64,000 nt of DNA, taken from Gemmatimonadaceae bacterium. Its GTDB lineage: Bacteria; Gemmatimonadota; Gemmatimonadetes; Gemmatimonadales; Gemmatimonadaceae. The translations under genes and the position numbers were made by a program. The stretch lies in assembly GCA_019637445.1 (NCBI GenBank), contig JAHBVS010000003.1, positions 186,001-250,000 on the forward strand. Direction: 5' to 3'. A model generated the notes under the pieces. It was not told the origin of the DNA. It did no database searches and worked only from the letters and a program-made list of their open reading frames with translations. Shown here one piece after another: positions 1 to 64,000 of this stretch. The stretch's first letter is position 1; the number at the start of each line of letters is the position of its first letter.

Positions 1-1
1 G

Positions 2-628
2 TTGATCGGCGGCGAGACCGCGGAGATGCCGGGCGTCTACACCGCGCCGGACTATGACCTCGCTGGGTTCATCGTCGGCTGGGTGGAAGAGGACCAGGTC
101 ATCACCTCAGCGGGTGTGCGGGAAGGCGACGTGTTGGTTGGACTCGCCAGCACAGGGTTGCACACCAACGGCTATTCGCTGGCTCGTCACATTGTGACGG
201 AACGACTGCAGCTTGGGCCGCGGGATGTGTTTCCTGAATCGGGGGGCAAGTCGGTGGCCGACGTGATGTTGGCCGTGCACCGCTCCTACCTCCCAATCCT
301 GGAGCCGGCGCTTGGCACCGTTCATGCGATGGCTCACATCACGGGAGGCGGGATCCCGGGCAACCTCGACCGGGCCCTGCCGTCACATCTCGACGCAGTG
401 GTCGAGACGTCGGCCTGGGAGATCCCCTCGCTCTTCCGTGTGCTGGAGTCGGCCGGGAAGGTGGAGCGCGCAGAGATGTACCGCGCGTTCAATATGGGTG
501 TCGGCATGATTGTGATAGCCGACACGGCCGGCGCGGCCCAAGTGCGTGACCTTGCTCGTAAGGCCGGCGTCGAATCTTGGATGCTCGGCCACATCCGCCC
601 GGGGTCCGGGCGGGTTCACCTCGTGTAG
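2..628 (+). CDS. purM: Phosphoribosylformylglycinamidine cyclo-ligase (AIR synthetase), C-terminal part
   Basis: PurM makes aminoimidazole ribonucleotide from FGAM with ATP in purine synthesis. The window opens inside the gene: 208 residues remain, against about 345 usual, so roughly the first 135 residues, including most of the N-terminal ATP-binding half, lie to the left. The visible part begins at the conserved IGGETAEMPG loop and contains the HITGGGIPGN motif and the FNMGVGM strand typical of the AIRS C-terminal domain. It ends at a TAG 20 bases before the next gene. The frame is open to the window edge, so the TTG at base 2 is not the real start. Identification is firm. Confidence 0.95.
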   Translation: MIGGETAEMPGVYTAPDYDLAGFIVGWVEEDQVITSAGVREGDVLVGLASTGLHTNGYSLARHIVTERLQLGPRDVFPESGGKSVADVMLAVHRSYLPILEPALGTVHAMAHITGGGIPGNLDRALPSHLDAVVETSAWEIPSLFRVLESAGKVERAEMYRAFNMGVGMIVIADTAGAAQVRDLARKAGVESWMLGHIRPGSGRVHLV

Positions 629-648
629 CCCCAAAGGAGTTGACCTGT

Positions 649-1596
649 ATGCGTCGTTTCGTCGTTTCCGCCTCTGCCGCCCTTGTGCTGGCGGCTGCCC
701 CGGCTGCGGTGCAGGCCCAGACCTGCGGCGGCAATCCGCTGGCCGAAGATGCGTGCTATGTGGCAAGCGACCTCTTTCGCTACATGGGTGGCCAACTCGG
801 CACCGCAATCGCTGGCGGCAGCCACACGCTGGGACTCGGCACGAATCTCGGTGGCTTTCCGCGCTTCTCGCTCGCCCTGCGCGTCAACGCGGTGAAGGGC
901 AACCTGCCGGAACTCGGTGATGTCTTCGCCGGCCCGGCGTCGGCCCGCAACTTCGCGGTCGAGGATGCACCGGTGCCGATGGCGACGGTGGACTTTGCGC
1001 TCGGACTGACGAAGGGCTTCAACGTCGGAGTTACGCGCATTGGCGGCGTCGACCTTATCGGCGGATTGACCTACGTGCCCGAGATCACCGAGGATGAGTT
1101 CACCCTCACGCCGGAGAGCAACATCGCCGTGGGCCTTGGCGCCCGCGTGGGGCTGCTCGAGCAGTCGGCGCTGCTGCCGGGCGTCTCCGTGTCGTACATG
1201 AAGCGCGACTTGCCGACGCTCGACTTTGGCGCCAGCGCGGACAACGGCACCTCGTTCGACATCAATGACTTCTCGGTCAAGACCACGTCGTGGCGCATCT
1301 CGGCGCAGAAGAACCTGCTGCTCTTCCAGCTCGGCGCCGGCTTCGGTGGCGACAGCTATGACCTGTCGACCTCGGCGTCGGTGAACGCCGAGGGCAACAC
1401 CGGCACGCTGCAGGACGCGCTCAAGATCAACCGCACCACGATGTACGGCACGCTGGGCGTGAACCTGTGGCTGATGAAGATCGTGGCCGAGGTGGGTCAG
1501 GTGTCGGGCGGGACGATCGGCACCTTCCACACCTACGACACGCCAGCGGATGACTCGCGACTCTATGGCTCGGTCGGTATCCGCATCGGCAAGTGA
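649..1596 (+). CDS. Secreted outer-membrane beta-barrel candidate
   Basis: A 315-residue protein starting at ATG 649, chosen because an AAAGGAG ribosome site lies at 633-639 and because a clean signal peptide follows (MRRFVV, hydrophobic run of Ala/Val/Leu, cleavage after AVQAQ near residue 24). The mature part alternates short polar/aromatic strands with turns rich in Gly and Asp and ends GSVGIRIGK, as expected of a small transmembrane barrel, although the last residue is Lys rather than the classical Phe. I do not recognise a named family. It sits between purM and ribD with no shared pathway evident. It could be a lineage-specific porin or adhesin-like barrel; function unknown. Confidence 0.7.
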   Translation: MRRFVVSASAALVLAAAPAAVQAQTCGGNPLAEDACYVASDLFRYMGGQLGTAIAGGSHTLGLGTNLGGFPRFSLALRVNAVKGNLPELGDVFAGPASARNFAVEDAPVPMATVDFALGLTKGFNVGVTRIGGVDLIGGLTYVPEITEDEFTLTPESNIAVGLGARVGLLEQSALLPGVSVSYMKRDLPTLDFGASADNGTSFDINDFSVKTTSWRISAQKNLLLFQLGAGFGGDSYDLSTSASVNAEGNTGTLQDALKINRTTMYGTLGVNLWLMKIVAEVGQVSGGTIGTFHTYDTPADDSRLYGSVGIRIGK

Positions 1597-1612
1597 TCGG
1601 CACGCTGGATCG

Positions 1613-2722
1613 ATGACTCCCGCCGCCCCGCGTGACGGGGCCCTGATGCGCCGCGCGCTTCGATTGGCGCGGCGCGGCTGGGGGCAGACGGCGCCGAACC
1701 CTATGGTCGGCGCCGTCGTCGTTCGCGACGGCCAGGTGGTCGGAGAGGGCTACCACGCCCGATTCGGCGACGCGCACGCAGAAGCGGTGGCCTTGGCGCA
1801 GGCGGGTGAGCGTGCCCGTGGCGCGGACGTGTACGTCACCCTGGAGCCGTGCAATCACCACGGCAAGACGCCGCCCTGTGCGGATGCCTTGGTCGCCGCC
1901 GGCGTGCGGCGTGTCATCATCGCCGTGGCGGATCCGAATCCAGAAGCCGCTGGCGGCATCGACCGCCTGAAGGCGGCCGGCATTGCGGTGGACGTCGGCG
2001 TGGAGGCCGAAGCGGCCGCCGAGCTCAACGCGCCGTTCCTCTTCTCGCACGTCCGACGCGACCGGCCCTTCGTCACGCTCAAGCTCGCCCTGTCACTTGA
2101 CGGGGCAATCGCCCCCGGTGACGGCACGCAGCGCTGGCTCACGGGCGAGGCCGCGCGCAAGCTCGTGCACCGTCAGCGCGCGGGCGCGGATGCCATTCTG
2201 GTCGGGATCGGGACGGCGCTGACCGACGACCCCGCGCTCACGGTGCGCTCCGGCAAGCGCCCCCGCGTCGCCCCTCGGCGCCTGGTGCTGGACCGCGACG
2301 CACGGCTCCCGCTCAAGGGGCAGCTCGCGCGCGGCGCGCGGAAGGTGCCGGTGGAGGTCTTGACCGGTGAGACTGCCCCCTCGGAGCGGGTCGAGGCGCT
2401 CCGCGACCGCGGTGTACTGGTCCAGCCGGCAGCCAGCCTGGAGTCCCACCTCGCGGGCCTGCGCGAGCGGGGCGTCCGGCACCTCTACGTGGAGGGCGGG
2501 GCGGGGGTGGCCGGAGCCCTGCTGTCGGCCGGTTATGTCGATCGCCTGATTATCTTTCGGGCGCCGGTCCTCTTGGGGGCCGGTGCCTTGGCAGGTCTCG
2601 GGACAGTCGTCCCGCCGGCCGGGCACGGTGACCGATGGACGTTGGTCGAGAGCAGCCCCGTGGGGGATGACTTGGTCAGCGTGTATCGCCCCGCCGCCGC
2701 TGATTCCACCCGCGATCCCTGA
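1613..2722 (+). CDS. ribD: Bifunctional riboflavin deaminase/reductase RibD
   Basis: RibD carries out the second and third steps of riboflavin synthesis: deamination of the pyrimidine from GTP, then NADPH reduction of the ribosyl side chain. Residues 1-145 form the cytidine-deaminase-like domain with zinc ligands in H55-A-E57 and P79-C80 ... C89; residues 150-369 form the dihydrofolate-reductase-like domain. Length (369) is normal. The ATG at 1613 is chosen because an upstream GTG would add 21 residues overlapping the preceding gene. It is first in ribD-ribE-ribBA-ribH. The 16 bases before it hold no FMN riboswitch. The stop TGA shares one base with the ATG of ribE. Confidence 0.96.
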   Translation: MTPAAPRDGALMRRALRLARRGWGQTAPNPMVGAVVVRDGQVVGEGYHARFGDAHAEAVALAQAGERARGADVYVTLEPCNHHGKTPPCADALVAAGVRRVIIAVADPNPEAAGGIDRLKAAGIAVDVGVEAEAAAELNAPFLFSHVRRDRPFVTLKLALSLDGAIAPGDGTQRWLTGEAARKLVHRQRAGADAILVGIGTALTDDPALTVRSGKRPRVAPRRLVLDRDARLPLKGQLARGARKVPVEVLTGETAPSERVEALRDRGVLVQPAASLESHLAGLRERGVRHLYVEGGAGVAGALLSAGYVDRLIIFRAPVLLGAGALAGLGTVVPPAGHGDRWTLVESSPVGDDLVSVYRPAAADSTRDP

Positions 2723-3318
2723 TGTTCACTGGCCTCATCACCGCAGTCGGCGAAATCGTCCGCGTCTCCTCGACGGAGGCCGGGCGCGAGCTGGTCATTG
2801 CCGCGCCGTACACGGGGCTGGAGATCGGGGAAAGCATCGCCTGCAACGGTGCCTGCCTCACGGTGCGCGAGATCGGGGACGGGACGTTCACCGTCGCCGC
2901 TGTCGTGACCACCCTCGAGCGCACGACCATCGAGGCCTGGCAGGTCGGCACGCGCGTGAACCTCGAACGCGCGATGGCCGTCGGTGACCGGCTCGGCGGG
3001 CATCTAGTGCAGGGACACGTCGACGGGGTGGGCAGCGTGGTTGCGGCGGAGCGCCGTGGCGACGCGTGGATCCTCGACATCCGAGTACCCGACGCCATCG
3101 ATGAGCTGCTGGTACCGCAGGGGAGCATCGCCGTGGACGGCGTGAGCCTAACGGTGGTGGAACTCCCGGCGGCGAACCTTCTGCGGCTCAGCATTATTGA
3201 ACACACGATGCGCCATACGACGCTGGGCGCGCTCCGCGTGGGCGACGCCGTGCAGCTCGAGGCGGACATCCTGGCGAAGCACATTAAGCGCCTCGCGGCG
3301 CCCCTTCTGCAGAGTTGA
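2722..3318 (+). CDS. ribE: Riboflavin synthase, alpha subunit
   Basis: This enzyme dismutates two molecules of 6,7-dimethyl-8-ribityllumazine into riboflavin and the ribityl-uracil precursor. The protein starts MFTGLITAVGEI, the invariant N-terminus of the family, and contains two tandem lumazine-binding barrel repeats (about residues 1-97 and 98-190). The second has GHLVQGHVDGVG, the substrate-binding signature. Length 198 is normal. It overlaps ribD by one base and is followed three bases later by ribBA, so the genes are surely co-transcribed and probably translationally coupled. Confidence 0.97.
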   Translation: MFTGLITAVGEIVRVSSTEAGRELVIAAPYTGLEIGESIACNGACLTVREIGDGTFTVAAVVTTLERTTIEAWQVGTRVNLERAMAVGDRLGGHLVQGHVDGVGSVVAAERRGDAWILDIRVPDAIDELLVPQGSIAVDGVSLTVVELPAANLLRLSIIEHTMRHTTLGALRVGDAVQLEADILAKHIKRLAAPLLQS

Positions 3319-3321
3319 GCA

Positions 3322-4521
3322 ATGTTCGGAACCATTGAGCAGGCCTTGGTGGACCTAAAGGCCGGCAAGTTCATCGTCGTCGCGGACGACGAAGATCGCG
3401 AAAACGAGGGCGACCTCATCCTGGCGGCGGAACACATCACGCCGGAGAAGGTCAACTTTCTTATGCAGGCGAAAGGCATGATCTGCGTGGCGCTCTCCCC
3501 GGAGCGCGTGGATCGCCTCGGCCTCCAGATGATGGGCTCGGAGAACACGGACGCCCTGCGCACCGCGTACACGGTCACGGTGGACGCTGCGCCGCATCAC
3601 GGCGTGACCACGGGCATCAGCGCCCGCGACCAGGCCAAGACCATTCGACTGGTCGCCGACGCGAGCACCGTGCCGGCGGACCTGCGCCGCCCGGGTCACG
3701 TGCACCCGCTGCGCGCCCGCGAGGGTGGCGTGCTCCAGCGGGTGGGCCACACCGAGGCCGCCGTCGACCTGATGCGCCTCGCGGGCCTGCAACCCGCCGG
3801 CGTCATCTGCGAGATCCTCACCGACGACGGCTCCACCGCCAAGCGCCCCGAGCTCGAGGCCTTCGCCAAACGGCACGACCTGACGTTCATCACGGTGGCG
3901 CAACTGGTCGCCTACCGGCTGCAGAACGAGCGCCTCGTGCATCGCGCGGCGGAAGCGCGCCTGCCCACGGAGTTCGGTGAGTTCCGCCTCGTCGGCTATC
4001 GCAACGACGTGGACAGCCACGAGCATGTGGCGCTCGTCTACGGCGAGGTGCAGGGCGGGGAGGACGTGCTGGTCCGCATGCACTCCAAGTGCCTCACGGG
4101 TGACACCTTCCACTCGCTGCGCTGCGACTGCCGCTGGCAACTGCACGAGGCGATGCGTCTCGTGGTGGAGGCCGGTCGGGGCGTCATCGTCTATCTCGAC
4201 CAGGAAGGGCGCGGCATCGGCCTGCTCAATAAGCTGCGGGCCTACCAGCTCCAGGACGAGGGTGCGGACACGGTCGAGGCCAACGAGCGCCTCGGTTTCG
4301 CGCCCGACCTGCGCAACTACGGCATCGGCGCGCAGATCCTGCTGGACCTTGGCCTGCGTTCCATCCGGCCGATCACGAACAACCCCAAGAAGCTCGTGGG
4401 CCTGGAGGGCTATGGGCTGAGCCTCGGCGAACGCGTGCCGATCATCTCGCCCGCGAACGGCGAGAACGCCGAGTACCTCGAGACCAAGCGCAAGAAGCTC
4501 GGCCACCTGCGAGCGATGTAA
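3322..4521 (+). CDS. ribBA: Fused DHBP synthase / GTP cyclohydrolase II RibBA
   Basis: A two-domain enzyme feeding both entry points of riboflavin synthesis. Residues 1-200 are 3,4-dihydroxy-2-butanone-4-phosphate synthase, with the metal/substrate loop DDEDRENEGDL near residue 22-32 and HHGVTTGIS. Residues 205-399 are GTP cyclohydrolase II with the zinc triad C257, C268 and C270 and the DQEGRGIGLLNK motif. Both catalytic sets are present, so both activities are expected. The fusion is common in many bacteria. The stop TAA shares its last base with the ATG of ribH. Confidence 0.97.
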   Translation: MFGTIEQALVDLKAGKFIVVADDEDRENEGDLILAAEHITPEKVNFLMQAKGMICVALSPERVDRLGLQMMGSENTDALRTAYTVTVDAAPHHGVTTGISARDQAKTIRLVADASTVPADLRRPGHVHPLRAREGGVLQRVGHTEAAVDLMRLAGLQPAGVICEILTDDGSTAKRPELEAFAKRHDLTFITVAQLVAYRLQNERLVHRAAEARLPTEFGEFRLVGYRNDVDSHEHVALVYGEVQGGEDVLVRMHSKCLTGDTFHSLRCDCRWQLHEAMRLVVEAGRGVIVYLDQEGRGIGLLNKLRAYQLQDEGADTVEANERLGFAPDLRNYGIGAQILLDLGLRSIRPITNNPKKLVGLEGYGLSLGERVPIISPANGENAEYLETKRKKLGHLRAM

Positions 4522-5018
4522 TGGGAGAGTTCATCGGAACACCCACCGGCGCGGGCGTGCGGATGGCCCTCGTCGCCAGTCGCTTCAACGAGCACGTGGT
4601 GCAGAAGTTGGTCGATGGCGCACTGGAGTGCTGTTTGAAGCACGGCGCCACGCTCGACGCCGTGGACGTCTATTGGGTGCCGGGCGCCTGGGAGCTGCCG
4701 CTGGCCCTGCGCGAAGCCCTGCAGTCCGGACGCTACAACGCCAGCGTCGTCGTCGGCGCCGTGGTGCGCGGCGAGACACCGCATTTCGACTTCATCGCGG
4801 GTGAAGCGAATCGTTCGATGGCGCAGCTGCAGCTCGAGTACGGCGTGCCGATCGGCAACGGCCTGCTCACCACCGACACGATGGAACAGGCCGAGGCGCG
4901 GGCCGGTGGCGCGCACGGCAACAAGGGCTGGGAAGCGGCGCTGGCCGCGCTCGAGATGGCCGACCTGATCGGTCGGCTGGACCACTCGCTGGCGGACGAG
5001 GACGATGGCGCGCGTTGA
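4521..5018 (+). CDS. ribH: 6,7-dimethyl-8-ribityllumazine synthase
   Basis: Lumazine synthase joins the ribityl-uracil and the four-carbon phosphate from RibB to make the direct riboflavin precursor; it usually forms icosahedral or pentameric shells in the cytoplasm. The 165-residue protein shows the family's ASRFNEHV substrate loop, the PGAWELPLAL motif and GAVVRGETPHFDF with the catalytic His. An insert, RAGGAHGNKGWEAA, matches the conserved NKG tail motif. It overlaps ribE-ribBA on the left by one base and nusB on the right by 14 bases. Confidence 0.97.
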   Translation: MGEFIGTPTGAGVRMALVASRFNEHVVQKLVDGALECCLKHGATLDAVDVYWVPGAWELPLALREALQSGRYNASVVVGAVVRGETPHFDFIAGEANRSMAQLQLEYGVPIGNGLLTTDTMEQAEARAGGAHGNKGWEAALAALEMADLIGRLDHSLADEDDGAR

Positions 5019-5424
5019 GACCCGTGGGCGCTCGCGCGCCCTGCAAGCCCTCTATGCCTGGGATGTCCGCCGTGATTCGCTGCCACTGCCGCGTGTGGCG
5101 CAGTTGGTGTGGGACGACCTCGCGATCCCGCCCGAAGAGCGTGCCTTCGCCGATGCCTTGATCCAACTCATCGCGGCGGACCGGCCGGCAATGGACGCCG
5201 AGCTGGCGGAAGTCACGACGAACTGGCGGCTCGAGCGGCTGGGCCACATCGAGCGTTGCGTGTTGCGGCTCGGCGCGGCTGAGCTGACCCAGGGCGGGAC
5301 GCCCCCGCGGGTGGTGATCCAGGAATGCGTACGGCTCGCCGAACGCTACGGGTCCTCGCAGAGCGCGCGCTTCGTGAACGGCGTGCTCGACGCGCTCGCA
5401 CGACGGATGGGCCGGCTCTCTTGA
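5005..5424 (+). CDS. nusB: Transcription antitermination factor NusB
   Basis: NusB, with NusE, binds boxA RNA and supports antitermination on rRNA operons. The 139-residue all-helical protein begins ARVETRGRSRALQALYAWD, the usual N-terminal helix, and contains NWRLERLGHIERCVLRLGAAE and the C-terminal VNGVLDAL helix. Linkage ribH-nusB is widespread in bacteria and supports the call. The gene starts 14 bases inside ribH. Its TGA overlaps a TTG start for the next gene, so it sits in the middle of the long overlapping run. Confidence 0.93.
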   Translation: MARVETRGRSRALQALYAWDVRRDSLPLPRVAQLVWDDLAIPPEERAFADALIQLIAADRPAMDAELAEVTTNWRLERLGHIERCVLRLGAAELTQGGTPPRVVIQECVRLAERYGSSQSARFVNGVLDALARRMGRLS

Positions 5425-6527
5425 AGCTCGTCGCCGTGAACTGGCAGGACCTCGACAACCCATTGGGCGGCGGGGCCGAGACGCACCTGCAGGAGATCCT
5501 CGAACGGCTGGCCGGATTTGGGCACGAGGTCGTGCTGCTCTGCGGCGGCTGGAAGGGCTGTCCACCGCGCGCGACGCGCAATGGCGTCGAGATCCATCGC
5601 GTGGGGACGCGGCAGTCGTTCCCCTTTCTCGCGCGCCGGTACTGGAATCGCCACCTGCGCGACTCGGGTGTCGACGTGCTGTATGAGGACATCAACAAGG
5701 TGCCCTTGTACACGACCCGCTGGGGGGCCCGGCAGGTGGTTGCGGTCGTGCCGCACCTTTTCGGCGACGCCGCCTTCCAGGAACTGAACCCGGTGCTGGC
5801 CAGTGCCGTGTGGCTGAGCGAGCAGCCGCTGCCCTGGATGTACCGTCGCGTGCCCTTTCAGGCCATCAGCCAGAGCACGGCCGAGGACCTGATGCTGCGC
5901 GGCATCCATCCCAAGCGCGTCACCGTGATTCCTCCCGGCGTCAGCGCGGAGTACTACACGCCGGACCCCGCCGCCCGTGCGCAACGGCCGACTTTTGCGT
6001 ATCTCGGACGCCTCAAGCGCTACAAGGGCGTGCACCACGTGATTCGTGCCTTCGCCGCGATGGGACATCCGGATGCCGAGCTCGAGATTGCTGGGGCGGG
6101 CGACTACCGGCCGGCGCTTGAGGCCCTCGTGGACTCGCTTGCCCTGCGTCAGCGCGTACGTTTTCTTGGCTTCGTCAGCGAGGCGGAGAAGCTGGCACTC
6201 TATCGACGGGCGTGGGGCGTGGCCTTGGCTTCGCCCAAGGAAGGCTGGGGTTTGACCAACGTGGAGGCCGAGGCCTGCGGGACGCCCGTTGTGGCGTCCA
6301 ACTCCCCCGGCATCCGAGAGTCGGTGCGGCACGGTGAGACAGGCTTCCTCGTGCCGCAAGGCGATGTGCAGGCGATGGCCGAGGCAATGCGACGGCTGGC
6401 GGACAGTCCTGCGCTGGTGGCGGAGATGGGCGGCAAGGCACGGGCCTTCGCCGAATCGTTCACCTGGGACCGCTGCGCCCGCGCGACCGAGGCGCATCTG
6501 CTCGAGGTGGTCAACCGAGGGAGGTAG
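5421..6527 (+). CDS. GT4-family glycosyltransferase
   Basis: A 368-residue GT-B fold glycosyltransferase. The N-terminal half has the acceptor-domain loop NPLGGGAETH (residues 13-22). The C-terminal half has the nucleotide-sugar part: FAYLGRLKRYKGVHH, then GFVSEAEKLALYRRAW, SPKEGWGLTNVEAEACGTPVV with the catalytic Glu pair, and the GETGFLV segment. TTG 5421 is preferred as start because it overlaps the nusB stop as TTGA and gives the canonical N-terminal strand LKLVAVNW; earlier starts would run through nusB. The sugar and acceptor cannot be read. Placement between nusB and hpf gives no pathway clue. Confidence 0.88.
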   Translation: MKLVAVNWQDLDNPLGGGAETHLQEILERLAGFGHEVVLLCGGWKGCPPRATRNGVEIHRVGTRQSFPFLARRYWNRHLRDSGVDVLYEDINKVPLYTTRWGARQVVAVVPHLFGDAAFQELNPVLASAVWLSEQPLPWMYRRVPFQAISQSTAEDLMLRGIHPKRVTVIPPGVSAEYYTPDPAARAQRPTFAYLGRLKRYKGVHHVIRAFAAMGHPDAELEIAGAGDYRPALEALVDSLALRQRVRFLGFVSEAEKLALYRRAWGVALASPKEGWGLTNVEAEACGTPVVASNSPGIRESVRHGETGFLVPQGDVQAMAEAMRRLADSPALVAEMGGKARAFAESFTWDRCARATEAHLLEVVNRGR

Positions 6528-6531
6528 GGCC

Positions 6532-6858
6532 GTGGACGTCGTCATCCACTCGCACCACGCCAGCGTCTCCGAGCATATGCGCAAGCGCGCCCTGCGCGCA
6601 GTCCAACGCGTGGCCACCCGGCTCCCTCGGGCCGTGGAGGCCATCCTTCGCTTCGAAGAGGATGGGCCGACGAAGCGCGTGACGGTCACCCTCCGCGCGC
6701 CTCGGCATCACGACCTGATGGGCCGGGCCGACGGCAAGTTCTTCGGGCCGGCACTCGTCGCCGCGCTGGCCCGGGTGACGACGCAGATCAACCGCGAGAA
6801 GCGGGGCGCCGGACACGCCAGCAAGCGTACGGCAGCCCGGGCGCGCGTCCGTGGCTGA
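6532..6858 (+). CDS. hpf: Ribosome hibernation promoting factor, short form (S30AE family)
   Basis: A 108-residue protein that begins VDVVIHSHHASVSEHMRKRA and follows the S30AE pattern: a first strand, a helix, then paired strands with RFEEDGPTKRVTVTL and a basic tail rich in Arg and Lys. Members bind the decoding site of 30S subunits and inactivate or dimerise ribosomes in stationary phase. It lacks the C-terminal dimerisation domain of long HPF. An hpf gene close to hprK and PTS genes is a known arrangement in Proteobacteria, which supports the call. Start GTG at 6532; the stop overlaps the hprK start. Confidence 0.82.
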   Translation: MDVVIHSHHASVSEHMRKRALRAVQRVATRLPRAVEAILRFEEDGPTKRVTVTLRAPRHHDLMGRADGKFFGPALVAALARVTTQINREKRGAGHASKRTAARARVRG

Positions 6859-7831
6859 GCGCATGCCCACGCTGACGGTCGGCGCGCTCTACGAGCGGCT
6901 CAAGGATGAGTTGCAGTTGGAGCTACTCGGCAGCCCAGACGGCTTGCAGCGTCCGATCGAGACGGACGATGCCTCGGGGCCGGGCCTCGTCCTGGCGGGC
7001 TACACGGGACGATTCGTGCACCAGCGGCTGCAGGTTCTCGGCGAGACCGAGGTCAGCTACCTGAAGTCACTGCCCGCCGCGGATCGGCATCGCATCATCG
7101 AGACCTTCTTCGCCTATCCGATCCCCTGCGTGATGATCACCAAGGGGCAGGAACTGCCCGAGGGCATGGAGGACGCGGCGCGGACGGCGGGGCTGGCCAT
7201 CCTGCGCTCGCAGCTGAAGACGCAGGAGTTCTACCACCACATCCATCCCTTCCTCGAAGACTGCTTTGCGCCGAGCACGAACCTGCACGGCTCGCTGGCG
7301 GACGTGTACGGGGTCGGGTTGCTGTTCACGGGCGAGAGCGGCATCGGCAAGTCGGAGTGCGTGTTGGACCTCGTCGAGCGCGGGCACCGACTGGTGGCGG
7401 ATGACGTCGTCATCGTACGGCGAAAAGGCGGCGACGTGCTGATTGGATCGGGGCATCCGCTGCAGCGGCACTTCATGGAGATCCGTGGCGTCGGCCTCAT
7501 CGATGTGCGCCAGCTCTTTGGCATCCGCGCCGTGCGCCAGCAGAAGCGCATCGAGGTGGTCGTGCAGTTGCAGGCCTGGCGCGAGGGCATGGTCGTCGAG
7601 CGTACCGGCCTCGAGCAGCAGGTCACGCAGATCATGGGCGTGGACGTCCCGCGGATTACGCTGCCGCTGAATCCTGGCAAGAACATCACCGTGGTCGCCG
7701 AGGTCGTGGCGATGAACCACCTGCTGCGCTACAGCGGCGAGGACCCGGCCCAGGCGTTCAACGAGCGCCTCAAGGGCCATATGCGCCAGAAGGCCGATGT
7801 GGCGCGGTACCTGCTCGATGACGACGAATAG
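6851..7831 (+). CDS. hprK: HPr kinase/phosphorylase
   Basis: HprK phosphorylates or dephosphorylates Ser46 of HPr, coupling PTS state to metabolism. The 326-residue protein has the N-terminal regulatory domain (about 1-130) and the kinase core with P-loop GESGIGKS at 161-168, then DDVVIVRRK and the family signature MEIRGVGLIDV. GTG 6851 overlaps hpf by 8 bases; an ATG four codons later (6863) is an alternative start. Its target Ser46 is present in the HPr gene encoded 2.3 kb downstream, in the same operon. No RapZ gene, the common proteobacterial neighbour, follows. Confidence 0.96.
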   Translation: MAERMPTLTVGALYERLKDELQLELLGSPDGLQRPIETDDASGPGLVLAGYTGRFVHQRLQVLGETEVSYLKSLPAADRHRIIETFFAYPIPCVMITKGQELPEGMEDAARTAGLAILRSQLKTQEFYHHIHPFLEDCFAPSTNLHGSLADVYGVGLLFTGESGIGKSECVLDLVERGHRLVADDVVIVRRKGGDVLIGSGHPLQRHFMEIRGVGLIDVRQLFGIRAVRQQKRIEVVVQLQAWREGMVVERTGLEQQVTQIMGVDVPRITLPLNPGKNITVVAEVVAMNHLLRYSGEDPAQAFNERLKGHMRQKADVARYLLDDDE

Positions 7832-8201
7832 CACGCCCCGCGCCATCGTCGCCGGCCACGGCAGCTTTGCGGCCGGGCTCGTCTCCGCCGTGCAGCAGAT
7901 CACGGGGCTGGGTGATCGCTTCGTGGCGATCAGCAACACCGGGCTCGGCGCCGAGGCCATTGAGACGGCCGTGCGCGAGGCGCTGGCGACGACCGGCGCG
8001 ACCGTGGTGTTCACCGACCTGCCTGCCGGCAGCTGCACGATGGCGGTCCGACGGCTCGCCAAGCTCGGCCCGTCCGTCACCGTGGTCACGGGGGTGACGC
8101 TGCCGACGCTACTGGCGTACGCGATGGGAGCCAGTGTCGAGGAGGCCGTCGCCCGCGGCCGCGAGTCGCTGATGCGCTACGGGGGCCCCGAGGGTGCTTG
8201 A
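7818..8201 (+). CDS. PTS mannose-family EIIA component
   Basis: A 127-residue EIIA of the mannose family. EIIA takes phosphate from HPr on His14 (motif VAGHGSFA) and passes it to EIIB. The fold pattern, with the Rossmann-like strands and VVFTDLPAGSCTMAVRRLA loop, is typical. It begins 14 bases inside hprK (ATG 7818) and overlaps EIIB by 8 bases. Because separate EIIB, EIIC and EIID genes follow directly, it is likely a working part of a transporter and not just an orphan regulatory EIIA. Sugar specificity cannot be inferred. Confidence 0.9.
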   Translation: MTTNSTPRAIVAGHGSFAAGLVSAVQQITGLGDRFVAISNTGLGAEAIETAVREALATTGATVVFTDLPAGSCTMAVRRLAKLGPSVTVVTGVTLPTLLAYAMGASVEEAVARGRESLMRYGGPEGA

Positions 8202-8682
8202 GTACTTTCGCATCGACGACCGGCTGATCCACGGACAGGTGGTCGTCGGCTGGGGGCAGCCCTGCGGCCTCGGCTTCCTCGTGCTCGTTGACGATGCCGT
8301 GGTGGGCTCCGAGTGGGAGCAGGAGCTCTACCGCATGGGCGTGCCGCCGGAGATGGACGTGTACTTCGACTCGGTCGAGAGCGCGGCGCGCCGCATGGCC
8401 GACTATCGCGCCGATCGGCGTCCCGGTCTCCTGCTCACCGGCGATATCGCCACGATGCAGCGCTTGGTGAACGCCGTACCGGACGTGCGCTGCGTGACCA
8501 TCGGCGGCATCCATCACAAGGACGGACGCCGCGCGCGCCTCCGCTATGTGTTTCTCACGCCGGAGGAAGAGCGGGAGTTGACGGCGATGGCGGCACAGGG
8601 CATCCAGGTCGTCGCGCAGGACGTGCCGATGTCGCCCGCCGTTCCGCTGGCGGACGTGCTGGCGGGAGACGGCAGCGGATGA
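8194..8682 (+). CDS. PTS mannose/sorbose-family EIIB component
   Basis: A 162-residue cytoplasmic EIIB. It begins with the active-site block YFRIDDRLIHGQVVVGW, in which His13 is the expected phosphorylation site, and continues with VLVDDAVV and LLLTGDIATMQRLV, both characteristic of the sorbose/mannose EIIB family. Start GTG 8194 lies inside the EIIA stop region; the end overlaps the EIIC start as ATGA. All catalytic residues look intact. Confidence 0.93.
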   Translation: MLEYFRIDDRLIHGQVVVGWGQPCGLGFLVLVDDAVVGSEWEQELYRMGVPPEMDVYFDSVESAARRMADYRADRRPGLLLTGDIATMQRLVNAVPDVRCVTIGGIHHKDGRRARLRYVFLTPEEERELTAMAAQGIQVVAQDVPMSPAVPLADVLAGDGSG

Positions 8683-9383
8683 TCGATACGCTGGCCATCG
8701 ACCTGCTGCAGCTCCTCCCGCTCGCCGTGCTCGGCGGCGTGCTCGGGCTGGATGTCGTGAGCTTCCCCCAGGCGATGCTGTCGCGGCCCATCGTCGCCGC
8801 GACGATGGCGGGGGCATTGATCGGGCAGCCCGAACGCGGCCTGGTGGTCGGCGTGGCGCTGGAGTTCTTCGCCCTCGAGTCGATGCCCTTCGGTGCCTCG
8901 CGGTATCCGGAGTGGGGGTCGGCCTCGGTGGTCGGCGGCGCCTTGTTCGCGATGACACCGGACAACACGGCGGCCGCGATGTCGATGGCATTGCTGGCGG
9001 CCCTCACCACGGCGACCGTCGCCGGCACGTCGATGGTCGCGCTCAGGCGCTGGACGCAGGCCGTGGCGGAGAGCCGCCACGAGATGCTGGCCGCCGGATC
9101 GGGCCGTGCGGTCGTCGGCCTGCAGCTCGCCGGCCTGACGGCTGATCTCTTGCGCGGTGCACTGCTGACGCTTGGCGCGCTCGCGGTGTTCGTGCCGCTG
9201 CGCACGGCGATCCTCGGGACGTTTGTCTTCCCCGACACCCTCTCGCGCGCCGTGGCCGTTTCGGTGGCCTCCGCTGTCGGGCTCGCCGCGGTGTGGAAGG
9301 TGGTGCACACCACGAAAGGCGCGCGCTGGTGGATGGCCGCCGGGCTGCTCTTCGGCTTCGGCATCGCCTGGGGGCTCTGGTGA
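8679..9383 (+). CDS. PTS mannose-family EIIC membrane component
   Basis: A 234-residue very hydrophobic protein with about six to seven membrane segments, beginning MIDTLAIDLLQLLPLAVLGG. It has the family region SFPQAMLSRPIVAATMAGALIG, VVGVALEFFALESMPFGA and PEWGSASVV. EIIC together with EIID forms the sugar channel. The ATG at 8679 overlaps the EIIB stop by four bases. The following EIID gene overlaps as GTGA. It is somewhat shorter than many EIIC proteins (about 265). Confidence 0.88.
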   Translation: MIDTLAIDLLQLLPLAVLGGVLGLDVVSFPQAMLSRPIVAATMAGALIGQPERGLVVGVALEFFALESMPFGASRYPEWGSASVVGGALFAMTPDNTAAAMSMALLAALTTATVAGTSMVALRRWTQAVAESRHEMLAAGSGRAVVGLQLAGLTADLLRGALLTLGALAVFVPLRTAILGTFVFPDTLSRAVAVSVASAVGLAAVWKVVHTTKGARWWMAAGLLFGFGIAWGLW

Positions 9384-10138
9384 GCGCCGCGCCGCGACTT
9401 CCCTGGCACGTCCGGGCGGCAATCCTCGGGCGGCTCTTTGCCATCCAGGGCGCCTGGACCTACGAACGGATGGTGGGCCACGGCATCGCCTTCGCGCTCG
9501 AGCCGGCCATGCGCCTGCTGCCAGGGGGCCGGGGCGGGGACCGCTACCGTGCGGCGATGGTGCGCCACTCCGGCTACTTCAACGCGCACCCGTATCTGAC
9601 GGCCGTGGCGGTGGGCGCGCTTGCCCGCGCGGAGATGGACAACTTGCCGCCGGAGCAGATTGACCGCTTCCGGACGGCTGCGCCGGGCCCGTTGGGCTCC
9701 GTCGGCGACCGCCTCATCTGGGCTGGCTGGGTGCCACTGTGCTCGTCCGTGGGGCTGTTGGCGTTCGGGCTTGGCGCCTCGCCCGCTAGCGTGGTGCTGC
9801 TCTTTCTCGGACTTTATAACGCGGGACACCTGGCGCTACGCATCTGGGCCCTGCACGTCGGCTGGCGCGACGGGCTTCGCGTGGCGCAGGCCTTGGGCAA
9901 TCCGGTGCTCCGTCAGGGGCCGGCACACGTGGCCCGTGCCACGGCCTTCGTGGCGGGCGTCGCGCTTCCCGTGGCGGCGCAGGGCATCATCGGGGCGGGA
10001 CGGGCCTGGCTCGGTGCGGTGCTCGTCTCGGTGGCTGGTGGTGCGATCGTCGTCACGCTGCTCCACGGCAAGTTCGAGGGATGGCGCCTGGCCATCTTCG
10101 CGCTTGCCGCCTTCCTCCTCTCTTCCGTGGTGCGCTGA
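9380..10138 (+). CDS. PTS mannose-family EIID membrane component
   Basis: A 252-residue protein with the EIID layout: an N-terminal amphipathic part (LFAIQGAWTYERMVGHGIAFALEP), the segment VRHSGYFNAHPYLTAVAVGA characteristic of the family, and three to four membrane helices in the second half. GTG 9380 is chosen because it overlaps the EIIC stop by four bases. The protein ends with a TGA whose last base is the A of the HPr ATG. Together with EIIC it would form the permease. Confidence 0.9.
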   Translation: MSAAPRLPWHVRAAILGRLFAIQGAWTYERMVGHGIAFALEPAMRLLPGGRGGDRYRAAMVRHSGYFNAHPYLTAVAVGALARAEMDNLPPEQIDRFRTAAPGPLGSVGDRLIWAGWVPLCSSVGLLAFGLGASPASVVLLFLGLYNAGHLALRIWALHVGWRDGLRVAQALGNPVLRQGPAHVARATAFVAGVALPVAAQGIIGAGRAWLGAVLVSVAGGAIVVTLLHGKFEGWRLAIFALAAFLLSSVVR

Positions 10139-10404
10139 TGCTCGAACGCGACGTCGAGGTGATGAACGCCAATGGCATCCACGCCCGCCCCGCGGCGGAG
10201 ATCGTGAAGCTGGCGAGCAAGTTCACCTCGCAGATCACGCTCGGCCGCGACGGCACCGAGGTGAACGGCAAGAGCATCATGGGCGTGATGATGCTGGCCG
10301 CGGAGTGTGGGGCGGTTGTGCGCATCCGCTGCGAGGGGGCCGACGAGGCCGCCGCGCTGGACGCGCTCGTCGAACTGGTTGGCTCGACCTTCGGGGAGCA
10401 CTAG
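10138..10404 (+). CDS. ptsH: Phosphocarrier protein HPr
   Basis: An 88-residue HPr. His15 in GIHARPAA is the EI-dependent phosphorylation site and Ser46 in NGKSIMGVMML is the HprK site, both at exactly the canonical positions. HPr relays phosphate from EI to EIIA. The presence of Ser46 together with HprK in one operon implies regulation by Ser-phosphorylation. It overlaps EIID by one base and ptsI by one base. Confidence 0.97.
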   Translation: MLERDVEVMNANGIHARPAAEIVKLASKFTSQITLGRDGTEVNGKSIMGVMMLAAECGAVVRIRCEGADEAAALDALVELVGSTFGEH

Positions 10405-12170
10405 TGCCCTCACAGCTCCACGGGATCCCGGCCTCGCCGGGCATCGTCGTCGGCACCGCGCACTTGCTGCGCTGGGAGGTGCCGGACGTCAGTGCCCGCG
10501 TGGTCCGTGACGAGGAGATCCTGACGGAGCTGCAGCGCTTCCGCGATGCCTGCGCCAAGGCCATCGAACGCCTGCAGGGCGTGCGCAAGCGCGCGGCGGA
10601 GAAGGCTGGCGAGGCCGAGGCGGCGATCTTCGACGTGCAGGTCTCCATCCTGCAGGACTCTTCGCTGCGCGAGCAGGTCGAGCAGTTGGTGCAGCAGCAC
10701 CTCGCACCGGAGAAGGCGTTCGATGTGGTGATGCTCGACTGGCGCGACCACTTCGGCCGCAGCACGAACCCCATGATGCGCGAGCGCGTGGGCGACCTCG
10801 TGGACGTGCACATCCGGCTGCTCACGATCCTGCTGGGACTGCCCGACCACGATCCCGTGGACCTCGCGCCGGGCAGCAACGCCATCGTGGTCACGCACGA
10901 TCTCACACCAAGCCTGACGATGCAGTTCGATCGCCGGGCCATCGCGGGCATCGCGACGGATGCGGGAACGCGCACCTCGCACGTGGCCATTCTCGCGCGT
11001 TCGCTTGGCCTGCCGGCGGTCGTTGGCCTGATTGACGCGACGGCGCGGCTGCAATCCGGCGAGCGCGTGATTCTCGACGGGACCAACGGCCGACTGGTCG
11101 TGAAGCCCACCGCCGCCGAGCTCGCGCAGTTCGCCGATCGCGCGCGCCGCGAGGCCGCGGCGCAGGCGGAGTTGGCAACCCTGGTCGGCGTCGAGTCGCT
11201 CACGACCGACGGGCACCACATCACGCTGCGGGCCAACGTGGACCTGCCCGATGAGTCCAGTCTCGCCGCCGCCGCCGGCGCCGAGGGCGTGGGACTGATG
11301 CGTACCGAGTTCCTCGTGGTCGGACGCACGGCGATGCCCACGGAGGACGAGCAGTACGAGGCCTACAAGCGCGTGGTCGAGAGCTTCGGCGACCACCCGG
11401 TGGTCATCCGCACCTACGACGTCGGGGGCGACAAGCTGCCGGTCGGCGGTTTCCCGCACGAACCGAATCCGTTCCTGGGATGGCGCGCCATCCGGATGTG
11501 CCTGGACGAGCCCGAGATCTTCAAGGTGCAGTTGCGGGCGATGCTTCGTGCCGCGGTGCACGGCGACCTTCGCATCATGCTGCCGCTGGTGGTGACCGTC
11601 GATGAAGTGCGGCAGGCGCGCTTCCTCTTGCAGGAGGCGGCGGCCGAGTTGGAGCGGCGACACATCCCGCACCGCGCGGAGGTGTCGATGGGGGTGATGG
11701 TTGAGACGCCCGCGGCGGCCCTGGCCGTGGACACGCTGGTGCGGGACGTCGGCTTCCTGAGCATCGGGACGAACGACCTGGTGCAGTACACGCTGGCGGT
11801 GGACCGTGGCAACGCCTCGCTGGCCACGCGCTTCACGCCGCTGCACCCAGCGGTGCTGCGCTTGATTGCGCGCACGCTGGATGTGGGCCAGTCCGCGGGG
11901 CTTTCAGTCAGCGTCTGCGGCGAGATGGCCTCGCAGCCCTTGATGGCCTACGCCCTCCTCGGGCTCGGCGTCCGCGAGCTCAGCGTGTCGGCCATCGGCT
12001 TGAGCGTGGTCAAGCGCATCGTGCGCGGCGTAAGCACGCTGAACGCCGAGCAGGTCGCGCGACAGGCCTTGGAAGCTGAGTCGGCCCGCGCGGCGGGCGA
12101 GATCCTCACGAAGGGACTGGTGGCGGAGCTCGGCGAGGAGCTGGTCGACGGGTTGCTCGGCCTCGGTTAA
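10404..12170 (+). CDS. ptsI: PTS enzyme I (phosphoenolpyruvate-protein phosphotransferase)
   Basis: EI starts the PTS relay by taking phosphate from phosphoenolpyruvate. The 588-residue protein opens LHGIPASPGIVVG, carries the phosphorylatable His193 in TRTSHVAILARSLGLPAVVG, and has the PEP-binding TIM-barrel half with EGVGLMRTEFL, FFSIGTNDLVQYTLAVDR-type sequence and the active Cys near residue 505 (VCGEMAS). The GTG at 10404 overlaps the ptsH stop by one base. It is the last gene of the run from ribD; an 84-base gap follows before metK. Confidence 0.97.
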   Translation: MPSQLHGIPASPGIVVGTAHLLRWEVPDVSARVVRDEEILTELQRFRDACAKAIERLQGVRKRAAEKAGEAEAAIFDVQVSILQDSSLREQVEQLVQQHLAPEKAFDVVMLDWRDHFGRSTNPMMRERVGDLVDVHIRLLTILLGLPDHDPVDLAPGSNAIVVTHDLTPSLTMQFDRRAIAGIATDAGTRTSHVAILARSLGLPAVVGLIDATARLQSGERVILDGTNGRLVVKPTAAELAQFADRARREAAAQAELATLVGVESLTTDGHHITLRANVDLPDESSLAAAAGAEGVGLMRTEFLVVGRTAMPTEDEQYEAYKRVVESFGDHPVVIRTYDVGGDKLPVGGFPHEPNPFLGWRAIRMCLDEPEIFKVQLRAMLRAAVHGDLRIMLPLVVTVDEVRQARFLLQEAAAELERRHIPHRAEVSMGVMVETPAAALAVDTLVRDVGFLSIGTNDLVQYTLAVDRGNASLATRFTPLHPAVLRLIARTLDVGQSAGLSVSVCGEMASQPLMAYALLGLGVRELSVSAIGLSVVKRIVRGVSTLNAEQVARQALEAESARAAGEILTKGLVAELGEELVDGLLGLG

Positions 12171-12182
12171 GCCGAGTATCCT
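12153..12182 (+). promoter_or_regulatory. Candidate promoter for metK
   Basis: TTGCTC (12153-12158) and TATCCT (12177-12182) are separated by 18 bases and straddle the end of ptsI. Transcription would begin near 12189, giving metK a leader of about 65 bases that contains the hairpin at 12204-12224. The -35 is poor, so this is tentative. Confidence 0.35.
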
Positions 12183-12203
12183 TCCTGTAGCAGGCTTCGC
12201 CCG

Positions 12204-12224
12204 CGGCCGGCCCAGCGCCGGCCG
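12204..12224 (+). terminator. GC-rich hairpin between ptsI and metK
   Basis: A perfect 8-bp stem CGGCCGGC / GCCGGCCG with loop CCAGC, followed by a T-rich tract (TTCGTGTTTCTTCC, 12225-12238). It could terminate the PTS operon, or, if the promoter at 12153 is real, act as a structure or attenuator in the metK leader. It shows no match to a known SAM riboswitch. Confidence 0.5.
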
Positions 12225-12254
12225 TTCGTGTTTCTTCCAACGCCACCCGCCCCG

Positions 12255-13433
12255 ATGCAACATCGCCATCTCTTCACGTCCGAGTCCGTGTCCGAGGGCC
12301 ATCCGGACAAGGTTGCCGACCAGATCTCCGACGCGGTGCTCGACCAGCTGCTCGCCCAGGACCCGCGCTCGCGCGTGGCCTGCGAGACGATGGTGACCAC
12401 GGGACTGGCGACGATCTTCGGCGAGGTCACGACCAACGCCTGGGTCGACCTGCGCAAGGTCGTGCGCGAGACAATCAAGGACATCGGCTACACGGAGGCG
12501 GGCATCGGCTTCGACGCCGACTCCTGCGGCGTGCTGAACGCGCTGGGGCAGCAGTCCCAGGACATCGCGCAGGGCGTGGACACCGGCGGCGCCGGCGACC
12601 AAGGCATGATGTTCGGCTTCGCCTGCGACGAGACGCCGGAGTTGATGCCGCTGCCAATCATGCTGGCGCACCGGCTCGTGCACACGCTGGCCGACCGTCG
12701 CAAGGACGGCACGCTGCCGTGGCTGCGGCCGGACAGCAAGTCGCAGGTCTCGGTCGTGTACGAGGATGGGAAACCGGTCGAGGTGGACACGGTGGTCATC
12801 TCCACGCAGCACGCCGACAAGATCTCGAACAAGACGATCCGCGAGGCTGTGATCCGCGACATCATCAACGTGGTGATCCCCGAGGAACTGCGCGCCAAGC
12901 GGATGAAGATCCACATCAACCCCACCGGGCGCTTCGTCATCGGTGGCCCGCACGGTGACGCCGGCCTCACGGGTCGCAAGATCATCGTGGATACCTACGG
13001 CGGCATGGGCCGTCACGGTGGTGGTGCCTTCTCGGGCAAGGACCCGTCAAAGGTCGATCGCTCGGCGGCCTACGCCGCGCGCTGGGTGGCGAAGAACATC
13101 GTCGCCGCCAAGCTGGCGACGAAGGTGGAGGTACAGCTGGCCTACGCCATCGGTGTGGCCAAGCCCGTCTCGGTGATGGTGGACACCTTCGGCACCAACA
13201 CGGTGGATGAGCGCGCCATCATGAAGGCCGTGTCCGAGGTATTCGACCTGACGCCGAAGGGCATCATGGACTCGCTGGACCTCCGGAAGCCGATCTATGG
13301 TCCGACCGCCGCCTACGGACATTTCGGGCGCGCGCCCGAGAAGGCCGTGCGCTTCGGCAAGAAGGTGATGCTCTTCCCCTGGGAGCAGACCAACAAGACG
13401 GCGGAGCTGCGGCGCGCGGTCCGCGGCAGCTGA
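12255..13433 (+). CDS. metK: S-adenosylmethionine synthetase
   Basis: MetK makes S-adenosylmethionine from methionine and ATP. The 392-residue protein opens [23 protein letters not shown]-type sequence (the ATP/methionine site), and contains [12 protein letters not shown] and the P-loop-like [16 protein letters not shown]. All three repeats are present and the length is normal. ATG 12255 follows the hairpin leader; no strong Shine-Dalgarno is seen (CGCCACCCGCCCCG). It is followed 23 bases later by a bifunctional-nuclease-family gene. Confidence 0.97.
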
Positions 13434-13456
13434 GCGCGACGGTCAGCGGGGCAGCC

Positions 13457-13957
13457 GTGGTCGAGGTCATCGTGGATCGCATTGGATTGGACGCGTCGTC
13501 CAAGGCCTACGTGGTGATCCTGGAGGAGAAGTCGGGGACGCGGGCGCTGCCGATCTGGATCGGGCGCCCGGAGGCCGAGGCGATTGCCGCGCATCTCAAT
13601 GAGGTGCCGCGCGAGCGGCCGATGACCCACGACCTTGCCGGCTCGCTGATCACCGGGTTGGGTGGCTTGCTGCGCCGCGTGCAGGTGACGCGCGTGGTGA
13701 AGGGCACGTTCATCGCCGAACTGCACCTGCAACGGGGCGGGCAGCCCGTGGTGGTGGACGCGCGGCCGTCAGATGCCATCGCGATCGCCCTGCGGCTCGG
13801 CGCGCCGATCTTCGTGGCCGAGGTCCTGTTCGAGGAGGAGGACGACGACACAGGCGAGACGCCCACGCCCTCCGACGGCGACCATCTCTCGGCGGACGAG
13901 CTGCAGCGTCATCTCTCGCAGTTGCGGCCCGAGGACTTCGGGCGCTTCACGCCGTGA
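13457..13957 (+). CDS. Bifunctional nuclease family protein (DUF151)
   Basis: A 166-residue protein. Residues 1-130 match the DUF151/BFN family: VEVIVDRIGLDASS, LPIWIGRPEAEAI, the central MTHDL and the signature VVVDARPSDAIAIALR with GAPIFVAEVLFEE. Plant and bacterial members have been reported with DNase/RNase activity, but most bacterial copies are uncharacterised. An acidic tail of about 35 residues follows. Start GTG 13457. The end overlaps the next gene as GTGA. Confidence 0.85.
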   Translation: MVEVIVDRIGLDASSKAYVVILEEKSGTRALPIWIGRPEAEAIAAHLNEVPRERPMTHDLAGSLITGLGGLLRRVQVTRVVKGTFIAELHLQRGGQPVVVDARPSDAIAIALRLGAPIFVAEVLFEEEDDDTGETPTPSDGDHLSADELQRHLSQLRPEDFGRFTP

Positions 13958-15180
13958 GGGCGCGGGGGACGCGTCCGCCTCGAGCGCCAATGCGCTGGGC
14001 GGCTTTGCGCTGGACGGCGAGTCGCTGGGCGCTGGCCCTGGTGCTGTCTCTCGGGCTGGCCGCGGCGAGTGCGGGCGGCGTCGCCGCGCAGGGCGCGTCG
14101 CGCAGCATCGAAGGGCGGGTCACGCGCGCGCTTGGGAACGGGCGCACAGCACCGATCAGCGGCGACTGGGTGGTGCTGCATCGCGTCGGCCGCGACGCCG
14201 CGGCACCGTTGGACTCGATGCGCCTGCGTGCCGACGGCTCCTACGGCTTCCGCTACCGCGCCAGTGGCGACAGCAATGCCGTCTACTTCGTGAGTGCGAT
14301 GCGTGGTGGGGTGGCCTACTTCACGCCGCCGACACGCGAGCCATCCGTGCGCGGTGGCTTCGCGGACCTCCTGGTGTTCGACACCACCAGCGCGCCGATC
14401 CCCATCGCCGTGCGGGGACGCCACCTGATCGTCACGGCGCCCGACTCGACGGACAGCCCCACGCGCTCCGTGATCGAGGTCTACGAGCTCAGCAATGACA
14501 GCACGCTGACGCGGGTCGCCTCGGGCGCCGGCGTCCCGACCTTCGAGGGACCGCTGCCGGAGGGCGTCACGGAGATCCTCGGTGGCCAGGGCGACATCTC
14601 GCCGGCGGCCATCCGTGTGGCGAACGGGCGCGTGCAGGTGTTCGCGCCGCTGTCGCCGGGGCTCAAGCAGTTCTCGTTCTCCTATCAACTCCCGGCGACG
14701 CAGGCCTCGCTCGCGGTGCACGTGGAGCAAGCGGTCGCCTCGGTCGAGGTCTTGGTGGAGGACCCGCGGGGCACTGCCACGGGCGCGGACTTGCAGGAAG
14801 TCGATCCGGTGCTCGTGGACGAGCGCCCATTCAAGCGATTTCTCGCAACGGATGTCGCGGCGCCTGCGCTGATCGAGACGACAATGCCGGGCGCCGCGGA
14901 AGGCATCCGTGGGCTGCGCGTGATGCTCGTCGTCACTGCGGTGGGTGCCGCAATGTTGCTCGGGCTCGGAATGACCTTCATGCGCGGGGGGCCTTCGGCC
15001 TTCGCGCGCCGGCGCAGCGTGACGCCTGAGTCACTGGCGCTGGAGATTGCCGCACTCGACCGTGCCTTCGAAGCCGTCGCGACGCCGAGTGAAGAGGCGA
15101 AAGCCGAGCACTACCTCAAGCGGGCGCAGTTGAAGGGACGCCTGAGCGCCGCGCTTGCCAAGCGCGATGGACTCGCCTAG
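13954..15180 (+). CDS. Secreted, membrane-anchored protein of unknown function
   Basis: A 408-residue protein if GTG 13954 is used; the ATG at 13990 gives a cleaner signal peptide (MRWAALRW, hydrophobic core, cleavage after GGVAAQ) and may be the real start. The exported region (about residues 47-320) begins with SIEGRVTRAL and DGSYGFRYRA, resembling a carboxypeptidase-regulatory-like/Ig-type beta sandwich. A single membrane helix lies near residues 325-345 (VMLVVTAVGAAMLLGLGMTF), followed by a cytoplasmic tail of about 60 residues rich in Ala, Glu and Lys with coiled-coil character. I do not recognise the family. It overlaps the DUF151 gene by four bases, so it is probably co-expressed with it. 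Confidence 0.7.
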   Translation: MRARGTRPPRAPMRWAALRWTASRWALALVLSLGLAAASAGGVAAQGASRSIEGRVTRALGNGRTAPISGDWVVLHRVGRDAAAPLDSMRLRADGSYGFRYRASGDSNAVYFVSAMRGGVAYFTPPTREPSVRGGFADLLVFDTTSAPIPIAVRGRHLIVTAPDSTDSPTRSVIEVYELSNDSTLTRVASGAGVPTFEGPLPEGVTEILGGQGDISPAAIRVANGRVQVFAPLSPGLKQFSFSYQLPATQASLAVHVEQAVASVEVLVEDPRGTATGADLQEVDPVLVDERPFKRFLATDVAAPALIETTMPGAAEGIRGLRVMLVVTAVGAAMLLGLGMTFMRGGPSAFARRRSVTPESLALEIAALDRAFEAVATPSEEAKAEHYLKRAQLKGRLSAALAKRDGLA

Positions 15181-15183
15181 CAT
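15155..15183 (+). promoter_or_regulatory. Promoter of the cobalamin-riboswitch transcript
   Basis: TTGCCA at 15155-15160 and TAGCAT at 15178-15183 are spaced by exactly 17 bases. The -10 overlaps the stop codon of the preceding gene. Transcription would start near 15190, just upstream of the riboswitch. This placement is what a B12-controlled transcript needs. Confidence 0.65.
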
Positions 15184-15208
15184 TCCGTCCGACAACTGAT
15201 CGCGAACG

Positions 15209-15343
15209 CGGGACACGGAAGCCGGTGCAATGCCGGCGCGGCCCCGCCACTGTAACGGGCATCAACGTCCACTCGAGCACAGCCACTGGATCCTGCGGGA
15301 TCCGGGAAGGTGAGTGAACGGCCCGAAGCCAGGAGACGACCCA
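15209..15343 (+). ncRNA. Cobalamin (B12) riboswitch aptamer
   Basis: The conserved blocks of the cobalamin aptamer are visible in order: GGAAGCCGGTGCAATGCCGG (15217-15236), GCGGCCCCGCCACTGTAA (15237-15254), the variable arm, GGGAAGGTGAG (15304-15314) and the B12 box GAAGCCAGGAGAC (15325-15337). It precedes btuFCD and btuB, genes for B12 uptake, as expected. Binding of the cofactor would lower expression, probably through the RBS hairpin at 15431-15462. Confidence 0.95.
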
Positions 15344-15430
15344 CGTTCGCGCCACAACAGCACCCTCGGGGGAGGGGCCGTGGCGTCGAGTGGGTCTGCC
15401 TGATCGTGGTCGGACCGCTTCACGTGCATG

Positions 15431-15462
15431 CGGGCTTCTTCCTCAACAAGGGAAGGAGCCCG
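15431..15462 (+). promoter_or_regulatory. RBS-sequestering hairpin, expression platform of the B12 riboswitch
   Basis: A 12-bp stem with one G-U pair (CGGGCTTCTTCC / GGAAGGAGCCCG) and an 8-base loop TCAACAAG. The 3' arm contains the Shine-Dalgarno AAGGAG (15453-15458), and ATG of btuF follows at 15467. No U tract follows, so translation control is more likely than termination. The RNA fold is inferred by eye. Confidence 0.7.
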
Positions 15463-15466
15463 TTTG

Positions 15467-16417
15467 ATGTTTCAGCACCGATCGTCTGCGTTGCGCGGGT
15501 TCCGACAGGCTGTCTACACGGGCTTCAGTACCGTCGCCGTGACCGTTGCCGCCGTCTGCCTGCTGTCGGTGGCCGCCTGCGGCGAGGCTCCGCGACTTAA
15601 CGCCGGCGACGCGGTGGTCGACGACTTCGGCGACACACTACGCCTGGCCGCCGCGCCGTCACGCGTCGTCTCGCTGAACCCCGTCACGACCGAACTGCTC
15701 TTCGCGCTCGGCGCTGGTGATCGGCTCGTGGGACGTACCAGTTGGGATCTCTACCCCGAGGCGGCGCGCGCCGTGGCCGATGTCGGGAACGGGATGGGCC
15801 CGAACGTGGAGGTCGTGCTCGGGCAGCGGCCGGACCTCGTGCTGCTCTACGCGAGCGAGTCCAATCGTCTCGCCATCCAGCAGCTGCGCGCCGCCGGCGT
15901 GCAGACGTTGACGCACCGCACGGATCGCATCGCCGACCTGCAGCGCGTGATCCCGGTGATAGCGGCGGCGCTCGGCGTCGACTCGGTCGGCCGACTCGTG
16001 GCTGACTCCGTGCACGCAAGCGTGGAGTCGGTGCGTGCGCTGCCGCGTCCCGCGGAACCGGCGCGCGCGTACTGGCACATCTGGGACGCGCCGATCATGA
16101 CCATCGGCGGTGGCAGCTACCTCTCCGAACTGCTCGAGGTGGCGGGTGCCGCCAACGTGTTCGGCGATCTCGAGCAGCCATCGCCGCAGGTCTCGTTGGA
16201 AGAGATCGCACGGCGCGACCCGGATGTGTTGCTGGCAGGGCCCCTGGCGGCCGAGCGGATCCGCCGCACGCCGGGCTGGCGCGCCGTGCGCGCCGTGCGC
16301 GAAGGGCGCATCGTGGTGATCGATACGACGATTGTCGGGCGTCCTGGGGTGCGGATGGGCGAGGCCGCGCGCTTCCTGCGGCTGCACATCGTCGACAGCA
16401 TCGGGCGGCCGCGGTGA
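15467..16417 (+). CDS. btuF: Vitamin B12 ABC transporter, substrate-binding lipoprotein
   Basis: A 316-residue periplasmic-binding protein that would deliver cobalamin to BtuCD. It starts at ATG 15467, six codons after the AAGGAG inside the hairpin. A signal peptide ends with lipobox VAAC, Cys38 being the lipid anchor. The mature part has the BtuF/TroA fold: RVVSLNPVTTELLFALGAGDRLVG, PDLVLLYASESNRLAIQQL, and the long helical hinge. The B12 specificity follows from the upstream cobalamin riboswitch and the downstream BtuB-like receptor; the sequence itself resembles Fe-siderophore binders as well. Confidence 0.88.
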   Translation: MFQHRSSALRGFRQAVYTGFSTVAVTVAAVCLLSVAACGEAPRLNAGDAVVDDFGDTLRLAAAPSRVVSLNPVTTELLFALGAGDRLVGRTSWDLYPEAARAVADVGNGMGPNVEVVLGQRPDLVLLYASESNRLAIQQLRAAGVQTLTHRTDRIADLQRVIPVIAAALGVDSVGRLVADSVHASVESVRALPRPAEPARAYWHIWDAPIMTIGGGSYLSELLEVAGAANVFGDLEQPSPQVSLEEIARRDPDVLLAGPLAAERIRRTPGWRAVRAVREGRIVVIDTTIVGRPGVRMGEAARFLRLHIVDSIGRPR

Positions 16418-17388
16418 AGCTGCACGTCTGGCTCGCGTTGGTGCTGCTGCTACTTGTGGCAGTCGTACTTGGCGTACTCGGTGGCCCGGTTCCGCTCGCT
16501 GCCACCGAGGTGTGGTCGGCGCTGCGCGGCGTGGGTGACGCCACGCAGTTGGCGATCGTGCAGAACCTGCGATTGCCGCGCGTGGCGCTCGGTGTGGCGG
16601 TGGGGGCCGGACTCGCGGCCAGCGGCACAGCCTTGCAGGCCACGCTGCGCAATCCGCTGGCGGAGCCGTACCTCCTGGGAGTGAGCGGCGGTGCAGCGGC
16701 GGGAGCGGTGGCCGCTGTCACGCTGGGACTCAGCTCGGCCCTGTTGCTTCCGCTCTTTGCGTTCGCCGGGGCGGTGGTCGCCGTGGTCATCGTGCTCTTG
16801 GTGGCGCGCGCCGTGAGCGGCCACGCGGATCCGCGCGTGCTGTTGATGGCCGGCGTCGTCGTCGGCGCGTTCTGCACGGCAGTGATCATGGTGGCGCTGG
16901 CGACGGCGCCCGAGAACACCGTGCGCGGCGCCCTGTGGTGGATGATGGGCTCCCTCGGCGACGCGCAGTGGCGCTCGCTGCGCTGGGTGGCGCTCTACGT
17001 GGCGATTGGCATCGCACTGCTGGTGTGGTGGTCGCGCGACGTCGATGTCCTTGCGCTCGGTGAGGATGCCGCCGCCTCGTTGGGGCTGCCGGTGGAGCGC
17101 GTCACGCGGCGCATCTATCTCACGGCGTCGCTCCTGGCTGCGGCCACGGTGGCCGGAGCGGGACTGATCGGATTCGTCGGACTCATCGTTCCGGCGATCG
17201 CCCGCGCGCTCGGGGCACGCAACACTCGCCAGGCGGTTGTTGCCGCTGCGCTCGCTGGCGCGGCGCTCGTCGTGCTCGCCGATCTCGCGGCGCGCACCCT
17301 GCTGCGTCCGGCGGAACTCCCCTTGGGCGCGGTGACCGCTATCATCGGTGTGCCGTTCTTCCTCTGGCGCCTGCGGAGCGCGCGATGA
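16414..17388 (+). CDS. btuC: Vitamin B12 ABC transporter permease (FecCD family)
   Basis: A 324-residue membrane protein with about ten hydrophobic helices, starting GTG 16414 and overlapping the btuF stop by four bases. It contains LRLPRVALGVAVGAGLAASGTALQATLRNPLAEPYLLGVSGGA-type sequence, the FecCD-family signature, and GLIGFVGLIVPAIARAL near the C-terminus, which contacts the ATPase. BtuC would form the inner-membrane channel for cobalamin. The btuD start overlaps the stop by four bases. Confidence 0.92.
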   Translation: MKLHVWLALVLLLLVAVVLGVLGGPVPLAATEVWSALRGVGDATQLAIVQNLRLPRVALGVAVGAGLAASGTALQATLRNPLAEPYLLGVSGGAAAGAVAAVTLGLSSALLLPLFAFAGAVVAVVIVLLVARAVSGHADPRVLLMAGVVVGAFCTAVIMVALATAPENTVRGALWWMMGSLGDAQWRSLRWVALYVAIGIALLVWWSRDVDVLALGEDAAASLGLPVERVTRRIYLTASLLAAATVAGAGLIGFVGLIVPAIARALGARNTRQAVVAAALAGAALVVLADLAARTLLRPAELPLGAVTAIIGVPFFLWRLRSAR

Positions 17389-18173
17389 TTCGCTTCGAGA
17401 ATGCGCGCATTCGCTACCCGCGTGCGGCGGCCGCCGCCGTGGACGGCGTGAGCCTCGAGGCGCGGCGCGGCCGGGTGACCGCGGTCGTCGGGCCCAACGG
17501 CAGCGGCAAGAGCACCCTGGTGCGCGCGCTGCTCGGGCGACTGCCGGTCGAGGCCGGGCAGGTCACGCTGGACGGACAGCCGATCCGCAGCCATGACCGA
17601 CGCGTCGTGGCTACGCGGATGGCCGTGGTCCCGCAACGCGAGGAACCGGTGTTTCCGCTGGCCGTTCGCGAGTACATCGGTCTTGGGCGGCATCCGCACG
17701 GCGGACCCTTCGCCGGCCGCAGTGCCGAAGATCGTGCGGCCATCGAGCGTGCAGTCCAGCGCTCGGAAACAGTGGCCTTCCTGGACCGCGCCACGGACGA
17801 GTTGTCGGGCGGCGAGTGGCAGCGCGTACGCATCGCGCGCGCACTGGCGCAGGGCGGGGAAGCGCTGGTGCTCGACGAACCCACGACGTTTCTCGATATC
17901 GCGCACGAGATGGCGGTGTTCGAGCTCTGCGATGCCTTGGCCCGCGAGGGACAGGCGGTACTGCTCGTGAGCCATCAGCTCAACCTCGTCGCGCGCTTCG
18001 CCGACCACATTGTGCTGCTGCATCGCGGCCAGGTGGCGGCCGCCGGCTCGCCGGCCGAGGTGATGCGCGGCGACGTGCTCGAACGGGTCTACGAATGGCC
18101 GTTGGTGATCTCTCGCGATCCGGCCGTTGGCGCCCCCGTCTTGGTGCCACTCCGCGGCCGCGGCACTCGCTGA
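17385..18173 (+). CDS. btuD: Vitamin B12 ABC transporter ATP-binding protein
   Basis: A 262-residue ABC ATPase. Walker A GPNGSGKST lies at residues 36-44, the signature LSGGE at 140-144 and Walker B LVLDEPT at 161-167, followed by the H-loop SHQLNL. It would power BtuC. ATG 17385 overlaps btuC by four bases. The next gene, the receptor, lies 132 bases away behind a repeat patch, so this operon may end here. Confidence 0.92.
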   Translation: MIRFENARIRYPRAAAAAVDGVSLEARRGRVTAVVGPNGSGKSTLVRALLGRLPVEAGQVTLDGQPIRSHDRRVVATRMAVVPQREEPVFPLAVREYIGLGRHPHGGPFAGRSAEDRAAIERAVQRSETVAFLDRATDELSGGEWQRVRIARALAQGGEALVLDEPTTFLDIAHEMAVFELCDALAREGQAVLLVSHQLNLVARFADHIVLLHRGQVAAAGSPAEVMRGDVLERVYEWPLVISRDPAVGAPVLVPLRGRGTR

Positions 18174-18192
18174 CCCGCATCCCGTTTCTCGT

Positions 18193-18258
18193 CGCTCACG
18201 ACTCACGACTCACGACTCACGACTCACGACTCACGACTCACGACTCACGACTCACGAC
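18193..18258. repeat. Tandem heptamer array (ACTCACG)n
   Basis: Nine or so near-perfect copies of the 7-base unit ACTCACG, then diverged copies (TTTCCACTTACGACTT) up to about 18275. The same unit recurs near 50268-50305, and in reverse complement near 50188-50218. It is not a CRISPR (no spacers). Mechanism unknown; tandem slippage or a dispersed intergenic element are both possible. Confidence 0.85.
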
Positions 18259-18305
18259 TTTCCACTTACGACTTCCCGTATCCTCCCAGCCGCCAGATCA
18301 CCAGA

Positions 18306-20249
18306 ATGCCCCGCATCCCAGTCCTTGCCCTGTCCGCAGCCGCCCTCGCGCTCCCACTCCGCGCCCAGGAGCCCGACCGCCGCGACCTCCCCGCAACGGT
18401 CATCACCGCCACGCGCCTCGCCACCCCGCTCAACGCCCTCACCTCGACCGTCACGCTGCTCGACGCCCGTGACCTCCAGAGCGAAGGCCTGACACACGTG
18501 GCCGACGCCCTGCGCCGCGTCCCGGGCCTGGTGATGGCGCGGCAGTCGAGCTTCGGTGGCCCCGCCGCACTCTTCATGCGGGGCGGCGAATCCGACTACG
18601 TGCGCGTGCTGGTTGACGGCATTCCCGTCAACTTGCCTGGCGGCTCGCTCGACATTGGCCGCCTCACGCTCGACGATGTGGAGCGAATCGAGGTGCTGCG
18701 CGGCCCGGCCAGCGTGCTTTACGGGTCGGAGGCTGTATCCGGCGTGATCCAGATCTTCACGCGGCGCGGGAATGGCGCGGCACGCGTCACGGCCGAGCTC
18801 GGCGCCGGCAGCTACGACGCGCAGCGCGCGTCATTGGGCGCTGGCGGCGGCAGCGCCCGGATGGGTTGGAGCCTGCAGGCGGACCGGCACGCCTCGGACG
18901 GCGTGCTGCCCTTCAACAACGCCTATCGCAACGATGGCATCAGCGGCTCGCTGTCGCTTGCGCCGGACGCACGCACCGACTTGCGGTTGACGACGCGCTA
19001 CAACACCTCGATGTACCAGTATCCCACGAATTCGTCCGGTGGCGTAGACGATCGCAACGCCGAGCGCACGGAGCATCGCGTGCTGGCGGGTGTCGAGCTG
19101 GGCCGGCGCTGGACGGACCGCCTCGACTCGCGAGTCCAGTTCACCGCGACCGACCTGCTCCCGCGCGATAACGATGGTCCGGACAACGCGGCCGACACGC
19201 TGGGTTTCTACGGATACTTCGCGCGCGCCACGGTGAAGCGACGCTTGGCCGATGCTCGCAGCACGCTGCGTCTGGGTGCAGCGCAGTTCGTCACGCTGGG
19301 CGCGGAATGGTCACGCGACACGGAGAAGAGCGCCTCGGTGTCGCTGAGCGAGTTCGGGCCGTTCCCGGACGCCTTCGAGGCGGCGCGTGAGAACACGGCG
19401 CTCTACGCGCAGCTGCAAGGAGCGCGCGAGCGTCTCACGTATACGCTTGGCGGACGCCTCGACGAGAACACCGCCTTCGGCTCGTTCCGCACCGCGCGGA
19501 TTGGCGCAGGACTCCGTCTAACCGAGCGCCTCCGGCTGCGCGCATCCTATGGTTCTGCCTTCAAGGCGCCGAGCTTCTTCGAGAACTTCGCCACGGGCTT
19601 CACCGTGGGGAACACGAACCTCGTGCCTGAACAGTCGCGCTCCGGCGATCTCGGCCTCGAGTTCGGCTTCCGGAACGGCGTCGGCCTTCGGATCACGGCA
19701 TTCCAGCAGCGATTCCGCGACCTGATCCAGTACACGGGTGCGCCGCCGGCACCGGGCGACCCGAACTACTACAACATCGCGCGGGCGAACGCGGGTGGCG
19801 TCGAGTTCGAGGCCGACCTGCCATCGGTCGCCGGGTTCGCGACCTCGTTCTCGCACACGTGGACGGAGACGCGGGTAGTCGACGCGGGCTTCGATACCGG
19901 AGGCGGTGCGAACTTCGTCGAGGGTGGATCGCTCATTCGGCGGCCGACGCACACCACCAGCATCGCGGCACGCCGCGCCCTGGGCGACCGGACCAACCTG
20001 TCGGTGACGGCCGTGCGTATCGGAGAGCGCGAGGATCGTGACTTCTCGTCCTTCCCGGCCGCGCCCGTGACCCTCGATGCGGTTGTGTTGCTCGATGTAG
20101 CCACCGAGATCCGTCTCTCGCTGCCGGGTGTCGCCTCGTCACGCCTGCTGCTGCGCGCCGAGAACCTCTTGGATCGCCGCTACGAGCAAGTGGCCGGTTT
20201 CGCATCGCCGGGCCGCGTGTTCTTCGCGGGCCTTAGATTGGAGCGGTGA
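18306..20249 (+). CDS. btuB: TonB-dependent outer-membrane receptor, BtuB-like (vitamin B12)
   Basis: A 647-residue TonB-dependent receptor. A signal peptide ends near residue 20 (LPLRAQ). The plug domain (about 25-150) has ATVITATRLATPLNAL, ALRRVPGLV and the LDDVERIEVLRGPASVLYGSEAVSGVIQI motif. The rest alternates strands of a 22-stranded barrel and ends with RVFFAGLRLER. B12 specificity is inferred from proximity to the cobalamin riboswitch and btuFCD. It may be controlled by its own promoter; TATCCT (18279) is the only -10-like hexamer. The stop overlaps recO as GTGA. Confidence 0.88.
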   Translation: MPRIPVLALSAAALALPLRAQEPDRRDLPATVITATRLATPLNALTSTVTLLDARDLQSEGLTHVADALRRVPGLVMARQSSFGGPAALFMRGGESDYVRVLVDGIPVNLPGGSLDIGRLTLDDVERIEVLRGPASVLYGSEAVSGVIQIFTRRGNGAARVTAELGAGSYDAQRASLGAGGGSARMGWSLQADRHASDGVLPFNNAYRNDGISGSLSLAPDARTDLRLTTRYNTSMYQYPTNSSGGVDDRNAERTEHRVLAGVELGRRWTDRLDSRVQFTATDLLPRDNDGPDNAADTLGFYGYFARATVKRRLADARSTLRLGAAQFVTLGAEWSRDTEKSASVSLSEFGPFPDAFEAARENTALYAQLQGARERLTYTLGGRLDENTAFGSFRTARIGAGLRLTERLRLRASYGSAFKAPSFFENFATGFTVGNTNLVPEQSRSGDLGLEFGFRNGVGLRITAFQQRFRDLIQYTGAPPAPGDPNYYNIARANAGGVEFEADLPSVAGFATSFSHTWTETRVVDAGFDTGGGANFVEGGSLIRRPTHTTSIAARRALGDRTNLSVTAVRIGEREDRDFSSFPAAPVTLDAVVLLDVATEIRLSLPGVASSRLLLRAENLLDRRYEQVAGFASPGRVFFAGLRLER

Positions 20250-20989
20250 TTGAAACGCGCGCGATCGTCCTTCACGCCTTTGACTACCGCGAGACGAGCC
20301 GCATCGTGCGGCTCGCCACCCGGGACGCTGGCGTCATAGCGGCGATCGCGCGAGGGGCCCGCCGGCCGCGCAGTCGCTTCGGCCAAGGCCTCGATCTCTT
20401 CACCAGCGGCAGTGCACAGGTCGCCCTGCATGGCACGGGCGACTTGCACACGTTGGCGTCATTCGAGGCCACGGATTCCCGCGTGGGGCTGGCCAGTTCC
20501 CTTCGGCACTTCGGGGCGGCCGCGGCGCTGGGCGAGCTGTGTCTGCGCTTCGGGACGGAAGCCACCCCAGGCGTGCACGATGCATTGGAGTCGGGGCTCG
20601 ACGAGCTGGCGCGGGCTGGCGCTGGGTTGGTCAGCGGTTTGGCGCTGGCCGCCGCCTGGCGGATCGTCGCCGAGCTCGGGTTTGCTCCGGCGCTGGACGA
20701 CTGCGCGCTGTGCCATCGGCCAATCGATGAGCACGAGGAGGTGCGGTTCTCACACCGCGCTGGCGGGGCTGTCTGTGTGGGTTGTCGAAGTCTCGCGCCA
20801 GGAGCTCGCGCGCTGCCAGCTGAGGCGCGCTCAACGCTCCGGAGTTGGCTTGACGGCAACGCCGTGCCGATTGCGGACCGCGCCACCGAGCGCGCGCACC
20901 AGCGCCTCCTGCGGGAGTTCCTCGAGGAGCACCTGGCGGACGGCAAGGCCCTGGGCGCGTTTCAGTCGTGGGAGCGCCTCGAACCGTGA
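20246..20989 (+). CDS. recO: DNA repair protein RecO
   Basis: RecO helps load RecA on SSB-coated gaps in recombinational repair. The 247-residue protein has an N-terminal OB fold (ETRAIVLHAFDYRETSRIVRLAT) and a C-terminal helical domain with a zinc finger: CALC at about residues 153-156 and CVGC at about 176-179. GTG 20246 overlaps the btuB end by four bases. A TAGATT hexamer at 20235-20240 might drive a leaderless transcript. The stop overlaps selB as GTGA. Confidence 0.93.
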   Translation: MIETRAIVLHAFDYRETSRIVRLATRDAGVIAAIARGARRPRSRFGQGLDLFTSGSAQVALHGTGDLHTLASFEATDSRVGLASSLRHFGAAAALGELCLRFGTEATPGVHDALESGLDELARAGAGLVSGLALAAAWRIVAELGFAPALDDCALCHRPIDEHEEVRFSHRAGGAVCVGCRSLAPGARALPAEARSTLRSWLDGNAVPIADRATERAHQRLLREFLEEHLADGKALGAFQSWERLEP

Positions 20990-22842
20990 TCATCGGGACG
21001 GCGGGGCACATCGACCACGGGAAGACCGCGCTCGTGCGTGCACTCACCGGCATCGACACGGACCGGCTGCCAGAGGAGAAGCGCCGCGGCATCACCATCG
21101 CGCTCGGCTTCGCGCCACTCGTGTTGGCGGAGATCGGAACCGTCGGGATCGTGGACGTGCCGGGGCACGAGGCCTTCGTGCGCACGATGCTGGCCGGTGC
21201 CTCCGGCATCGACTGCGCGCTCTTGGTAGTGGCCGCCGACGAAGGGGTGATGCCGCAGACGCGGGAGCACCTGCACGTCCTCCAGTTGCTCGGAGTGACG
21301 CGCGGGGTTGTCGCGTTGACCAAGTGCGACGTTGCCGACGTCGAGCTGCAGGACATCGCGCGCTTGGATCTCAAGCAGGTGTTGGCGTCCTCGTCCATCG
21401 CGGCGGCGCCGATCGTGGCCGTCTCCGCGCTCACAGGAAGGGGCATCGAAGAACTCCGCGCGGAGCTCGCCAAGGCGCTGAAGCAGGTGCCGGGCCGCGA
21501 CGAGTCCGAGCCGTTCCGGATGCCGGTGGACCGCGTGTTCTCCGTCGCAGGGGCGGGAACCGTTGTGACGGGCACCACGTGGAGCGGCAGCGTTCGTGTG
21601 GGTGAGGCCCTGCGATTCCTCCCGGCAGAGCACGCGGCGCGCCTCCGAAGCGTGGAGACGCACGGACACTCGGTCGAGGCCAGCAGCCCCGGTGCGCGGA
21701 CAGCAATGGCGGTGGCGGGTGTTGACCGAGACGATGTCCATCCGGGCGACGTGGTCGTGCGCGCGGCTGATGCGTGGGTCCTTAGTCGGATCCTGCGCGC
21801 GGACGTGACGCTGCTCGACGGCGCGCCACTGCTCGGCCCTCGCACGCAGCTGCGATTCCACCTTGGAACTGCGGAGCGCGGGGCGCGGATCGTCGCGACG
21901 GGGGGTCCCGTCGCTGCGGGAACCGAGCGTGCGGTGCGCGTGCTGCTCGACGCGCCGGTCGTGGCGCGGGCAGGGGATCGCTTCGTGCTGCGCGGCGGCA
22001 GTCCCCACACGACCATCGGTGGTGGCGTGATCAGCGATCCCCTCGCGCCGACTGCGCGTGCCCGACCGTTCGCGCACACGGCGGCGAGTCCCGCACAGCG
22101 CCTGACCTGGATGCTCAGCGAGGCGGGAAAGTCGGGTGTCGACCTGCCAGGCCTCGTGCAGCGCCTCGGGCTCAGCGCGGCGGCCGTCGCCAAGCTCACC
22201 CGCGCGGCCAAGGGAGTCGCTGAGGTCGGGGGGAGGCTGTACGAGTCGACTGCGCTGGAGCGCCTCCGTGCCGAGTTGCTGGCCATGGTGTCCGATACGC
22301 ATCGAGCCCAGCCACTCTCGCCGGGACTGGATCGGCAGACCGCACGCTCGGCGCTTCGCGCGGCGCCGGAGTTGGTGGACGAGGTCATTCGGCGGGCCGA
22401 GCGTGCCGGGCTGGTCGAGGCGCACGGGAGCGTGCTGCGCGCGCCGGGATTCGATCCGTCGTCGAGCGCGACCGCGGGGACCCTGAAGGACGCCGTGTTC
22501 GCCACGATTGAAGCAGCGGGAACGGAACCGCCCGCGACGGCGGAGATCGTGGCCGCCCACGGCAAGGATGCCATCGCCACGCTGAAGCTTCTGGAGCGGG
22601 AAGGGCTGCTCGTGCCCGTGAGCATCGAGCGGCCGTTCGCCGCGTCGGCGGTGCGGCAGTTGCTCGCCGCCCTGCGCAGCGGCACGAACCCCGAGCGCCG
22701 CTACTCACCGTCGGAGCTGCGCGAGATCCTCGGCATCAGCCGCAAGTACCTGATTCCCTTCCTGGAGTGGTGCGACCGCCGTGGCATCTCGCGGCGCACC
22801 GACGCCGGCCGCACCTTTCCCGCGGTTCCGGAGCATCCCTGA
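20986..22842 (+). CDS. selB: Selenocysteine-specific elongation factor SelB
   Basis: SelB is an EF-Tu-like GTPase that brings Sec-tRNA to UGA codons marked by a SECIS hairpin. The 618-residue protein has the G1 loop GTAGHIDHGKT at 4-14, G3 DVPGHE, G4 TKCD, then two beta-barrel domains (about 190-370) and four C-terminal winged helices (about 390-618) that bind the SECIS RNA. The N-terminal GTG 20986 overlaps the recO stop by four bases; an upstream GTG (20968) is possible. No selA, selD or selC tRNA is in the window, so it is presumably separated from those. Confidence 0.93.
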   Translation: MIIGTAGHIDHGKTALVRALTGIDTDRLPEEKRRGITIALGFAPLVLAEIGTVGIVDVPGHEAFVRTMLAGASGIDCALLVVAADEGVMPQTREHLHVLQLLGVTRGVVALTKCDVADVELQDIARLDLKQVLASSSIAAAPIVAVSALTGRGIEELRAELAKALKQVPGRDESEPFRMPVDRVFSVAGAGTVVTGTTWSGSVRVGEALRFLPAEHAARLRSVETHGHSVEASSPGARTAMAVAGVDRDDVHPGDVVVRAADAWVLSRILRADVTLLDGAPLLGPRTQLRFHLGTAERGARIVATGGPVAAGTERAVRVLLDAPVVARAGDRFVLRGGSPHTTIGGGVISDPLAPTARARPFAHTAASPAQRLTWMLSEAGKSGVDLPGLVQRLGLSAAAVAKLTRAAKGVAEVGGRLYESTALERLRAELLAMVSDTHRAQPLSPGLDRQTARSALRAAPELVDEVIRRAERAGLVEAHGSVLRAPGFDPSSSATAGTLKDAVFATIEAAGTEPPATAEIVAAHGKDAIATLKLLEREGLLVPVSIERPFAASAVRQLLAALRSGTNPERRYSPSELREILGISRKYLIPFLEWCDRRGISRRTDAGRTFPAVPEHP

Positions 22843-23050
22843 CTTCGCGCTCGGGCTTTTGCCCTCGCGCCGACCGGTGTTCCCACCCCAAGCTGCAGTA
22901 CCGACGAATCGGCATTTCGGGGCGCCATTGCCGCACGGGCGCACGCCGAAACGGCGGAGAAGTAACGGCGTAGTGCTTGCGTGACGTGATGGCGAGGCGC
23001 GCCCCCGAGCCGGGTGGCACGCAAGACCTGATTCCGACGACGACCCAATT
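22843..23050. other. Intergenic region before clpB
   Basis: Contains a hairpin GCGC..GGGC TTTT GCCC..GCGC near 22848-22870 after selB, not followed by a T run. I see no CIRCE and no convincing HAIR element or heat-shock -35/-10 pair. Promoter of clpB not identified. Confidence 0.4.
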
Positions 23051-26180
<3,130 letters not shown>

Positions 26181-26289
26181 AAACCGCAGCCAAGCGCCGG
26201 CGGCGCCACAGGCGGAGCAGGTAGAGCGTCAGCGCGGTGAGCATCCCGCGAGCAAGTATCGGTCGCTGCGGTTCGTTCCTGTATACCCG

Positions 26290-26318
26290 TTGAACCGCCT
26301 CCCACGAGCGTTTAGCTT
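26290..26318 (+). promoter_or_regulatory. Promoter of tRNA-Ser(CGA)
   Basis: TTGAAC (26290-26295) and TAGCTT (26313-26318) are spaced by 17 bases, and the tRNA begins at 26331, 13 bases downstream, as expected for a stable-RNA promoter. Confidence 0.7.
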
Positions 26319-26330
26319 TCGCCCTCTGTT

Positions 26331-26417
26331 GGACAGGTGGCCGAGTGGTTGAAGGCACCGGTCTCGAAAACCGGCAAACCGGCAACGGTTTCGAGAGTTC
26401 GAATCTCTCCCTGTCCG
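26331..26417 (+). tRNA. tRNA-Ser, anticodon CGA (codon UCG)
   Basis: An 87-base class II tRNA. The acceptor GGACAGG pairs with CCTGTCC, the anticodon stem CCGGT/ACCGG encloses CTCGAAA, giving anticodon CGA, and a long variable arm (GGCAAACCGGCAACGGTTTC region) follows. T-arm GAGAGTTCGAATCTCTC is complete. The CCA tail is not encoded. Confidence 0.93.
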
Positions 26418-26426
26418 TGTGGTACC

Positions 26427-26453
26427 CGACGCGCTGGCTGTGCCGGCGCGTCG
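26427..26453 (+). terminator. Hairpin after tRNA-Ser(CGA)
   Basis: A 12-bp stem CGACGCGCTGGC / GCCGGCGCGTCG with one T-G pair and a TGT loop, then TCGTTTCC. It is a strong structure with a short U run, likely the end of the first tRNA transcript. Confidence 0.55.
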
Positions 26454-26499
26454 TCGTTTCCGGGGGCCTCGGCTTCCAGTAGGATTCAGCAGTAGCCCA

Positions 26500-26587
26500 G
26501 GACAGGTGGCCGAGTGGTTTAAGGCGCACGCCTGGAAAGCGTGTATACGTTAATAGCGTATCGCGGGTTCGAATCCCGCCCTGTCCG
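26500..26587 (+). tRNA. tRNA-Ser, anticodon GGA (codons UCC/UCU)
   Basis: An 88-base class II tRNA. The acceptor GGACAGG/CCTGTCC and the D arm are identical to the upstream tRNA-Ser. The anticodon stem CACGC/GCGTG encloses CTGGAAA, giving anticodon GGA. The long variable arm and T-arm are complete (CGGGTTCGAATCCCG). No CCA encoded. A TAGGAT hexamer at 26480-26485 may be its -10. Confidence 0.94.
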
Positions 26588-26727
26588 TGCTCTCGACGCC
26601 CCGTTACGGCCCTCGCCGCAGCGGGGTGTTGCGCATCCCTGACCCCGCGTCGACACAACCGTGACGCGCCGGGCAAACCTTTCCTGCGCACCCGGTGTCA
26701 GACCGTGTGAAGACGCAGGAGACCCCT

Positions 26728-26913
26728 ATGGATGCCAACGTGACCCGACTCTCAACCACCCGCTTCGAGCTACGCGACGCCGCCGGCCGCGTGATCGGGA
26801 CCATCGTCCGCCCCGTCGAGGAGCAGCCGATCGGCCCCGGCCGCGAGAAGGTGTATCTCGCCCGCCGCGCCCCGCGCCTCGAAGTCCGCGACCGCAGCTC
26901 GAACGCGGCCTAG
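26728..26913 (+). CDS. Small hypothetical protein
   Basis: A 61-residue protein with a good Shine-Dalgarno AGGAG (26717-26721) six bases upstream of ATG. It has a strand pattern (STTRFELRDAAGRVIGTIVRP) and a basic end, with no signal peptide, helix bundle or known motif. It lies alone between a tRNA and pyrR. I do not recognise it. It may be lineage-conserved; the strong ribosome site argues that it is real. Confidence 0.6.
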   Translation: MDANVTRLSTTRFELRDAAGRVIGTIVRPVEEQPIGPGREKVYLARRAPRLEVRDRSSNAA

Positions 26914-26949
26914 CTGACCGCCGGCCACCGGAGCCCCTCCGGCCGCCGC

Positions 26950-26980
26950 GTCGCGCGCAGCGTGCCTAGGCGCGCGCGAC
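26950..26980 (+). terminator. Hairpin between the small ORF and pyrR
   Basis: A perfect 9-bp stem GTCGCGCGC / GCGCGCGAC with a 13-base loop. No U tail. It may end the small-ORF transcript. A second weaker pair (GGCTC ... GAGCC, about 26990-27008) follows. Not a recognisable PyrR-binding attenuator. Confidence 0.35.
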
Positions 26981-27028
26981 CAAGCGCACGGCTCCCATCC
27001 GGAGAGCCCCGCGCACATATTTCCGAGG

Positions 27029-27571
27029 ATGTCCTCGTCCTCGGTCCTGTTGGATGCGCGCGCCGTCGCGCGAACGATCTCGCGAATGGCCGACGAGATC
27101 CTCGAACGCAATGACGGCCCCGATCGCCTGATGCTCGTCGGCATCCAGCGTCGCGGCGTCCAGATTGCCGACCGCATCGCCGACGTCATCAAGGAACGCG
27201 AGGGTCAGGACGTGCCCCGCGGCGCCCTCGACATCACGCTCTACCGCGATGACCTGCAGACCGTGGGCCCGCGCCCCGTGGTCGGCCAGACACACCTGCC
27301 CGGCGCACTGGAAGGCAAGGTCGTCGTCATCGTCGATGACGTGCTCTTCACGGGCCGCACCATCCGCGCGGCGCTGGACGAGCTCGCCGATTTCGGCCGC
27401 CCCTCTCGCATCATGCTCGCGGTGCTCGTGGACCGCGGCGGCCGCGAGCTTCCCATCCACGCCGATGTGGTCGGCAAGAAGGTCAGCGTGCCACCCGGCG
27501 GACGCGTGGACGTGCTCGTCCCCTCGCTCGACGGCCGCGACGAAGTCATCCTCGCCGGGGGCGGGGCGTGA
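27029..27571 (+). CDS. pyrR: PyrR bifunctional regulator / uracil phosphoribosyltransferase
   Basis: PyrR binds pyr mRNA in a UMP-dependent way in many bacteria and can also salvage uracil. The 180-residue protein has the PRPP loop [13 protein letters not shown] and [23 protein letters not shown]-type sequence with the typical PyrR N-terminal half ([16 protein letters not shown]). It leads the operon pyrR-pyrB-pyrC. CATATT at 27016-27021 lies seven bases before the ATG, suggesting a leaderless transcript. No attenuator is seen before it, so its regulatory RNA site is not visible. The stop overlaps pyrB as GTGA. Confidence 0.93.
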
Positions 27572-28527
27572 GCGCCTCGCTCGGCAAGGATCTCATCGGG
27601 CTCGCTGGCCTCTCCGGCGAACAGATCACCACGATTCTCGACGTCGCCGAGCCCCTGCGCGAGATCTCCGAGCGCGCCATCAAGAAGGTGCCGACGCTGC
27701 GCGGCATGACGGTGGTGAATCTGTTCTTCGAGCCGTCCACGCGGACGCGCATCTCGTTCGAGTTCGCCGAGAAGCGGATGAGCGCCGACACGGTGAACGT
27801 CGCCGCCGTCGGGTCGAGCGTGTCCAAGGGCGAGACCCTCGTGGACACCGCGCGGAACCTCGAGGCGATGCGCATCGACATGGTCGTCATCCGCCACGGC
27901 TCGTCCGGCGCGGCGCGCTTCCTGGCCGAGCGCATCGACTCAAACGTGATCAACGCCGGCGACGGCACGCACGAGCACCCGACGCAGGGCCTGCTCGACA
28001 TCCTCACCCTGCGCCAGCGCTTCGGCTCGCTCGAGGGCCGCAAGGTCTGCCTGGTGGGCGATGTGCTGCACTCGCGCGTCGCCCGCTCGAATCTGTGGGG
28101 CCTCAAGGCCCTTGGCGCCGACGTCGCCGTCTGCGGTCCGCGCTCGCTGCTGCCCAACGCCATCCACGAGATGGGCGTGAAGGTCTTCAACCGCATCGAG
28201 ACGGCCATCGAATGGGCCGAGGCGCTGAACGTCCTGCGCCTGCAGCTCGAGCGAATGCAGGCCGGCTACATCCCGTCGTTGCGCGAGTACAACCGCGTCT
28301 TCGGCGTCACCCGCGCGCGGCTCGAGGCCGCGCCGCGCGACTTGCTCATCCTCCACCCGGGGCCGATGAATCGCGGCGTCGAGATAGATTCCGACGTCGC
28401 CGATGGCCCGCACTCCGTGATCCTAGACCAAGTGACCAACGGCGTGGCCGTGCGTATGGCCGTGCTCTATCTCCTCGCCGGCCAGAAGGCCTCGCTGGCA
28501 GATGTCGCCAAGGGAGGCGCCCAGTGA
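27568..28527 (+). CDS. pyrB: Aspartate carbamoyltransferase catalytic chain
   Basis: PyrB joins carbamoyl phosphate and aspartate, the first committed step of pyrimidine synthesis. The 319-residue protein has the carbamoyl-phosphate loop EPSTRTR at 55-61, [11 protein letters not shown], and the aspartate loop LQLERM. No PyrI regulatory chain is adjacent. GTG 27568 overlaps pyrR by four bases; the end overlaps pyrC by four bases, so the three genes are coupled. Confidence 0.96.
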
Positions 28528-29810
28528 GCGCTGCCACTCTCGTGAAGGGCGGGCGCCTGGTGGACCCGTCGCAGAACCTGGACGCCGTCGGCGACCTGTT
28601 GCTGGTGGATGGCAAGGTGGCCCAGGTCGGCGGCAGCATTGCCGCTCCTGTGGGCGCCACCGTGGTTGACGCCATGGGCCAGGTTGTCGCGCCGGGGCTG
28701 ATCGACGTGCACGTGCATCTTCGTGAGCCGGGGCGCGAGGACGTCGAGACCGTCGCGACCGGCGCACACGCCGCGGTTGCCGGTGGGTTCACCGCGGTCT
28801 GCTCGATGCCCAACACCAAGCCGGTCACGGACAACCAGGCCACGGTGGGTTTCGTGAAGCGGCAGGGCGAGGCGGCAGGCTTTGCGCGCGTCTATCCGAT
28901 CGGCGCGATCTCGCTGGGCCAGATGGGCGAGACGCTTGCCGAGTTTGGCGAGATGGTCGCCGCCGGCGCCGTCGCGGTGTCCGACGACGGCAAGCCAGTC
29001 GAGAACTCGCACCTGATGCGCACGGCGATGGAGTACGCGCTCACCTTCGGCATCCCGGTGGTCGAGCACTGCGAGGTGATGTCGCTGGCCCACGGCGGCT
29101 CGATGAACGAGGGTGTGGTCTCGGCCCGCCTCGGGCTCAAGGGCATTCCCGCGGAGGCCGAGGAGATCGACGTCGCGCGCTGCATCTTGCTCGCGAAGCG
29201 CACCGGCGGTCACGTGCACCTCTGCCACCTGAGCACCAAGGGTTCCGTGGACCTCGTGCGCTGGGGCAAGGCGCAGGGCATCAACGTGACGGCCGAGGTC
29301 TGCAGCCACCACATCTCGCTGACCGAAGAGGCCTGCGAGGGCTACAACACCAACGCCAAGATGAACCCGCCGCTGCGCAGGCCCGAGGACGTCGAGGCGC
29401 TGCAGCAGGGCCTCAAGGACGGTACCATCGACCTGCTGGTGACGGACCACGCGCCGCATCACTACGACGAGAAGGAGCGCGAGTTCGCCGACGCGCCCAA
29501 TGGCATCGTCGGCCTCGAGACGGCGCTCGGCGTGAACATCACGTATCTGGTGAAGCCGGGCATCATTGGGATCCCCGAGCTCGTGAACCGGATGTCCTGC
29601 CTGGCGGCGAAGATCTTCCACCTGCCGGGTGGCACGCTGGCCGCCGGCAGCATCGCCGACGTGACGGTCTTCGACCCGGCGCGCGAGTGGACCGTGGACC
29701 CGAAGCAGTTCAAGTCCAAGGGCCGCAACACGCCCTACGGCGGCCACAGGCTCAGCGGCCTCGCCACCTGTACCATCGTGGGCGGACGGATCGTCCACCA
29801 GGTGAGCTGA
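28524..29810 (+). CDS. pyrC: Dihydroorotase (class I)
   Basis: PyrC closes carbamoyl aspartate to dihydroorotate. The 428-residue amidohydrolase has the zinc motif [10 protein letters not shown] (His63, His65), the metal-bridging region, ending with [12 protein letters not shown], and the VELVNRMS-like stretch of the AllB/PyrC class I family. In several lineages this enzyme works in a complex with ATCase; here the genes are overlapping (GTGA). Stop TGA is four bases before the next gene. Confidence 0.95.
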
Positions 29811-29814
29811 AGCC

Positions 29815-30417
29815 GTGGCCTCGACCTTGGCGGCGGCGCGCGCGGCCATCGTCCGGGTTTGTCGGCGGCTGTACGAAGCCGGTTTGATTGCGGGGCAGGA
29901 CGGAAACGTCTCGGTGCGCGTGGATGCCAAGCGCATCCTCGTCACACCGGCCGGACTCTCGAAGGTGGACGTCACCGCGTCGGATCTCGTGCTGCTGTCG
30001 CTCGACGGCCGCACGGCAACGGGCCGCCATCGCCCGTCGTCGGAGGTCGCGGTGCATCTGGAGATCTATCGCGGGCGAAAGGACGTGTCCGCGGTGGTGC
30101 ACGCACATCCGCCGACGGCCACGGGTTTCGCTGTCGCCGGCCAGACCCTGCCCAGCGGAGTGTTGCCGGAGTTGGACCTCGGCGTGGGACCCGTGGCATT
30201 GGTGCCGTACGCCTCACCAGGCACGCAGGCCCTCGCGCGGCAGTTCAGGCCGTATCTTGTAGGACACGAAGCCTGGTTGATGGCCAACCACGGCCTCGTC
30301 ACCGCCGGGCCGAGCCTGCTTGTGGCCCATCAGCGGATGGAAAGTGTAGAGCACGCGGCGCGGATCTTCCTAGCCGCGCGCGCCGTCGGTCCCCTGGTCC
30401 CAATCCCGAAGCCGTGA
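29815..30417 (+). CDS. Class II aldolase/adducin-family protein
   Basis: A 200-residue metalloenzyme of the FucA/AraD family. The zinc ligands are visible: Glu in SSEVAVHLE, HAHPP, and the ANHGLVTAG His. Substrates in this family are phosphorylated sugars such as fuculose-1-phosphate; no sugar-specific gene is near. GTG 29815, four bases after pyrC, makes it part of the same run. Its role near pyrimidine genes is unclear. Confidence 0.82.
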   Translation: MASTLAAARAAIVRVCRRLYEAGLIAGQDGNVSVRVDAKRILVTPAGLSKVDVTASDLVLLSLDGRTATGRHRPSSEVAVHLEIYRGRKDVSAVVHAHPPTATGFAVAGQTLPSGVLPELDLGVGPVALVPYASPGTQALARQFRPYLVGHEAWLMANHGLVTAGPSLLVAHQRMESVEHAARIFLAARAVGPLVPIPKP

Positions 30418-31505
30418 TGAAGAAGGCCGATTCCTCGCACCTCGAGGCCCTCGAGGCCCTGCTCGCCGAGAAGCGCAAGCACGAGGGCTACCTCGAGAAG
30501 CTTGAGCTCCGCAAGGCGGGTACGCCCGAGCACGTGTACGCGCGTCTGCGCGACGAGTACCTCACCAAGCTCACCGACGCGCAGGTGCGCGCGGCCGCCG
30601 AGGCGGAGTCACTCTCCGGGGGGCTGCAGGACGATGCCGTCGCCGTGCAGGAGGCCGAGGGCAAGCTCTCGGCACTTGAGGAGGAGCGGATCGAAGGGGA
30701 GCTTCGGGCGGAGGTCGGCGAGTTCGACCCCAAGGACTGGCAGAAGAAGCTCACGGCGCTGAACGCGAGCATTGCGTTGGCCGAGAAGGAGCGCGACGTG
30801 CGCCGCGAAGTGTTCGAACGCACGCGGACGCTGCTCGCCGAGGCGCGGGGCAAGCTGGAGGGTGGGGAACAGGGGGCCGCGATCGAGCCGGCGCCCGAGG
30901 GTCCGAGCGCTCCCGAGACCGCCACGCGCCCGCAGTTGCGCCACACCACCGCCATCAAGGGTGCGCCGAACTTCGACGAGCTGGAGTTCCTGAAGTCGGT
31001 CGTGGGACGCCAGAGCACGCCGTCCAAGCCGATCGTCGAGGGTGGCTCGGCCCCGGCGCCAAAGCCGCTCAGCGACGGTCCTTCGGCGCCGACGCCGAGG
31101 TCGACACCCGCCAACGTGGCGGCCGCCCCCGCGGCCACGAGCGCGTCTGCAGGCGCGGCACACGAGGCGAGGCCAGCGGAGGCCCCCGCGCCCCGCGCCT
31201 CCCAGCCGGTCGCTGCGCCGGCGGACGACGAGGCGGCACAGGACGAGGAGGAGAGCGCGGCCTCGAAGCCGGAGGCGAGCCGCAGTGCGGCCCCCTCCGA
31301 GCCGGAGGCCAAGCCCGCGCGCAAGCCGGCTGCGAAGGCCGAGCCGGCCGAGGACGAGGAGGACTCCGCGCCGAGCCCACTGGGGAAGCCGAATCCGCGC
31401 AACTCGCAGACCATCAAGTCGCTGAAGTGCCAGGAGTGTGGGTCGATGAACTACCCGACCGAGTGGTACTGCGAGCGTTGCGGTGGGGAGTTGGCGGCCC
31501 TGTAG
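30417..31505 (+). CDS. Coiled-coil protein with C-terminal zinc ribbon, function unknown
   Basis: A 362-residue protein. Residues 1-145 are strongly charged and helical, with heptad-like Leu/Ala spacing (EALEALLAEKRKHEGYLEKLELR) suggesting a coiled coil. Residues 145-325 are a low-complexity linker rich in Ala, Pro, Ser, Glu and Lys. The last 30 residues form a zinc ribbon: CQECG and CERCGG, two CxxC pairs. I do not recognise the family. ATG 30417 follows directly after a GTG (30414), both in frame. The zinc ribbon may bind RNA, DNA or protein; this is a guess. Confidence 0.75.
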   Translation: MKKADSSHLEALEALLAEKRKHEGYLEKLELRKAGTPEHVYARLRDEYLTKLTDAQVRAAAEAESLSGGLQDDAVAVQEAEGKLSALEEERIEGELRAEVGEFDPKDWQKKLTALNASIALAEKERDVRREVFERTRTLLAEARGKLEGGEQGAAIEPAPEGPSAPETATRPQLRHTTAIKGAPNFDELEFLKSVVGRQSTPSKPIVEGGSAPAPKPLSDGPSAPTPRSTPANVAAAPAATSASAGAAHEARPAEAPAPRASQPVAAPADDEAAQDEEESAASKPEASRSAAPSEPEAKPARKPAAKAEPAEDEEDSAPSPLGKPNPRNSQTIKSLKCQECGSMNYPTEWYCERCGGELAAL

Positions 31506-31580
31506 CGCGGCTTGGGCGTCACGGCCTGGCCCGCTGCGGCCACGGGGCCGCAGCGCTTGCGACGGCAGGGCAGATAAAGA

Positions 31581-31615
31581 AAACGCCGCGCGCTCTGTGT
31601 GAGCGCGCGGCGTTT
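31581..31615 (-). terminator. Perfect 15-bp bidirectional terminator (rpsT / zinc-ribbon gene)
   Basis: AAACGCCGCGCGCTC and its exact complement flank a 5-base loop TGTGT. On the minus strand the stem is followed by TTTTCTTTATC, a good U-tract for terminating rpsT. On the plus strand TTTGGATTTCC follows, weaker, and would stop the zinc-ribbon gene. Convergent genes sharing a hairpin. Confidence 0.85.
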
Positions 31616-31638
31616 GGATTTCCGGATCGAAAGAGCGC

Positions 31639-31875
31639 TTACTTCGCGGCCTTGGCGAGCTTCGACTTCTGGCGGGCCGCGGCGTTCTTGTGGATCAGCC
31701 CCTTGCGGGCCGCGCGGTCGAGCAGCGTGACGGCCTTGGCCTTCTCGTCGGCCGACGAGGCCGTGGCCTTCGCGGTCTTGAGCGCGGTCCGGAGCGCGGA
31801 GCGCTGCGCACGGTTACGGGCGGTCGCCGTACGGGACTTGCGCATGTTCTTCTTCGCGGACGCGATTCTCGGCAC
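31639..31875 (-). CDS. rpsT: 30S ribosomal protein S20
   Basis: A 78-residue basic protein with the S20 pattern: RIASAKKNMRKS, SALRTALK, then AVTLLDRAARKGLIHKNAAARQKSKLAK at the end. It binds 16S rRNA in the 30S body. Start is GTG (31873-31875 complement). A promoter at 31941-31969 gives a leader of about 60 bases. Monocistronic. Confidence 0.96.
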   Translation of the reverse strand: MPRIASAKKNMRKSRTATARNRAQRSALRTALKTAKATASSADEKAKAVTLLDRAARKGLIHKNAAARQKSKLAKAAK

Positions 31876-31940
31876 TGGTCCTGACTCTCAGCAAATGGAT
31901 GAAAATGGGGACGGCAACGGCGCCGTCCCACAGCCACGGA

Positions 31941-31969
31941 AGTGTAGTCGGGACGGCGGGTTAGGTCAA
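31941..31969 (-). promoter_or_regulatory. Promoter of rpsT
   Basis: On the minus strand TTGACC (31964-31969) and TACACT (31941-31946) are spaced by exactly 17 bases. A start site near 31934 is expected. The -10 TACACT is shared with the promoter at 56409-56436. Confidence 0.75.
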
Positions 31970-32000
31970 GCGACCGGGTGCTTTCATCGCACCCGTCGCC

Positions 32001-32008
32001 TATATAGT
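32001..32008 (+). promoter_or_regulatory. Candidate -10 box of the scpA operon
   Basis: TATATAGT (best hexamer TATAGT at 32003-32008) lies 47 bases before the scpA start. A -35 is not convincing (TTTCAT at 31983). It is divergent from the rpsT promoter. Confidence 0.45.
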
Positions 32009-32054
32009 TTTCGCCGCGACTGCCCGTGACGGGCCTCACTCCAGCCGTAGCGTC

Positions 32055-32798
32055 GTGTCCAACCCCTCCGTCGGCGAAGCCCACGCCGGCACGAACAGCT
32101 TTGTCGTCGAGCTCACGGGCTTCAATGGCCCGCTCGACCTGCTCCTCTCGCTCATCCGCGACGAGCAGGTGGACATCTACGACATCCCCGTGGCCCGCAT
32201 CTGCGAGCAGTTTCTCGCCCGGATGCACGAGCTGCAGCTCAACGAGGCCGCCGAGTACCTGGAGATGGCCGCGCGCCTGATCCGCATCAAGGCGCAGATG
32301 TTGCTGCCCCGCAAGGAAGGCCACGACGACTGGGAAGACCCGCGGGCCGAGCTGGTGCGCCGCCTGCTCGAGTACCAGCAGATGCGCGAGGTGGTGGACT
32401 TGCTCGAGCATCTGGGCGAGGACCGCCGCGCGCGCTTCGGCCGCACCTTCGTGGCCCAGGCCGCCGCACCGCCGCCGGCCCCGCTGGCGCTGTCGTTGGG
32501 TGACCTACTCGTGGCGGTTGATCGCGTGCTTCGCGCCTCGCGTCGCCCGACGATCCACGAGGTGGTGCCGCGTGCGCTGGACGTGGACGGTGCCATGCAG
32601 ACCGTGCGCGCCATCCTGCAGCTGCGCGCCAAGGCCCGCTTCCGCGAACTCATCCGTGACGATTCCGAACCCTGGGAAGTGCTGAGCGCGCTGCTCGGAT
32701 TGCTCGAGCTGGCCAAGCGCTCGGAAGTGCACCTCACCCAACCCCGACCTTTTGCTGACGTGGAGATCCGCCGTGAACTCGCTGGCGAAGCTGCTTGA
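32055..32798 (+). CDS. scpA: Segregation and condensation protein A
   Basis: ScpA is the kleisin that bridges SMC heads in chromosome condensation. The 247-residue protein has the N-terminal block ELTGFNGPLDLLLSLIRDEQVDIYDIPV, a helical middle and the C-terminal winged helix (about 180-240). Start GTG 32055. Its end overlaps scpB by 26 bases, a common coupling for this pair. Confidence 0.95.
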   Translation: MSNPSVGEAHAGTNSFVVELTGFNGPLDLLLSLIRDEQVDIYDIPVARICEQFLARMHELQLNEAAEYLEMAARLIRIKAQMLLPRKEGHDDWEDPRAELVRRLLEYQQMREVVDLLEHLGEDRRARFGRTFVAQAAAPPPAPLALSLGDLLVAVDRVLRASRRPTIHEVVPRALDVDGAMQTVRAILQLRAKARFRELIRDDSEPWEVLSALLGLLELAKRSEVHLTQPRPFADVEIRRELAGEAA

Positions 32799-33480
32799 GG
32801 CCGCGCTCTTCGCGAGCCCGCGCCCCATCGCGACCGAAGAGCTCGCCGCCCTCGACCCCGAGGCCTCGCCGGCCGCGCTGCAGAGCGCGCTGGACGAGCT
32901 GCGCGAGCACTATGACGTGGACGGACACGGTGTCGAACTGCTTGAGGTGGGCGGTGGCTGGCAGATCCTGACGCGGCCGGAGTACACCGAGGCCATCGAG
33001 CGCGCGCAGATGGCGGTGCGGCCGCAGCGGCTCTCGCCGGCGGCGCTGGAGACGCTCGCCATCATCGCGTATCGCCAGCCCATCGGCCGCGCTGAGATCT
33101 CCGAGATTCGCGGCGTCGACGTGGGTGCGGTGATCAAGGGCCTGCACGAGCGCGGTTTGATCGACGTGGTCGGTCGCGCGGAGGGTCTGGGCCGCCCGTT
33201 GCTGTACGGCACCACCGGTCTCTTCCTCGAGCAGTTCGCGCTGCGCCACCTCGGCGAGTTGCCGCGCGTGGACGAGCTCGCGATCGCGCTGCGCAAGCAC
33301 GGGGAGCCAGTCCCGCCGATTATGGCGGACACGCCGCCGGTTCCTGCCGCGCCCGCAGCAGCGACCGATGCCGCGGCCGACGCGGCCGAGGTGGCCAGCG
33401 CGGCGGAGCCGGCTGGAGTAGGGGCGGCCAGCGGCCAGGGCGAGGACTCCACCGCCGGGGAGACGGGCGCTTCCGCGTGA
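32773..33480 (+). CDS. scpB: Segregation and condensation protein B
   Basis: ScpB dimers bind ScpA and regulate SMC. The 235-residue protein has two winged helices, starting SLAKLLEAALFASPRPI and with LSPAALETLAIIAYRQPIGRAEISEIRGVD, the family signature. A tail of about 60 residues rich in Ala and Glu follows the core and is likely disordered. GTG 32773 is preferred over TTG 32752. It overlaps rluB by four bases. Confidence 0.94.
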   Translation: MNSLAKLLEAALFASPRPIATEELAALDPEASPAALQSALDELREHYDVDGHGVELLEVGGGWQILTRPEYTEAIERAQMAVRPQRLSPAALETLAIIAYRQPIGRAEISEIRGVDVGAVIKGLHERGLIDVVGRAEGLGRPLLYGTTGLFLEQFALRHLGELPRVDELAIALRKHGEPVPPIMADTPPVPAAPAAATDAAADAAEVASAAEPAGVGAASGQGEDSTAGETGASA

Positions 33481-34208
33481 GCGACGGGGCGATGCGGATC
33501 CAGCGCGCGCTCGCGCGGGCCGGCATCGCCTCGCGCCGCAAGGCCGAGGAGCTGGTGGCCGCGGGGCGCGTGCGCATCAACGGGGAGGTGGCACGCATCG
33601 GGCAGAGCGTGGATCCCGAACGCGACCGCATCACGGTGGATGATGCCGCAGTGGCCCAGCCGGTGGCCAGCAAGTGGCTGGTGCTGCACAAGCCCGCCGG
33701 GGTACTGACCACGCGCAGCGACCCGGAAGGGCGCCGCACCGTCTTTGATCTCGTGCCGCCCCAGCCCGGGCTCACCTATGTGGGCCGCCTCGACTACATG
33801 ACCGAAGGCGTACTGCTCCTCACCACCGACGGCGACGCCGCGCATCGGCTCACGCATCCCAGCGCGCAGGTGCCGCGGCGCTACGTCGCCACGGTGCGCG
33901 GATCGGTGAAGCGCGCCGCCGCCGAGATCCGGGCCGGCATCGAGCTGGACGACGGTTTCGTGCAGCCTGAGGAGGTCGAGGTCACGCCGGGTGCGCAGGC
34001 CCGCAGCTGGGACCTCGCCCTCACCATCCGCGAGGGGCGCACGCGCGAAGTCCGGCGGCTCTGCGAGGCGGTGGAACTCGAGGTCCTCCGGCTTGTCCGC
34101 ACCTCGTTCGGGCCGGTCACGCTGGGCGCACTCGCGCCCGGCGCCTCCCGCGCGCTCACCAGCAAGGAGCGCACGCTGCTCGACGCGCTCACTTCCACGC
34201 CACACTGA
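33477..34208 (+). CDS. rluB: Pseudouridine synthase, RsuA/RluB family
   Basis: A 243-residue enzyme with an N-terminal S4 RNA-binding domain (RIQRALARAGIASRRKAEELVAAGRVRING) and catalytic domain with the nucleophile Asp106 in GRLDYMTEG. RluB modifies 23S U2605, RsuA 16S U516; I cannot decide between them, but the scpA-scpB-rluB order common in bacteria favours RluB. The stop comes ten bases before moxR. Confidence 0.88.
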   Translation: MSDGAMRIQRALARAGIASRRKAEELVAAGRVRINGEVARIGQSVDPERDRITVDDAAVAQPVASKWLVLHKPAGVLTTRSDPEGRRTVFDLVPPQPGLTYVGRLDYMTEGVLLLTTDGDAAHRLTHPSAQVPRRYVATVRGSVKRAAAEIRAGIELDDGFVQPEEVEVTPGAQARSWDLALTIREGRTREVRRLCEAVELEVLRLVRTSFGPVTLGALAPGASRALTSKERTLLDALTSTPH

Positions 34209-34218
34209 CACCACTCCG

Positions 34219-35169
34219 ATGGCGCACCGCCTCACTGATGACATCCTCGCGCAGGTCTCCCAGCGCGTCGTCGGCCAGCAGGCCATGGTCGAGCGACTGC
34301 TTATCGCCCTGCTCACGGGCGGGCACGTGCTGCTCGAGGGCGTGCCGGGGCTCGCCAAGACGTTGACGGTCCGCACGCTGGCGGAGACGGTGCGCACGAC
34401 CTTCAGCCGCATCCAGTTCACGCCCGACCTGCTGCCGGCCGACGTCATCGGCACGCAGGTGTTCGACCAGAAGACCGCGACGTTCTCCGTGAAGCGCGGG
34501 CCGATCTTCGCGAACATCGTGCTGGCGGACGAGATCAACCGCGCACCGGCCAAGGTGCAGGCGGCGCTGCTCGAGGCGATGCAGGAGAAGCAGGTCACGA
34601 TTGGCGGGACGAGCTTCGCGCTGGATGAGCCCTTCCTCGTGCTGGCCACGCAGAACCCGATTGAGCAGGAGGGCACATATCCGCTGCCCGAGGCGCAGGT
34701 GGACCGCTTCATGCTCAAGCTGCGCGTGGGCTATCCCTCGAAGGATGAGGAGCGCGAGATCATGCGGCGCATGGCCGGTGGTGAGGCCATTCCGGTGCAG
34801 GCTGTCGCCGAACCGGTCGCGCTGCTGCAGGCGCGCAAGGACATCGCCGCCTTGCACCTCGACGATCGACTCGTGGATTACATCGTCTCGTTGGTCCACG
34901 CCACGCGCGCGCCGCAGGAGTCGGGGCTGGGCGACCTCGCGCCGCTGATCGAGTACGGTGCATCGCCGCGCGCGACCATCGCCCTCGCGCAGGCGGCCCG
35001 CGCGCACGCCTACCTCCGCGGCCGCGCGTTCGTCTCGCCTGACGACGTGAAGGCCATCGCCCCCGACGTGCTGCGGCACCGCGTGCTCCTCACCTTCGAG
35101 GCCGAGGCCGAGAACGTGAGCTCCGACGCCGTCATCACGCGCGTGCTCGATCGCATCGCCGCCCCGTGA
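34219..35169 (+). CDS. moxR: MoxR-family AAA ATPase
   Basis: A 316-residue AAA+ ATPase with Walker A GVPGLAKT at 41-48, Walker B VLADEIN, and the sensor segment LATQNPIEQEGTYPLPEAQ. MoxR ATPases work with VWA-domain proteins as chaperone-like assembly factors; the DUF58, BatA and BatB genes follow directly. ATG 34219. The stop overlaps the DUF58 gene by four bases. Confidence 0.92.
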   Translation: MAHRLTDDILAQVSQRVVGQQAMVERLLIALLTGGHVLLEGVPGLAKTLTVRTLAETVRTTFSRIQFTPDLLPADVIGTQVFDQKTATFSVKRGPIFANIVLADEINRAPAKVQAALLEAMQEKQVTIGGTSFALDEPFLVLATQNPIEQEGTYPLPEAQVDRFMLKLRVGYPSKDEEREIMRRMAGGEAIPVQAVAEPVALLQARKDIAALHLDDRLVDYIVSLVHATRAPQESGLGDLAPLIEYGASPRATIALAQAARAHAYLRGRAFVSPDDVKAIAPDVLRHRVLLTFEAEAENVSSDAVITRVLDRIAAP

Positions 35170-36086
35170 GCCCCGTGGCCGCCGAGCGCGGCCGCACGGC
35201 CGCCGTCCCGCCGGAAGTCCTGCGCCAGGTGCGCCGCATCGAGCTGCGCACGCGCGGCTTGGTCAACTCGCGCTTCACGGGCGAGTACCACTCGGTGTTC
35301 AAGGGCATGGGGATGGAGTTCGCCGAGGTCCGCGAATACCAAGCTGGCGACGAGGTGCGCACCATCGACTGGAACGTCAGCGCGCGCATGCGGCGGCTCT
35401 TCGTCAAGCGATTCGTCGAGGAACGCGAGCTCACGGTGATGCTGTTGGTGGACTCGTCGGGCTCCAGCCGCGGCGGCTCGCTGGAACGCGACAAGCAGTC
35501 GATGGCAGCCGAGCTCGCCGCCGTGCTCGCGCTCACCGCCACACGGAACAACGATCGCGTCGGGTTGCTGCTGCACTCGGATCGTGTCGAGCACGTGGTG
35601 CCGCCACGCAAGGGTCGTCGGCACGCGCTGCGCCTCGTGCGCGATGTGCTGGCGGCGCGGGCGCAGGAGCGCGGTACGGACCTCGCAGCCGCCTGCGACT
35701 ACGCCGCGCGGCTGCTGCCACACCGCAGCATCGTGTTCGTCATCTCTGACTTTGTCTCGCCGAGCTATGACGACGCGCTCTCCCGGCTCTCGCGCCGCCA
35801 CGACGTCGTCGCCGTGGTGCTCGACGACCCGGCGGAACGTCAATTGCCCGACGTGGGCGTGGCACGGATGGTCGACGCCGAGACGGGTGAGTTGGCCGAG
35901 GTGGACACCTCAGACCTTGGCCTGCGCCGACGCTACGCCGAGGCCGTGCAGGCGGAGACGGCCGCACGGCAGGGCCTGCTGCGGCGCCTGGCGGTGGACG
36001 AGGTGCTGGTCCCGCTCGAACGCGGCTACACGGAACCCTTGCTGCGCTTCTTCCGCACGCGCGAGACGCGCGCCCGCCGCCGGTGA
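35166..36086 (+). CDS. DUF58 domain protein of the Bat operon
   Basis: A 306-residue cytoplasmic protein with the DUF58 signature EVREYQAGDEVRTIDWNVSAR, then a VWA-like fold beginning LLVDSSGSS (a MIDAS-like DSSGS motif). Proteins of this family pair with MoxR in the Bat system. The GTG 35166 overlaps moxR. The stop overlaps the next gene by four bases. Confidence 0.88.
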   Translation: MSPVAAERGRTAAVPPEVLRQVRRIELRTRGLVNSRFTGEYHSVFKGMGMEFAEVREYQAGDEVRTIDWNVSARMRRLFVKRFVEERELTVMLLVDSSGSSRGGSLERDKQSMAAELAAVLALTATRNNDRVGLLLHSDRVEHVVPPRKGRRHALRLVRDVLAARAQERGTDLAAACDYAARLLPHRSIVFVISDFVSPSYDDALSRLSRRHDVVAVVLDDPAERQLPDVGVARMVDAETGELAEVDTSDLGLRRRYAEAVQAETAARQGLLRRLAVDEVLVPLERGYTEPLLRFFRTRETRARRR

Positions 36087-37030
36087 TCGCCCGCCTCGCG
36101 CTCGCCCTGCTGCTGCAGGCGTCCGCTGACCCGACGCGCGACGCCACGGTGTCCGCGCGCGTCACGCCCGAAGCGCCCGCGGTGGGCGAGCCGATTCTTG
36201 TCGAGCTTCGGGTCCGTGCGCCGGCCGGAACGGATGTGCGATTTCCGGTGCTGCCGGACACCGGCAGCCGCATCGAGCCGCTGGATCCGCGCGTCCTGCG
36301 TGACGCCTCCACGGACGGCCGCATCGACCGGAGCGCAGTCTATCGAATGATCGCCTGGGACACGGGCAGCGTTGTCGTGGCACTCGATGACGTGGTGCTG
36401 ACGCGTGACGGACGCGAGCGGCGTTATCCCGTGGTGTTGCCGGACATCCGCATCCGCTCCGTGCTGCCGGCGGACACGGCGCTGCGTGTGCCGCGCGAGG
36501 CCTCACCGGCCGTGGCGGTGCCCAGCTGGCATTGGCGGTTCTGGTTGGGATTGCTTGTCGTGGCGGCCTTGCTCTGGTGGGGCGTTCGCCGCTGGCGCGT
36601 TCAGCGCGCGGAGTCGGCCGCACACGCCGCCGCCGATGCCGCACGACGGGCGGAAGAGGCCTTCGCACACGCCGAGTCCCTCCACCTCCTTGCGGCCGGC
36701 GAGCCGGGGCGCCACCTGCTCGCGCACACGCAGGTGCTGCGGCGCTATCTGGCCGCACGTTGGCCCGTGGCAGGGGCGCAGCTGACGGCAACCGAGCTCC
36801 GGTCCGCGCTGACGGGTACGGAGTTCCCGCTGCTACCCGAACGTCTGGTCGGCCTCCTCGATCGCGCCGAGGCGGTGGCCTATGCGCAGGCACCGATCGC
36901 CGCCGACGAGGCGGAGCGCCTCGGGCTTGAGGCGCGCGCCATCGTGGACGATCTCGAGACGGTGTGGCGCACGCGGCGCCAGGTGGTCGAGGCCCCGCCA
37001 CGTCGCATTCGACGGAAGGCGTTGCGATGA
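36083..37030 (+). CDS. Membrane protein of the Bat operon (BatD-like N-terminal half)
   Basis: A 315-residue protein with a short signal-like N-terminus (MIARLALALLLQASA), a periplasmic beta domain (about 20-145), a membrane helix at about 153-168 (FWLGLLVVAALLWWGV) and a cytoplasmic helical domain (170-300). The arrangement and position between DUF58 and BatA resemble the DUF4381/BatD-like proteins seen in Bat loci, but no motif makes the name certain. Start GTG 36083; its stop overlaps batA by four bases. Confidence 0.65.
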   Translation: MIARLALALLLQASADPTRDATVSARVTPEAPAVGEPILVELRVRAPAGTDVRFPVLPDTGSRIEPLDPRVLRDASTDGRIDRSAVYRMIAWDTGSVVVALDDVVLTRDGRERRYPVVLPDIRIRSVLPADTALRVPREASPAVAVPSWHWRFWLGLLVVAALLWWGVRRWRVQRAESAAHAAADAARRAEEAFAHAESLHLLAAGEPGRHLLAHTQVLRRYLAARWPVAGAQLTATELRSALTGTEFPLLPERLVGLLDRAEAVAYAQAPIAADEAERLGLEARAIVDDLETVWRTRRQVVEAPPRRIRRKALR

Positions 37031-38025
37031 ACGGCTTCTTCGGGGACGCCGTTACCTTCTCCTCGCCGTGGATGTTCGCGGCGCTGCTGCCGCTTGTCGC
37101 CTGGCTGTGGTGGCGCCGTCGCCGCCGCCCGCCCGCGCTGCTCCACGCCCGCGCTGGCCTCCTGGCGCACGGACCTCAACGCGGACGATGGACCGCGCGG
37201 GCGCTGCTGCTGCTGCGCCTCGTCACGCTGCTGGCCCTCGTCGTGGCGATGGCCCGCCCGCGCACCGGTGCGCGCACGGAGACCATCCGTGGCGACGGCA
37301 TCAGCATCGTGCTCGCGCTCGACGTCTCCAGCTCGATGCTCGCCGAGGACTTCCAGCCGGACAATCGGCTGCGCGTGGCGAAGCAGACGGCCAAGGAGTT
37401 CATCGACGCCCGCGACGCCGACCAAGTCGGCCTCGTGGCCTTCGCCGGCGAGGCGCTGACGCAGGTGCCGCTGACGCTCGACTATCCGGTCATCCTCGCG
37501 GCGTTGGACCAGCTCACACCGGGCCAGCTGGAGGACGGCACCGCCATCGGCACGGCCCTGATGACAGCGACCAACCGACTGCGCGACGCACCCGGGCGTT
37601 CGCGCGTCGTCATCCTGCTCACCGACGGCGAGAACAATCGCGGTAGCGTGGATCCGCGCACGGCGGCGCAGGCGGCGGCGGCGCTGGGCATTCGCGTGCA
37701 CACGGTGGGCATCGGCAGTGAGGGCGTCGCACCCGTGCCGGTGGGGCGCAGCGTGTTCGGGCTACGCTACGAGAATCGGCCCGTGCGCATCGATGAGGCG
37801 TTGCTTGAGGACATCGCGCGCACGACGGGCGGCCGTTACCAACGCGCGCGCGACGCCGAAGCCCTGCGGCGCACGTACCAAACCATCGACGCCCTCGAGC
37901 GCACGCCGATGCGCGAGGCGCGCACGGTGCGCTTCACCGACTGGTACCTGTGGCCGTTGGCCTTCGCCTTGTTGACGTTGATGCTCGAACTGGGCCTGCG
38001 CTGGCGCCGGGGACCGGTGCCGTGA
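37027..38025 (+). CDS. batA: BatA-like VWA membrane protein
   Basis: A 332-residue VWA protein. Two N-terminal membrane helices (about 13-29 and 59-77), then the VWA domain with MIDAS DVSSS at 99-103 and LLTDGENNRGSVDP, and a C-terminal helix (about 307-325). This is the Bacteroides aerotolerance A type. ATG 37027 overlaps the previous stop by four bases; its own stop overlaps batBC by four bases. MoxR is expected to act on it. Confidence 0.88.
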   Translation: MNGFFGDAVTFSSPWMFAALLPLVAWLWWRRRRRPPALLHARAGLLAHGPQRGRWTARALLLLRLVTLLALVVAMARPRTGARTETIRGDGISIVLALDVSSSMLAEDFQPDNRLRVAKQTAKEFIDARDADQVGLVAFAGEALTQVPLTLDYPVILAALDQLTPGQLEDGTAIGTALMTATNRLRDAPGRSRVVILLTDGENNRGSVDPRTAAQAAAALGIRVHTVGIGSEGVAPVPVGRSVFGLRYENRPVRIDEALLEDIARTTGGRYQRARDAEALRRTYQTIDALERTPMREARTVRFTDWYLWPLAFALLTLMLELGLRWRRGPVP

Positions 38026-39728
38026 TCGCGCTCTTCGATCTCCCGTGGATGCTCGCCGTCGCGCTGGCCTGCGCGCTGGCCGCCACCGGCTTCGTCCTGA
38101 TCGGGCACGCGCGCCGCCGCCGGCGCCTGCAGCGCTACGGCACACCCGAAGCCATCGCACGGCTCGCCCCCATCGAGGCGGCGCGACGGCCGACAGCGCG
38201 CGCCCTCCGACTCGGACTTGCCGCCCTGCTGTTGGGCGTTGCCGTCGCCGGGCCGCGCTGGGGTGCGAGCACGTCGGTGTTGGCGTCCGAGGGACTCGAC
38301 ATTGCCGTCGCGCTCGACGTCTCGCAGTCGATGCTGGCGCAGGACGAGCGCCCGAATCGTCTGGAGCTGATGAAGCAGGAGGTTCGCCGGCTGCGCGCGA
38401 GCGCCTCGGGTGATCGCATCGCGCTCATTGCGTTTGCCGGACGCAGCTACATCCTGGCGCCTCTGACGGCTGACGACGGCGCCATCGAACTCTTCCTCGA
38501 CAACCTCGACCCCAGCGTCGTCGGCCAACAGGGCTCGGCGCTGCTTCCGCCGCTGCGGCAGGGGATGGACCTGCTGATGGCCAGTCGCGGCGATGCGGAC
38601 CGCGCGCTGGTGGTGATGAGCGACGGTGAGGCCTTTGATGACCGTGAGGCCGCAACGGAGCGGGCGAAGGAGCTCGGGGAGGCCGGCATCCACTTGGTCA
38701 CGGTGGGGTTCGGAACCCCGGGCGGCGGCACCATCCCTCTCGGATCGCGCGGCGGCACCGAACTCAAGCGTGACGACGCCGGCGCGATCGTCATCACCCG
38801 CAATGACGATGCGTTCCTCGAAGAGGTGGCGCGGGCGGCGGGCGGCGTGTTCGTCCCCTCGGACGCCACGGACAAGGGCAATCGCATCCGTCGCGCACTG
38901 GCCGACCTCGAGACGGCCGCGCGCGAGGAGACCCTGCGCGCGAATCGCCCCGCGCGCTACCAGTGGTTCGCCGCGCTGGCGTTGCTGCTGCTCTTTGTCG
39001 ATGCCCTCGAAGGCGATGGCGCGCGTCGGCCCCGGTGGCTGCGCTGGCCTCGCCGGAGTCGCGCGCCGCGCCGCGAGCGGCGCGCACGCTCCCGCGAGGC
39101 GACCGCCGTGCTGCTGCTCGCGTTCGTTCTGCCGGCGTCGCCCGTGCTCGGCCAACAGACGGAGTTCGATCGGGCGCTGTCGGCGCAGCGCGCGGGACGC
39201 CACCTCGAGGCGGTCCGTCGCTACCGTGAGATGGTGACCGGCGGTGACCGTCGCGGCGAGGTGCTCTACAACCTCGGCACGGCGCTGCTCGCGGCGGACT
39301 CGCTGGATTCCGCCGTCGAAGCGCTCGAACGCGCGAGCTTCGCCGGTGACCCCGACCTGCGGCGGAACGCGCGCTACAACCTGGGACTCGCCTATCTCCA
39401 GCGCGGCCTGCGCAGTGACGGGGAGGGGCAGTCGGCGGCGCTGCAGGCGGCGCGGCGCGCGTTCCGGACCGTGTTGCTCGAACGGCCCGGCGACAAGAAC
39501 GCGCAGTGGAACTACGAGTTGGCGCTGCGGGCGCCAAGTGGCGGAGGTGGCGGTGGCAGCGGCCCGCCGCCGCAGGGTCCTCCACCTCCCGAGCCAGCGC
39601 CCGGCGGGCAGATGTCCCGCCAGCAGGCCGAGGCCTTGCTTGATGCCGCCGCCCGCGAGGAGAGCGAGACACAGGCGCGCCGTCGCCGCAACGAGGCGCC
39701 GTCCCGCACGGGTGGGCGCGACTGGTGA
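38022..39728 (+). CDS. batB: BatB-BatC fusion: VWA membrane protein plus TPR domain
   Basis: A 568-residue protein. Residues 1-330 are BatB-like: two membrane helices (about 9-27 and 61-79), VWA domain with MIDAS DVSQS at 99-103, and a helix at 314-328. Residues 331-359 are strongly basic (many Arg), then 360-378 form a hydrophobic segment ending with LGQQ that looks like a signal peptide, followed by TPR repeats (about 381-500) and a Gly/Pro linker (506-530). The latter half is the usual separate BatC. An in-frame GTG at 39108 could even start it separately. The stop overlaps the next gene as TGATG. Confidence 0.85.
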   Translation: MIALFDLPWMLAVALACALAATGFVLIGHARRRRRLQRYGTPEAIARLAPIEAARRPTARALRLGLAALLLGVAVAGPRWGASTSVLASEGLDIAVALDVSQSMLAQDERPNRLELMKQEVRRLRASASGDRIALIAFAGRSYILAPLTADDGAIELFLDNLDPSVVGQQGSALLPPLRQGMDLLMASRGDADRALVVMSDGEAFDDREAATERAKELGEAGIHLVTVGFGTPGGGTIPLGSRGGTELKRDDAGAIVITRNDDAFLEEVARAAGGVFVPSDATDKGNRIRRALADLETAAREETLRANRPARYQWFAALALLLLFVDALEGDGARRPRWLRWPRRSRAPRRERRARSREATAVLLLAFVLPASPVLGQQTEFDRALSAQRAGRHLEAVRRYREMVTGGDRRGEVLYNLGTALLAADSLDSAVEALERASFAGDPDLRRNARYNLGLAYLQRGLRSDGEGQSAALQAARRAFRTVLLERPGDKNAQWNYELALRAPSGGGGGGSGPPPQGPPPPEPAPGGQMSRQQAEALLDAAAREESETQARRRRNEAPSRTGGRDW

Positions 39729-41791
39729 TGCACGACGCTCCACAGCCGGCGCTCGGGGCCGGCGCCACCAAGGCGCTCGGCGCGGTCATCACGATCCTCG
39801 CGGCCGCCGTCGTGTTCGCAGGCGATGCCGCGGCACAGGCGGAGGCGCGCGTCGGGTTCCGCGCGGCGCTGTCACCGGACACGATCTACGTCGGCCAGCA
39901 GGCGACCTACTCCTTGACCGTGCGAATTCCCGTCGGGGTCCGCCGACTCCTGCGCCGAAATCCGGAGTTCGTGCCGCCCGAGGCGCGCGGGATGTTGGCC
40001 TACGAACTGCCGCTGGCCCGCCGCAGCGATGCCGAAGCGGAGGCGGAGCTGCACACGTTCCGCCGCGCGCTCTTCGTGCTGACGCCTGGGCGGTACAGCA
40101 TTGCCCCCGCGCGCCTCACCTACAGCATGCCGCAGAGCGCCAGCTTCTTCTCGCGCGAGGAGGAGCAGGTGCTGCGCTCCGAGGGCGTGAGCGTCGTCGC
40201 CATCGAGCCGCCGACGACCGGCCGACCGGCTGATTGGCGTGGCGCCGTCGGCAGTTGGCGCGTGTCGGCGCGGGTGGAACCCAGCGACCCCCGCGTGGGC
40301 GATCCAGTCGTGCTCACGCTGCGGCTCGAAGGCGAAGGCAATCCGACGATGCTGCCGCGTCCGGCGCTCAGCCTCGACTGGGCCGACCTGGTCCCTGACG
40401 ACGAACGCGTCGTGCTCGAAGCGGCCCCGCTGCTGCTCGGAGGCTCAAAGGAGTTCAGTTGGCTGCTCACGCCACGCGTGCAGGGTCGGCAACTCGTGCC
40501 CGTGATCGAGTACGCGTTCTTCGACCCCGTCGCGCGCGGGTATGCCGTCGCTCGCAGCGTCCCAGTGCCGCTGCAGGTGCGACCCGGCAGCGTGGTCTCG
40601 TTGCCGCCGCGTCGGCTGGTCGCCGGGGACACGGTGCCCGTCGCGCTGCGGCCGGCGTTGATGGGCGCGCGGACGGTCGGGATCGACCGTCCGCTGTGGT
40701 GGCTCCTGTTCGCTGGGTTGGCGCCGCTCCCCGTGCTGCTGCGCGGACTGTGGGCGCGATCGCGCGCACGGCCGACCGCCACCCGGGATGCGCCGCGCAC
40801 GCCTCGCGCGCTCCTCGAGCGCACGCTCCGCGCGCGGGCCGGTGTGGATGTCGGCGCGCACACCGCACCTGGCGCGCTCGCGGCGGCGCTGACTCTCGAG
40901 GGGGTCACTCCCGAGACAGCCGCGGAGGTCGAGAAGTTGCGCGACGCGTGCGACAGTGCGGTCTACGCAGGGACCACGGGGAGAACGGGCGGGGCGCCGC
41001 CTCGAGAAAGTGCGGGTTCGCTGCGCGCGCGCACCGAGTCCCTGATGCGGCGCGTGGCGAACGAAGCGCGACGGCGCGGCGCGCTCTGCCTCGTGATGGC
41101 CGCCACGTTCACGATGGGCTGCGCGGCCGCGACCGACGACCACGCCACCGCACTCACGGCCTTCGCCGAGGGTCAGACGGCGTACGCCGGCGGGGACTAC
41201 GCCCGTGCCCGCGACGCGTTCGGGCGGGCGGCACTGGCCGCACCGCGCGACGCGGCGGCCTGGAGCAACTACGGGGCGGCCGGCTGGCAGGCGGCGGACA
41301 CGGCGGCCGCCGTGATCGGCTGGCAACGTGCGCTGCGGCTCGATCCGACCAGCGCTGCGCTTCGCGAGCGGCTGCGCAGGGTGCGGGCGCCCCAACTCCG
41401 CGGTGCCGCGCGCGTGTGGCCGCTGCCGCCCGTCGCCCTCGCCACCGCCGCCGCGCTGCTGTGGCTGCTTGGCTGGCTCTGGGCCTTCCTGCGACAGCGC
41501 CGGAGCCTGCCGTTGCGGCGGGTGAACTGGCTGCTGCTCCCGGGACTGCTCTTGGCGATCGGGGCCGCGTACACCGACCAACGGCTCGCGGCGCGCGACC
41601 TGGTGGTCGTCACGCAACCGTCGCCGCTCCGGGCCCTGCCAGCGCTGGGCGCCGACGCGGGCGCCGTGCCGCTGGCGGGTGAGGTCGGGCGCGTGGTCGA
41701 GCGACGCGGCGTGTGGTACCGGCTGGAGCTCGAGGGCGGACGCGGTGGGTGGTATCCCGCCGAGCGTGTCGTTTCGTTGGCTCGCGATTGA
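39728..41791 (+). CDS. batD: BatD-BatE fusion: oxygen-tolerance protein, TPR and SH3
   Basis: A 687-residue protein; a GTG at 39725 just before ATG 39728 is also possible. Signal peptide to about 37 (AGDAAAQ). Residues 38-320 are the BatD domain with many beta strands. Helix at 322-340. Residues 451-465 (GALCLVMAATFTMGC) look like a lipoprotein signal peptide with a lipobox, buried in the middle. TPR repeats follow (about 475-545), two more helices (565-588, 600-616) and an SH3-like domain (about 628-683). This matches a BatD joined to BatE. In-frame ATG 41096 could start BatE alone. Confidence 0.82.
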   Translation: MHDAPQPALGAGATKALGAVITILAAAVVFAGDAAAQAEARVGFRAALSPDTIYVGQQATYSLTVRIPVGVRRLLRRNPEFVPPEARGMLAYELPLARRSDAEAEAELHTFRRALFVLTPGRYSIAPARLTYSMPQSASFFSREEEQVLRSEGVSVVAIEPPTTGRPADWRGAVGSWRVSARVEPSDPRVGDPVVLTLRLEGEGNPTMLPRPALSLDWADLVPDDERVVLEAAPLLLGGSKEFSWLLTPRVQGRQLVPVIEYAFFDPVARGYAVARSVPVPLQVRPGSVVSLPPRRLVAGDTVPVALRPALMGARTVGIDRPLWWLLFAGLAPLPVLLRGLWARSRARPTATRDAPRTPRALLERTLRARAGVDVGAHTAPGALAAALTLEGVTPETAAEVEKLRDACDSAVYAGTTGRTGGAPPRESAGSLRARTESLMRRVANEARRRGALCLVMAATFTMGCAAATDDHATALTAFAEGQTAYAGGDYARARDAFGRAALAAPRDAAAWSNYGAAGWQAADTAAAVIGWQRALRLDPTSAALRERLRRVRAPQLRGAARVWPLPPVALATAAALLWLLGWLWAFLRQRRSLPLRRVNWLLLPGLLLAIGAAYTDQRLAARDLVVVTQPSPLRALPALGADAGAVPLAGEVGRVVERRGVWYRLELEGGRGGWYPAERVVSLARD

Positions 41792-41822
41792 TGCAGGCCA
41801 GCGCGCGCAGGAGATTTCGCGG

Positions 41823-43613
41823 ATGAGCGCCCCTCGCATCGCGATCCTCGCCCCCGACGTCGCCGACCGCATCGCGGCCGGGGAGGTGGTCGAGCGTCCC
41901 GCCTCCGTGGTCAAGGAACTCGTCGAGAACGCGCTGGATGCCGGGGCGACCGCCATCGAGCTGGAGATTCGCGACGGTGGGCGCTCGCTCATCCGCGTCA
42001 GCGACGACGGCGGCGGCATGACGCGTGAGGAGGCGGAACTCGCCATCGCGCGCCACGCGACGAGCAAGATCCGCGACGCCGAGGACCTCGTGGGGGTCGC
42101 GAGCTTCGGCTTCCGTGGCGAGGCGCTGCCGGCGATCGGTTCAGTCTCGCGGTTGTCGATCGAGACGGCGACCACCGATGGTGCCGGCACGCGCGTCGAG
42201 GTGGATGGCGGCAGCCTGCGCGCCGTGGCCGCGGCCGCACGGCGGCGCGGCACCACGGTCACCGTTGAGGACTTGTTCCACAACACGCCCGCTCGCCAGA
42301 AGTTCTTGCGCGGGGCGCGCTCGGAGTGGCGGGCCATCGCCGACCTGCTGCAGACCCTGGCGCTCGTGCGGCGCGACATCCGCCTGCACGTCACGCACGA
42401 CGGGAAGGAGCAGCTGGCACTCGCCGCGGCCTCGGATCTGCGGTCGCGCGTGTCCGCACTGTGGGGTGCGGCCTCCGCGGACCGCTTCGTGGCCGTCAAC
42501 GATGTGCAGGACGTCATCCGCGTGTCCGGCCTCGCGGAGCGACCGGCGGATGTCGGCACCGCGACGCGGCGTGTGCAAGTCATCGTGAATGGGCGTGCGG
42601 TGCGGGACCACGGGATCATCCGCGCCGCCGAAGCGGGTTACCACTCCACGATTCCCTCAGGTGCGCGACCGTCGCTGCTCCTGCAACTCGACATCCCCGG
42701 GGGCGAGGTGGACGTGAACGTGCACCCGGCGAAGGCCGAGGTGCGCTTCCGCGATCGCTGGAGCATCGAGCGCGCCGTCGAACGCGCGGTGCGGCGGGCG
42801 CTCGGCACGGAGGATGCCGCGGCCGCGGTTGGCATCGTGCGCGGCGTGCCGGCGGCATCGCCGTTCGGCCGCGTGCTAGGTGTCGAGTCGTTGCGGCAGG
42901 CGACGACGGCAACGCCAGCGCCGCTGTTCGAGTCGGCCCAGACGCTCGATCCGCGCGATGGCGTCGAGACGATAGCGAGGGACGCGGCCGACGAGGGCGG
43001 CGATATCGATGATCAGGCCCCGCCCGCAGCTGACGATGCCATCGTCGTGCCGCCGCTGGTCCAGCTCAACCGCACCTACATCACCTTCGAGCGCCACGAC
43101 GCACTGGTGCTTATCGACCAGCACGCGGCCCACGAGCGCGTGCTCTACGAACGTTTCCTCGGCGCCTTCGAGCGCGGTGACCTGCCATCGCAGCGGCTGC
43201 TGTTCCCGCTCACGATGCATCTCTCGAGTGAGGAGGCCGAGGTCTTCGACGCCGAGCGTGAGACCTTGGCGCGGCTCGGATACGAGGCCGAACACTTCGG
43301 CGGCACCGCGATTGCCGTGCACGCGGTGCCGAACCCGCATCCACGCTTCGATGCCGAGCGCTGCCTGCGGGACACGCTGGCGGCACTGACGGGTGACCGC
43401 GTCGCCAGCTCGCACGCCCGCCACACACGCTTGATCGCCACGATGGCCTGCAAGGCCGCCGTGAAGGCGGGCGACCTCCTGGCGCCCGAGGAGATGCGCG
43501 CCCTCTTCCTCGCGCTGGCGAACACGGAACTGCCCGCGCACGACGTGCACGGTCGTGCCACGATCCTCCAACTGGGCTGGGGCGAGATCGACCGCCGCTT
43601 CGGTCGTGGCTGA
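41823..43613 (+). CDS. mutL: DNA mismatch repair protein MutL (endonuclease type)
   Basis: A 596-residue MutL. N-terminal GHKL ATPase: KELVENALDAGA (32-43), DDGGGM, GFRGEAL (96-102). The C-terminal endonuclease motif DQHA-xx-E-xxxx-E is present at 432-443 (D432, H434, E438, E443), so this is an endonuclease-type MutL, expected where no MutH exists. The usual second metal motif CPHGRP is replaced by DVHGRA at 574-579, keeping His and Gly-Arg but putting Asp for Cys. ATG 41823 chosen; the upstream run from 41679 lies inside batDE. The next gene starts within its end (8 bases). Confidence 0.94.
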   Translation: MSAPRIAILAPDVADRIAAGEVVERPASVVKELVENALDAGATAIELEIRDGGRSLIRVSDDGGGMTREEAELAIARHATSKIRDAEDLVGVASFGFRGEALPAIGSVSRLSIETATTDGAGTRVEVDGGSLRAVAAAARRRGTTVTVEDLFHNTPARQKFLRGARSEWRAIADLLQTLALVRRDIRLHVTHDGKEQLALAAASDLRSRVSALWGAASADRFVAVNDVQDVIRVSGLAERPADVGTATRRVQVIVNGRAVRDHGIIRAAEAGYHSTIPSGARPSLLLQLDIPGGEVDVNVHPAKAEVRFRDRWSIERAVERAVRRALGTEDAAAAVGIVRGVPAASPFGRVLGVESLRQATTATPAPLFESAQTLDPRDGVETIARDAADEGGDIDDQAPPAADDAIVVPPLVQLNRTYITFERHDALVLIDQHAAHERVLYERFLGAFERGDLPSQRLLFPLTMHLSSEEAEVFDAERETLARLGYEAEHFGGTAIAVHAVPNPHPRFDAERCLRDTLAALTGDRVASSHARHTRLIATMACKAAVKAGDLLAPEEMRALFLALANTELPAHDVHGRATILQLGWGEIDRRFGRG

Positions 43614-44517
43614 CATTCGCATCGTCGCAGGGCCAACAGGGGCAGGGAAGTCGGCGCTCGCGCTGCGGCTCGCGCAACGGCACGGGTGCCGCATCATCTC
43701 CGCCGACTCGCGGCAGATCTACCGGGGCTTCGACATCGGGACGGCCAAGCCTTCGGGGGCTGAACGCGCGGCGATCGAACACCTCGGGCTGGACTGCGCG
43801 GCGCCTGTTGAACGGTGGAACGCGGCACGCTGGGCGGACGCGGCACGTCGATGGATCGAGGAGGACCGCGCGGCCGGGCGCCGATCGCTCGTGGTGGGCG
43901 GCACGGGGCTCTGGTTGCAGGCCCTCGTGCGCCCGCTTGCCGCCGAGCCGCCACTCGACCCCACACGCCGGCAAGAACTCCAACTAGCGCTCGCCGCGTT
44001 GGACACCACGGAGCTGCGTCGTTGGGTTGAGCGGCTCGATCCCCCGCGGGCCGGGCTCGGCCGCACCCAGTTGCTGCGTGCCGCCGAAGTGGCGCTGCTC
44101 AGCGGCACGCGGCTGAGTGATTGGCACGCCAAGGGTGCGGGAGCGGAGCCGCTGCCGGCCCGCTGGCTCGTCGTGGATCCTGGACCGGCGCTTGAAGGGC
44201 GCCTCGATGCGAGGCGCCAACAGATGCTGGCCGAGGGCTGGCTGGATGAGGTGCGCGGACTGCTCGCGCAGGTCCCGGCCGACGCGCCCGCGTGGAACGC
44301 CTGCGGCTACCGCGAGATTCGTGACGTCGTGGAAGGCCGTCTGGCACTCGACGCGGCTGTGGAGGCCGTGCGCATCAGCACGCGGCAGTACGCCAAACGG
44401 CAACGCACCTGGTTTCGTAATCAATTGGAGGGTGTCGGGCCGGTCACACGGCTCGATCCCTTGGCCTCCGACGCGGATGCGGTGGCCGAACGCTGGTTCA
44501 CCGAGGACGACGCGTGA
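43606..44517 (+). CDS. miaA: tRNA dimethylallyltransferase
   Basis: MiaA adds a dimethylallyl group to A37 of UNN-reading tRNAs. The 303-residue protein has the P-loop GPTGAGKS (9-16), SADSRQIYRGFDIGTAKP and the C-terminal QYAKRQRTWFRNQ block that binds tRNA. GTG 43606 starts eight bases inside mutL. A mutL-miaA order is common in bacteria. The stop overlaps bshA by four bases. Confidence 0.96.
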   Translation: MADIRIVAGPTGAGKSALALRLAQRHGCRIISADSRQIYRGFDIGTAKPSGAERAAIEHLGLDCAAPVERWNAARWADAARRWIEEDRAAGRRSLVVGGTGLWLQALVRPLAAEPPLDPTRRQELQLALAALDTTELRRWVERLDPPRAGLGRTQLLRAAEVALLSGTRLSDWHAKGAGAEPLPARWLVVDPGPALEGRLDARRQQMLAEGWLDEVRGLLAQVPADAPAWNACGYREIRDVVEGRLALDAAVEAVRISTRQYAKRQRTWFRNQLEGVGPVTRLDPLASDADAVAERWFTEDDA

Positions 44518-45647
44518 AGGTTGGCATTACCTGCTATCCCACCTACGGCGGTTCCGGTGCGGTGGCGACCGAGTTGGGCATCGCCTTGGCGGCACACGGG
44601 CACGAGGTGCATTTCATCACCTACGAGCACCCGTTCCGGCTGCCGCACTTCCTGCCGCGCGTGCACTTCCACGAAGTGAACATCGGCAAGTATCCGCTGT
44701 TCGAGTATCCGCCCTACGATCTCGCGTTGGCCGTGCGCATGCACGACGTGGCGCTCTCGCAGGGGCTGGACCTGCTGCACGTGCATTACGCCATCCCGCA
44801 CGCCACCAGTGCCTGGATTGCCAAGGAAATGCTTGCGGAGCAGGGACGTCGGCTGCCGGTGGTCACGACGCTGCACGGCACCGACATCACCATCGTCGGG
44901 CAGGACCACTCCTACCACGCCATCACGCGTTTCAGCATCGAGCGCTCCGATCGCATCACCAGCGTGTCGCAGTGGCTGAAGGACGAGACGGTGAAGGCCT
45001 TCGGCTGCGAGAACTGCCGCATCGACGTCATCCCAAACTTCGTGGATCCCTCACAGTTCAACCGCGCGCTGCACACCAACGGCCTGCGCGCCGAGCTCGG
45101 TGGTGGCCGCCCGCTGCTGATGCACATCTCCAACTTCCGGCCCGTGAAGCGGGTGCGCGACGTCGTGCGCGTGTTCGCCGAGGTGCGCAAGCAGCGTGAC
45201 TGCGTCCTCGTGATGGTCGGCGACGGGCCCGACCGCAGCGCCGCCGAGGACGAGGCGCGCGTGCAGGGCGTGGGTGCGGACGTGCGCTTCCTCGGACGCA
45301 TCGACGACGTCGCGCCGCTGCTCGCGGCGGCCGATGTGTATCTCTTTCCGTCCGAGACCGAAAGCTTCGGTCTCTCGGCGCTCGAGGCATTGGCCAGTGG
45401 CGTCCCGGTCGTGGCGAGCAGGGTTGGTGGCGTACCCGAAGTCGTGCGCGACGGCGTGACCGGCGCCCTGCGAGAGATCGGCGACGTCGCCGGCATGGCC
45501 GCAGCGGCCCTCGAGTTCCTCGAACCCGCGCGATGGGCCACGGCGTCGGCCGCAGCGGCCGCGGATGCCGCCGCGCGCTACTCCACGGCGCAGGTCGTCG
45601 CGCGCTACGAGCGCTTGTACGAGGAAGCGTTGGCAGGCGTCCGCTGA
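44514..45647 (+). CDS. bshA: N-acetyl-alpha-D-glucosaminyl L-malate synthase BshA
   Basis: BshA joins UDP-GlcNAc and L-malate, the first step in bacillithiol synthesis. The 377-residue GT4 enzyme begins VKVGITCYPTYGGSGAVATELG, then VVTTLHGTDITIVGQDHSY, a signature that sets BshA apart from other GT4 enzymes, and FPSETESFGLSALEALASGVPVV. Bacillithiol in this organism is an inference; BshB and BshC are not in the window. Start GTG 44514, overlapping miaA. Confidence 0.88.
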   Translation: MKVGITCYPTYGGSGAVATELGIALAAHGHEVHFITYEHPFRLPHFLPRVHFHEVNIGKYPLFEYPPYDLALAVRMHDVALSQGLDLLHVHYAIPHATSAWIAKEMLAEQGRRLPVVTTLHGTDITIVGQDHSYHAITRFSIERSDRITSVSQWLKDETVKAFGCENCRIDVIPNFVDPSQFNRALHTNGLRAELGGGRPLLMHISNFRPVKRVRDVVRVFAEVRKQRDCVLVMVGDGPDRSAAEDEARVQGVGADVRFLGRIDDVAPLLAAADVYLFPSETESFGLSALEALASGVPVVASRVGGVPEVVRDGVTGALREIGDVAGMAAAALEFLEPARWATASAAAAADAAARYSTAQVVARYERLYEEALAGVR

Positions 45648-46465
45648 TGCACGAACCAACCGTCTGGCAGGCCCTGATCCTCGGCATCCTGCAGGGACTC
45701 ACCGAGTTCCTGCCCGTCTCCAGCTCCGCCCATCTGTCGCTCACGCCCTGGGTGATGGGTTGGCCGCCGTCAGGATTGGGCTTCGACGTCGCACTGCACG
45801 TCGGGACGTTGGTCGCACTGCTCGGCTACTTCCGGGCCGAGTGGATGCGGCTGATCGGCGGCGGTGTGAAGCTGCTGCGCACGCGGCGCGCGGAGGGCAT
45901 CGATGAACGTCAGGCCCTCTTCATCGTCATTGCCACCATACCAGCGGGCATCGCGGGGCTGTTGCTTGAGGACCTCGCCGAGACGGTGTTCCGCGCGCCC
46001 ATTGTCACGGCCATCGCGCTGATCGTGATGGGTGTGCTGCTGTGGGCCGTGGACGCCCGCGCGCCGCGTGCGCGGGACCGGGCCGCGATGACCTGGCGCG
46101 ATGCGCTGCTCATCGGACTCGCACAGTGCCTCGCGCTTGTCCCCGGCGTCTCACGCTCAGGCAGCACCATCACCGCGGGCCGTGCGCTGGGCATCGACCG
46201 CGCCAACGCCGCGGTGTTCTCGTTCCTGATGTCGATGCCGATCATCCTGGCCGCGGCGATCCTCAAGGTCCCGGACGCGCTGCGGGAGAGCGGTGTCTCC
46301 CTGCCGCTGCTGGTCGGCGTGGCCGCGGCAGCGGGCTCGAGCTGGCTGGCCATCGCCGTACTGCTGCGGTTCGTGCAGCGGCGGAGCTACGCGGTGTTCG
46401 CCGGCTACCGCCTCCTGCTTGGGGCCGTGATCCTCGGCCTCATTGCCACGCGAGGCGGCTGGTGA
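45647..46465 (+). CDS. uppP: Undecaprenyl-diphosphatase (UppP/BacA)
   Basis: UppP recycles the lipid carrier for peptidoglycan and other polymers, and its overexpression gives bacitracin resistance. The 272-residue membrane protein has about eight helices and the two family motifs QGLTEFLPVSSSAH (about 15-28) and the PGVSRSGST loop. ATG 45647 overlaps bshA by one base; the stop overlaps birA by four bases. Confidence 0.95.
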   Translation: MHEPTVWQALILGILQGLTEFLPVSSSAHLSLTPWVMGWPPSGLGFDVALHVGTLVALLGYFRAEWMRLIGGGVKLLRTRRAEGIDERQALFIVIATIPAGIAGLLLEDLAETVFRAPIVTAIALIVMGVLLWAVDARAPRARDRAAMTWRDALLIGLAQCLALVPGVSRSGSTITAGRALGIDRANAAVFSFLMSMPIILAAAILKVPDALRESGVSLPLLVGVAAAAGSSWLAIAVLLRFVQRRSYAVFAGYRLLLGAVILGLIATRGGW

Positions 46466-47193
46466 GCTGGTTTGGGCACGAAGCGGAGGCGCTCGCGCGC
46501 GCGCTGGATCTCCCACGCGTAGTCGCCGAGCGCAGTGTGGAGAGCACGATGGACGCGGCGCACGCGCTGGCGGCCGACTCGGCGCCAGCGGGCACGCTGG
46601 TGCTCGCGGAGGAGCAGCGCCGGGGCCGCGGGCGCGCAGGGAAGTCGTGGAGCTCCGCCCACGCTGCCGGCATCTACCTCTCGCTGCTGGAGCGTCCCGC
46701 CGACGCCGCGGCGTTGGAGGTACTCTCCCTCCGCGTTGGTTTGCGCATCGCACCGGTGCTCGAGCGCTGGAGCCCTGCGCCTATCCAGCTGAAATGGCCG
46801 AACGATCTCTTCGTGGCAGGCGCCAAGCTGGCGGGTGTGTTGATCGAGGCGCGCTGGAGGGAGCAGCGACCGGACTGGGTCGTGATCGGGATGGGCGTGA
46901 ATCTCAGGGCGCCCGCCAGCGCCGACTTGTCGGCGAGCGCGCTCGACGGGGCGAACCCGCTTGAGGTCCTGGCCGAACTGCTGCCAGCCGCCCGCGCCGC
47001 GGCGGCAGCCACCGGACCGCTGACCGATACCGAGCTCTCGGCCTTTGCCGAACGCGACCTCGTGCGCAACCGCGAGATCCTGTCGCCGGCCAAGGGCACG
47101 GCGCGCGGCATCACGGCGGATGGTGCCATCTTGGTAGAATCCCCTGAGGGTCTCGCGCCGTGTCGCGCGGGCTCCCTGATCCTCTCCTCGTGA
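46462..47193 (+). CDS. birA: Biotin-protein ligase BirA (monofunctional)
   Basis: BirA attaches biotin to acetyl-CoA carboxylase. The 243-residue protein has the catalytic GRGRAGKSW biotin/ATP loop, LKWPNDLFV, and GMGVNL. It lacks the N-terminal helix-turn-helix of the E. coli repressor form, so it should not repress bio genes. GTG 46462 overlaps uppP; coaX starts just after or inside its end. Confidence 0.94.
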   Translation: MSWFGHEAEALARALDLPRVVAERSVESTMDAAHALAADSAPAGTLVLAEEQRRGRGRAGKSWSSAHAAGIYLSLLERPADAAALEVLSLRVGLRIAPVLERWSPAPIQLKWPNDLFVAGAKLAGVLIEARWREQRPDWVVIGMGVNLRAPASADLSASALDGANPLEVLAELLPAARAAAAATGPLTDTELSAFAERDLVRNREILSPAKGTARGITADGAILVESPEGLAPCRAGSLILSS

Positions 47194-47201
47194 GGCCTGG
47201 C

Positions 47202-47978
47202 ATGCTCCTCGTCGCCGACGTCGGCAACACTGAAACCACGTTGGGACTCGCTGACGGCGAGACCATCGTGGCGCACTGGCGGGTCACGACGGACGCCGGT
47301 CGCACGCCGGACGAGCTGCACCTGCTGCTGCACGGCCTCCTGCGCGCCGCAGGGATGGGGGACGCCAAGCTCAGTGGCGCCGCCATCGGCTCGGTGGTGC
47401 CTGGCCTCACGGCGACGCTGGCGGAGGCGGCGTCGCGACTGACGGGGTCCCCCGCCGTCATCGTCGACGCCAAGTCACCGCTCGGCATCACCCTCGCGGT
47501 CGATGAACCGATGACCGTTGGCGCCGACCGCATCATCAACACGCTCGCGGCCAGCCGCCTGCACCGACGGGACTGCATCGTTGTCGACCTTGGTACGGCC
47601 ACGACCTACGACTGCATCACCAAGGATGGCGTCTTCCTCGGTGGCGTCATCCAGCCCGGTGTGCGCACCTCCGCCGAGACGCTGTTCCGCCGCACGTCCA
47701 AGCTGCCCGCCACGGAACTGGTTGCCCCGCAGAAGGTCATCGGCACGCGCACGGAGGAGTGCATCCGCGCCGGCGTCGTGTTCGGCGCCGCCGACTCGGT
47801 CACCGGAATCGTGGGTCGCATCAAGGCCGCCTGGCCGGGCTCCGAGGTCCCGCTCGTCATTGCCACGGGTGGCCTCGCGGGCGAAATCGCACCGCATTGT
47901 CCGGTGATCGAGCGCATCGACCCGGACCTGACGCTTCACGGCCTGCGGCTGGCCTACGGGCTGCTCGCGAAGCGCTAG
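47202..47978 (+). CDS. coaX: Type III pantothenate kinase
   Basis: CoaX phosphorylates pantothenate in CoA synthesis, needing a monovalent cation and not inhibited by CoA. The 258-residue protein starts MLLVADVGNTETTLG (ATP-binding motif) and has TVGADRIINTLAA and DLGTATTYD. ATG 47202 is preferred; GTG 47190 would overlap birA by four bases in the pattern common here. The birA-coaX order is frequent. It ends the 16-kb run that started with scpA. Confidence 0.95.
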   Translation: MLLVADVGNTETTLGLADGETIVAHWRVTTDAGRTPDELHLLLHGLLRAAGMGDAKLSGAAIGSVVPGLTATLAEAASRLTGSPAVIVDAKSPLGITLAVDEPMTVGADRIINTLAASRLHRRDCIVVDLGTATTYDCITKDGVFLGGVIQPGVRTSAETLFRRTSKLPATELVAPQKVIGTRTEECIRAGVVFGAADSVTGIVGRIKAAWPGSEVPLVIATGGLAGEIAPHCPVIERIDPDLTLHGLRLAYGLLAKR

Positions 47979-48093
47979 CATCCGGCCAACTCGGCAGCAC
48001 CGCGCTGGTGGTCGGTCCAAGTGACCGAACCGCTTGTCACAATGGCCGAGCCAATGGCCGCTAACCCGTTGTAATGTAGGGTTTTAGCCATCA

Positions 48094-48122
48094 TTGACTG
48101 GCACGCGGCTTGCTGGTAGCTT
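48094..48122 (+). promoter_or_regulatory. Promoter of groESL
   Basis: TTGACT (48094-48099) and TAGCTT (48117-48122) with a 17-base spacer. Transcription would start near 48129, placing the CIRCE operator at the very start of the mRNA, as in other HrcA-controlled operons. Confidence 0.75.
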
Positions 48123-48131
48123 GGGGTGTTG

Positions 48132-48158
48132 TTAGCACTCTGGCGATTTGAGTGCCAG
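48132..48158 (+). promoter_or_regulatory. CIRCE operator (HrcA site)
   Basis: TTAGCACTC and GAGTGCCAG separated by 9 bases, compared with consensus TTAGCACTC-N9-GAGTGCTAA. The left half is perfect; the right half differs at two positions (CA->..TA region, final bases AG instead of AA). HrcA would repress groESL here; hrcA itself is not in the window. Confidence 0.9.
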
Positions 48159-48210
48159 AGCAGCGTTGCAGGTCCAGACCCCTTACCAGTAGCTAGGAGG
48201 ACGGATACCC

Positions 48211-48519
48211 ATGGCAGCGAAGACTGCAGCCGCCCAGAAGGTCGCCCCGCTTGCCGATCGCGTGGTCGTCAAGGCGCTCGAGGAGACCGAGCAGATGCGC
48301 GGCGGGCTGTACATCCCGGACACGGCGAAGGAGAAGCCGCAGCAGGGCGAAGTGATCGCCGTCGGCCCCGGCCGCACCGAGGACGGCAAGCGCGTCCCGA
48401 TGGAAGTGAAGGCGGGCGACAAGGTGCTCTACGGCAAGTACTCGGGCACGGAAGTGACGATCGAGGGCGAGCAGCTCCTGATCCTCCGCGAGAGCGACAT
48501 CCTCGCCGTCGTTTCCTAA
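48211..48519 (+). CDS. groES: Co-chaperonin GroES
   Basis: GroES caps GroEL in protein folding. The 102-residue protein carries a short extra N-terminal stretch before [11 protein letters not shown], then the mobile loop [21 protein letters not shown] and the [22 protein letters not shown] end. AGGAGG (48195-48200) lies 10 bases before the ATG. It is controlled by the CIRCE element just upstream and is in operon with groEL. Confidence 0.97.
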
Positions 48520-48544
48520 GACAACCTCCAACATTCATCGGTAG

Positions 48545-50182
<1,638 letters not shown>

Positions 50183-50187
50183 ACGAC

Positions 50188-50305
50188 AGTTGTAAGTTGT
50201 GAGTGGTAAGTAGTAAGAGAGGGGCGGTCCGCATGCGGGCCGCCCCTCTCGCTTCTCTCGCTTCTCTCACGACTCACGACTCACGGCTCACAACTCACAA
50301 CTCAC
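50188..50305. repeat. Heptamer repeats flanking the groESL terminator in inverted orientation
   Basis: On the left (50188-50216) units of GTAAGTT, GTGAGTG, GTAAGTA; on the right (50268-50305) units of ACTCACG, ACTCACA and ACTCACC. The left arm is an imperfect reverse complement of the right, and both are the same 7-base family as at 18193-18258. This may form a larger stem around the terminator. Confidence 0.7.
50217..50250 (+). terminator. Terminator of groESL
   Basis: An 11-bp perfect stem GAGAGGGGCGG / CCGCCCCTCTC extended inside by about four more pairs, then GCTTCTCTCGCTTCTCTC, a C/T-rich tail. It sits between groEL and the convergent carbonic anhydrase gene and may serve both. Confidence 0.75.
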
Positions 50306-50318
50306 CACTGCCGTTTGA

Positions 50319-50948
50319 TCAGTTCGTCGGCAGCACCTGCTTCGCCTTCTCATCGCTGTCGATCCCATCCACCACCGTGTGGATCAGCCCCGTCGCGATG
50401 TCATAGACCCAGCCGTGCAGCATCGGCCGCTTGCCCCGCGCCCACGCATCGCGAATCACGGGCGTTCGTGACAGGATGCCCAACTGCTGCAGCACATTCA
50501 GGTCCGAGAGCTTGGACACCTTCTCCGACGGATCCGTAATCGGATCCAGCTCGTCCCGATGCCAGCGGATCGTGTTGCGCACGTCGCTGAGCCAATGGTC
50601 CACCAGCCCGTTGGTCTCCGGGCCCAGGGCCGCCTTGAGCGCCCCGCAGTTCGTGTGCCCGCAGACCACGACGTGCGGCACATCGAGCACGTGCACGGCG
50701 TAGGTCAACACCGACAGGATGTTGATGTCCGTGCTCCACACCTGGTTGCCGATGTTGCGGTGCACGAAGATCTCGCCCGGCTGGGCCCCGGTCATCTTCT
50801 CCAGCGGCACGCGGCTGTCCGAACAGCCGACGATCAGAAACGTCGGCTGCTGGCTGCCCTCCGTGCGCTTGAAGAACTCCGGGTCTTCGGCCACCATCTC
50901 GGCGGCCCACTTACGGTTGTTGTCGAGCAGGGCCTTGAAGGATTCCAC
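50319..50948 (-). CDS. can: Beta-class carbonic anhydrase
   Basis: It interconverts CO2 and bicarbonate. The 209-residue protein has the zinc ligands C42, H98 and C101 and the C42-S-D44-S-R46 dyad (GCSDSR), plus GHTNCGALKA. Intact and of normal length. It lies 15 bases after the SulP gene on the same strand, so both form an operon, consistent with bicarbonate uptake and hydration. Confidence 0.95.
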   Translation of the reverse strand: MESFKALLDNNRKWAAEMVAEDPEFFKRTEGSQQPTFLIVGCSDSRVPLEKMTGAQPGEIFVHRNIGNQVWSTDINILSVLTYAVHVLDVPHVVVCGHTNCGALKAALGPETNGLVDHWLSDVRNTIRWHRDELDPITDPSEKVSKLSDLNVLQQLGILSRTPVIRDAWARGKRPMLHGWVYDIATGLIHTVVDGIDSDEKAKQVLPTN

Positions 50949-50963
50949 GGCAGGGTCTCGAGG

Positions 50964-52502
50964 TCAGAGGTTCGCGGTGCTGCCGGCGTCCGGCACACCC
51001 ACGAGGCGGTAGTCGATGTTGCGTTCCTGCGCAGTCGTGCGGAAATGGCGGATCACGTCAAGCACGTCCGGGTCCAGGCGGCGCGTGTGGCGCGCGTCGA
51101 GCTCAAGGCGCGAACCGGCCGGCACGCGGTCCAGCTCCTGCTGCAGCGCGGACTTGTGCAGGAAGTTCACGTTGCCGTGCAGTTGGAGGCGACGCAGCAC
51201 GGCACCCTTCGGGCTGACCTCGGTGAACGGCGGGCTGGCCAGCTGGTCGCGCAGGATGAACACGATGCCCACCGCGAGGCCGATCAGCACGCCACGGAGC
51301 AGGTCCGTGAACAGGATGGCCAGCACCGTCACGAAGAACGGCACCGCGTACGCGAAGCCCTTGCGCACGACGGACCGGAACAGCTCTGGGCTCGCGAGCT
51401 TGTAACCCACGTGCAGGAGCACCGCCGCCAGCGCACTCAGCGGAATGAGGTTCAAGATGCCCGCAAAGGCGATGGCCGAGAGCAGCAGCAGGACGCCGTG
51501 CAGAATCGCCGACCAGCGCGTGCGTGCGCCGGCGGACACGTTCGTGGCCGAGCGCACGATGACGCCCGTCACCGGCAGGCCACCGATCAGGCCCGAGGCA
51601 AGGTTGCCGGCGCCCTGGGCTAGCAGCTCACGATCGGTCGACGCCTCACGCTTGAGCGGGTCCATCTCATCCGTCGCCTGCAGGGAAAGCAGGCTCTCAA
51701 GCGACGCCACGATGGCCAGCACGAGACCGACCTGCCACACCTGCGGCATCGCAAAACCACTCCACGCCGGCAGCGTGAACTGTCCGAGGAAATCACCGAA
51801 CGATGCCGGCACCGGCAGGCTCACGAGGTGGCTGTCACTGATGACGAGGCCAGGGGCGAACGCCGCGAACGCGGCGTTCATCAAGACGCCGAGAGCCACG
51901 ACCACGAGCGGAGCGGGCAGCGCCTTGAGCGGCTTGAGGAATCCCTTGCCCCAAAGGAACAGCAGCGGCAGTGACACCAGCGCGACGATGGCCGCTCCCC
52001 ACTGCAGCTGTTGCACCGCGTGCGCGATGGCCGAGAAGGTCGTCTCGCCGGTCGCCTGTCGGAACGCATCGTCGCCCATCGCATCGACGTCATAGCCGAT
52101 GGCGTGGGGAATCTGCTTGAGGATCAGGATCAATCCGATGGCGGCGAGCATGCCCTTGATGACGGCGGTCGGGAAGTAGTAACCGATGACGCCGGCGCGC
52201 AGTACGCCGAGCAGCATTTGCAGCGCGCCGGCGACAACGACCGCGGCGAGGAAGAGACGGAAGTCGCCGAGATCCGAAATCGCCGCCAGTACGATCACCG
52301 TCAGGCCGGCCGCAGGGCCGCTGACCATCAACTCGGAGTCCGAGAGGAAGCCGACGACGATGCCACCGACGATTCCCGAGATGATGCCGGAGAACAAGGG
52401 TGCGCCCGAAGCGAGCGCTATCCCGAGGCAAAGTGGGATCGCCACGAGGAAGACGACGACCGACGCGAGGCCGTCCTGCTTCCAGGAGAAGGGAGCTTTC
52501 AT
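50964..52502 (-). CDS. SulP-family anion transporter (bicarbonate or sulfate)
   Basis: A 512-residue membrane protein with about 11-12 helices, starting FSWKQDGLASVVVFLVAIPLCLGIALASGAP, the SulP signature, and ending with a partial STAS-like cytoplasmic domain (about 415-505: FTEVSPKGAVLRRLQLHGNVNF, then SRLELDARHTRRLDPDVLDVI). SulP proteins carry sulfate or bicarbonate; pairing with carbonic anhydrase points to bicarbonate (BicA-like). Start ATG at 52502. Upstream 68 bases hold no clear promoter. Confidence 0.88.
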   Translation of the reverse strand: MKAPFSWKQDGLASVVVFLVAIPLCLGIALASGAPLFSGIISGIVGGIVVGFLSDSELMVSGPAAGLTVIVLAAISDLGDFRLFLAAVVVAGALQMLLGVLRAGVIGYYFPTAVIKGMLAAIGLILILKQIPHAIGYDVDAMGDDAFRQATGETTFSAIAHAVQQLQWGAAIVALVSLPLLFLWGKGFLKPLKALPAPLVVVALGVLMNAAFAAFAPGLVISDSHLVSLPVPASFGDFLGQFTLPAWSGFAMPQVWQVGLVLAIVASLESLLSLQATDEMDPLKREASTDRELLAQGAGNLASGLIGGLPVTGVIVRSATNVSAGARTRWSAILHGVLLLLSAIAFAGILNLIPLSALAAVLLHVGYKLASPELFRSVVRKGFAYAVPFFVTVLAILFTDLLRGVLIGLAVGIVFILRDQLASPPFTEVSPKGAVLRRLQLHGNVNFLHKSALQQELDRVPAGSRLELDARHTRRLDPDVLDVIRHFRTTAQERNIDYRLVGVPDAGSTANL

Positions 52503-52570
52503 GACCGGAACATCACCACGCGACGCGCGGTTTGGAAGCGCGAAATTCGCGTCCAGCGCCTGCGCCGCTA

Positions 52571-53383
52571 TTAAATAGGTAGTGAGAGCTGCGCGACCGT
52601 TCTTTCGCGGTCGTTTGCCGTCGCCAACGAGCTCGGCGCACGACCGGTGGCCGCCATCACGGGCGTGTGCACCTGCGCACGCCGGAGGATCGAACGCACG
52701 GTCTGCGTCGCGAGTTCCGGCGTGTTGTTCGTCTCCGACAGGTGCAGCAGCGCGATCGCGCGCAGCTGCGGATGCGCGAGCTCGGCAAGCAGCGCAGCGG
52801 TCCGATGGTTGTCCAAGTGTCCTCGCCCCCCGCGGATCCGCGCCTTCAAGGAGGCGGCGTACGGACCAGTGCGCAGCATCTCGGCGTCGTGGTTCGCCTC
52901 GATGCAGAGCACGTCGCAGCGCGCGAACAGTGCGGGCAGCGCCGCCGGCACCGCGCCGAGATCGTGCGCGATGCCCACGCGATGACCGCTGCGCTCGTGC
53001 GTGATGGCGTAGGCCAACGGCTCGGCCGCATCGTGGGGGATCGCCCCGGCCTCGATCGCGAACCCGTCCGCATCGATGCGCTCACCGGCCGCAAGGGGTC
53101 GTCGCCACCGCGCCGTGACGTCGGGCAGCGCGGCCAGGGTTCCCGCGCTCGCGTACACTGGCCAGCGCCACTTGTGTTGCGCGCGCTCGGCGCCGCTGGC
53201 GTGGTCCACGTGCTCGTGGGTCAGCACCAAGCCAATGATCTGTGTGGGTTCGATCCCGATCAGCGCCAGACGAGACGCCAGAGCCCGCGGCCCGAAGCCA
53301 CAGTCGACGAGCAGCGCCTGTCCGTCGCGCTCCAGCACCAGTGCGTTGCCGCGACTCCCGCTGCCCAGCGACCAGACGTTCAC
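52571..53383 (-). CDS. Metallo-beta-lactamase-fold hydrolase (YycJ/WalJ-like)
   Basis: A 270-residue hydrolase that starts MNVWSLGSGSRGNALVLE and carries the zinc motif THEHVDHASG, the WalJ-type pattern SLGSGSRGNAL. Related proteins act as phosphodiesterases or exonucleases; WalJ in Bacillus affects cell-wall signalling. It is last in the minus-strand operon and overlaps the GlmU-like gene upstream by four bases. Confidence 0.85.
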   Translation of the reverse strand: MNVWSLGSGSRGNALVLERDGQALLVDCGFGPRALASRLALIGIEPTQIIGLVLTHEHVDHASGAERAQHKWRWPVYASAGTLAALPDVTARWRRPLAAGERIDADGFAIEAGAIPHDAAEPLAYAITHERSGHRVGIAHDLGAVPAALPALFARCDVLCIEANHDAEMLRTGPYAASLKARIRGGRGHLDNHRTAALLAELAHPQLRAIALLHLSETNNTPELATQTVRSILRRAQVHTPVMAATGRAPSSLATANDRERTVAQLSLPI

Positions 53384-54576
53384 GCGTCGCGCAACGCGAA
53401 GATGCGGGTCCAGTGCGGCGTGGCCTGCTCCCCCAGCGCCACCTCGCGACGTGTCATCACGCGCGCCGCGGTGATGAGGAACTGGTCGAGCTTGAACGTC
53501 TCCCAGGGCTCGCCGTCGCCCCAGGCAAATGGCGGCACGACTTTCGGCGGCATCCGCGTGCCGAACACGTTCGCCGCCGCGCCGAGTACCGTGCCCGTCG
53601 AGAGCCGCGTACCGATGCCGGTCTTGGCGTGGTCGCCGATGAGGCTGCCCAGGAACTGCAGGCCCGTGCGCCGCTGTCCACCCGGCGCAAACATCGTCAC
53701 CTCGCCATACGAGTTCTTGAGATTGCTCGTGATGCTACCAGCGCCAAGGTTGGCCCAACGCCCAATCACCGAGTGCCCGACGAATCCGTCGTGCCCCTTG
53801 TTGGCGTGGCCGATCATGATGGTCACGCTCATCTCGCCCGCGACCTTCACCTGCGGTCCGATGCTGCAGCCGGAGATGCGCCCACCGAGCACCGTGCTGT
53901 GTGCGCCGATTACACAGGGACCAACGAGCCGCGTGAATGACTGGATGTGAGCGTGCTCGTGCACGATCACGGGGCCCGCGCTGCAATCGGCGACCACAAA
54001 GGGTTCGATGCGCGCGCTCGCCGCCACGTGCGCGCCGGCGTTGCCCAGTACCGTCAGCCCTCGCGCGTCGGGCGCCGAGGGGAGCAGGGCACGCGCATCC
54101 GCCAGCAACATTGCAGGCAACTGACCCACGAGATCCCACGCGGCGTCGAGCCACCAGCCTTCCATGTCGGCGCCCGCGGCTGCCGCGGACTGCGGCAACG
54201 AATCAAGCGAGAGCGACCCATCCGCCAACCGCGACGCGTCGAGGGGCTCGGAAAGTCGAAGCGCTGCGACGCGTCCCGCGCAGCGCAAGACCTGCACGCC
54301 ATCCGCCGGCGCCACCGCCGTGAGCGCCACGGCGCATCGCGCGTTCACAAGCCAACGTCCTGCGGGGATTGCACCGCTGGCCGAAGCAGGTGCGTCGAAC
54401 TCCTCGAACGTTTGCAGGTGCGGACTGCTCACAAATCCTGCCGCGGCGCCGAGCACTCGTGCCCATCGTTCGCGAATCAGCATCGCCCCCGCTCGCAGTT
54501 CGCCGACCGGACGGGTCAGGGCGAAGGGCGCGAAGGCCCGAGCCGAAGCATCGTCGTACAGGACGAACCCGCTCAC
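53380..54576 (-). CDS. GlmU-like protein (NTP-transferase family 4 plus left-handed helix)
   Basis: A 398-residue protein. The N-terminus FVLYDDASARAFAPFALTRPVGELRAGAMLIRERW matches the unusual GlmU-N-1 family (not the classical GXGTRM loop). Residues about 195-360 form left-handed beta-helix hexapeptide repeats (SIGPQVKVAGE, VIGRWANLGAGS, SLIGDHAKTGIGT). Such proteins in Bacteroidetes are annotated as sugar nucleotidyltransferases, with substrate unknown. Overlaps the genes either side by four bases. Confidence 0.78.
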   Translation of the reverse strand: MSGFVLYDDASARAFAPFALTRPVGELRAGAMLIRERWARVLGAAAGFVSSPHLQTFEEFDAPASASGAIPAGRWLVNARCAVALTAVAPADGVQVLRCAGRVAALRLSEPLDASRLADGSLSLDSLPQSAAAAGADMEGWWLDAAWDLVGQLPAMLLADARALLPSAPDARGLTVLGNAGAHVAASARIEPFVVADCSAGPVIVHEHAHIQSFTRLVGPCVIGAHSTVLGGRISGCSIGPQVKVAGEMSVTIMIGHANKGHDGFVGHSVIGRWANLGAGSITSNLKNSYGEVTMFAPGGQRRTGLQFLGSLIGDHAKTGIGTRLSTGTVLGAAANVFGTRMPPKVVPPFAWGDGEPWETFKLDQFLITAARVMTRREVALGEQATPHWTRIFALRDA

Positions 54577-55616
54577 GCGTCCCTCACCACGTCAGGGGGC
54601 AGGGCATCCAGCATCCGCTTGAGCGCATCCGAGTGCTCCACGGTGGTGACCATCGTCAGGCCCGGTTTGGAGACCACGACCAGGTCCTTCACACCGTAGA
54701 GCACCACCCGTCCGGCATCCGCGTGCACGACGTTGGCGCCGGAGTCCACCGTGTACACGTCGCCGTGCGTGGCATTGCCCGCGGCGTCGAGGACGCGGAC
54801 CCGCCGCAAGGCGGCCCAGGTCCCGACATCGTCCCAGCCGAAGTCACCGGCGACCACGGCCACGCGTGCGCTGCGCTCCAGCACGCCGACATCCACGCTG
54901 ATGGGATTCTCCACCGCGCCAAAGAAGGCCTCGGCGCCTTGTGACGCGACAGCCATCGCCGCCTGCAACTCCGGCGTGTGCGCCGCGATCTCGGCGAGGA
55001 ACTCCGAGGCCTTCCACGCGAAGATGCCAGAGTTCCAGAGACAGCCCGCGGCGACCAACTGCTCGGCGCGCGCGCGGTCGGGCTTCTCGAGGAAGCGCTC
55101 CACGCGCCGCGCAGCGGCGTCGAGGGTCGCTCCCGGTTGGATGTAGCCGAGTCCGGGATTCGCATCCACGGGCACGATGCCCACCGTCGCGAGCGCTGCG
55201 TGCTCGCGCGCCGCCCGGACCGCCTCGGCCAGCACCTCACGAAAGCGCGCGTTGTCGCCGATGGCCGCGTCTGCGTGCACGGAGAGCATCGCCGCATCGT
55301 CGCCTCCGCGGCGGCGCACCTCGTGCGCCGCCCAGGCCAGCGCCGCCGCCGTGCCCGCCGGCCGGGGCTCGGCCAGCACTTGGTCGGCCCCCAACCACGG
55401 CAGCGTGGCGCGCACCGCGCCCACGAGCGCAGCACTCGTCAGGATCAGGATTCGCTCGCGGTCAACCAGCGGCGACAGTCGTCCAACCGTGTCCTCGAGC
55501 ATCGAGTGCTCGCTGACGAGCGGCAGGAGCTGCTTCGGGCGAGCGGGCGTGCTCAGTGGCCAGAACCGCGACCCCACACCGCCCGCCAGCACGACTCCGA
55601 AAAGAGGAGCGGCCAT
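54573..55616 (-). CDS. manC: Mannose-1-phosphate guanylyltransferase
   Basis: A 347-residue GDP-mannose pyrophosphorylase of the ManC/AlgA type without the C-terminal isomerase half. It has the nucleotide loop LAGGVGSRFWPLSTPARPKQLLPL, FLEKPD, and CLWNSGIFAWK, which mark sugar-1-phosphate GDP transfer. It makes GDP-mannose for glycans. The gene starts at 55616, overlapping the regulator gene stop by one base. Confidence 0.9.
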   Translation of the reverse strand: MAAPLFGVVLAGGVGSRFWPLSTPARPKQLLPLVSEHSMLEDTVGRLSPLVDRERILILTSAALVGAVRATLPWLGADQVLAEPRPAGTAAALAWAAHEVRRRGGDDAAMLSVHADAAIGDNARFREVLAEAVRAAREHAALATVGIVPVDANPGLGYIQPGATLDAAARRVERFLEKPDRARAEQLVAAGCLWNSGIFAWKASEFLAEIAAHTPELQAAMAVASQGAEAFFGAVENPISVDVGVLERSARVAVVAGDFGWDDVGTWAALRRVRVLDAAGNATHGDVYTVDSGANVVHADAGRVVLYGVKDLVVVSKPGLTMVTTVEHSDALKRMLDALPPDVVRDA

Positions 55617-56017
55617 CAGGCGGGTGCGCCCTGCACGAGCTCCGTGACCCGCGCGAGTAGGCGCTTCGGGCTGAATGGCTTGGTCATGAACTCGTCAGCA
55701 CCGCGACGGCGCGCCTCCTGCTCCTGGTGGTCCTGCCCCGCGGCGGTGAGGATGAGGCAGGGAATGTGCCGCCACCGGGCGTCGGCGCGGAGGCGCTCCA
55801 GCACCTCGAAGCCGCTGACGCGCGGCATCATGAGGTCGAGGACCACCAGTCCCACCGGCGGCTCCGCCTCCAGCGCATCGAGCGCTTCGGCACCATCGTA
55901 GACCAGGTCCACGGCGAAGGGGCCCTGCTCGAGCTTGGTCTTGATGATGCGCCCGATATGCGGCTCGTCGTCGGCGACGAGGATTCGGGTGCGCGGGCTG
56001 GGCGCGGTGGCCGACAC
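55616..56017 (-). CDS. CheY-like response regulator, receiver domain only
   Basis: A 133-residue receiver domain. Acidic pair D16-D17 in RILVADDEPH, phosphoacceptor Asp61 in LVVLDLMMPRVSGFEV, and Lys113 in FMTKPFSP. No output domain, so it likely signals by protein contact. Start GTG at 56017; an earlier start would extend it into a roadblock-overlapping frame with no family match. It lies between a roadblock protein and ManC. Confidence 0.9.
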   Translation of the reverse strand: MSATAPSPRTRILVADDEPHIGRIIKTKLEQGPFAVDLVYDGAEALDALEAEPPVGLVVLDLMMPRVSGFEVLERLRADARWRHIPCLILTAAGQDHQEQEARRRGADEFMTKPFSPKRLLARVTELVQGAPA

Positions 56018-56028
56018 AGGACCTGCGA

Positions 56029-56382
56029 TCAGACGAGCGTGGCCAGCCCCGCGCGATGCCGGCGGAGATCGTAGAGCAGCGCGCCGAGATTCGCCGTCGG
56101 CGTGAGTTGGACAAGCAACACCACTTCCGCCGAGAGCGTAGAGAGCACCACCGTCGACTCCACGTGCTCCAGCACCGCCGTGCGGAGCGCACCGATCTGT
56201 GCGGCACCGCCCAGGTCGTCGGCGAACTGGAGAATGCTCGGGACGTGCGCCGCGATCTGCTCGCTGTCCACGCCGGCGTTGGCCTCGCTGTCGATCAAAA
56301 GGCCGTCGCGGCCAAGCACGGCGGCAGCCTGCACGCCATCGAACTGGCGCAGCGTCGACACGAGGTCGCGAATCGTGGGCAC
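56029..56382 (-). CDS. Roadblock/LC7-domain protein (MglB-like)
   Basis: A 117-residue roadblock/LC7 protein, typical of regulators of small Ras-like GTPases such as MglA. It shows the pattern LVSTLRQFDGVQAAAVLGRDGLLIDSE and strands ending VVLSTLSAEVVLLVQLTPTANLGALLYDLRRHR. GTG 56382 has a good GAGGAG Shine-Dalgarno. No MglA-like GTPase is in the window. First gene of the minus-strand operon. Confidence 0.85.
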   Translation of the reverse strand: MPTIRDLVSTLRQFDGVQAAAVLGRDGLLIDSEANAGVDSEQIAAHVPSILQFADDLGGAAQIGALRTAVLEHVESTVVLSTLSAEVVLLVQLTPTANLGALLYDLRRHRAGLATLV

Positions 56383-56408
56383 CGGGGCTCCTCGGAGGGG
56401 TTCGCCGA

Positions 56409-56436
56409 AGTGTACCGCTGGGGGTATGCAAGTCAA
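56409..56436 (-). promoter_or_regulatory. Promoter of the roadblock-CheY-manC operon
   Basis: On the minus strand TTGACT (56431-56436) and TACACT (56409-56414) with a 16-base spacer. The start site near 56402 gives a 20-base leader with GAGGAG. Confidence 0.75.
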
Positions 56437-56447
56437 GCGCGCATCGC

Positions 56448-56477
56448 TTGTTGCGCCATCCTCCGCTCCGTTAGCTT
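56448..56477 (+). promoter_or_regulatory. Candidate promoter of the lipoprotein gene, divergent
   Basis: TTGTTG (56448-56453) and TAGCTT (56472-56477) with an 18-base spacer. The start codon GTG 56484 lies six bases downstream, so the transcript would be leaderless. Same -10 as at groESL and tRNA-Ser. Confidence 0.5.
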
Positions 56478-56483
56478 CCAGTC

Positions 56484-57086
56484 GTGATGCCTACAGTCTT
56501 TTCCAGCCGTCGGTCGCGCCGTGTCGGCGCGGCCCTTGCCGCCGCTCTCGCCGTGGTCCTAGCCGCCGGAGCCTGCGGCGATGACCCCTTCGCCCCGAAG
56601 GCGGAGAATGCCGTCGCGAACACCGAGTTCAGCGTCTGGGCGTTGACGGGGTCGCCGACGAACTTCCCCACCGTCATTTTCGTCCCGCAGCGCTTTGCCG
56701 CGCGCCCGGATCCGTCGGCGTCCTTCGACATCGGCTTCGACATTGACGCCATGGGCCGGGTGCAGATCCTGCCCGTGTCCCGCGTGATGACACCGCTCGC
56801 GACGCAGCGCAGCGTTGGAATCCAGGTCCCCGGCACGGCCTACGCCGACATCACGGCGGCCCCGCGCACCGGATGGGTATTCGACTCGATCGTCACGGTG
56901 GACGTCGGGCAGGCGTTCATCGTGCGAGTGCAGACGCTCTACTGCTCACTTGAGCTTCGGCAGGAGGTCTACGCCAAGTATGTGGTGGACTCCATCTTCC
57001 CCGCCGAGCGACGGATCAAGATCAAAGGGCGCGTGAACCCCAATTGTGGGTTCCGCTCGTTTGGCGACGGCGTTCCCACGTTCTGA
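56484..57086 (+). CDS. Lipoprotein of unknown function
   Basis: A 200-residue protein (199 if ATG 56487 is used) with a lipoprotein signal peptide: basic start MMPTVFSSRRSRRVG, hydrophobic core and AGAC, then GDDPFAP. The mature part is mainly beta strands with two later Cys residues (C in TLYCSLEL, C in NPNCGF) that may form a disulfide. I do not recognise the family. It is followed three bases later by serS, likely by operon reading-through. Confidence 0.7.
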   Translation: MMPTVFSSRRSRRVGAALAAALAVVLAAGACGDDPFAPKAENAVANTEFSVWALTGSPTNFPTVIFVPQRFAARPDPSASFDIGFDIDAMGRVQILPVSRVMTPLATQRSVGIQVPGTAYADITAAPRTGWVFDSIVTVDVGQAFIVRVQTLYCSLELRQEVYAKYVVDSIFPAERRIKIKGRVNPNCGFRSFGDGVPTF

Positions 57087-57089
57087 GCC

Positions 57090-58364
57090 GTGCTCAACCC
57101 CCGCTCGTTCCGTGAGGACCTTGGCGTCCTGCGCGACGCCATGGCGCGTCGCGGCAAGCTGGACCTGTACGGCCCACAGATCGACGAGGGCGAGTCCCTC
57201 GACAAGTCGCGCCGCGCCGCCATCCAGCGCGTAGAGGAGAAGAAGGCCGAGCGAAACCGCGTCTCGCAGGAGGTCGGCAAGCGCAAGAAGGCCGGCGAGG
57301 ACGCCAGCGAGTTGCAGGCCGCGGCGCGTACCCTGGGCGACGAGATCGCCGCGCTTGAGGCAGAGCTCGCCACCACGCAGGCCAGGCTCGACGAGCTACT
57401 GCTCGGCATCCCGAACCTGCCGTTGCCGGACGTGCCGGCGGGCGACGAGACAGCCAACCGCGTCCTGCGTAGCTGGGGCGAGCCACGCGCCGCCGAGAGC
57501 GTGAAGCCGCATTGGGACGTCGGCGAGACGCTGGGGCTCTTCGACCTGCCGCGCGGCGCCAAGATCTCGGGCTCCGGCTTCATCGTCTATCGCGGCAAGG
57601 GCGCGCGTTTGGTGCGCACGCTGATGAACCTGATGCTTGACCTGCACACCGGGACCTTTGGCTACGACGAGACCTGGGTGCCTGTGGTGGTGAACCGCGC
57701 CACGATGACGGGCACGGGGCAGTTGCCGAAGTTCGAGGACGATATGTACGCGCTCAAGGATGAGGACATGTTCCTCATCCCCACCGCCGAGGTCCCGGTC
57801 ACGAACCTCTTCCGCGACGAGATCCTCTCGGCGGAGGAGCTGCCGAAGGCGCTCTGCGCCTACTCGCCCTGCTTCCGCCGCGAGGCTGGCTCCGCCGGGA
57901 AGGACACGCGCGGCCTGCTGCGCGTGCACGAGTTCGACAAGGTCGAACTGGTGCGCTACTGCGCGCCGGAGGATGGCGAGGCCCAGTTCGAACTGCTGCT
58001 CTCGCACGCCGAGGCGGTGCTGCAGAAGCTCGGGCTGCCGTACCGCGTGCTGCTGCTGGCCGCCGGCGACACCGGCTTCTCCAGTGCCAAGACCTACGAT
58101 CTCGAGGTCTTCGCCCCGGGAGTCGGAAAGTGGCTGGAGGTCTCGTCCTGCTCGATCTTCACGGACTTCCAGGCGCGGCGGGCGAACATTCGCTATCGCC
58201 CGGCGGCGGGTGAGAAGCCGCGCTTCGTGTACACGCTGAACGCCTCCGGCCTGGCCTTCCCGCGCATCATCGCCGCGCTGCTGGAGCACTACCAGCAGGC
58301 CGACGGCTCCGTGCTGCTGCCCGAGCCCCTGCACGCCGGACTCGGCACGGACCGCCTCGGGTGA
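57090..58364 (+). CDS. serS: Seryl-tRNA synthetase
   Basis: A 424-residue class II synthetase. The N-terminal coiled-coil arm (about residues 30-110) binds the long variable arm of tRNA-Ser. Motif 2 is FRREAGSAGKDTRGLLRVHEFDKVE and motif 3 is LNASGLAFPR. Start GTG 57090. It overlaps pcrA by four bases. Confidence 0.97.
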   Translation: MLNPRSFREDLGVLRDAMARRGKLDLYGPQIDEGESLDKSRRAAIQRVEEKKAERNRVSQEVGKRKKAGEDASELQAAARTLGDEIAALEAELATTQARLDELLLGIPNLPLPDVPAGDETANRVLRSWGEPRAAESVKPHWDVGETLGLFDLPRGAKISGSGFIVYRGKGARLVRTLMNLMLDLHTGTFGYDETWVPVVVNRATMTGTGQLPKFEDDMYALKDEDMFLIPTAEVPVTNLFRDEILSAEELPKALCAYSPCFRREAGSAGKDTRGLLRVHEFDKVELVRYCAPEDGEAQFELLLSHAEAVLQKLGLPYRVLLLAAGDTGFSSAKTYDLEVFAPGVGKWLEVSSCSIFTDFQARRANIRYRPAAGEKPRFVYTLNASGLAFPRIIAALLEHYQQADGSVLLPEPLHAGLGTDRLG

Positions 58365-60652
58365 GCGGCGGGTCCGCGTTTCCCGATCTCAACCCGGCCC
58401 AACGCGCAGCGGTCGAACACGACGACGGGCCACTGCTCGTCGTCGCCGGCGCAGGCTCGGGTAAGACCCGCGTACTCACGGCGCGCATCGCGCGGCTGAT
58501 TGCGGAGCGCGGCGTGGCGCCGCAGGAGCTCCTCGCCGTCACGTTCACCAACAAGGCCGCCGGCGAGATGCGCGAGCGCGTGGGGCGCGCCCTCGGTGAG
58601 GATCCCCGCGGGATGTGGATCGGGACCTTCCACGGCATCGGCGCACGGCTGCTCCGGCAGCACGCCGCCCTGGTCGGACGCAGCGCCGAGTACACGATCT
58701 ACGACGAGGACGACTCGCTCGGTGTGATCAAGCGCTTGATGGAACGGCACCGCATCAGCAACAAGGAGTTCGCGCCCAAGGCCATCAGCGGCGAGATCTC
58801 GTCGGCCAAGAACGCCTTGGTGGATGTCGAGGAGTACGAGTTGCTCGCGCGCACTCCACTGGCCAAGGCGGCCGCCAAGGTGTATCGCGACCTCGAGACC
58901 ACGCTGCAAGCCGCGAACGCGGTGAGCTTCGACGACCTGCTCGTGCTCCCGGTGCGCATCCTGCGACAGCACGAGGACGTTCGCACGCGCTTGGCGCGGC
59001 GCTTCCGGCATGTGCTGGTGGACGAGTACCAGGACACCAACCGCGCGCAGTACGAGTTCGTGAGGCTCGTGGCGGGGGAGCACCGCAACGTGGCCGTGGT
59101 TGGCGATGACGACCAAGCCATCTACGGCTGGCGCGGCGCGGATATCCGCAACATCCTCGACTTCGAGCGCGACTTTCCCTCCGCGACGGTGGTGCGCCTC
59201 GAGGAGAACTATCGCTCCACGGCGGCCATCCTCGATCTCGCCAACGTGGTGATCGCCGAGAACGTCGGCCGCCGCGGCAAGACGCTGCGCGCGACGCGAC
59301 TCGGTGGCGACAAGGTGGTGCTGCTCGAGGCCGCGGACGACCGCGACGAAGCAGACGCCATCGTAGAGGAGTTGCAGGCCTGGCGGCAGCGCGGGCAGGC
59401 GTATCGCGATGCGGCGGTCCTGTACCGCACCAACGCCCAGAGCCGTGGCTTCGAGGAATCGTTGCGGCGGGCCGCCATTCCGTACCGACTCATCGGCGCG
59501 GTGCGCTTCTATGATCGGCGCGAGATCCGCGACGTGCTCGCCTGGCTGCGGCTCGTGGCCAATCCCGCCGACGACGAAGCCTTCCGCCGCGCCATCGCGG
59601 CGCCGAAGCGGGGTGTGGGAGACACCTCCGTGGAGTTGCTGGCGGCCGAAGCGGCCGAGGCCGGCGTGCCATTGCTTGAGATCGCGCGGCGGGCGGCGAG
59701 CATCACCGGCATGCGGCCGGCGACGCGCGAGTCGCTGCAGCAGTTCGTGAAGGTCGTGGACCGCGTGCGCGAGCTGGCAGCAGACAGCAGCGTCGATGTG
59801 CTTATCGCCGAGCTCGTGGAGCGCTCGGGCTACGACGCCGCGCTGCGGTCCGAGGGACCTGAAGGCCTCGAGCGGATGGAGAACCTGCGGGAACTGCAGA
59901 ACTCGGCCGCTGAGACCATCATCGACGACGGTGGGGAGGTGGGCCTGCGCCCACTCGACCACTTCCTGCAGCGCGCCACGCTGATCACGGCGCTCGACGC
60001 ACTCGGCCCAGATGCGGACGCCGTCACGATGATGACCGTGCACACGGCCAAGGGTCTCGAATATGGCCTCGTCTGCGTGACGGGACTGGAGGATGGCCTC
60101 TTCCCGTTGGCCCGCGCCTACGACGATCCCGACATGCTCGAGGAGGAACGGCGGCTCCTCTACGTGGCCATCACACGGGCGGGCTCGCGGTTGATGCTCA
60201 GTTGGGCGCACCAACGGCGGCGCAACGGCGAGCTCTTGCCCAGTATCCGTTCCAGTTTCCTCCGCAACCTGCCCGAGGACACGCTCGAACTCCGCCGCAC
60301 CGTCCGCCTCCGCTCCACAACCCGCCTCGCCGCACCATCAAGAGGCCGCAGTTGGACGCGCGGCCCATCGCGCAGCGACGACGCCTCCTTCAGCCGTAGC
60401 ACGAAGCCGAGCTGGTCGCCGCGCGAGGGCGCCAAGGTCTCGAGCTTCGTACAGGACGAGGAAACCTCGCAGGACCTGCCCAACTTCGTGCCCGGCGAGC
60501 GCGTCGCGCACGCGCGCTTCGGCTCGGGCACAATCGCTGAGGTCAGCGGGCAAGGGAAGGAAGCCAAGGTCACCGTGGACTTCGACGACGAGGACGTCGG
60601 ACGCAAGCGGCTGGTGATCGCTTTCGCCGGCTTGCAGCGCGGCTTCGACTGA
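58361..60652 (+). CDS. pcrA: ATP-dependent DNA helicase PcrA/UvrD
   Basis: A 763-residue superfamily 1A helicase. Motifs: Q LNPAQRAAV, I GAGSGKT (30-36), II VDEYQDTN, III GDDDQAIYGWRGA, V MTVHTAKGLEY, VI YVAITRA. The last 70 residues (after a disordered Ser/Arg-rich part) form a Tudor-like domain, FVPGERVAHARFGSGTIAEV, the RNA-polymerase-binding end of PcrA. It works in repair and clearing of RNA polymerase. Start GTG 58361. Confidence 0.96.
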   Translation: MSGGSAFPDLNPAQRAAVEHDDGPLLVVAGAGSGKTRVLTARIARLIAERGVAPQELLAVTFTNKAAGEMRERVGRALGEDPRGMWIGTFHGIGARLLRQHAALVGRSAEYTIYDEDDSLGVIKRLMERHRISNKEFAPKAISGEISSAKNALVDVEEYELLARTPLAKAAAKVYRDLETTLQAANAVSFDDLLVLPVRILRQHEDVRTRLARRFRHVLVDEYQDTNRAQYEFVRLVAGEHRNVAVVGDDDQAIYGWRGADIRNILDFERDFPSATVVRLEENYRSTAAILDLANVVIAENVGRRGKTLRATRLGGDKVVLLEAADDRDEADAIVEELQAWRQRGQAYRDAAVLYRTNAQSRGFEESLRRAAIPYRLIGAVRFYDRREIRDVLAWLRLVANPADDEAFRRAIAAPKRGVGDTSVELLAAEAAEAGVPLLEIARRAASITGMRPATRESLQQFVKVVDRVRELAADSSVDVLIAELVERSGYDAALRSEGPEGLERMENLRELQNSAAETIIDDGGEVGLRPLDHFLQRATLITALDALGPDADAVTMMTVHTAKGLEYGLVCVTGLEDGLFPLARAYDDPDMLEEERRLLYVAITRAGSRLMLSWAHQRRRNGELLPSIRSSFLRNLPEDTLELRRTVRLRSTTRLAAPSRGRSWTRGPSRSDDASFSRSTKPSWSPREGAKVSSFVQDEETSQDLPNFVPGERVAHARFGSGTIAEVSGQGKEAKVTVDFDDEDVGRKRLVIAFAGLQRGFD

Positions 60653-60677
60653 GCGCGCCAGGCGAGCCGCTGCGCCT

Positions 60678-61604
60678 CTAGGCGGCTGGGGAAGGCGTCG
60701 GTTCAAACAGCGGCCGCTCCAGCCGCGGCGCCCACTGCAGGGCGTCCGTCGGCAATGCAAACCGTCCCGCCGCATCCTTGCGCGCCGCGCGTTCGCCGCC
60801 GCGTTCCAGTGCAAGCTTGCGGATCTGCTTGGCCTCGCGCAGCGCCTCCTCGCCACTGGGGTCAAAGGCCCGTGGGCGCGCCTCGCCCCCGCGGGCGAGC
60901 AAGTCCACCACGTACTCGAAGGCCAAGTCCAGGTGCGCCCGGACCGTCGCACCGCGCAGCACATAGCGGCTGCGCTCCGCCATCAGCGCCATGATGCGCT
61001 GCCAGGTGGCCATATCGGTGACCTGGACCATGCCGCGGAAGATCCGCCGGTTGGTCGGCGTACTGAAGATCGTCGGTGAGAGGATGCGGTCGAGGTGCTC
61101 GTCCGCCCGCGAATGGTCGAGCAGGATCAACTCCCGCGCGCGTCGCGGCCACTGCTCGCCGGTCTCGGTCTCGAAGCGGCTCTCCCAATAGCTGTGGCCC
61201 ATCCCGCTTGTTGCGGTGGAGATGGCCAGCTGGTGCGGCACGAAATGGTTGTGTGCCACCACATCCGCCGCGAGGTGCGAGAGATAGCCGTAGCCGAAAG
61301 AGCGCAGCGCGTCGTCACGCGCCTTGTCGAGGATGTCGTCACCGACATTCCAGTTGTGGCAATGCTGGCCGACCTTCGCGTAGCGCTTGGCAAAGCTCGT
61401 GTCGGCGGCAATCGATCCGTACAGGAAGTCGTAGGGAAAGGCACGGATCACCTGCGCGATCGCGGTCGGCAGCAAGAGCTCGGCCGACCGCAGCACGGCA
61501 TCCCCGAGCAGGATGTGCGTACCAGGTGTCCAGGCCCAGGCATCGCTGGGCGTCAGTGCCAGCAGGAGCACGCCGCCGAGCACTGCCCAGGCGAATCGCG
61601 TCAT
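60678..61604 (-). CDS. Zinc-dependent phospholipase C family protein, secreted
   Basis: A 308-residue secreted protein. Signal peptide with cleavage after DAWA, so the mature chain starts W25-T-P-G-T-H; a Trp N-terminus is the zinc ligand in this family. His and Asp residues of the metal site are seen in HCHNWN, YLSHLAADVVAHNHFVPHQ. ATG at 61604. It probably hydrolyses phospholipids or a related phosphodiester. Minus strand, next to a DUF948-like gene. Confidence 0.8.
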   Translation of the reverse strand: MTRFAWAVLGGVLLLALTPSDAWAWTPGTHILLGDAVLRSAELLLPTAIAQVIRAFPYDFLYGSIAADTSFAKRYAKVGQHCHNWNVGDDILDKARDDALRSFGYGYLSHLAADVVAHNHFVPHQLAISTATSGMGHSYWESRFETETGEQWPRRARELILLDHSRADEHLDRILSPTIFSTPTNRRIFRGMVQVTDMATWQRIMALMAERSRYVLRGATVRAHLDLAFEYVVDLLARGGEARPRAFDPSGEEALREAKQIRKLALERGGERAARKDAAGRFALPTDALQWAPRLERPLFEPTPSPAA

Positions 61605-61642
61605 CGGCAGCGCGACGGTGGCCGAGGCTTGGGCGCGGCCAG

Positions 61643-62206
61643 CTAGCTGCGTTGGCGCAGCCGCGGCCCGTTCCGGCGGCTGGACACCGACGCCGAGCGC
61701 TTCTTGCGCTTCTTCTTGCCGCGGCCGAAGCCCAGGAAGCGTGCGCCTGCCTTGAGGCCGCCGACTGCCGTGCTCGTCACGGCCGCCACGCGTTGGCCGG
61801 TGTCGTACACGCGGCCCAACATCTCGGCGAGGTCGTCCACACGTTCCGCCAGGTTGTCCACCGTGTCGCGGACTCGCTCGTTGGCCAAGGACACCGTTTC
61901 GCGTGACTCTTCGGCCATCTCCCGCGCCGCCGCCGCCACCTGCCGCACATCCTGGGCGGCCATGTTGGCGTTCATCGTCAGCGGGCGCAGTTCGATCAAG
62001 ACTTCTTCGAGCTTGCGGTGCAGTTCCTTGCCCACGGAACGCAGGGCCAAGAGCATCGCCAGCACCACGAGCACGGCAAGCAGCGTCAGGATCGAGGTGA
62101 TGCCGCCGACCACGAACACCACCTGCTCGAAGGCGGTACGCACGGCAGGCACCTGGCGCACCAGGACCGTGTCGGCGATCGCGTTGGCTTGAAGGAACAG
62201 GACCAT
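61643..62206 (-). CDS. Membrane-anchored coiled-coil protein, DUF948-like
   Basis: A 187-residue protein. An N-terminal hydrophobic segment (about 28-55: [27 protein letters not shown]) is followed by a long helical coiled-coil region (60-145) with many E/R/A residues, and a basic end (KKKRKKRS). This is like DUF948 proteins. Function unknown. A TTGACG / GAGGAT promoter (17-base spacer) on the minus strand lies at 62212-62240. The upstream zinc-PLC gene follows 38 bases further. Confidence 0.72.
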
Positions 62207-62211
62207 ACCGT

Positions 62212-62240
62212 ATCCTCACGCGGGGGTGGCACGGCGTCAA
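62212..62240 (-). promoter_or_regulatory. Candidate promoter of the DUF948-like gene
   Basis: TTGACG (62235-62240) and GAGGAT (62212-62217) on the minus strand with a 17-base spacer. The -10 is weak. It would give an almost leaderless transcript for the ATG at 62206. Confidence 0.4.
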
Positions 62241-62245
62241 GGCGA

Positions 62246-62251
62246 TATATT
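62246..62251 (+). promoter_or_regulatory. Candidate -10 box of murA, leaderless
   Basis: TATATT lies six bases before the murA ATG (62258), so the transcript would start at or near the start codon. No -35 seen. Confidence 0.45.
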
Positions 62252-62257
62252 TGCGCC

Positions 62258-63544
62258 ATGGCCTCACCTCAGTTTGTCGTGGAAGGCGGTCGTGCGCTGT
62301 CAGGGAGCATCCGACCGACCGGAAACAAGAACGCCGCGCTCCCGATTGTCTGCGCGGCGCTGCTGACCGAACATCCGGTCACCCTGGAGAACGTCCCGCG
62401 CATCCGCGACATCGAGAGCCTGCTGGGGTTGGTACGGGCCGCCGGCGCATCCGCGGACTGGACCGCACCGAATACGCTGGTGATCCACGCCAAGACGCTG
62501 CGCGGCGATAGCCTCGATCCCGAGCTCTGCGCGCGCATCCGCGCGTCGATCCTGCTCGCCGCGCCATTGCTGGCCCGCTGTGGCAGCGTCACGTTGGTCC
62601 CTCCGGGCGGTGACGTGATCGGCCGCCGCCGCCTCGACACCCACGTCCTGGCGCTGGAAGCCCTGGGCGCCGTGCACGAGTTCGGCGAACGCATCGAGTT
62701 CCGGGCCAAGAAGCTCGTGGGGGCGGACATCTTCCTGGACGAGCCGAGCGTCACGGGCACCGAGAACGCCGTGATGGCGGCCGTGGCCGCGCAGGGGACG
62801 ACGATCCTGCACAACGCCGCCAGCGAACCGCACGTGCAAGACCTCTGCCGCATGCTCGAAGTGCTCGGCGCGCAGATCGAAGGCATCGGTTCCAACGTGC
62901 TCACCATTCACGGTGGACGCCCGCTGCAGGGCGGAACCTTCCGCATTGGGCCGGACCACATCGAGGTCGGGTCGTTCATTGGACTCGCCGCCGTCACGCG
63001 GTCCGCGCTGCGCATCGAGGATGCCGGCGTGCGCCACCTGCGGTCCACCCGACTGGGCTTCGAGCGGCTCGGCGTGCGCACCGAGGTGGATGGCGACGCC
63101 TTGGTCGTGCCGGCGAAGCAGGACCTGCGCATCCAGTCCGACTTGGGCGGCGCGGTGCCGAAGCTCGAGGACCAGCCCTGGCCGGCGTTCCCCGCCGACG
63201 TGATGTCCATCGCCATCGTCACGGCGACGCAGTGCGAGGGCATCATCTTGTTCCACGAAAAGATGTTCGAGTCGCGGCTCTTCTTCGTGGACAAGCTGAT
63301 CGGGATGGGCGCGCGCATCGTGCTTTGCGACCCGCACCGCGCCCTCGTGAGCGGACCCACGCAGCTGCGTGGCGCACAGGTGGAGAGTCCCGACATCCGC
63401 GCCGGCATGGCCATGCTCATCGCTGCGCTCTGCGCCAAGGGCACCAGCACGATCAACAACGTCGGGCAGATCGAACGCGGCTACGAGCGCATCGACGAGC
63501 GATTGAACGCGCTCGGCGCGTCCATCAAGCGCATCGCGGGCTGA
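62258..63544 (+). CDS. murA: UDP-N-acetylglucosamine 1-carboxyvinyltransferase MurA, Asp variant
   Basis: MurA adds enolpyruvate to UDP-GlcNAc, the first committed step of peptidoglycan. The 428-residue protein has GNKNAALPI (Lys24), and the flexible loop [11 protein letters not shown]. In fosfomycin-sensitive MurA this loop carries a Cys (Cys115 in E. coli); here it is Asp119 (GAC, 62612-62614). The rest ([24 protein letters not shown]) is intact. Asp versions in other bacteria are active and fosfomycin-resistant. ATG 62258; stop overlaps the next gene by one base. Confidence 0.96.
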
Positions 63545-64000
63545 TGGCGCTTCCGCCGCGCCTGGAGATCGTCGCGTTCGAGGACATCGGTGTGCGCGCC
63601 TTCACCACCACGCGTGCGGCCGGTGACTTCAACCTCAGCGACCCGGCCGTCGGCGGTGATGCGCGTTGGCAGGCACTGCAGCAGGCGCTCGCCGCGGAAG
63701 GCGCACCGCGACTCGCCTCCGCGAAACAGGTACACGGCACACGCGTGCTGATCCACGCCAAGCCCTTCGAGGGATGGCTGCGCGTGGATGATGCGGACGG
63801 ACACGTGATGCTCGGCGCGGGGGCGGCCGCGGTGACCATCGCGGATTGCGTGCCCGTGTTCATCGCACACCCGGCTGGTGCGGTTGGGATGGTCCACGCG
63901 GGCTGGCGCGGCGTCGCGGGTGGCATCCTCCCCGAGGCGCTGCGACAGTTTGCTTCACAGGGATATCCCGTCGACGAACTGCGCGTGCACCTTGGCCCGA
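63544..64000 (+). CDS. pgeF: Purine nucleoside phosphorylase-type laccase-domain protein (YfiH/PgeF), N-terminal part
   Basis: The gene is cut by the window end; about 152 residues are visible against about 240 usual. It has the family's KQVHG motif, the ADCVPVF block and HAGWRGVAGG, with the His and Cys that bind metal. Family members act on adenosine and purine nucleosides, or cleave misformed peptidoglycan precursors with Ser in place of Ala (PgeF), which would fit the murA neighbour. ATG 63544, overlapping murA by one base. Confidence 0.88.
   Translation, partial: MALPPRLEIVAFEDIGVRAFTTTRAAGDFNLSDPAVGGDARWQALQQALAAEGAPRLASAKQVHGTRVLIHAKPFEGWLRVDDADGHVMLGAGAAAVTIADCVPVFIAHPAGAVGMVHAGWRGVAGGILPEALRQFASQGYPVDELRVHLGP

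Follow-up and report, generated by a model that had tools for sequence, protein, structure and literature searches.

An orphan Roadblock protein encoded with nucleotide-sugar genes across a Gemmatimonadota class, and its likely partnership with a distant MglA/MglB pair

We analysed a 64-kb stretch of a Gemmatimonadaceae genome (C3:186001-250000, hereafter the window), in which five genes on the minus strand form an operon at 52571-56382, with almost no gaps between genes. The features, in window coordinates, are as follows.

56484..57086, plus strand: lipoprotein-like gene without an assigned family, divergent neighbour outside the operon, conserved with serS
56409..56436, minus strand: promoter-like site TTGACT-16-TACACT, 26 nt ahead of the Robl start
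56029..56382, minus strand: Robl, a Roadblock/LC7 protein with a GTG start, 117 aa (Robl_LC7 profile, 28.4 bits, cut-off 23)
55616..56017, minus strand: REC, a receiver-only response regulator, 133 aa (Response_reg, 86.2 bits)
54573..55616, minus strand: ManC-type mannose-1-phosphate guanylyltransferase without isomerase domain, 347 aa (TIGR01479, 229.7 bits)
53380..54576, minus strand: alternative GlmU (alt_bact_glmU), 398 aa (TIGR03991, 294.2 bits, cut-off 225.3)
52571..53383, minus strand: metallo-beta-lactamase-fold hydrolase (MBL), 270 aa, final operon gene (Lactamase_B_2, 58.8 bits; Lactamase_B, 56.9 bits)

The first-pass annotation had these five genes in this order, which holds, within an interval (53380-56436) that omits the hydrolase; termed WalJ-like there, the hydrolase is assigned here at the level of the MBL superfamily. 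It had also called all of them overlapping, which is right for REC/ManC (1 nt), ManC/GlmU (4 nt) and GlmU/MBL (4 nt) and wrong for Robl and REC, which lie 11 nt apart. Judging by sequence, the Robl start is most likely the GTG at 56382 behind GAGGAG rather than the TTG at 56436, because the latter falls inside the -35 box. The single good promoter proposed ahead of the operon was recovered as the only promoter-like site in 52300-57200 (0.1 expected in shuffles) and is conserved: 96 of 120 related loci carry a site with at least 8 of 12 matches no more than 75 nt from Robl, versus 5 of 120 shuffled ones. The five genes are likely to share one transcript, as predicted from this layout. By eye, the divergent lipoprotein-like gene has a lipobox-like start.

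The operon ManC scores below the TIGR01479 (GMP_PMI) cut-off of 372.95 bits, with a match that covers the transferase part, the isomerase half being absent. It is not the sole guanylyltransferase of the genome, which carries a second ManC-like gene. The operon GlmU exceeds the curated cut-off for the alternative family, and canonical GlmU (TIGR01173) exceeded its own in none of 22 hand-picked Gemmatimonadota genomes. UDP-GlcNAc supplies peptidoglycan and lipid A besides exopolysaccharide.

The gene order recurs across one Gemmatimonadota class, divergent from a lipoprotein-serS pair, which bears out the expectation of conservation within the phylum and rules out an arrangement confined to this strain; REC is optional and Robl has been lost in some lineages. 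Robl was 117 aa long in 111 of 120 loci. Scanning contigs with close patterns across species returned 103 stretches encoding a relative, the best 80 of which were kept; three of these 80 are titled as other phyla, yet carry the Gemmatimonadota block. The 80 named loci were chosen by likeness to Robl and share some members with the numbered genomes, so neither set is independent of the other; a set of 40 loci and sets of 33, 22 and 38 genomes were chosen by hand.

Robl belongs to the Roadblock/LC7 family (PF03259) by score and by its best structural matches, all to roadblock proteins. Its AF2 model (pLDDT 96.0, pTM 0.88) matches Myxococcus xanthus MglB with Z 16.6, MglC with Z 11.5 and archaeal (Asgard) roadblocks with Z 16.7-18.6. 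Sequence comparison gave E 1.9e-5 for MglC and 3.1e-5 for MglB and placed Robl nearer CvnB and archaeal roadblocks, with CvnB5 (3leq, 9.2e-16) among its closest solved relatives. The MglA-binding tail of MglB is missing, the model match stopping at residue 129 of the longer MglB chain 6izw_B, and Robl is, as MglC is, a short Roadblock without MglB extensions. Asp26-Gly27-Leu28 is invariant or almost so in Robl, and this DGL turn is also found in an archaeal roadblock and CvnB5; for MglC, an FDI motif in the beta1-beta2 turn is described in PMC7949163.

Neither the operon nor the window couples Robl to an mglA gene, and the window contains no MglA-like GTPase, as had been remarked at first pass. 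The suggestion to look elsewhere proved fruitful: the genome encodes two MglA-like GTPases (E <= 1e-5; C2:355387 and C3:121391), one of them adjoining a true MglB, in the order recR-mglB-mglA-pgsA and far from the operon. This MglB matches that of M. xanthus with E 1.2e-35, tail included. An apparent third MglA match was the second piece of one gene and adds no GTPase.

Robl and this MglB are largely present or absent together. Profile matches in 298 genomes of the phylum numbered 177 for each protein, with both in 170 and neither in 114; counting only Robl matches below 1e-15, Robl was found in 169 genomes, with both proteins in 163, Robl only in 6, MglB only in 14 and neither in 115. On a 115-genome tree, 86 genomes had both, 15 neither and 5 + 5 were discordant, with 4 lacking an MglB test; G141, G166 and G270, without a Robl match, were left outside the tree because the Robl site was off the contig or not found. 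Pagel's test, run with our own script as a plain maximum-likelihood fit against a chi-square reference, supported dependence between Robl and MglB (LR 26.2, p 2.9e-5), also when limited to the order (p 7e-5) and when either main clade of loss was removed or G011 and G220 were recoded (p 0.001-0.002). Controls gave p 0.86 for REC-MglB, 0.79 for Robl-REC and 0.13 for Robl-carbonic anhydrase. The fits draw on few changes (7 and 8), with some rates at their bounds, and disagree on the order of loss: the full tree has Robl lost fast without MglB, the order-only fits have MglB lost fast without Robl. Among independent pairs differing in Robl, MglB differed in the same direction in 4.6 of 6 and in the opposite direction in 0.0; for pairs differing in MglB, Robl did so in 4.3 of 8 and 0.0, and sign tests reached only p 0.06 and 0.125.

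Individual genomes illustrate both the pattern and its exceptions. Copies of both genes are broken or mis-assembled in G011; in G190, which has no MglB match, the promoter-like site survives, but of Robl itself only the first codons remain. MglB is kept without Robl in G037 and in family f4, where all 4 loci read lack Robl, so the weak f4 matches (E 1e-8 to 1e-10; G043, G107 and G202 read) were taken as paralogues. Conversely, Robl is kept without this MglB in G058 and G146 (g27), in G231 and G257 (g35) and, by searches of fragmented assemblies, in G220 and G197.

Part of this co-loss is accounted for by genome reduction, since losses of Robl (p 0.001) and of MglB (p 0.005) both track small genome size (<=2.5 Mb, assigned by hand). 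Shared dispensability, that is, relaxed selection in streamlined lineages, might on this ground underlie co-loss and rate covariation alike, leaving Robl with an unrelated function in an operon held together by housekeeping synteny. The lower PilT copy number of several Robl-less genomes, with 1-2 matches where many relatives have 3-5, fits as well. We nevertheless consider this explanation unlikely: the g7 genomes lack both genes and, at 2.6-3.7 Mb, are not small; REC, which changes about as often as Robl (7 changes each on the tree), shows neither signal; and Robl is not significantly tied to carbonic anhydrase. PilT, moreover, is present in all examined genomes of the order, which gives no support to the idea that Robl disappeared as one part of a complete loss of type IV pili; of the 22 genomes without PilT, the 20 listed in order of kinship begin at class level.

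Evolutionary rates point the same way as gene loss. We computed partial rate correlations with SerS and ManC controlled across 75 genomes, 5 of 80 (G087, G106, G033, G035 and G037) having been dropped because one gene was missing, and excluded those branches, one quarter of the total, whose control length was shortest. The rate of Robl tracks those of MglB (r 0.43) and MglA (r 0.39; both p 0.0002) more than those of its operon neighbours, with two families deviating; the known pair MglB-MglA reached r 0.51. Values were low for Robl-GlmU (0.04), Robl-lipoprotein (0.14), lipoprotein-MglB (-0.05) and REC-MglB (0.09, 53 genomes), and for GlmU-MglB (-0.15), MBL-MglB (-0.04) and UvrD-MglB (0.12) in 40 genomes. 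Specificity is imperfect, as seen in Robl-MBL (0.26), MBL-MglA (0.41), MglB-ManC (0.21-0.37) and, with SerS and UvrD as controls, Robl-lipoprotein (0.30, p 0.02). In families f2/f3 (28 genomes), Robl-ManC (0.50) exceeded Robl-MglB (0.36, p 0.03), and Robl-MglA and MglB-MglA, at 0.18 each, were not significant.

This deviation bears on a regulator acting on the enzyme side, in which Robl would bind ManC or GlmU directly and tune nucleotide-sugar synthesis with no GTPase involved. Robl-ManC also reached 0.19-0.26 (p 0.02-0.08) in wider sets under other controls, and in each of the 118 loci where the next operon gene is visible, Robl is followed directly by REC or ManC, the distance to the beginning of the profile match being within 150 nt in 114 of them. 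Synteny is weak evidence here, however, because the neighbouring lipoprotein-serS pair is equally syntenic; ManC and GlmU survive where Robl is lost, Robl and GlmU rates are all but uncorrelated and Robl-ManC falls to 0.10 in family f1, making direct action on the enzymes quite improbable. A pairing of Robl and REC in the manner of MglC and RomR, with phosphorylated REC recruiting Robl, is very doubtful: the genes are adjacent where both exist, the phosphorylation residues are conserved in 90 aligned REC domains (phospho-acceptor Asp 90/90, Thr 89/90, Lys 90/90) and in M. xanthus the response regulator RomR is a binding partner of the Roadblock MglC (PMC12719032), but RomR is described there as using a C-terminal helix for MglC and the operon REC is receiver-only, Robl occurs without REC in 27 of the 115 genomes and REC without Robl in 15, with all four combinations occurring, and rates are weakly correlated (r 0.18, p 0.11). 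The signalling pair implied at first pass thus gives way to independent gain and loss, which excludes an obligate pair, and REC does not follow MglB.

On balance we favour, with some reserve, Robl as an orphan, tail-less MglB-family adaptor of the distant MglA/MglB polarity module, predicted to be co-transcribed with genes for GDP-mannose and UDP-GlcNAc synthesis. This reading is based on gene order, the promoter-like site, the predicted fold, the missing tail, shared presence and absence, and rate covariation; the last two lend support to the MglA/MglB-type link raised at first pass. Robl would form a dimer, probably docking on MglB and/or MglA, and its production would accompany that of ManC, GlmU and, in genomes that have it, a phosphorylatable REC. 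Docked on the module and co-made with these enzymes, it would be placed to couple polarity state to GDP-mannose and UDP-GlcNAc supply, perhaps by affecting the enzymes, and REC phosphorylation may contribute. The signalling proteins of the operon may, as suggested at first pass, control polysaccharide synthesis, and the data hint that cell polarity is connected with construction of the cell surface. A bolder and rather speculative extension adds Robl to the bacterial Ras-like (MglA) polarity systems as a fourth component: through a tail-less adaptor co-expressed with ManC and GlmU, the GTPase module would position or gate the making of GDP-mannose and UDP-GlcNAc, and precursors of the envelope or of exopolysaccharide would then arise where MglA dictates, with optional tuning by the receiver.

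Many bacterial Roadblock proteins are orphans, encoded apart from any GTPase. Here, gene loss and rates point to a likely partner for an orphan family found class-wide and, for the most part, set that family apart from the enzymes in its operon; should binding be confirmed, Gemmatimonadota would offer a system for joint testing of Ras-like polarity and envelope-precursor supply. Our literature search returned no precedent for a Roadblock protein with mannose-1-phosphate guanylyltransferase, the items joining roadblock and GDP-mannose being off subject by title, and on Gemmatimonadota MglA and motility it returned only the census of Wuichet and Sogaard-Andersen 2014 (PMC4316618), which lists Group 1 MglA in Gemmatimonadetes.

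Among the closest known systems is the MglA/MglB/MglC/RomR module of M. xanthus, which Robl resembles in its Roadblock fold, its genome-wide tie to an MglB beside MglA and a response regulator nearby; it differs in being encoded with nucleotide-sugar genes and in having 117 aa and no MglB tail. Streptomyces conservons (CvnA-D), described in PMC4316618 as operons that join the Roadblock CvnB to a GTPase, a histidine kinase and one more conserved protein, include CvnB5 among the nearest solved relatives of Robl, but the five operon genes comprise no histidine kinase or GTPase and, with their flanks, represent other families, ruling out a conservon. In Snodgrassella, from another phylum, alleles of a similarly short orphan mglB (121 aa) are tied to type IV pilus-dependent motility (PMC11112851). 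Robl shares with the 328 orphan MglB homologues reported in PMC4316618 an MglB-family gene uncoupled from mglA; it differs from them in that co-loss and rates propose a distant partner for it and that its locus stays constant through much of a class.

The window spans C3:186001-250000 of the genome. The operon lies on the minus strand, with two genes divergent from it:

56436-56409, promoter-like site ahead of Robl
56029-56382, minus strand, Roadblock/LC7 protein (Robl)
55616-56017, minus strand, receiver-only response regulator (REC)
54573-55616, minus strand, ManC
53380-54576, minus strand, alternative GlmU
52571-53383, minus strand, metallo-beta-lactamase-fold (MBL) hydrolase
56484-57086, plus strand, lipoprotein-like gene; no Pfam match, single marginal NCBIfam match (E 0.05)
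57090-58364, serS, adjoining the lipoprotein-like gene

Robl most likely starts at the GTG at 56382, with a GAGGAG ribosome site ahead. The first-pass annotation had all five genes overlapping, which holds for REC/ManC, ManC/GlmU and GlmU/MBL (1, 4 and 4 nt), but Robl and REC are 11 nt apart. A promoter-like site with at least 8 of 12 matches lies no more than 75 nt from Robl in 96 of 120 loci, versus 5 of 120 shuffled, and where Robl has been lost, in G013 and G014, a like site (TTGACT-16-TATGCT) now stands directly ahead of REC, consistent with one transcription unit. Elsewhere in the window, a cobalamin riboswitch occupies 15192-15359 (+, 78.6 bits).

The gene order is shared within one class of the phylum and is not unique to this strain. 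Robl profile matches occur in 177 of 298 phylum genomes and 70 of 119 genera, in one class only. The full five-gene order was present in 57 of 80 named loci (the best 80 of 103 relatives by likeness to Robl), the others lacking REC (2), GlmU (4) or the hydrolase (1) or ending at a contig edge (16); of another 40, selected to be divergent, 12 were full, 21 lacked REC only, 4 the hydrolase only and 2 both, and 1 showed Robl-ManC only. The divergent lipoprotein-like gene and serS were seen in 118 of the 120 loci, the former also being kept in Robl-less genomes; synteny therefore extends to the entire block and, taken by itself, says little about function. The lipoprotein-like gene encodes an uncharacterised, class-wide envelope protein. 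Three contigs carrying the block come from records whose titles name Planctomycetota, Kofleriaceae and Candidatus Kuenenia (L076, L079, L120), probably binning or naming errors, and at one otherwise syntenic locus on a 3.04-Mb contig (L145, G200) the ManC match is only partial, with no GlmU seen after Robl.

Robl was absent or broken in 19 of 20 regions examined, 14 of which kept REC-ManC-GlmU and 5 ManC-GlmU without REC (in one, G062, both enzymes were read only in part); no hydrolase was seen after GlmU in G022, G135 and G259. Since the enzyme genes stay where Robl and REC go, these two are removable parts beside a stable enzyme core. Upstream of REC, G190 (L220) retains a promoter-like site and the first codons of Robl, and G011 (L234) a broken or mis-assembled Robl gene; both losses are apparently recent.

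The operon GlmU belongs to TIGR03991, a family that scored above its cut-off in 27 of the 33 genomes picked by hand. Canonical GlmU exceeded its cut-off in 0 of 22 Gemmatimonadota genomes and 9 of 14 control genomes (closest below it, G304, 305 versus 367 bits), which points to the alternative enzyme as the likely source of UDP-GlcNAc in this 3.35-Mb genome. The isomerase half is missing from ManC, and the genome carries another ManC-like gene at C1:477622-478665 (174.5 bits). Four operons (L082, L083, L102, L125) have no alternative GlmU, and neither GlmU family was found above cut-off in their genomes (G309-G312).

No matching GTPase had been seen in the window, and two MglA-type genes (E <= 1e-5) were found elsewhere in the genome. 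One, on C2, lies within an mglB-mglA stretch that we take to be recR-mglB-mglA-pgsA. The other belongs to a system on C3 that precedes the window by about 64 kb (C3:118733-122325; L002, L004, L035); there MglA comes after three Roadblock-type stretches, presumably with a DUF4388-like gene at the head and a DnaA-like gene after MglA. The short Roadblock protein of this second system is a paralogue of Robl (31% identity).

C2-type MglB, scored present at E <= 1e-16, occurred in 177 of 298 genomes: 170 with Robl, 7 without; 7 had Robl alone and 114 neither. With Robl matches weaker than 1e-15 dropped (four in f4, the broken G011, G228, G229 and G258), these became 163 both, 14 MglB alone, 6 Robl alone and 115 neither. 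A tree built from ManC and SerS for 115 genomes (86 both, 15 neither, 5 + 5 discordant, 4 untested for MglB) showed 7 changes in Robl, 7 in REC and 8 in MglB. Among independent pairs differing in Robl, MglB differed in the same direction in 4.6 of 6 (median p 0.06), and among those differing in MglB, Robl did so in 4.3 of 8 (median p 0.125), with 0.0 opposite in either. Pagel's test linked Robl and MglB (LR 26.2, p 2.9e-5), compared with p 0.86 for REC-MglB, 0.79 for Robl-REC and 0.13 for Robl-carbonic anhydrase; restricted to the order it gave p 7e-5, or 0.001-0.002 with G011 and G220 recoded or either main loss clade dropped (REC controls, 0.41 and 0.93). The fits disagree on which loss speeds the other. 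Joint absences comprise the clade of G001, G009, G013 and G014, the g7 clade (MglA kept, MglB not), families f5/f7, G190, and G011, where each gene is broken or mis-assembled; MglB occurs without Robl in f4 and G037, and Robl without C2-type MglB in G058, G146, G231, G257 and G220. Small genome size also predicts loss of Robl (p 0.001) and MglB (p 0.005), so the co-loss evidence is partly confounded.

Rates were compared in 75 genomes with all six genes, from 80 fetched MglB-MglA loci. First-pass Spearman correlations were 0.33 (Robl-MglB), 0.25 (Robl-MglA) and 0.04 (Robl-ManC). Controlling for SerS and ManC gave 0.43 for Robl-MglB and 0.39 for Robl-MglA (permutation p 0.0002); the known pair MglB-MglA reached 0.51, and the lipoprotein gave 0.14 with Robl and -0.05 with MglB. 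In 40 genomes, GlmU-MglB, MBL-MglB and UvrD-MglB reached -0.15, -0.04 and 0.12; in 53, REC-MglB was 0.09, Robl-REC 0.18 (p 0.11) and Robl-MglB 0.29 (p 0.01). The picture is not clean, however: under other controls the correlation of Robl was 0.19-0.26 with ManC (p 0.02-0.08) and 0.30 with the lipoprotein (p 0.02, 40 genomes), and MBL-MglA (0.41), MglB-ManC (0.21-0.37) and Robl-MBL (0.26) also covaried. Family f1 (42 genomes) showed Robl-MglB 0.47, Robl-MglA 0.48 and Robl-ManC 0.10. In f2/f3 (28 genomes), Robl-ManC (0.50) exceeded Robl-MglB (0.36, p 0.03), and Robl-MglA and MglB-MglA, both 0.18, were not significant. Shared transcription aside, the sole hint of a module effect on ManC/GlmU is that Robl and ManC covary in rate, most strongly in f2/f3. 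A literature search, largely of open-access journal papers, found nothing linking Roadblock proteins with ManC and, for GDP-mannose or Gemmatimonadota, nothing on-subject beyond one census.

Fold, co-loss and rates together make Robl a probable member of the MglA/MglB module, but REC shows no link to MglB and behaves as an independent add-on; its phospho-acceptor Asp, kept in 90 of 90 domains, makes it look phosphorylation-competent. By sequence, Robl comes closest, among solved structures, to a Thorarchaeota roadblock (7f8m, 3.8e-16) and to the conservon protein CvnB5 (9.2e-16), with MglC (1.9e-5) and MglB (3.1e-5) more distant. The C2 MglB matches Myxococcus xanthus MglB (E 1.2e-35) including the C-terminal, MglA-binding tail, whereas Robl, which has 117 aa at 111 of the 120 loci, lacks it, the match of its predicted model (pLDDT 96.0) to MglB stopping at residue 129. 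Without that tail, Robl would more likely be an adaptor than a GAP. There is precedent for Roadblock adaptors in MglC, which is reported to lie between MglB dimers (PMC7949163) and to bind RomR (PMC12719032).
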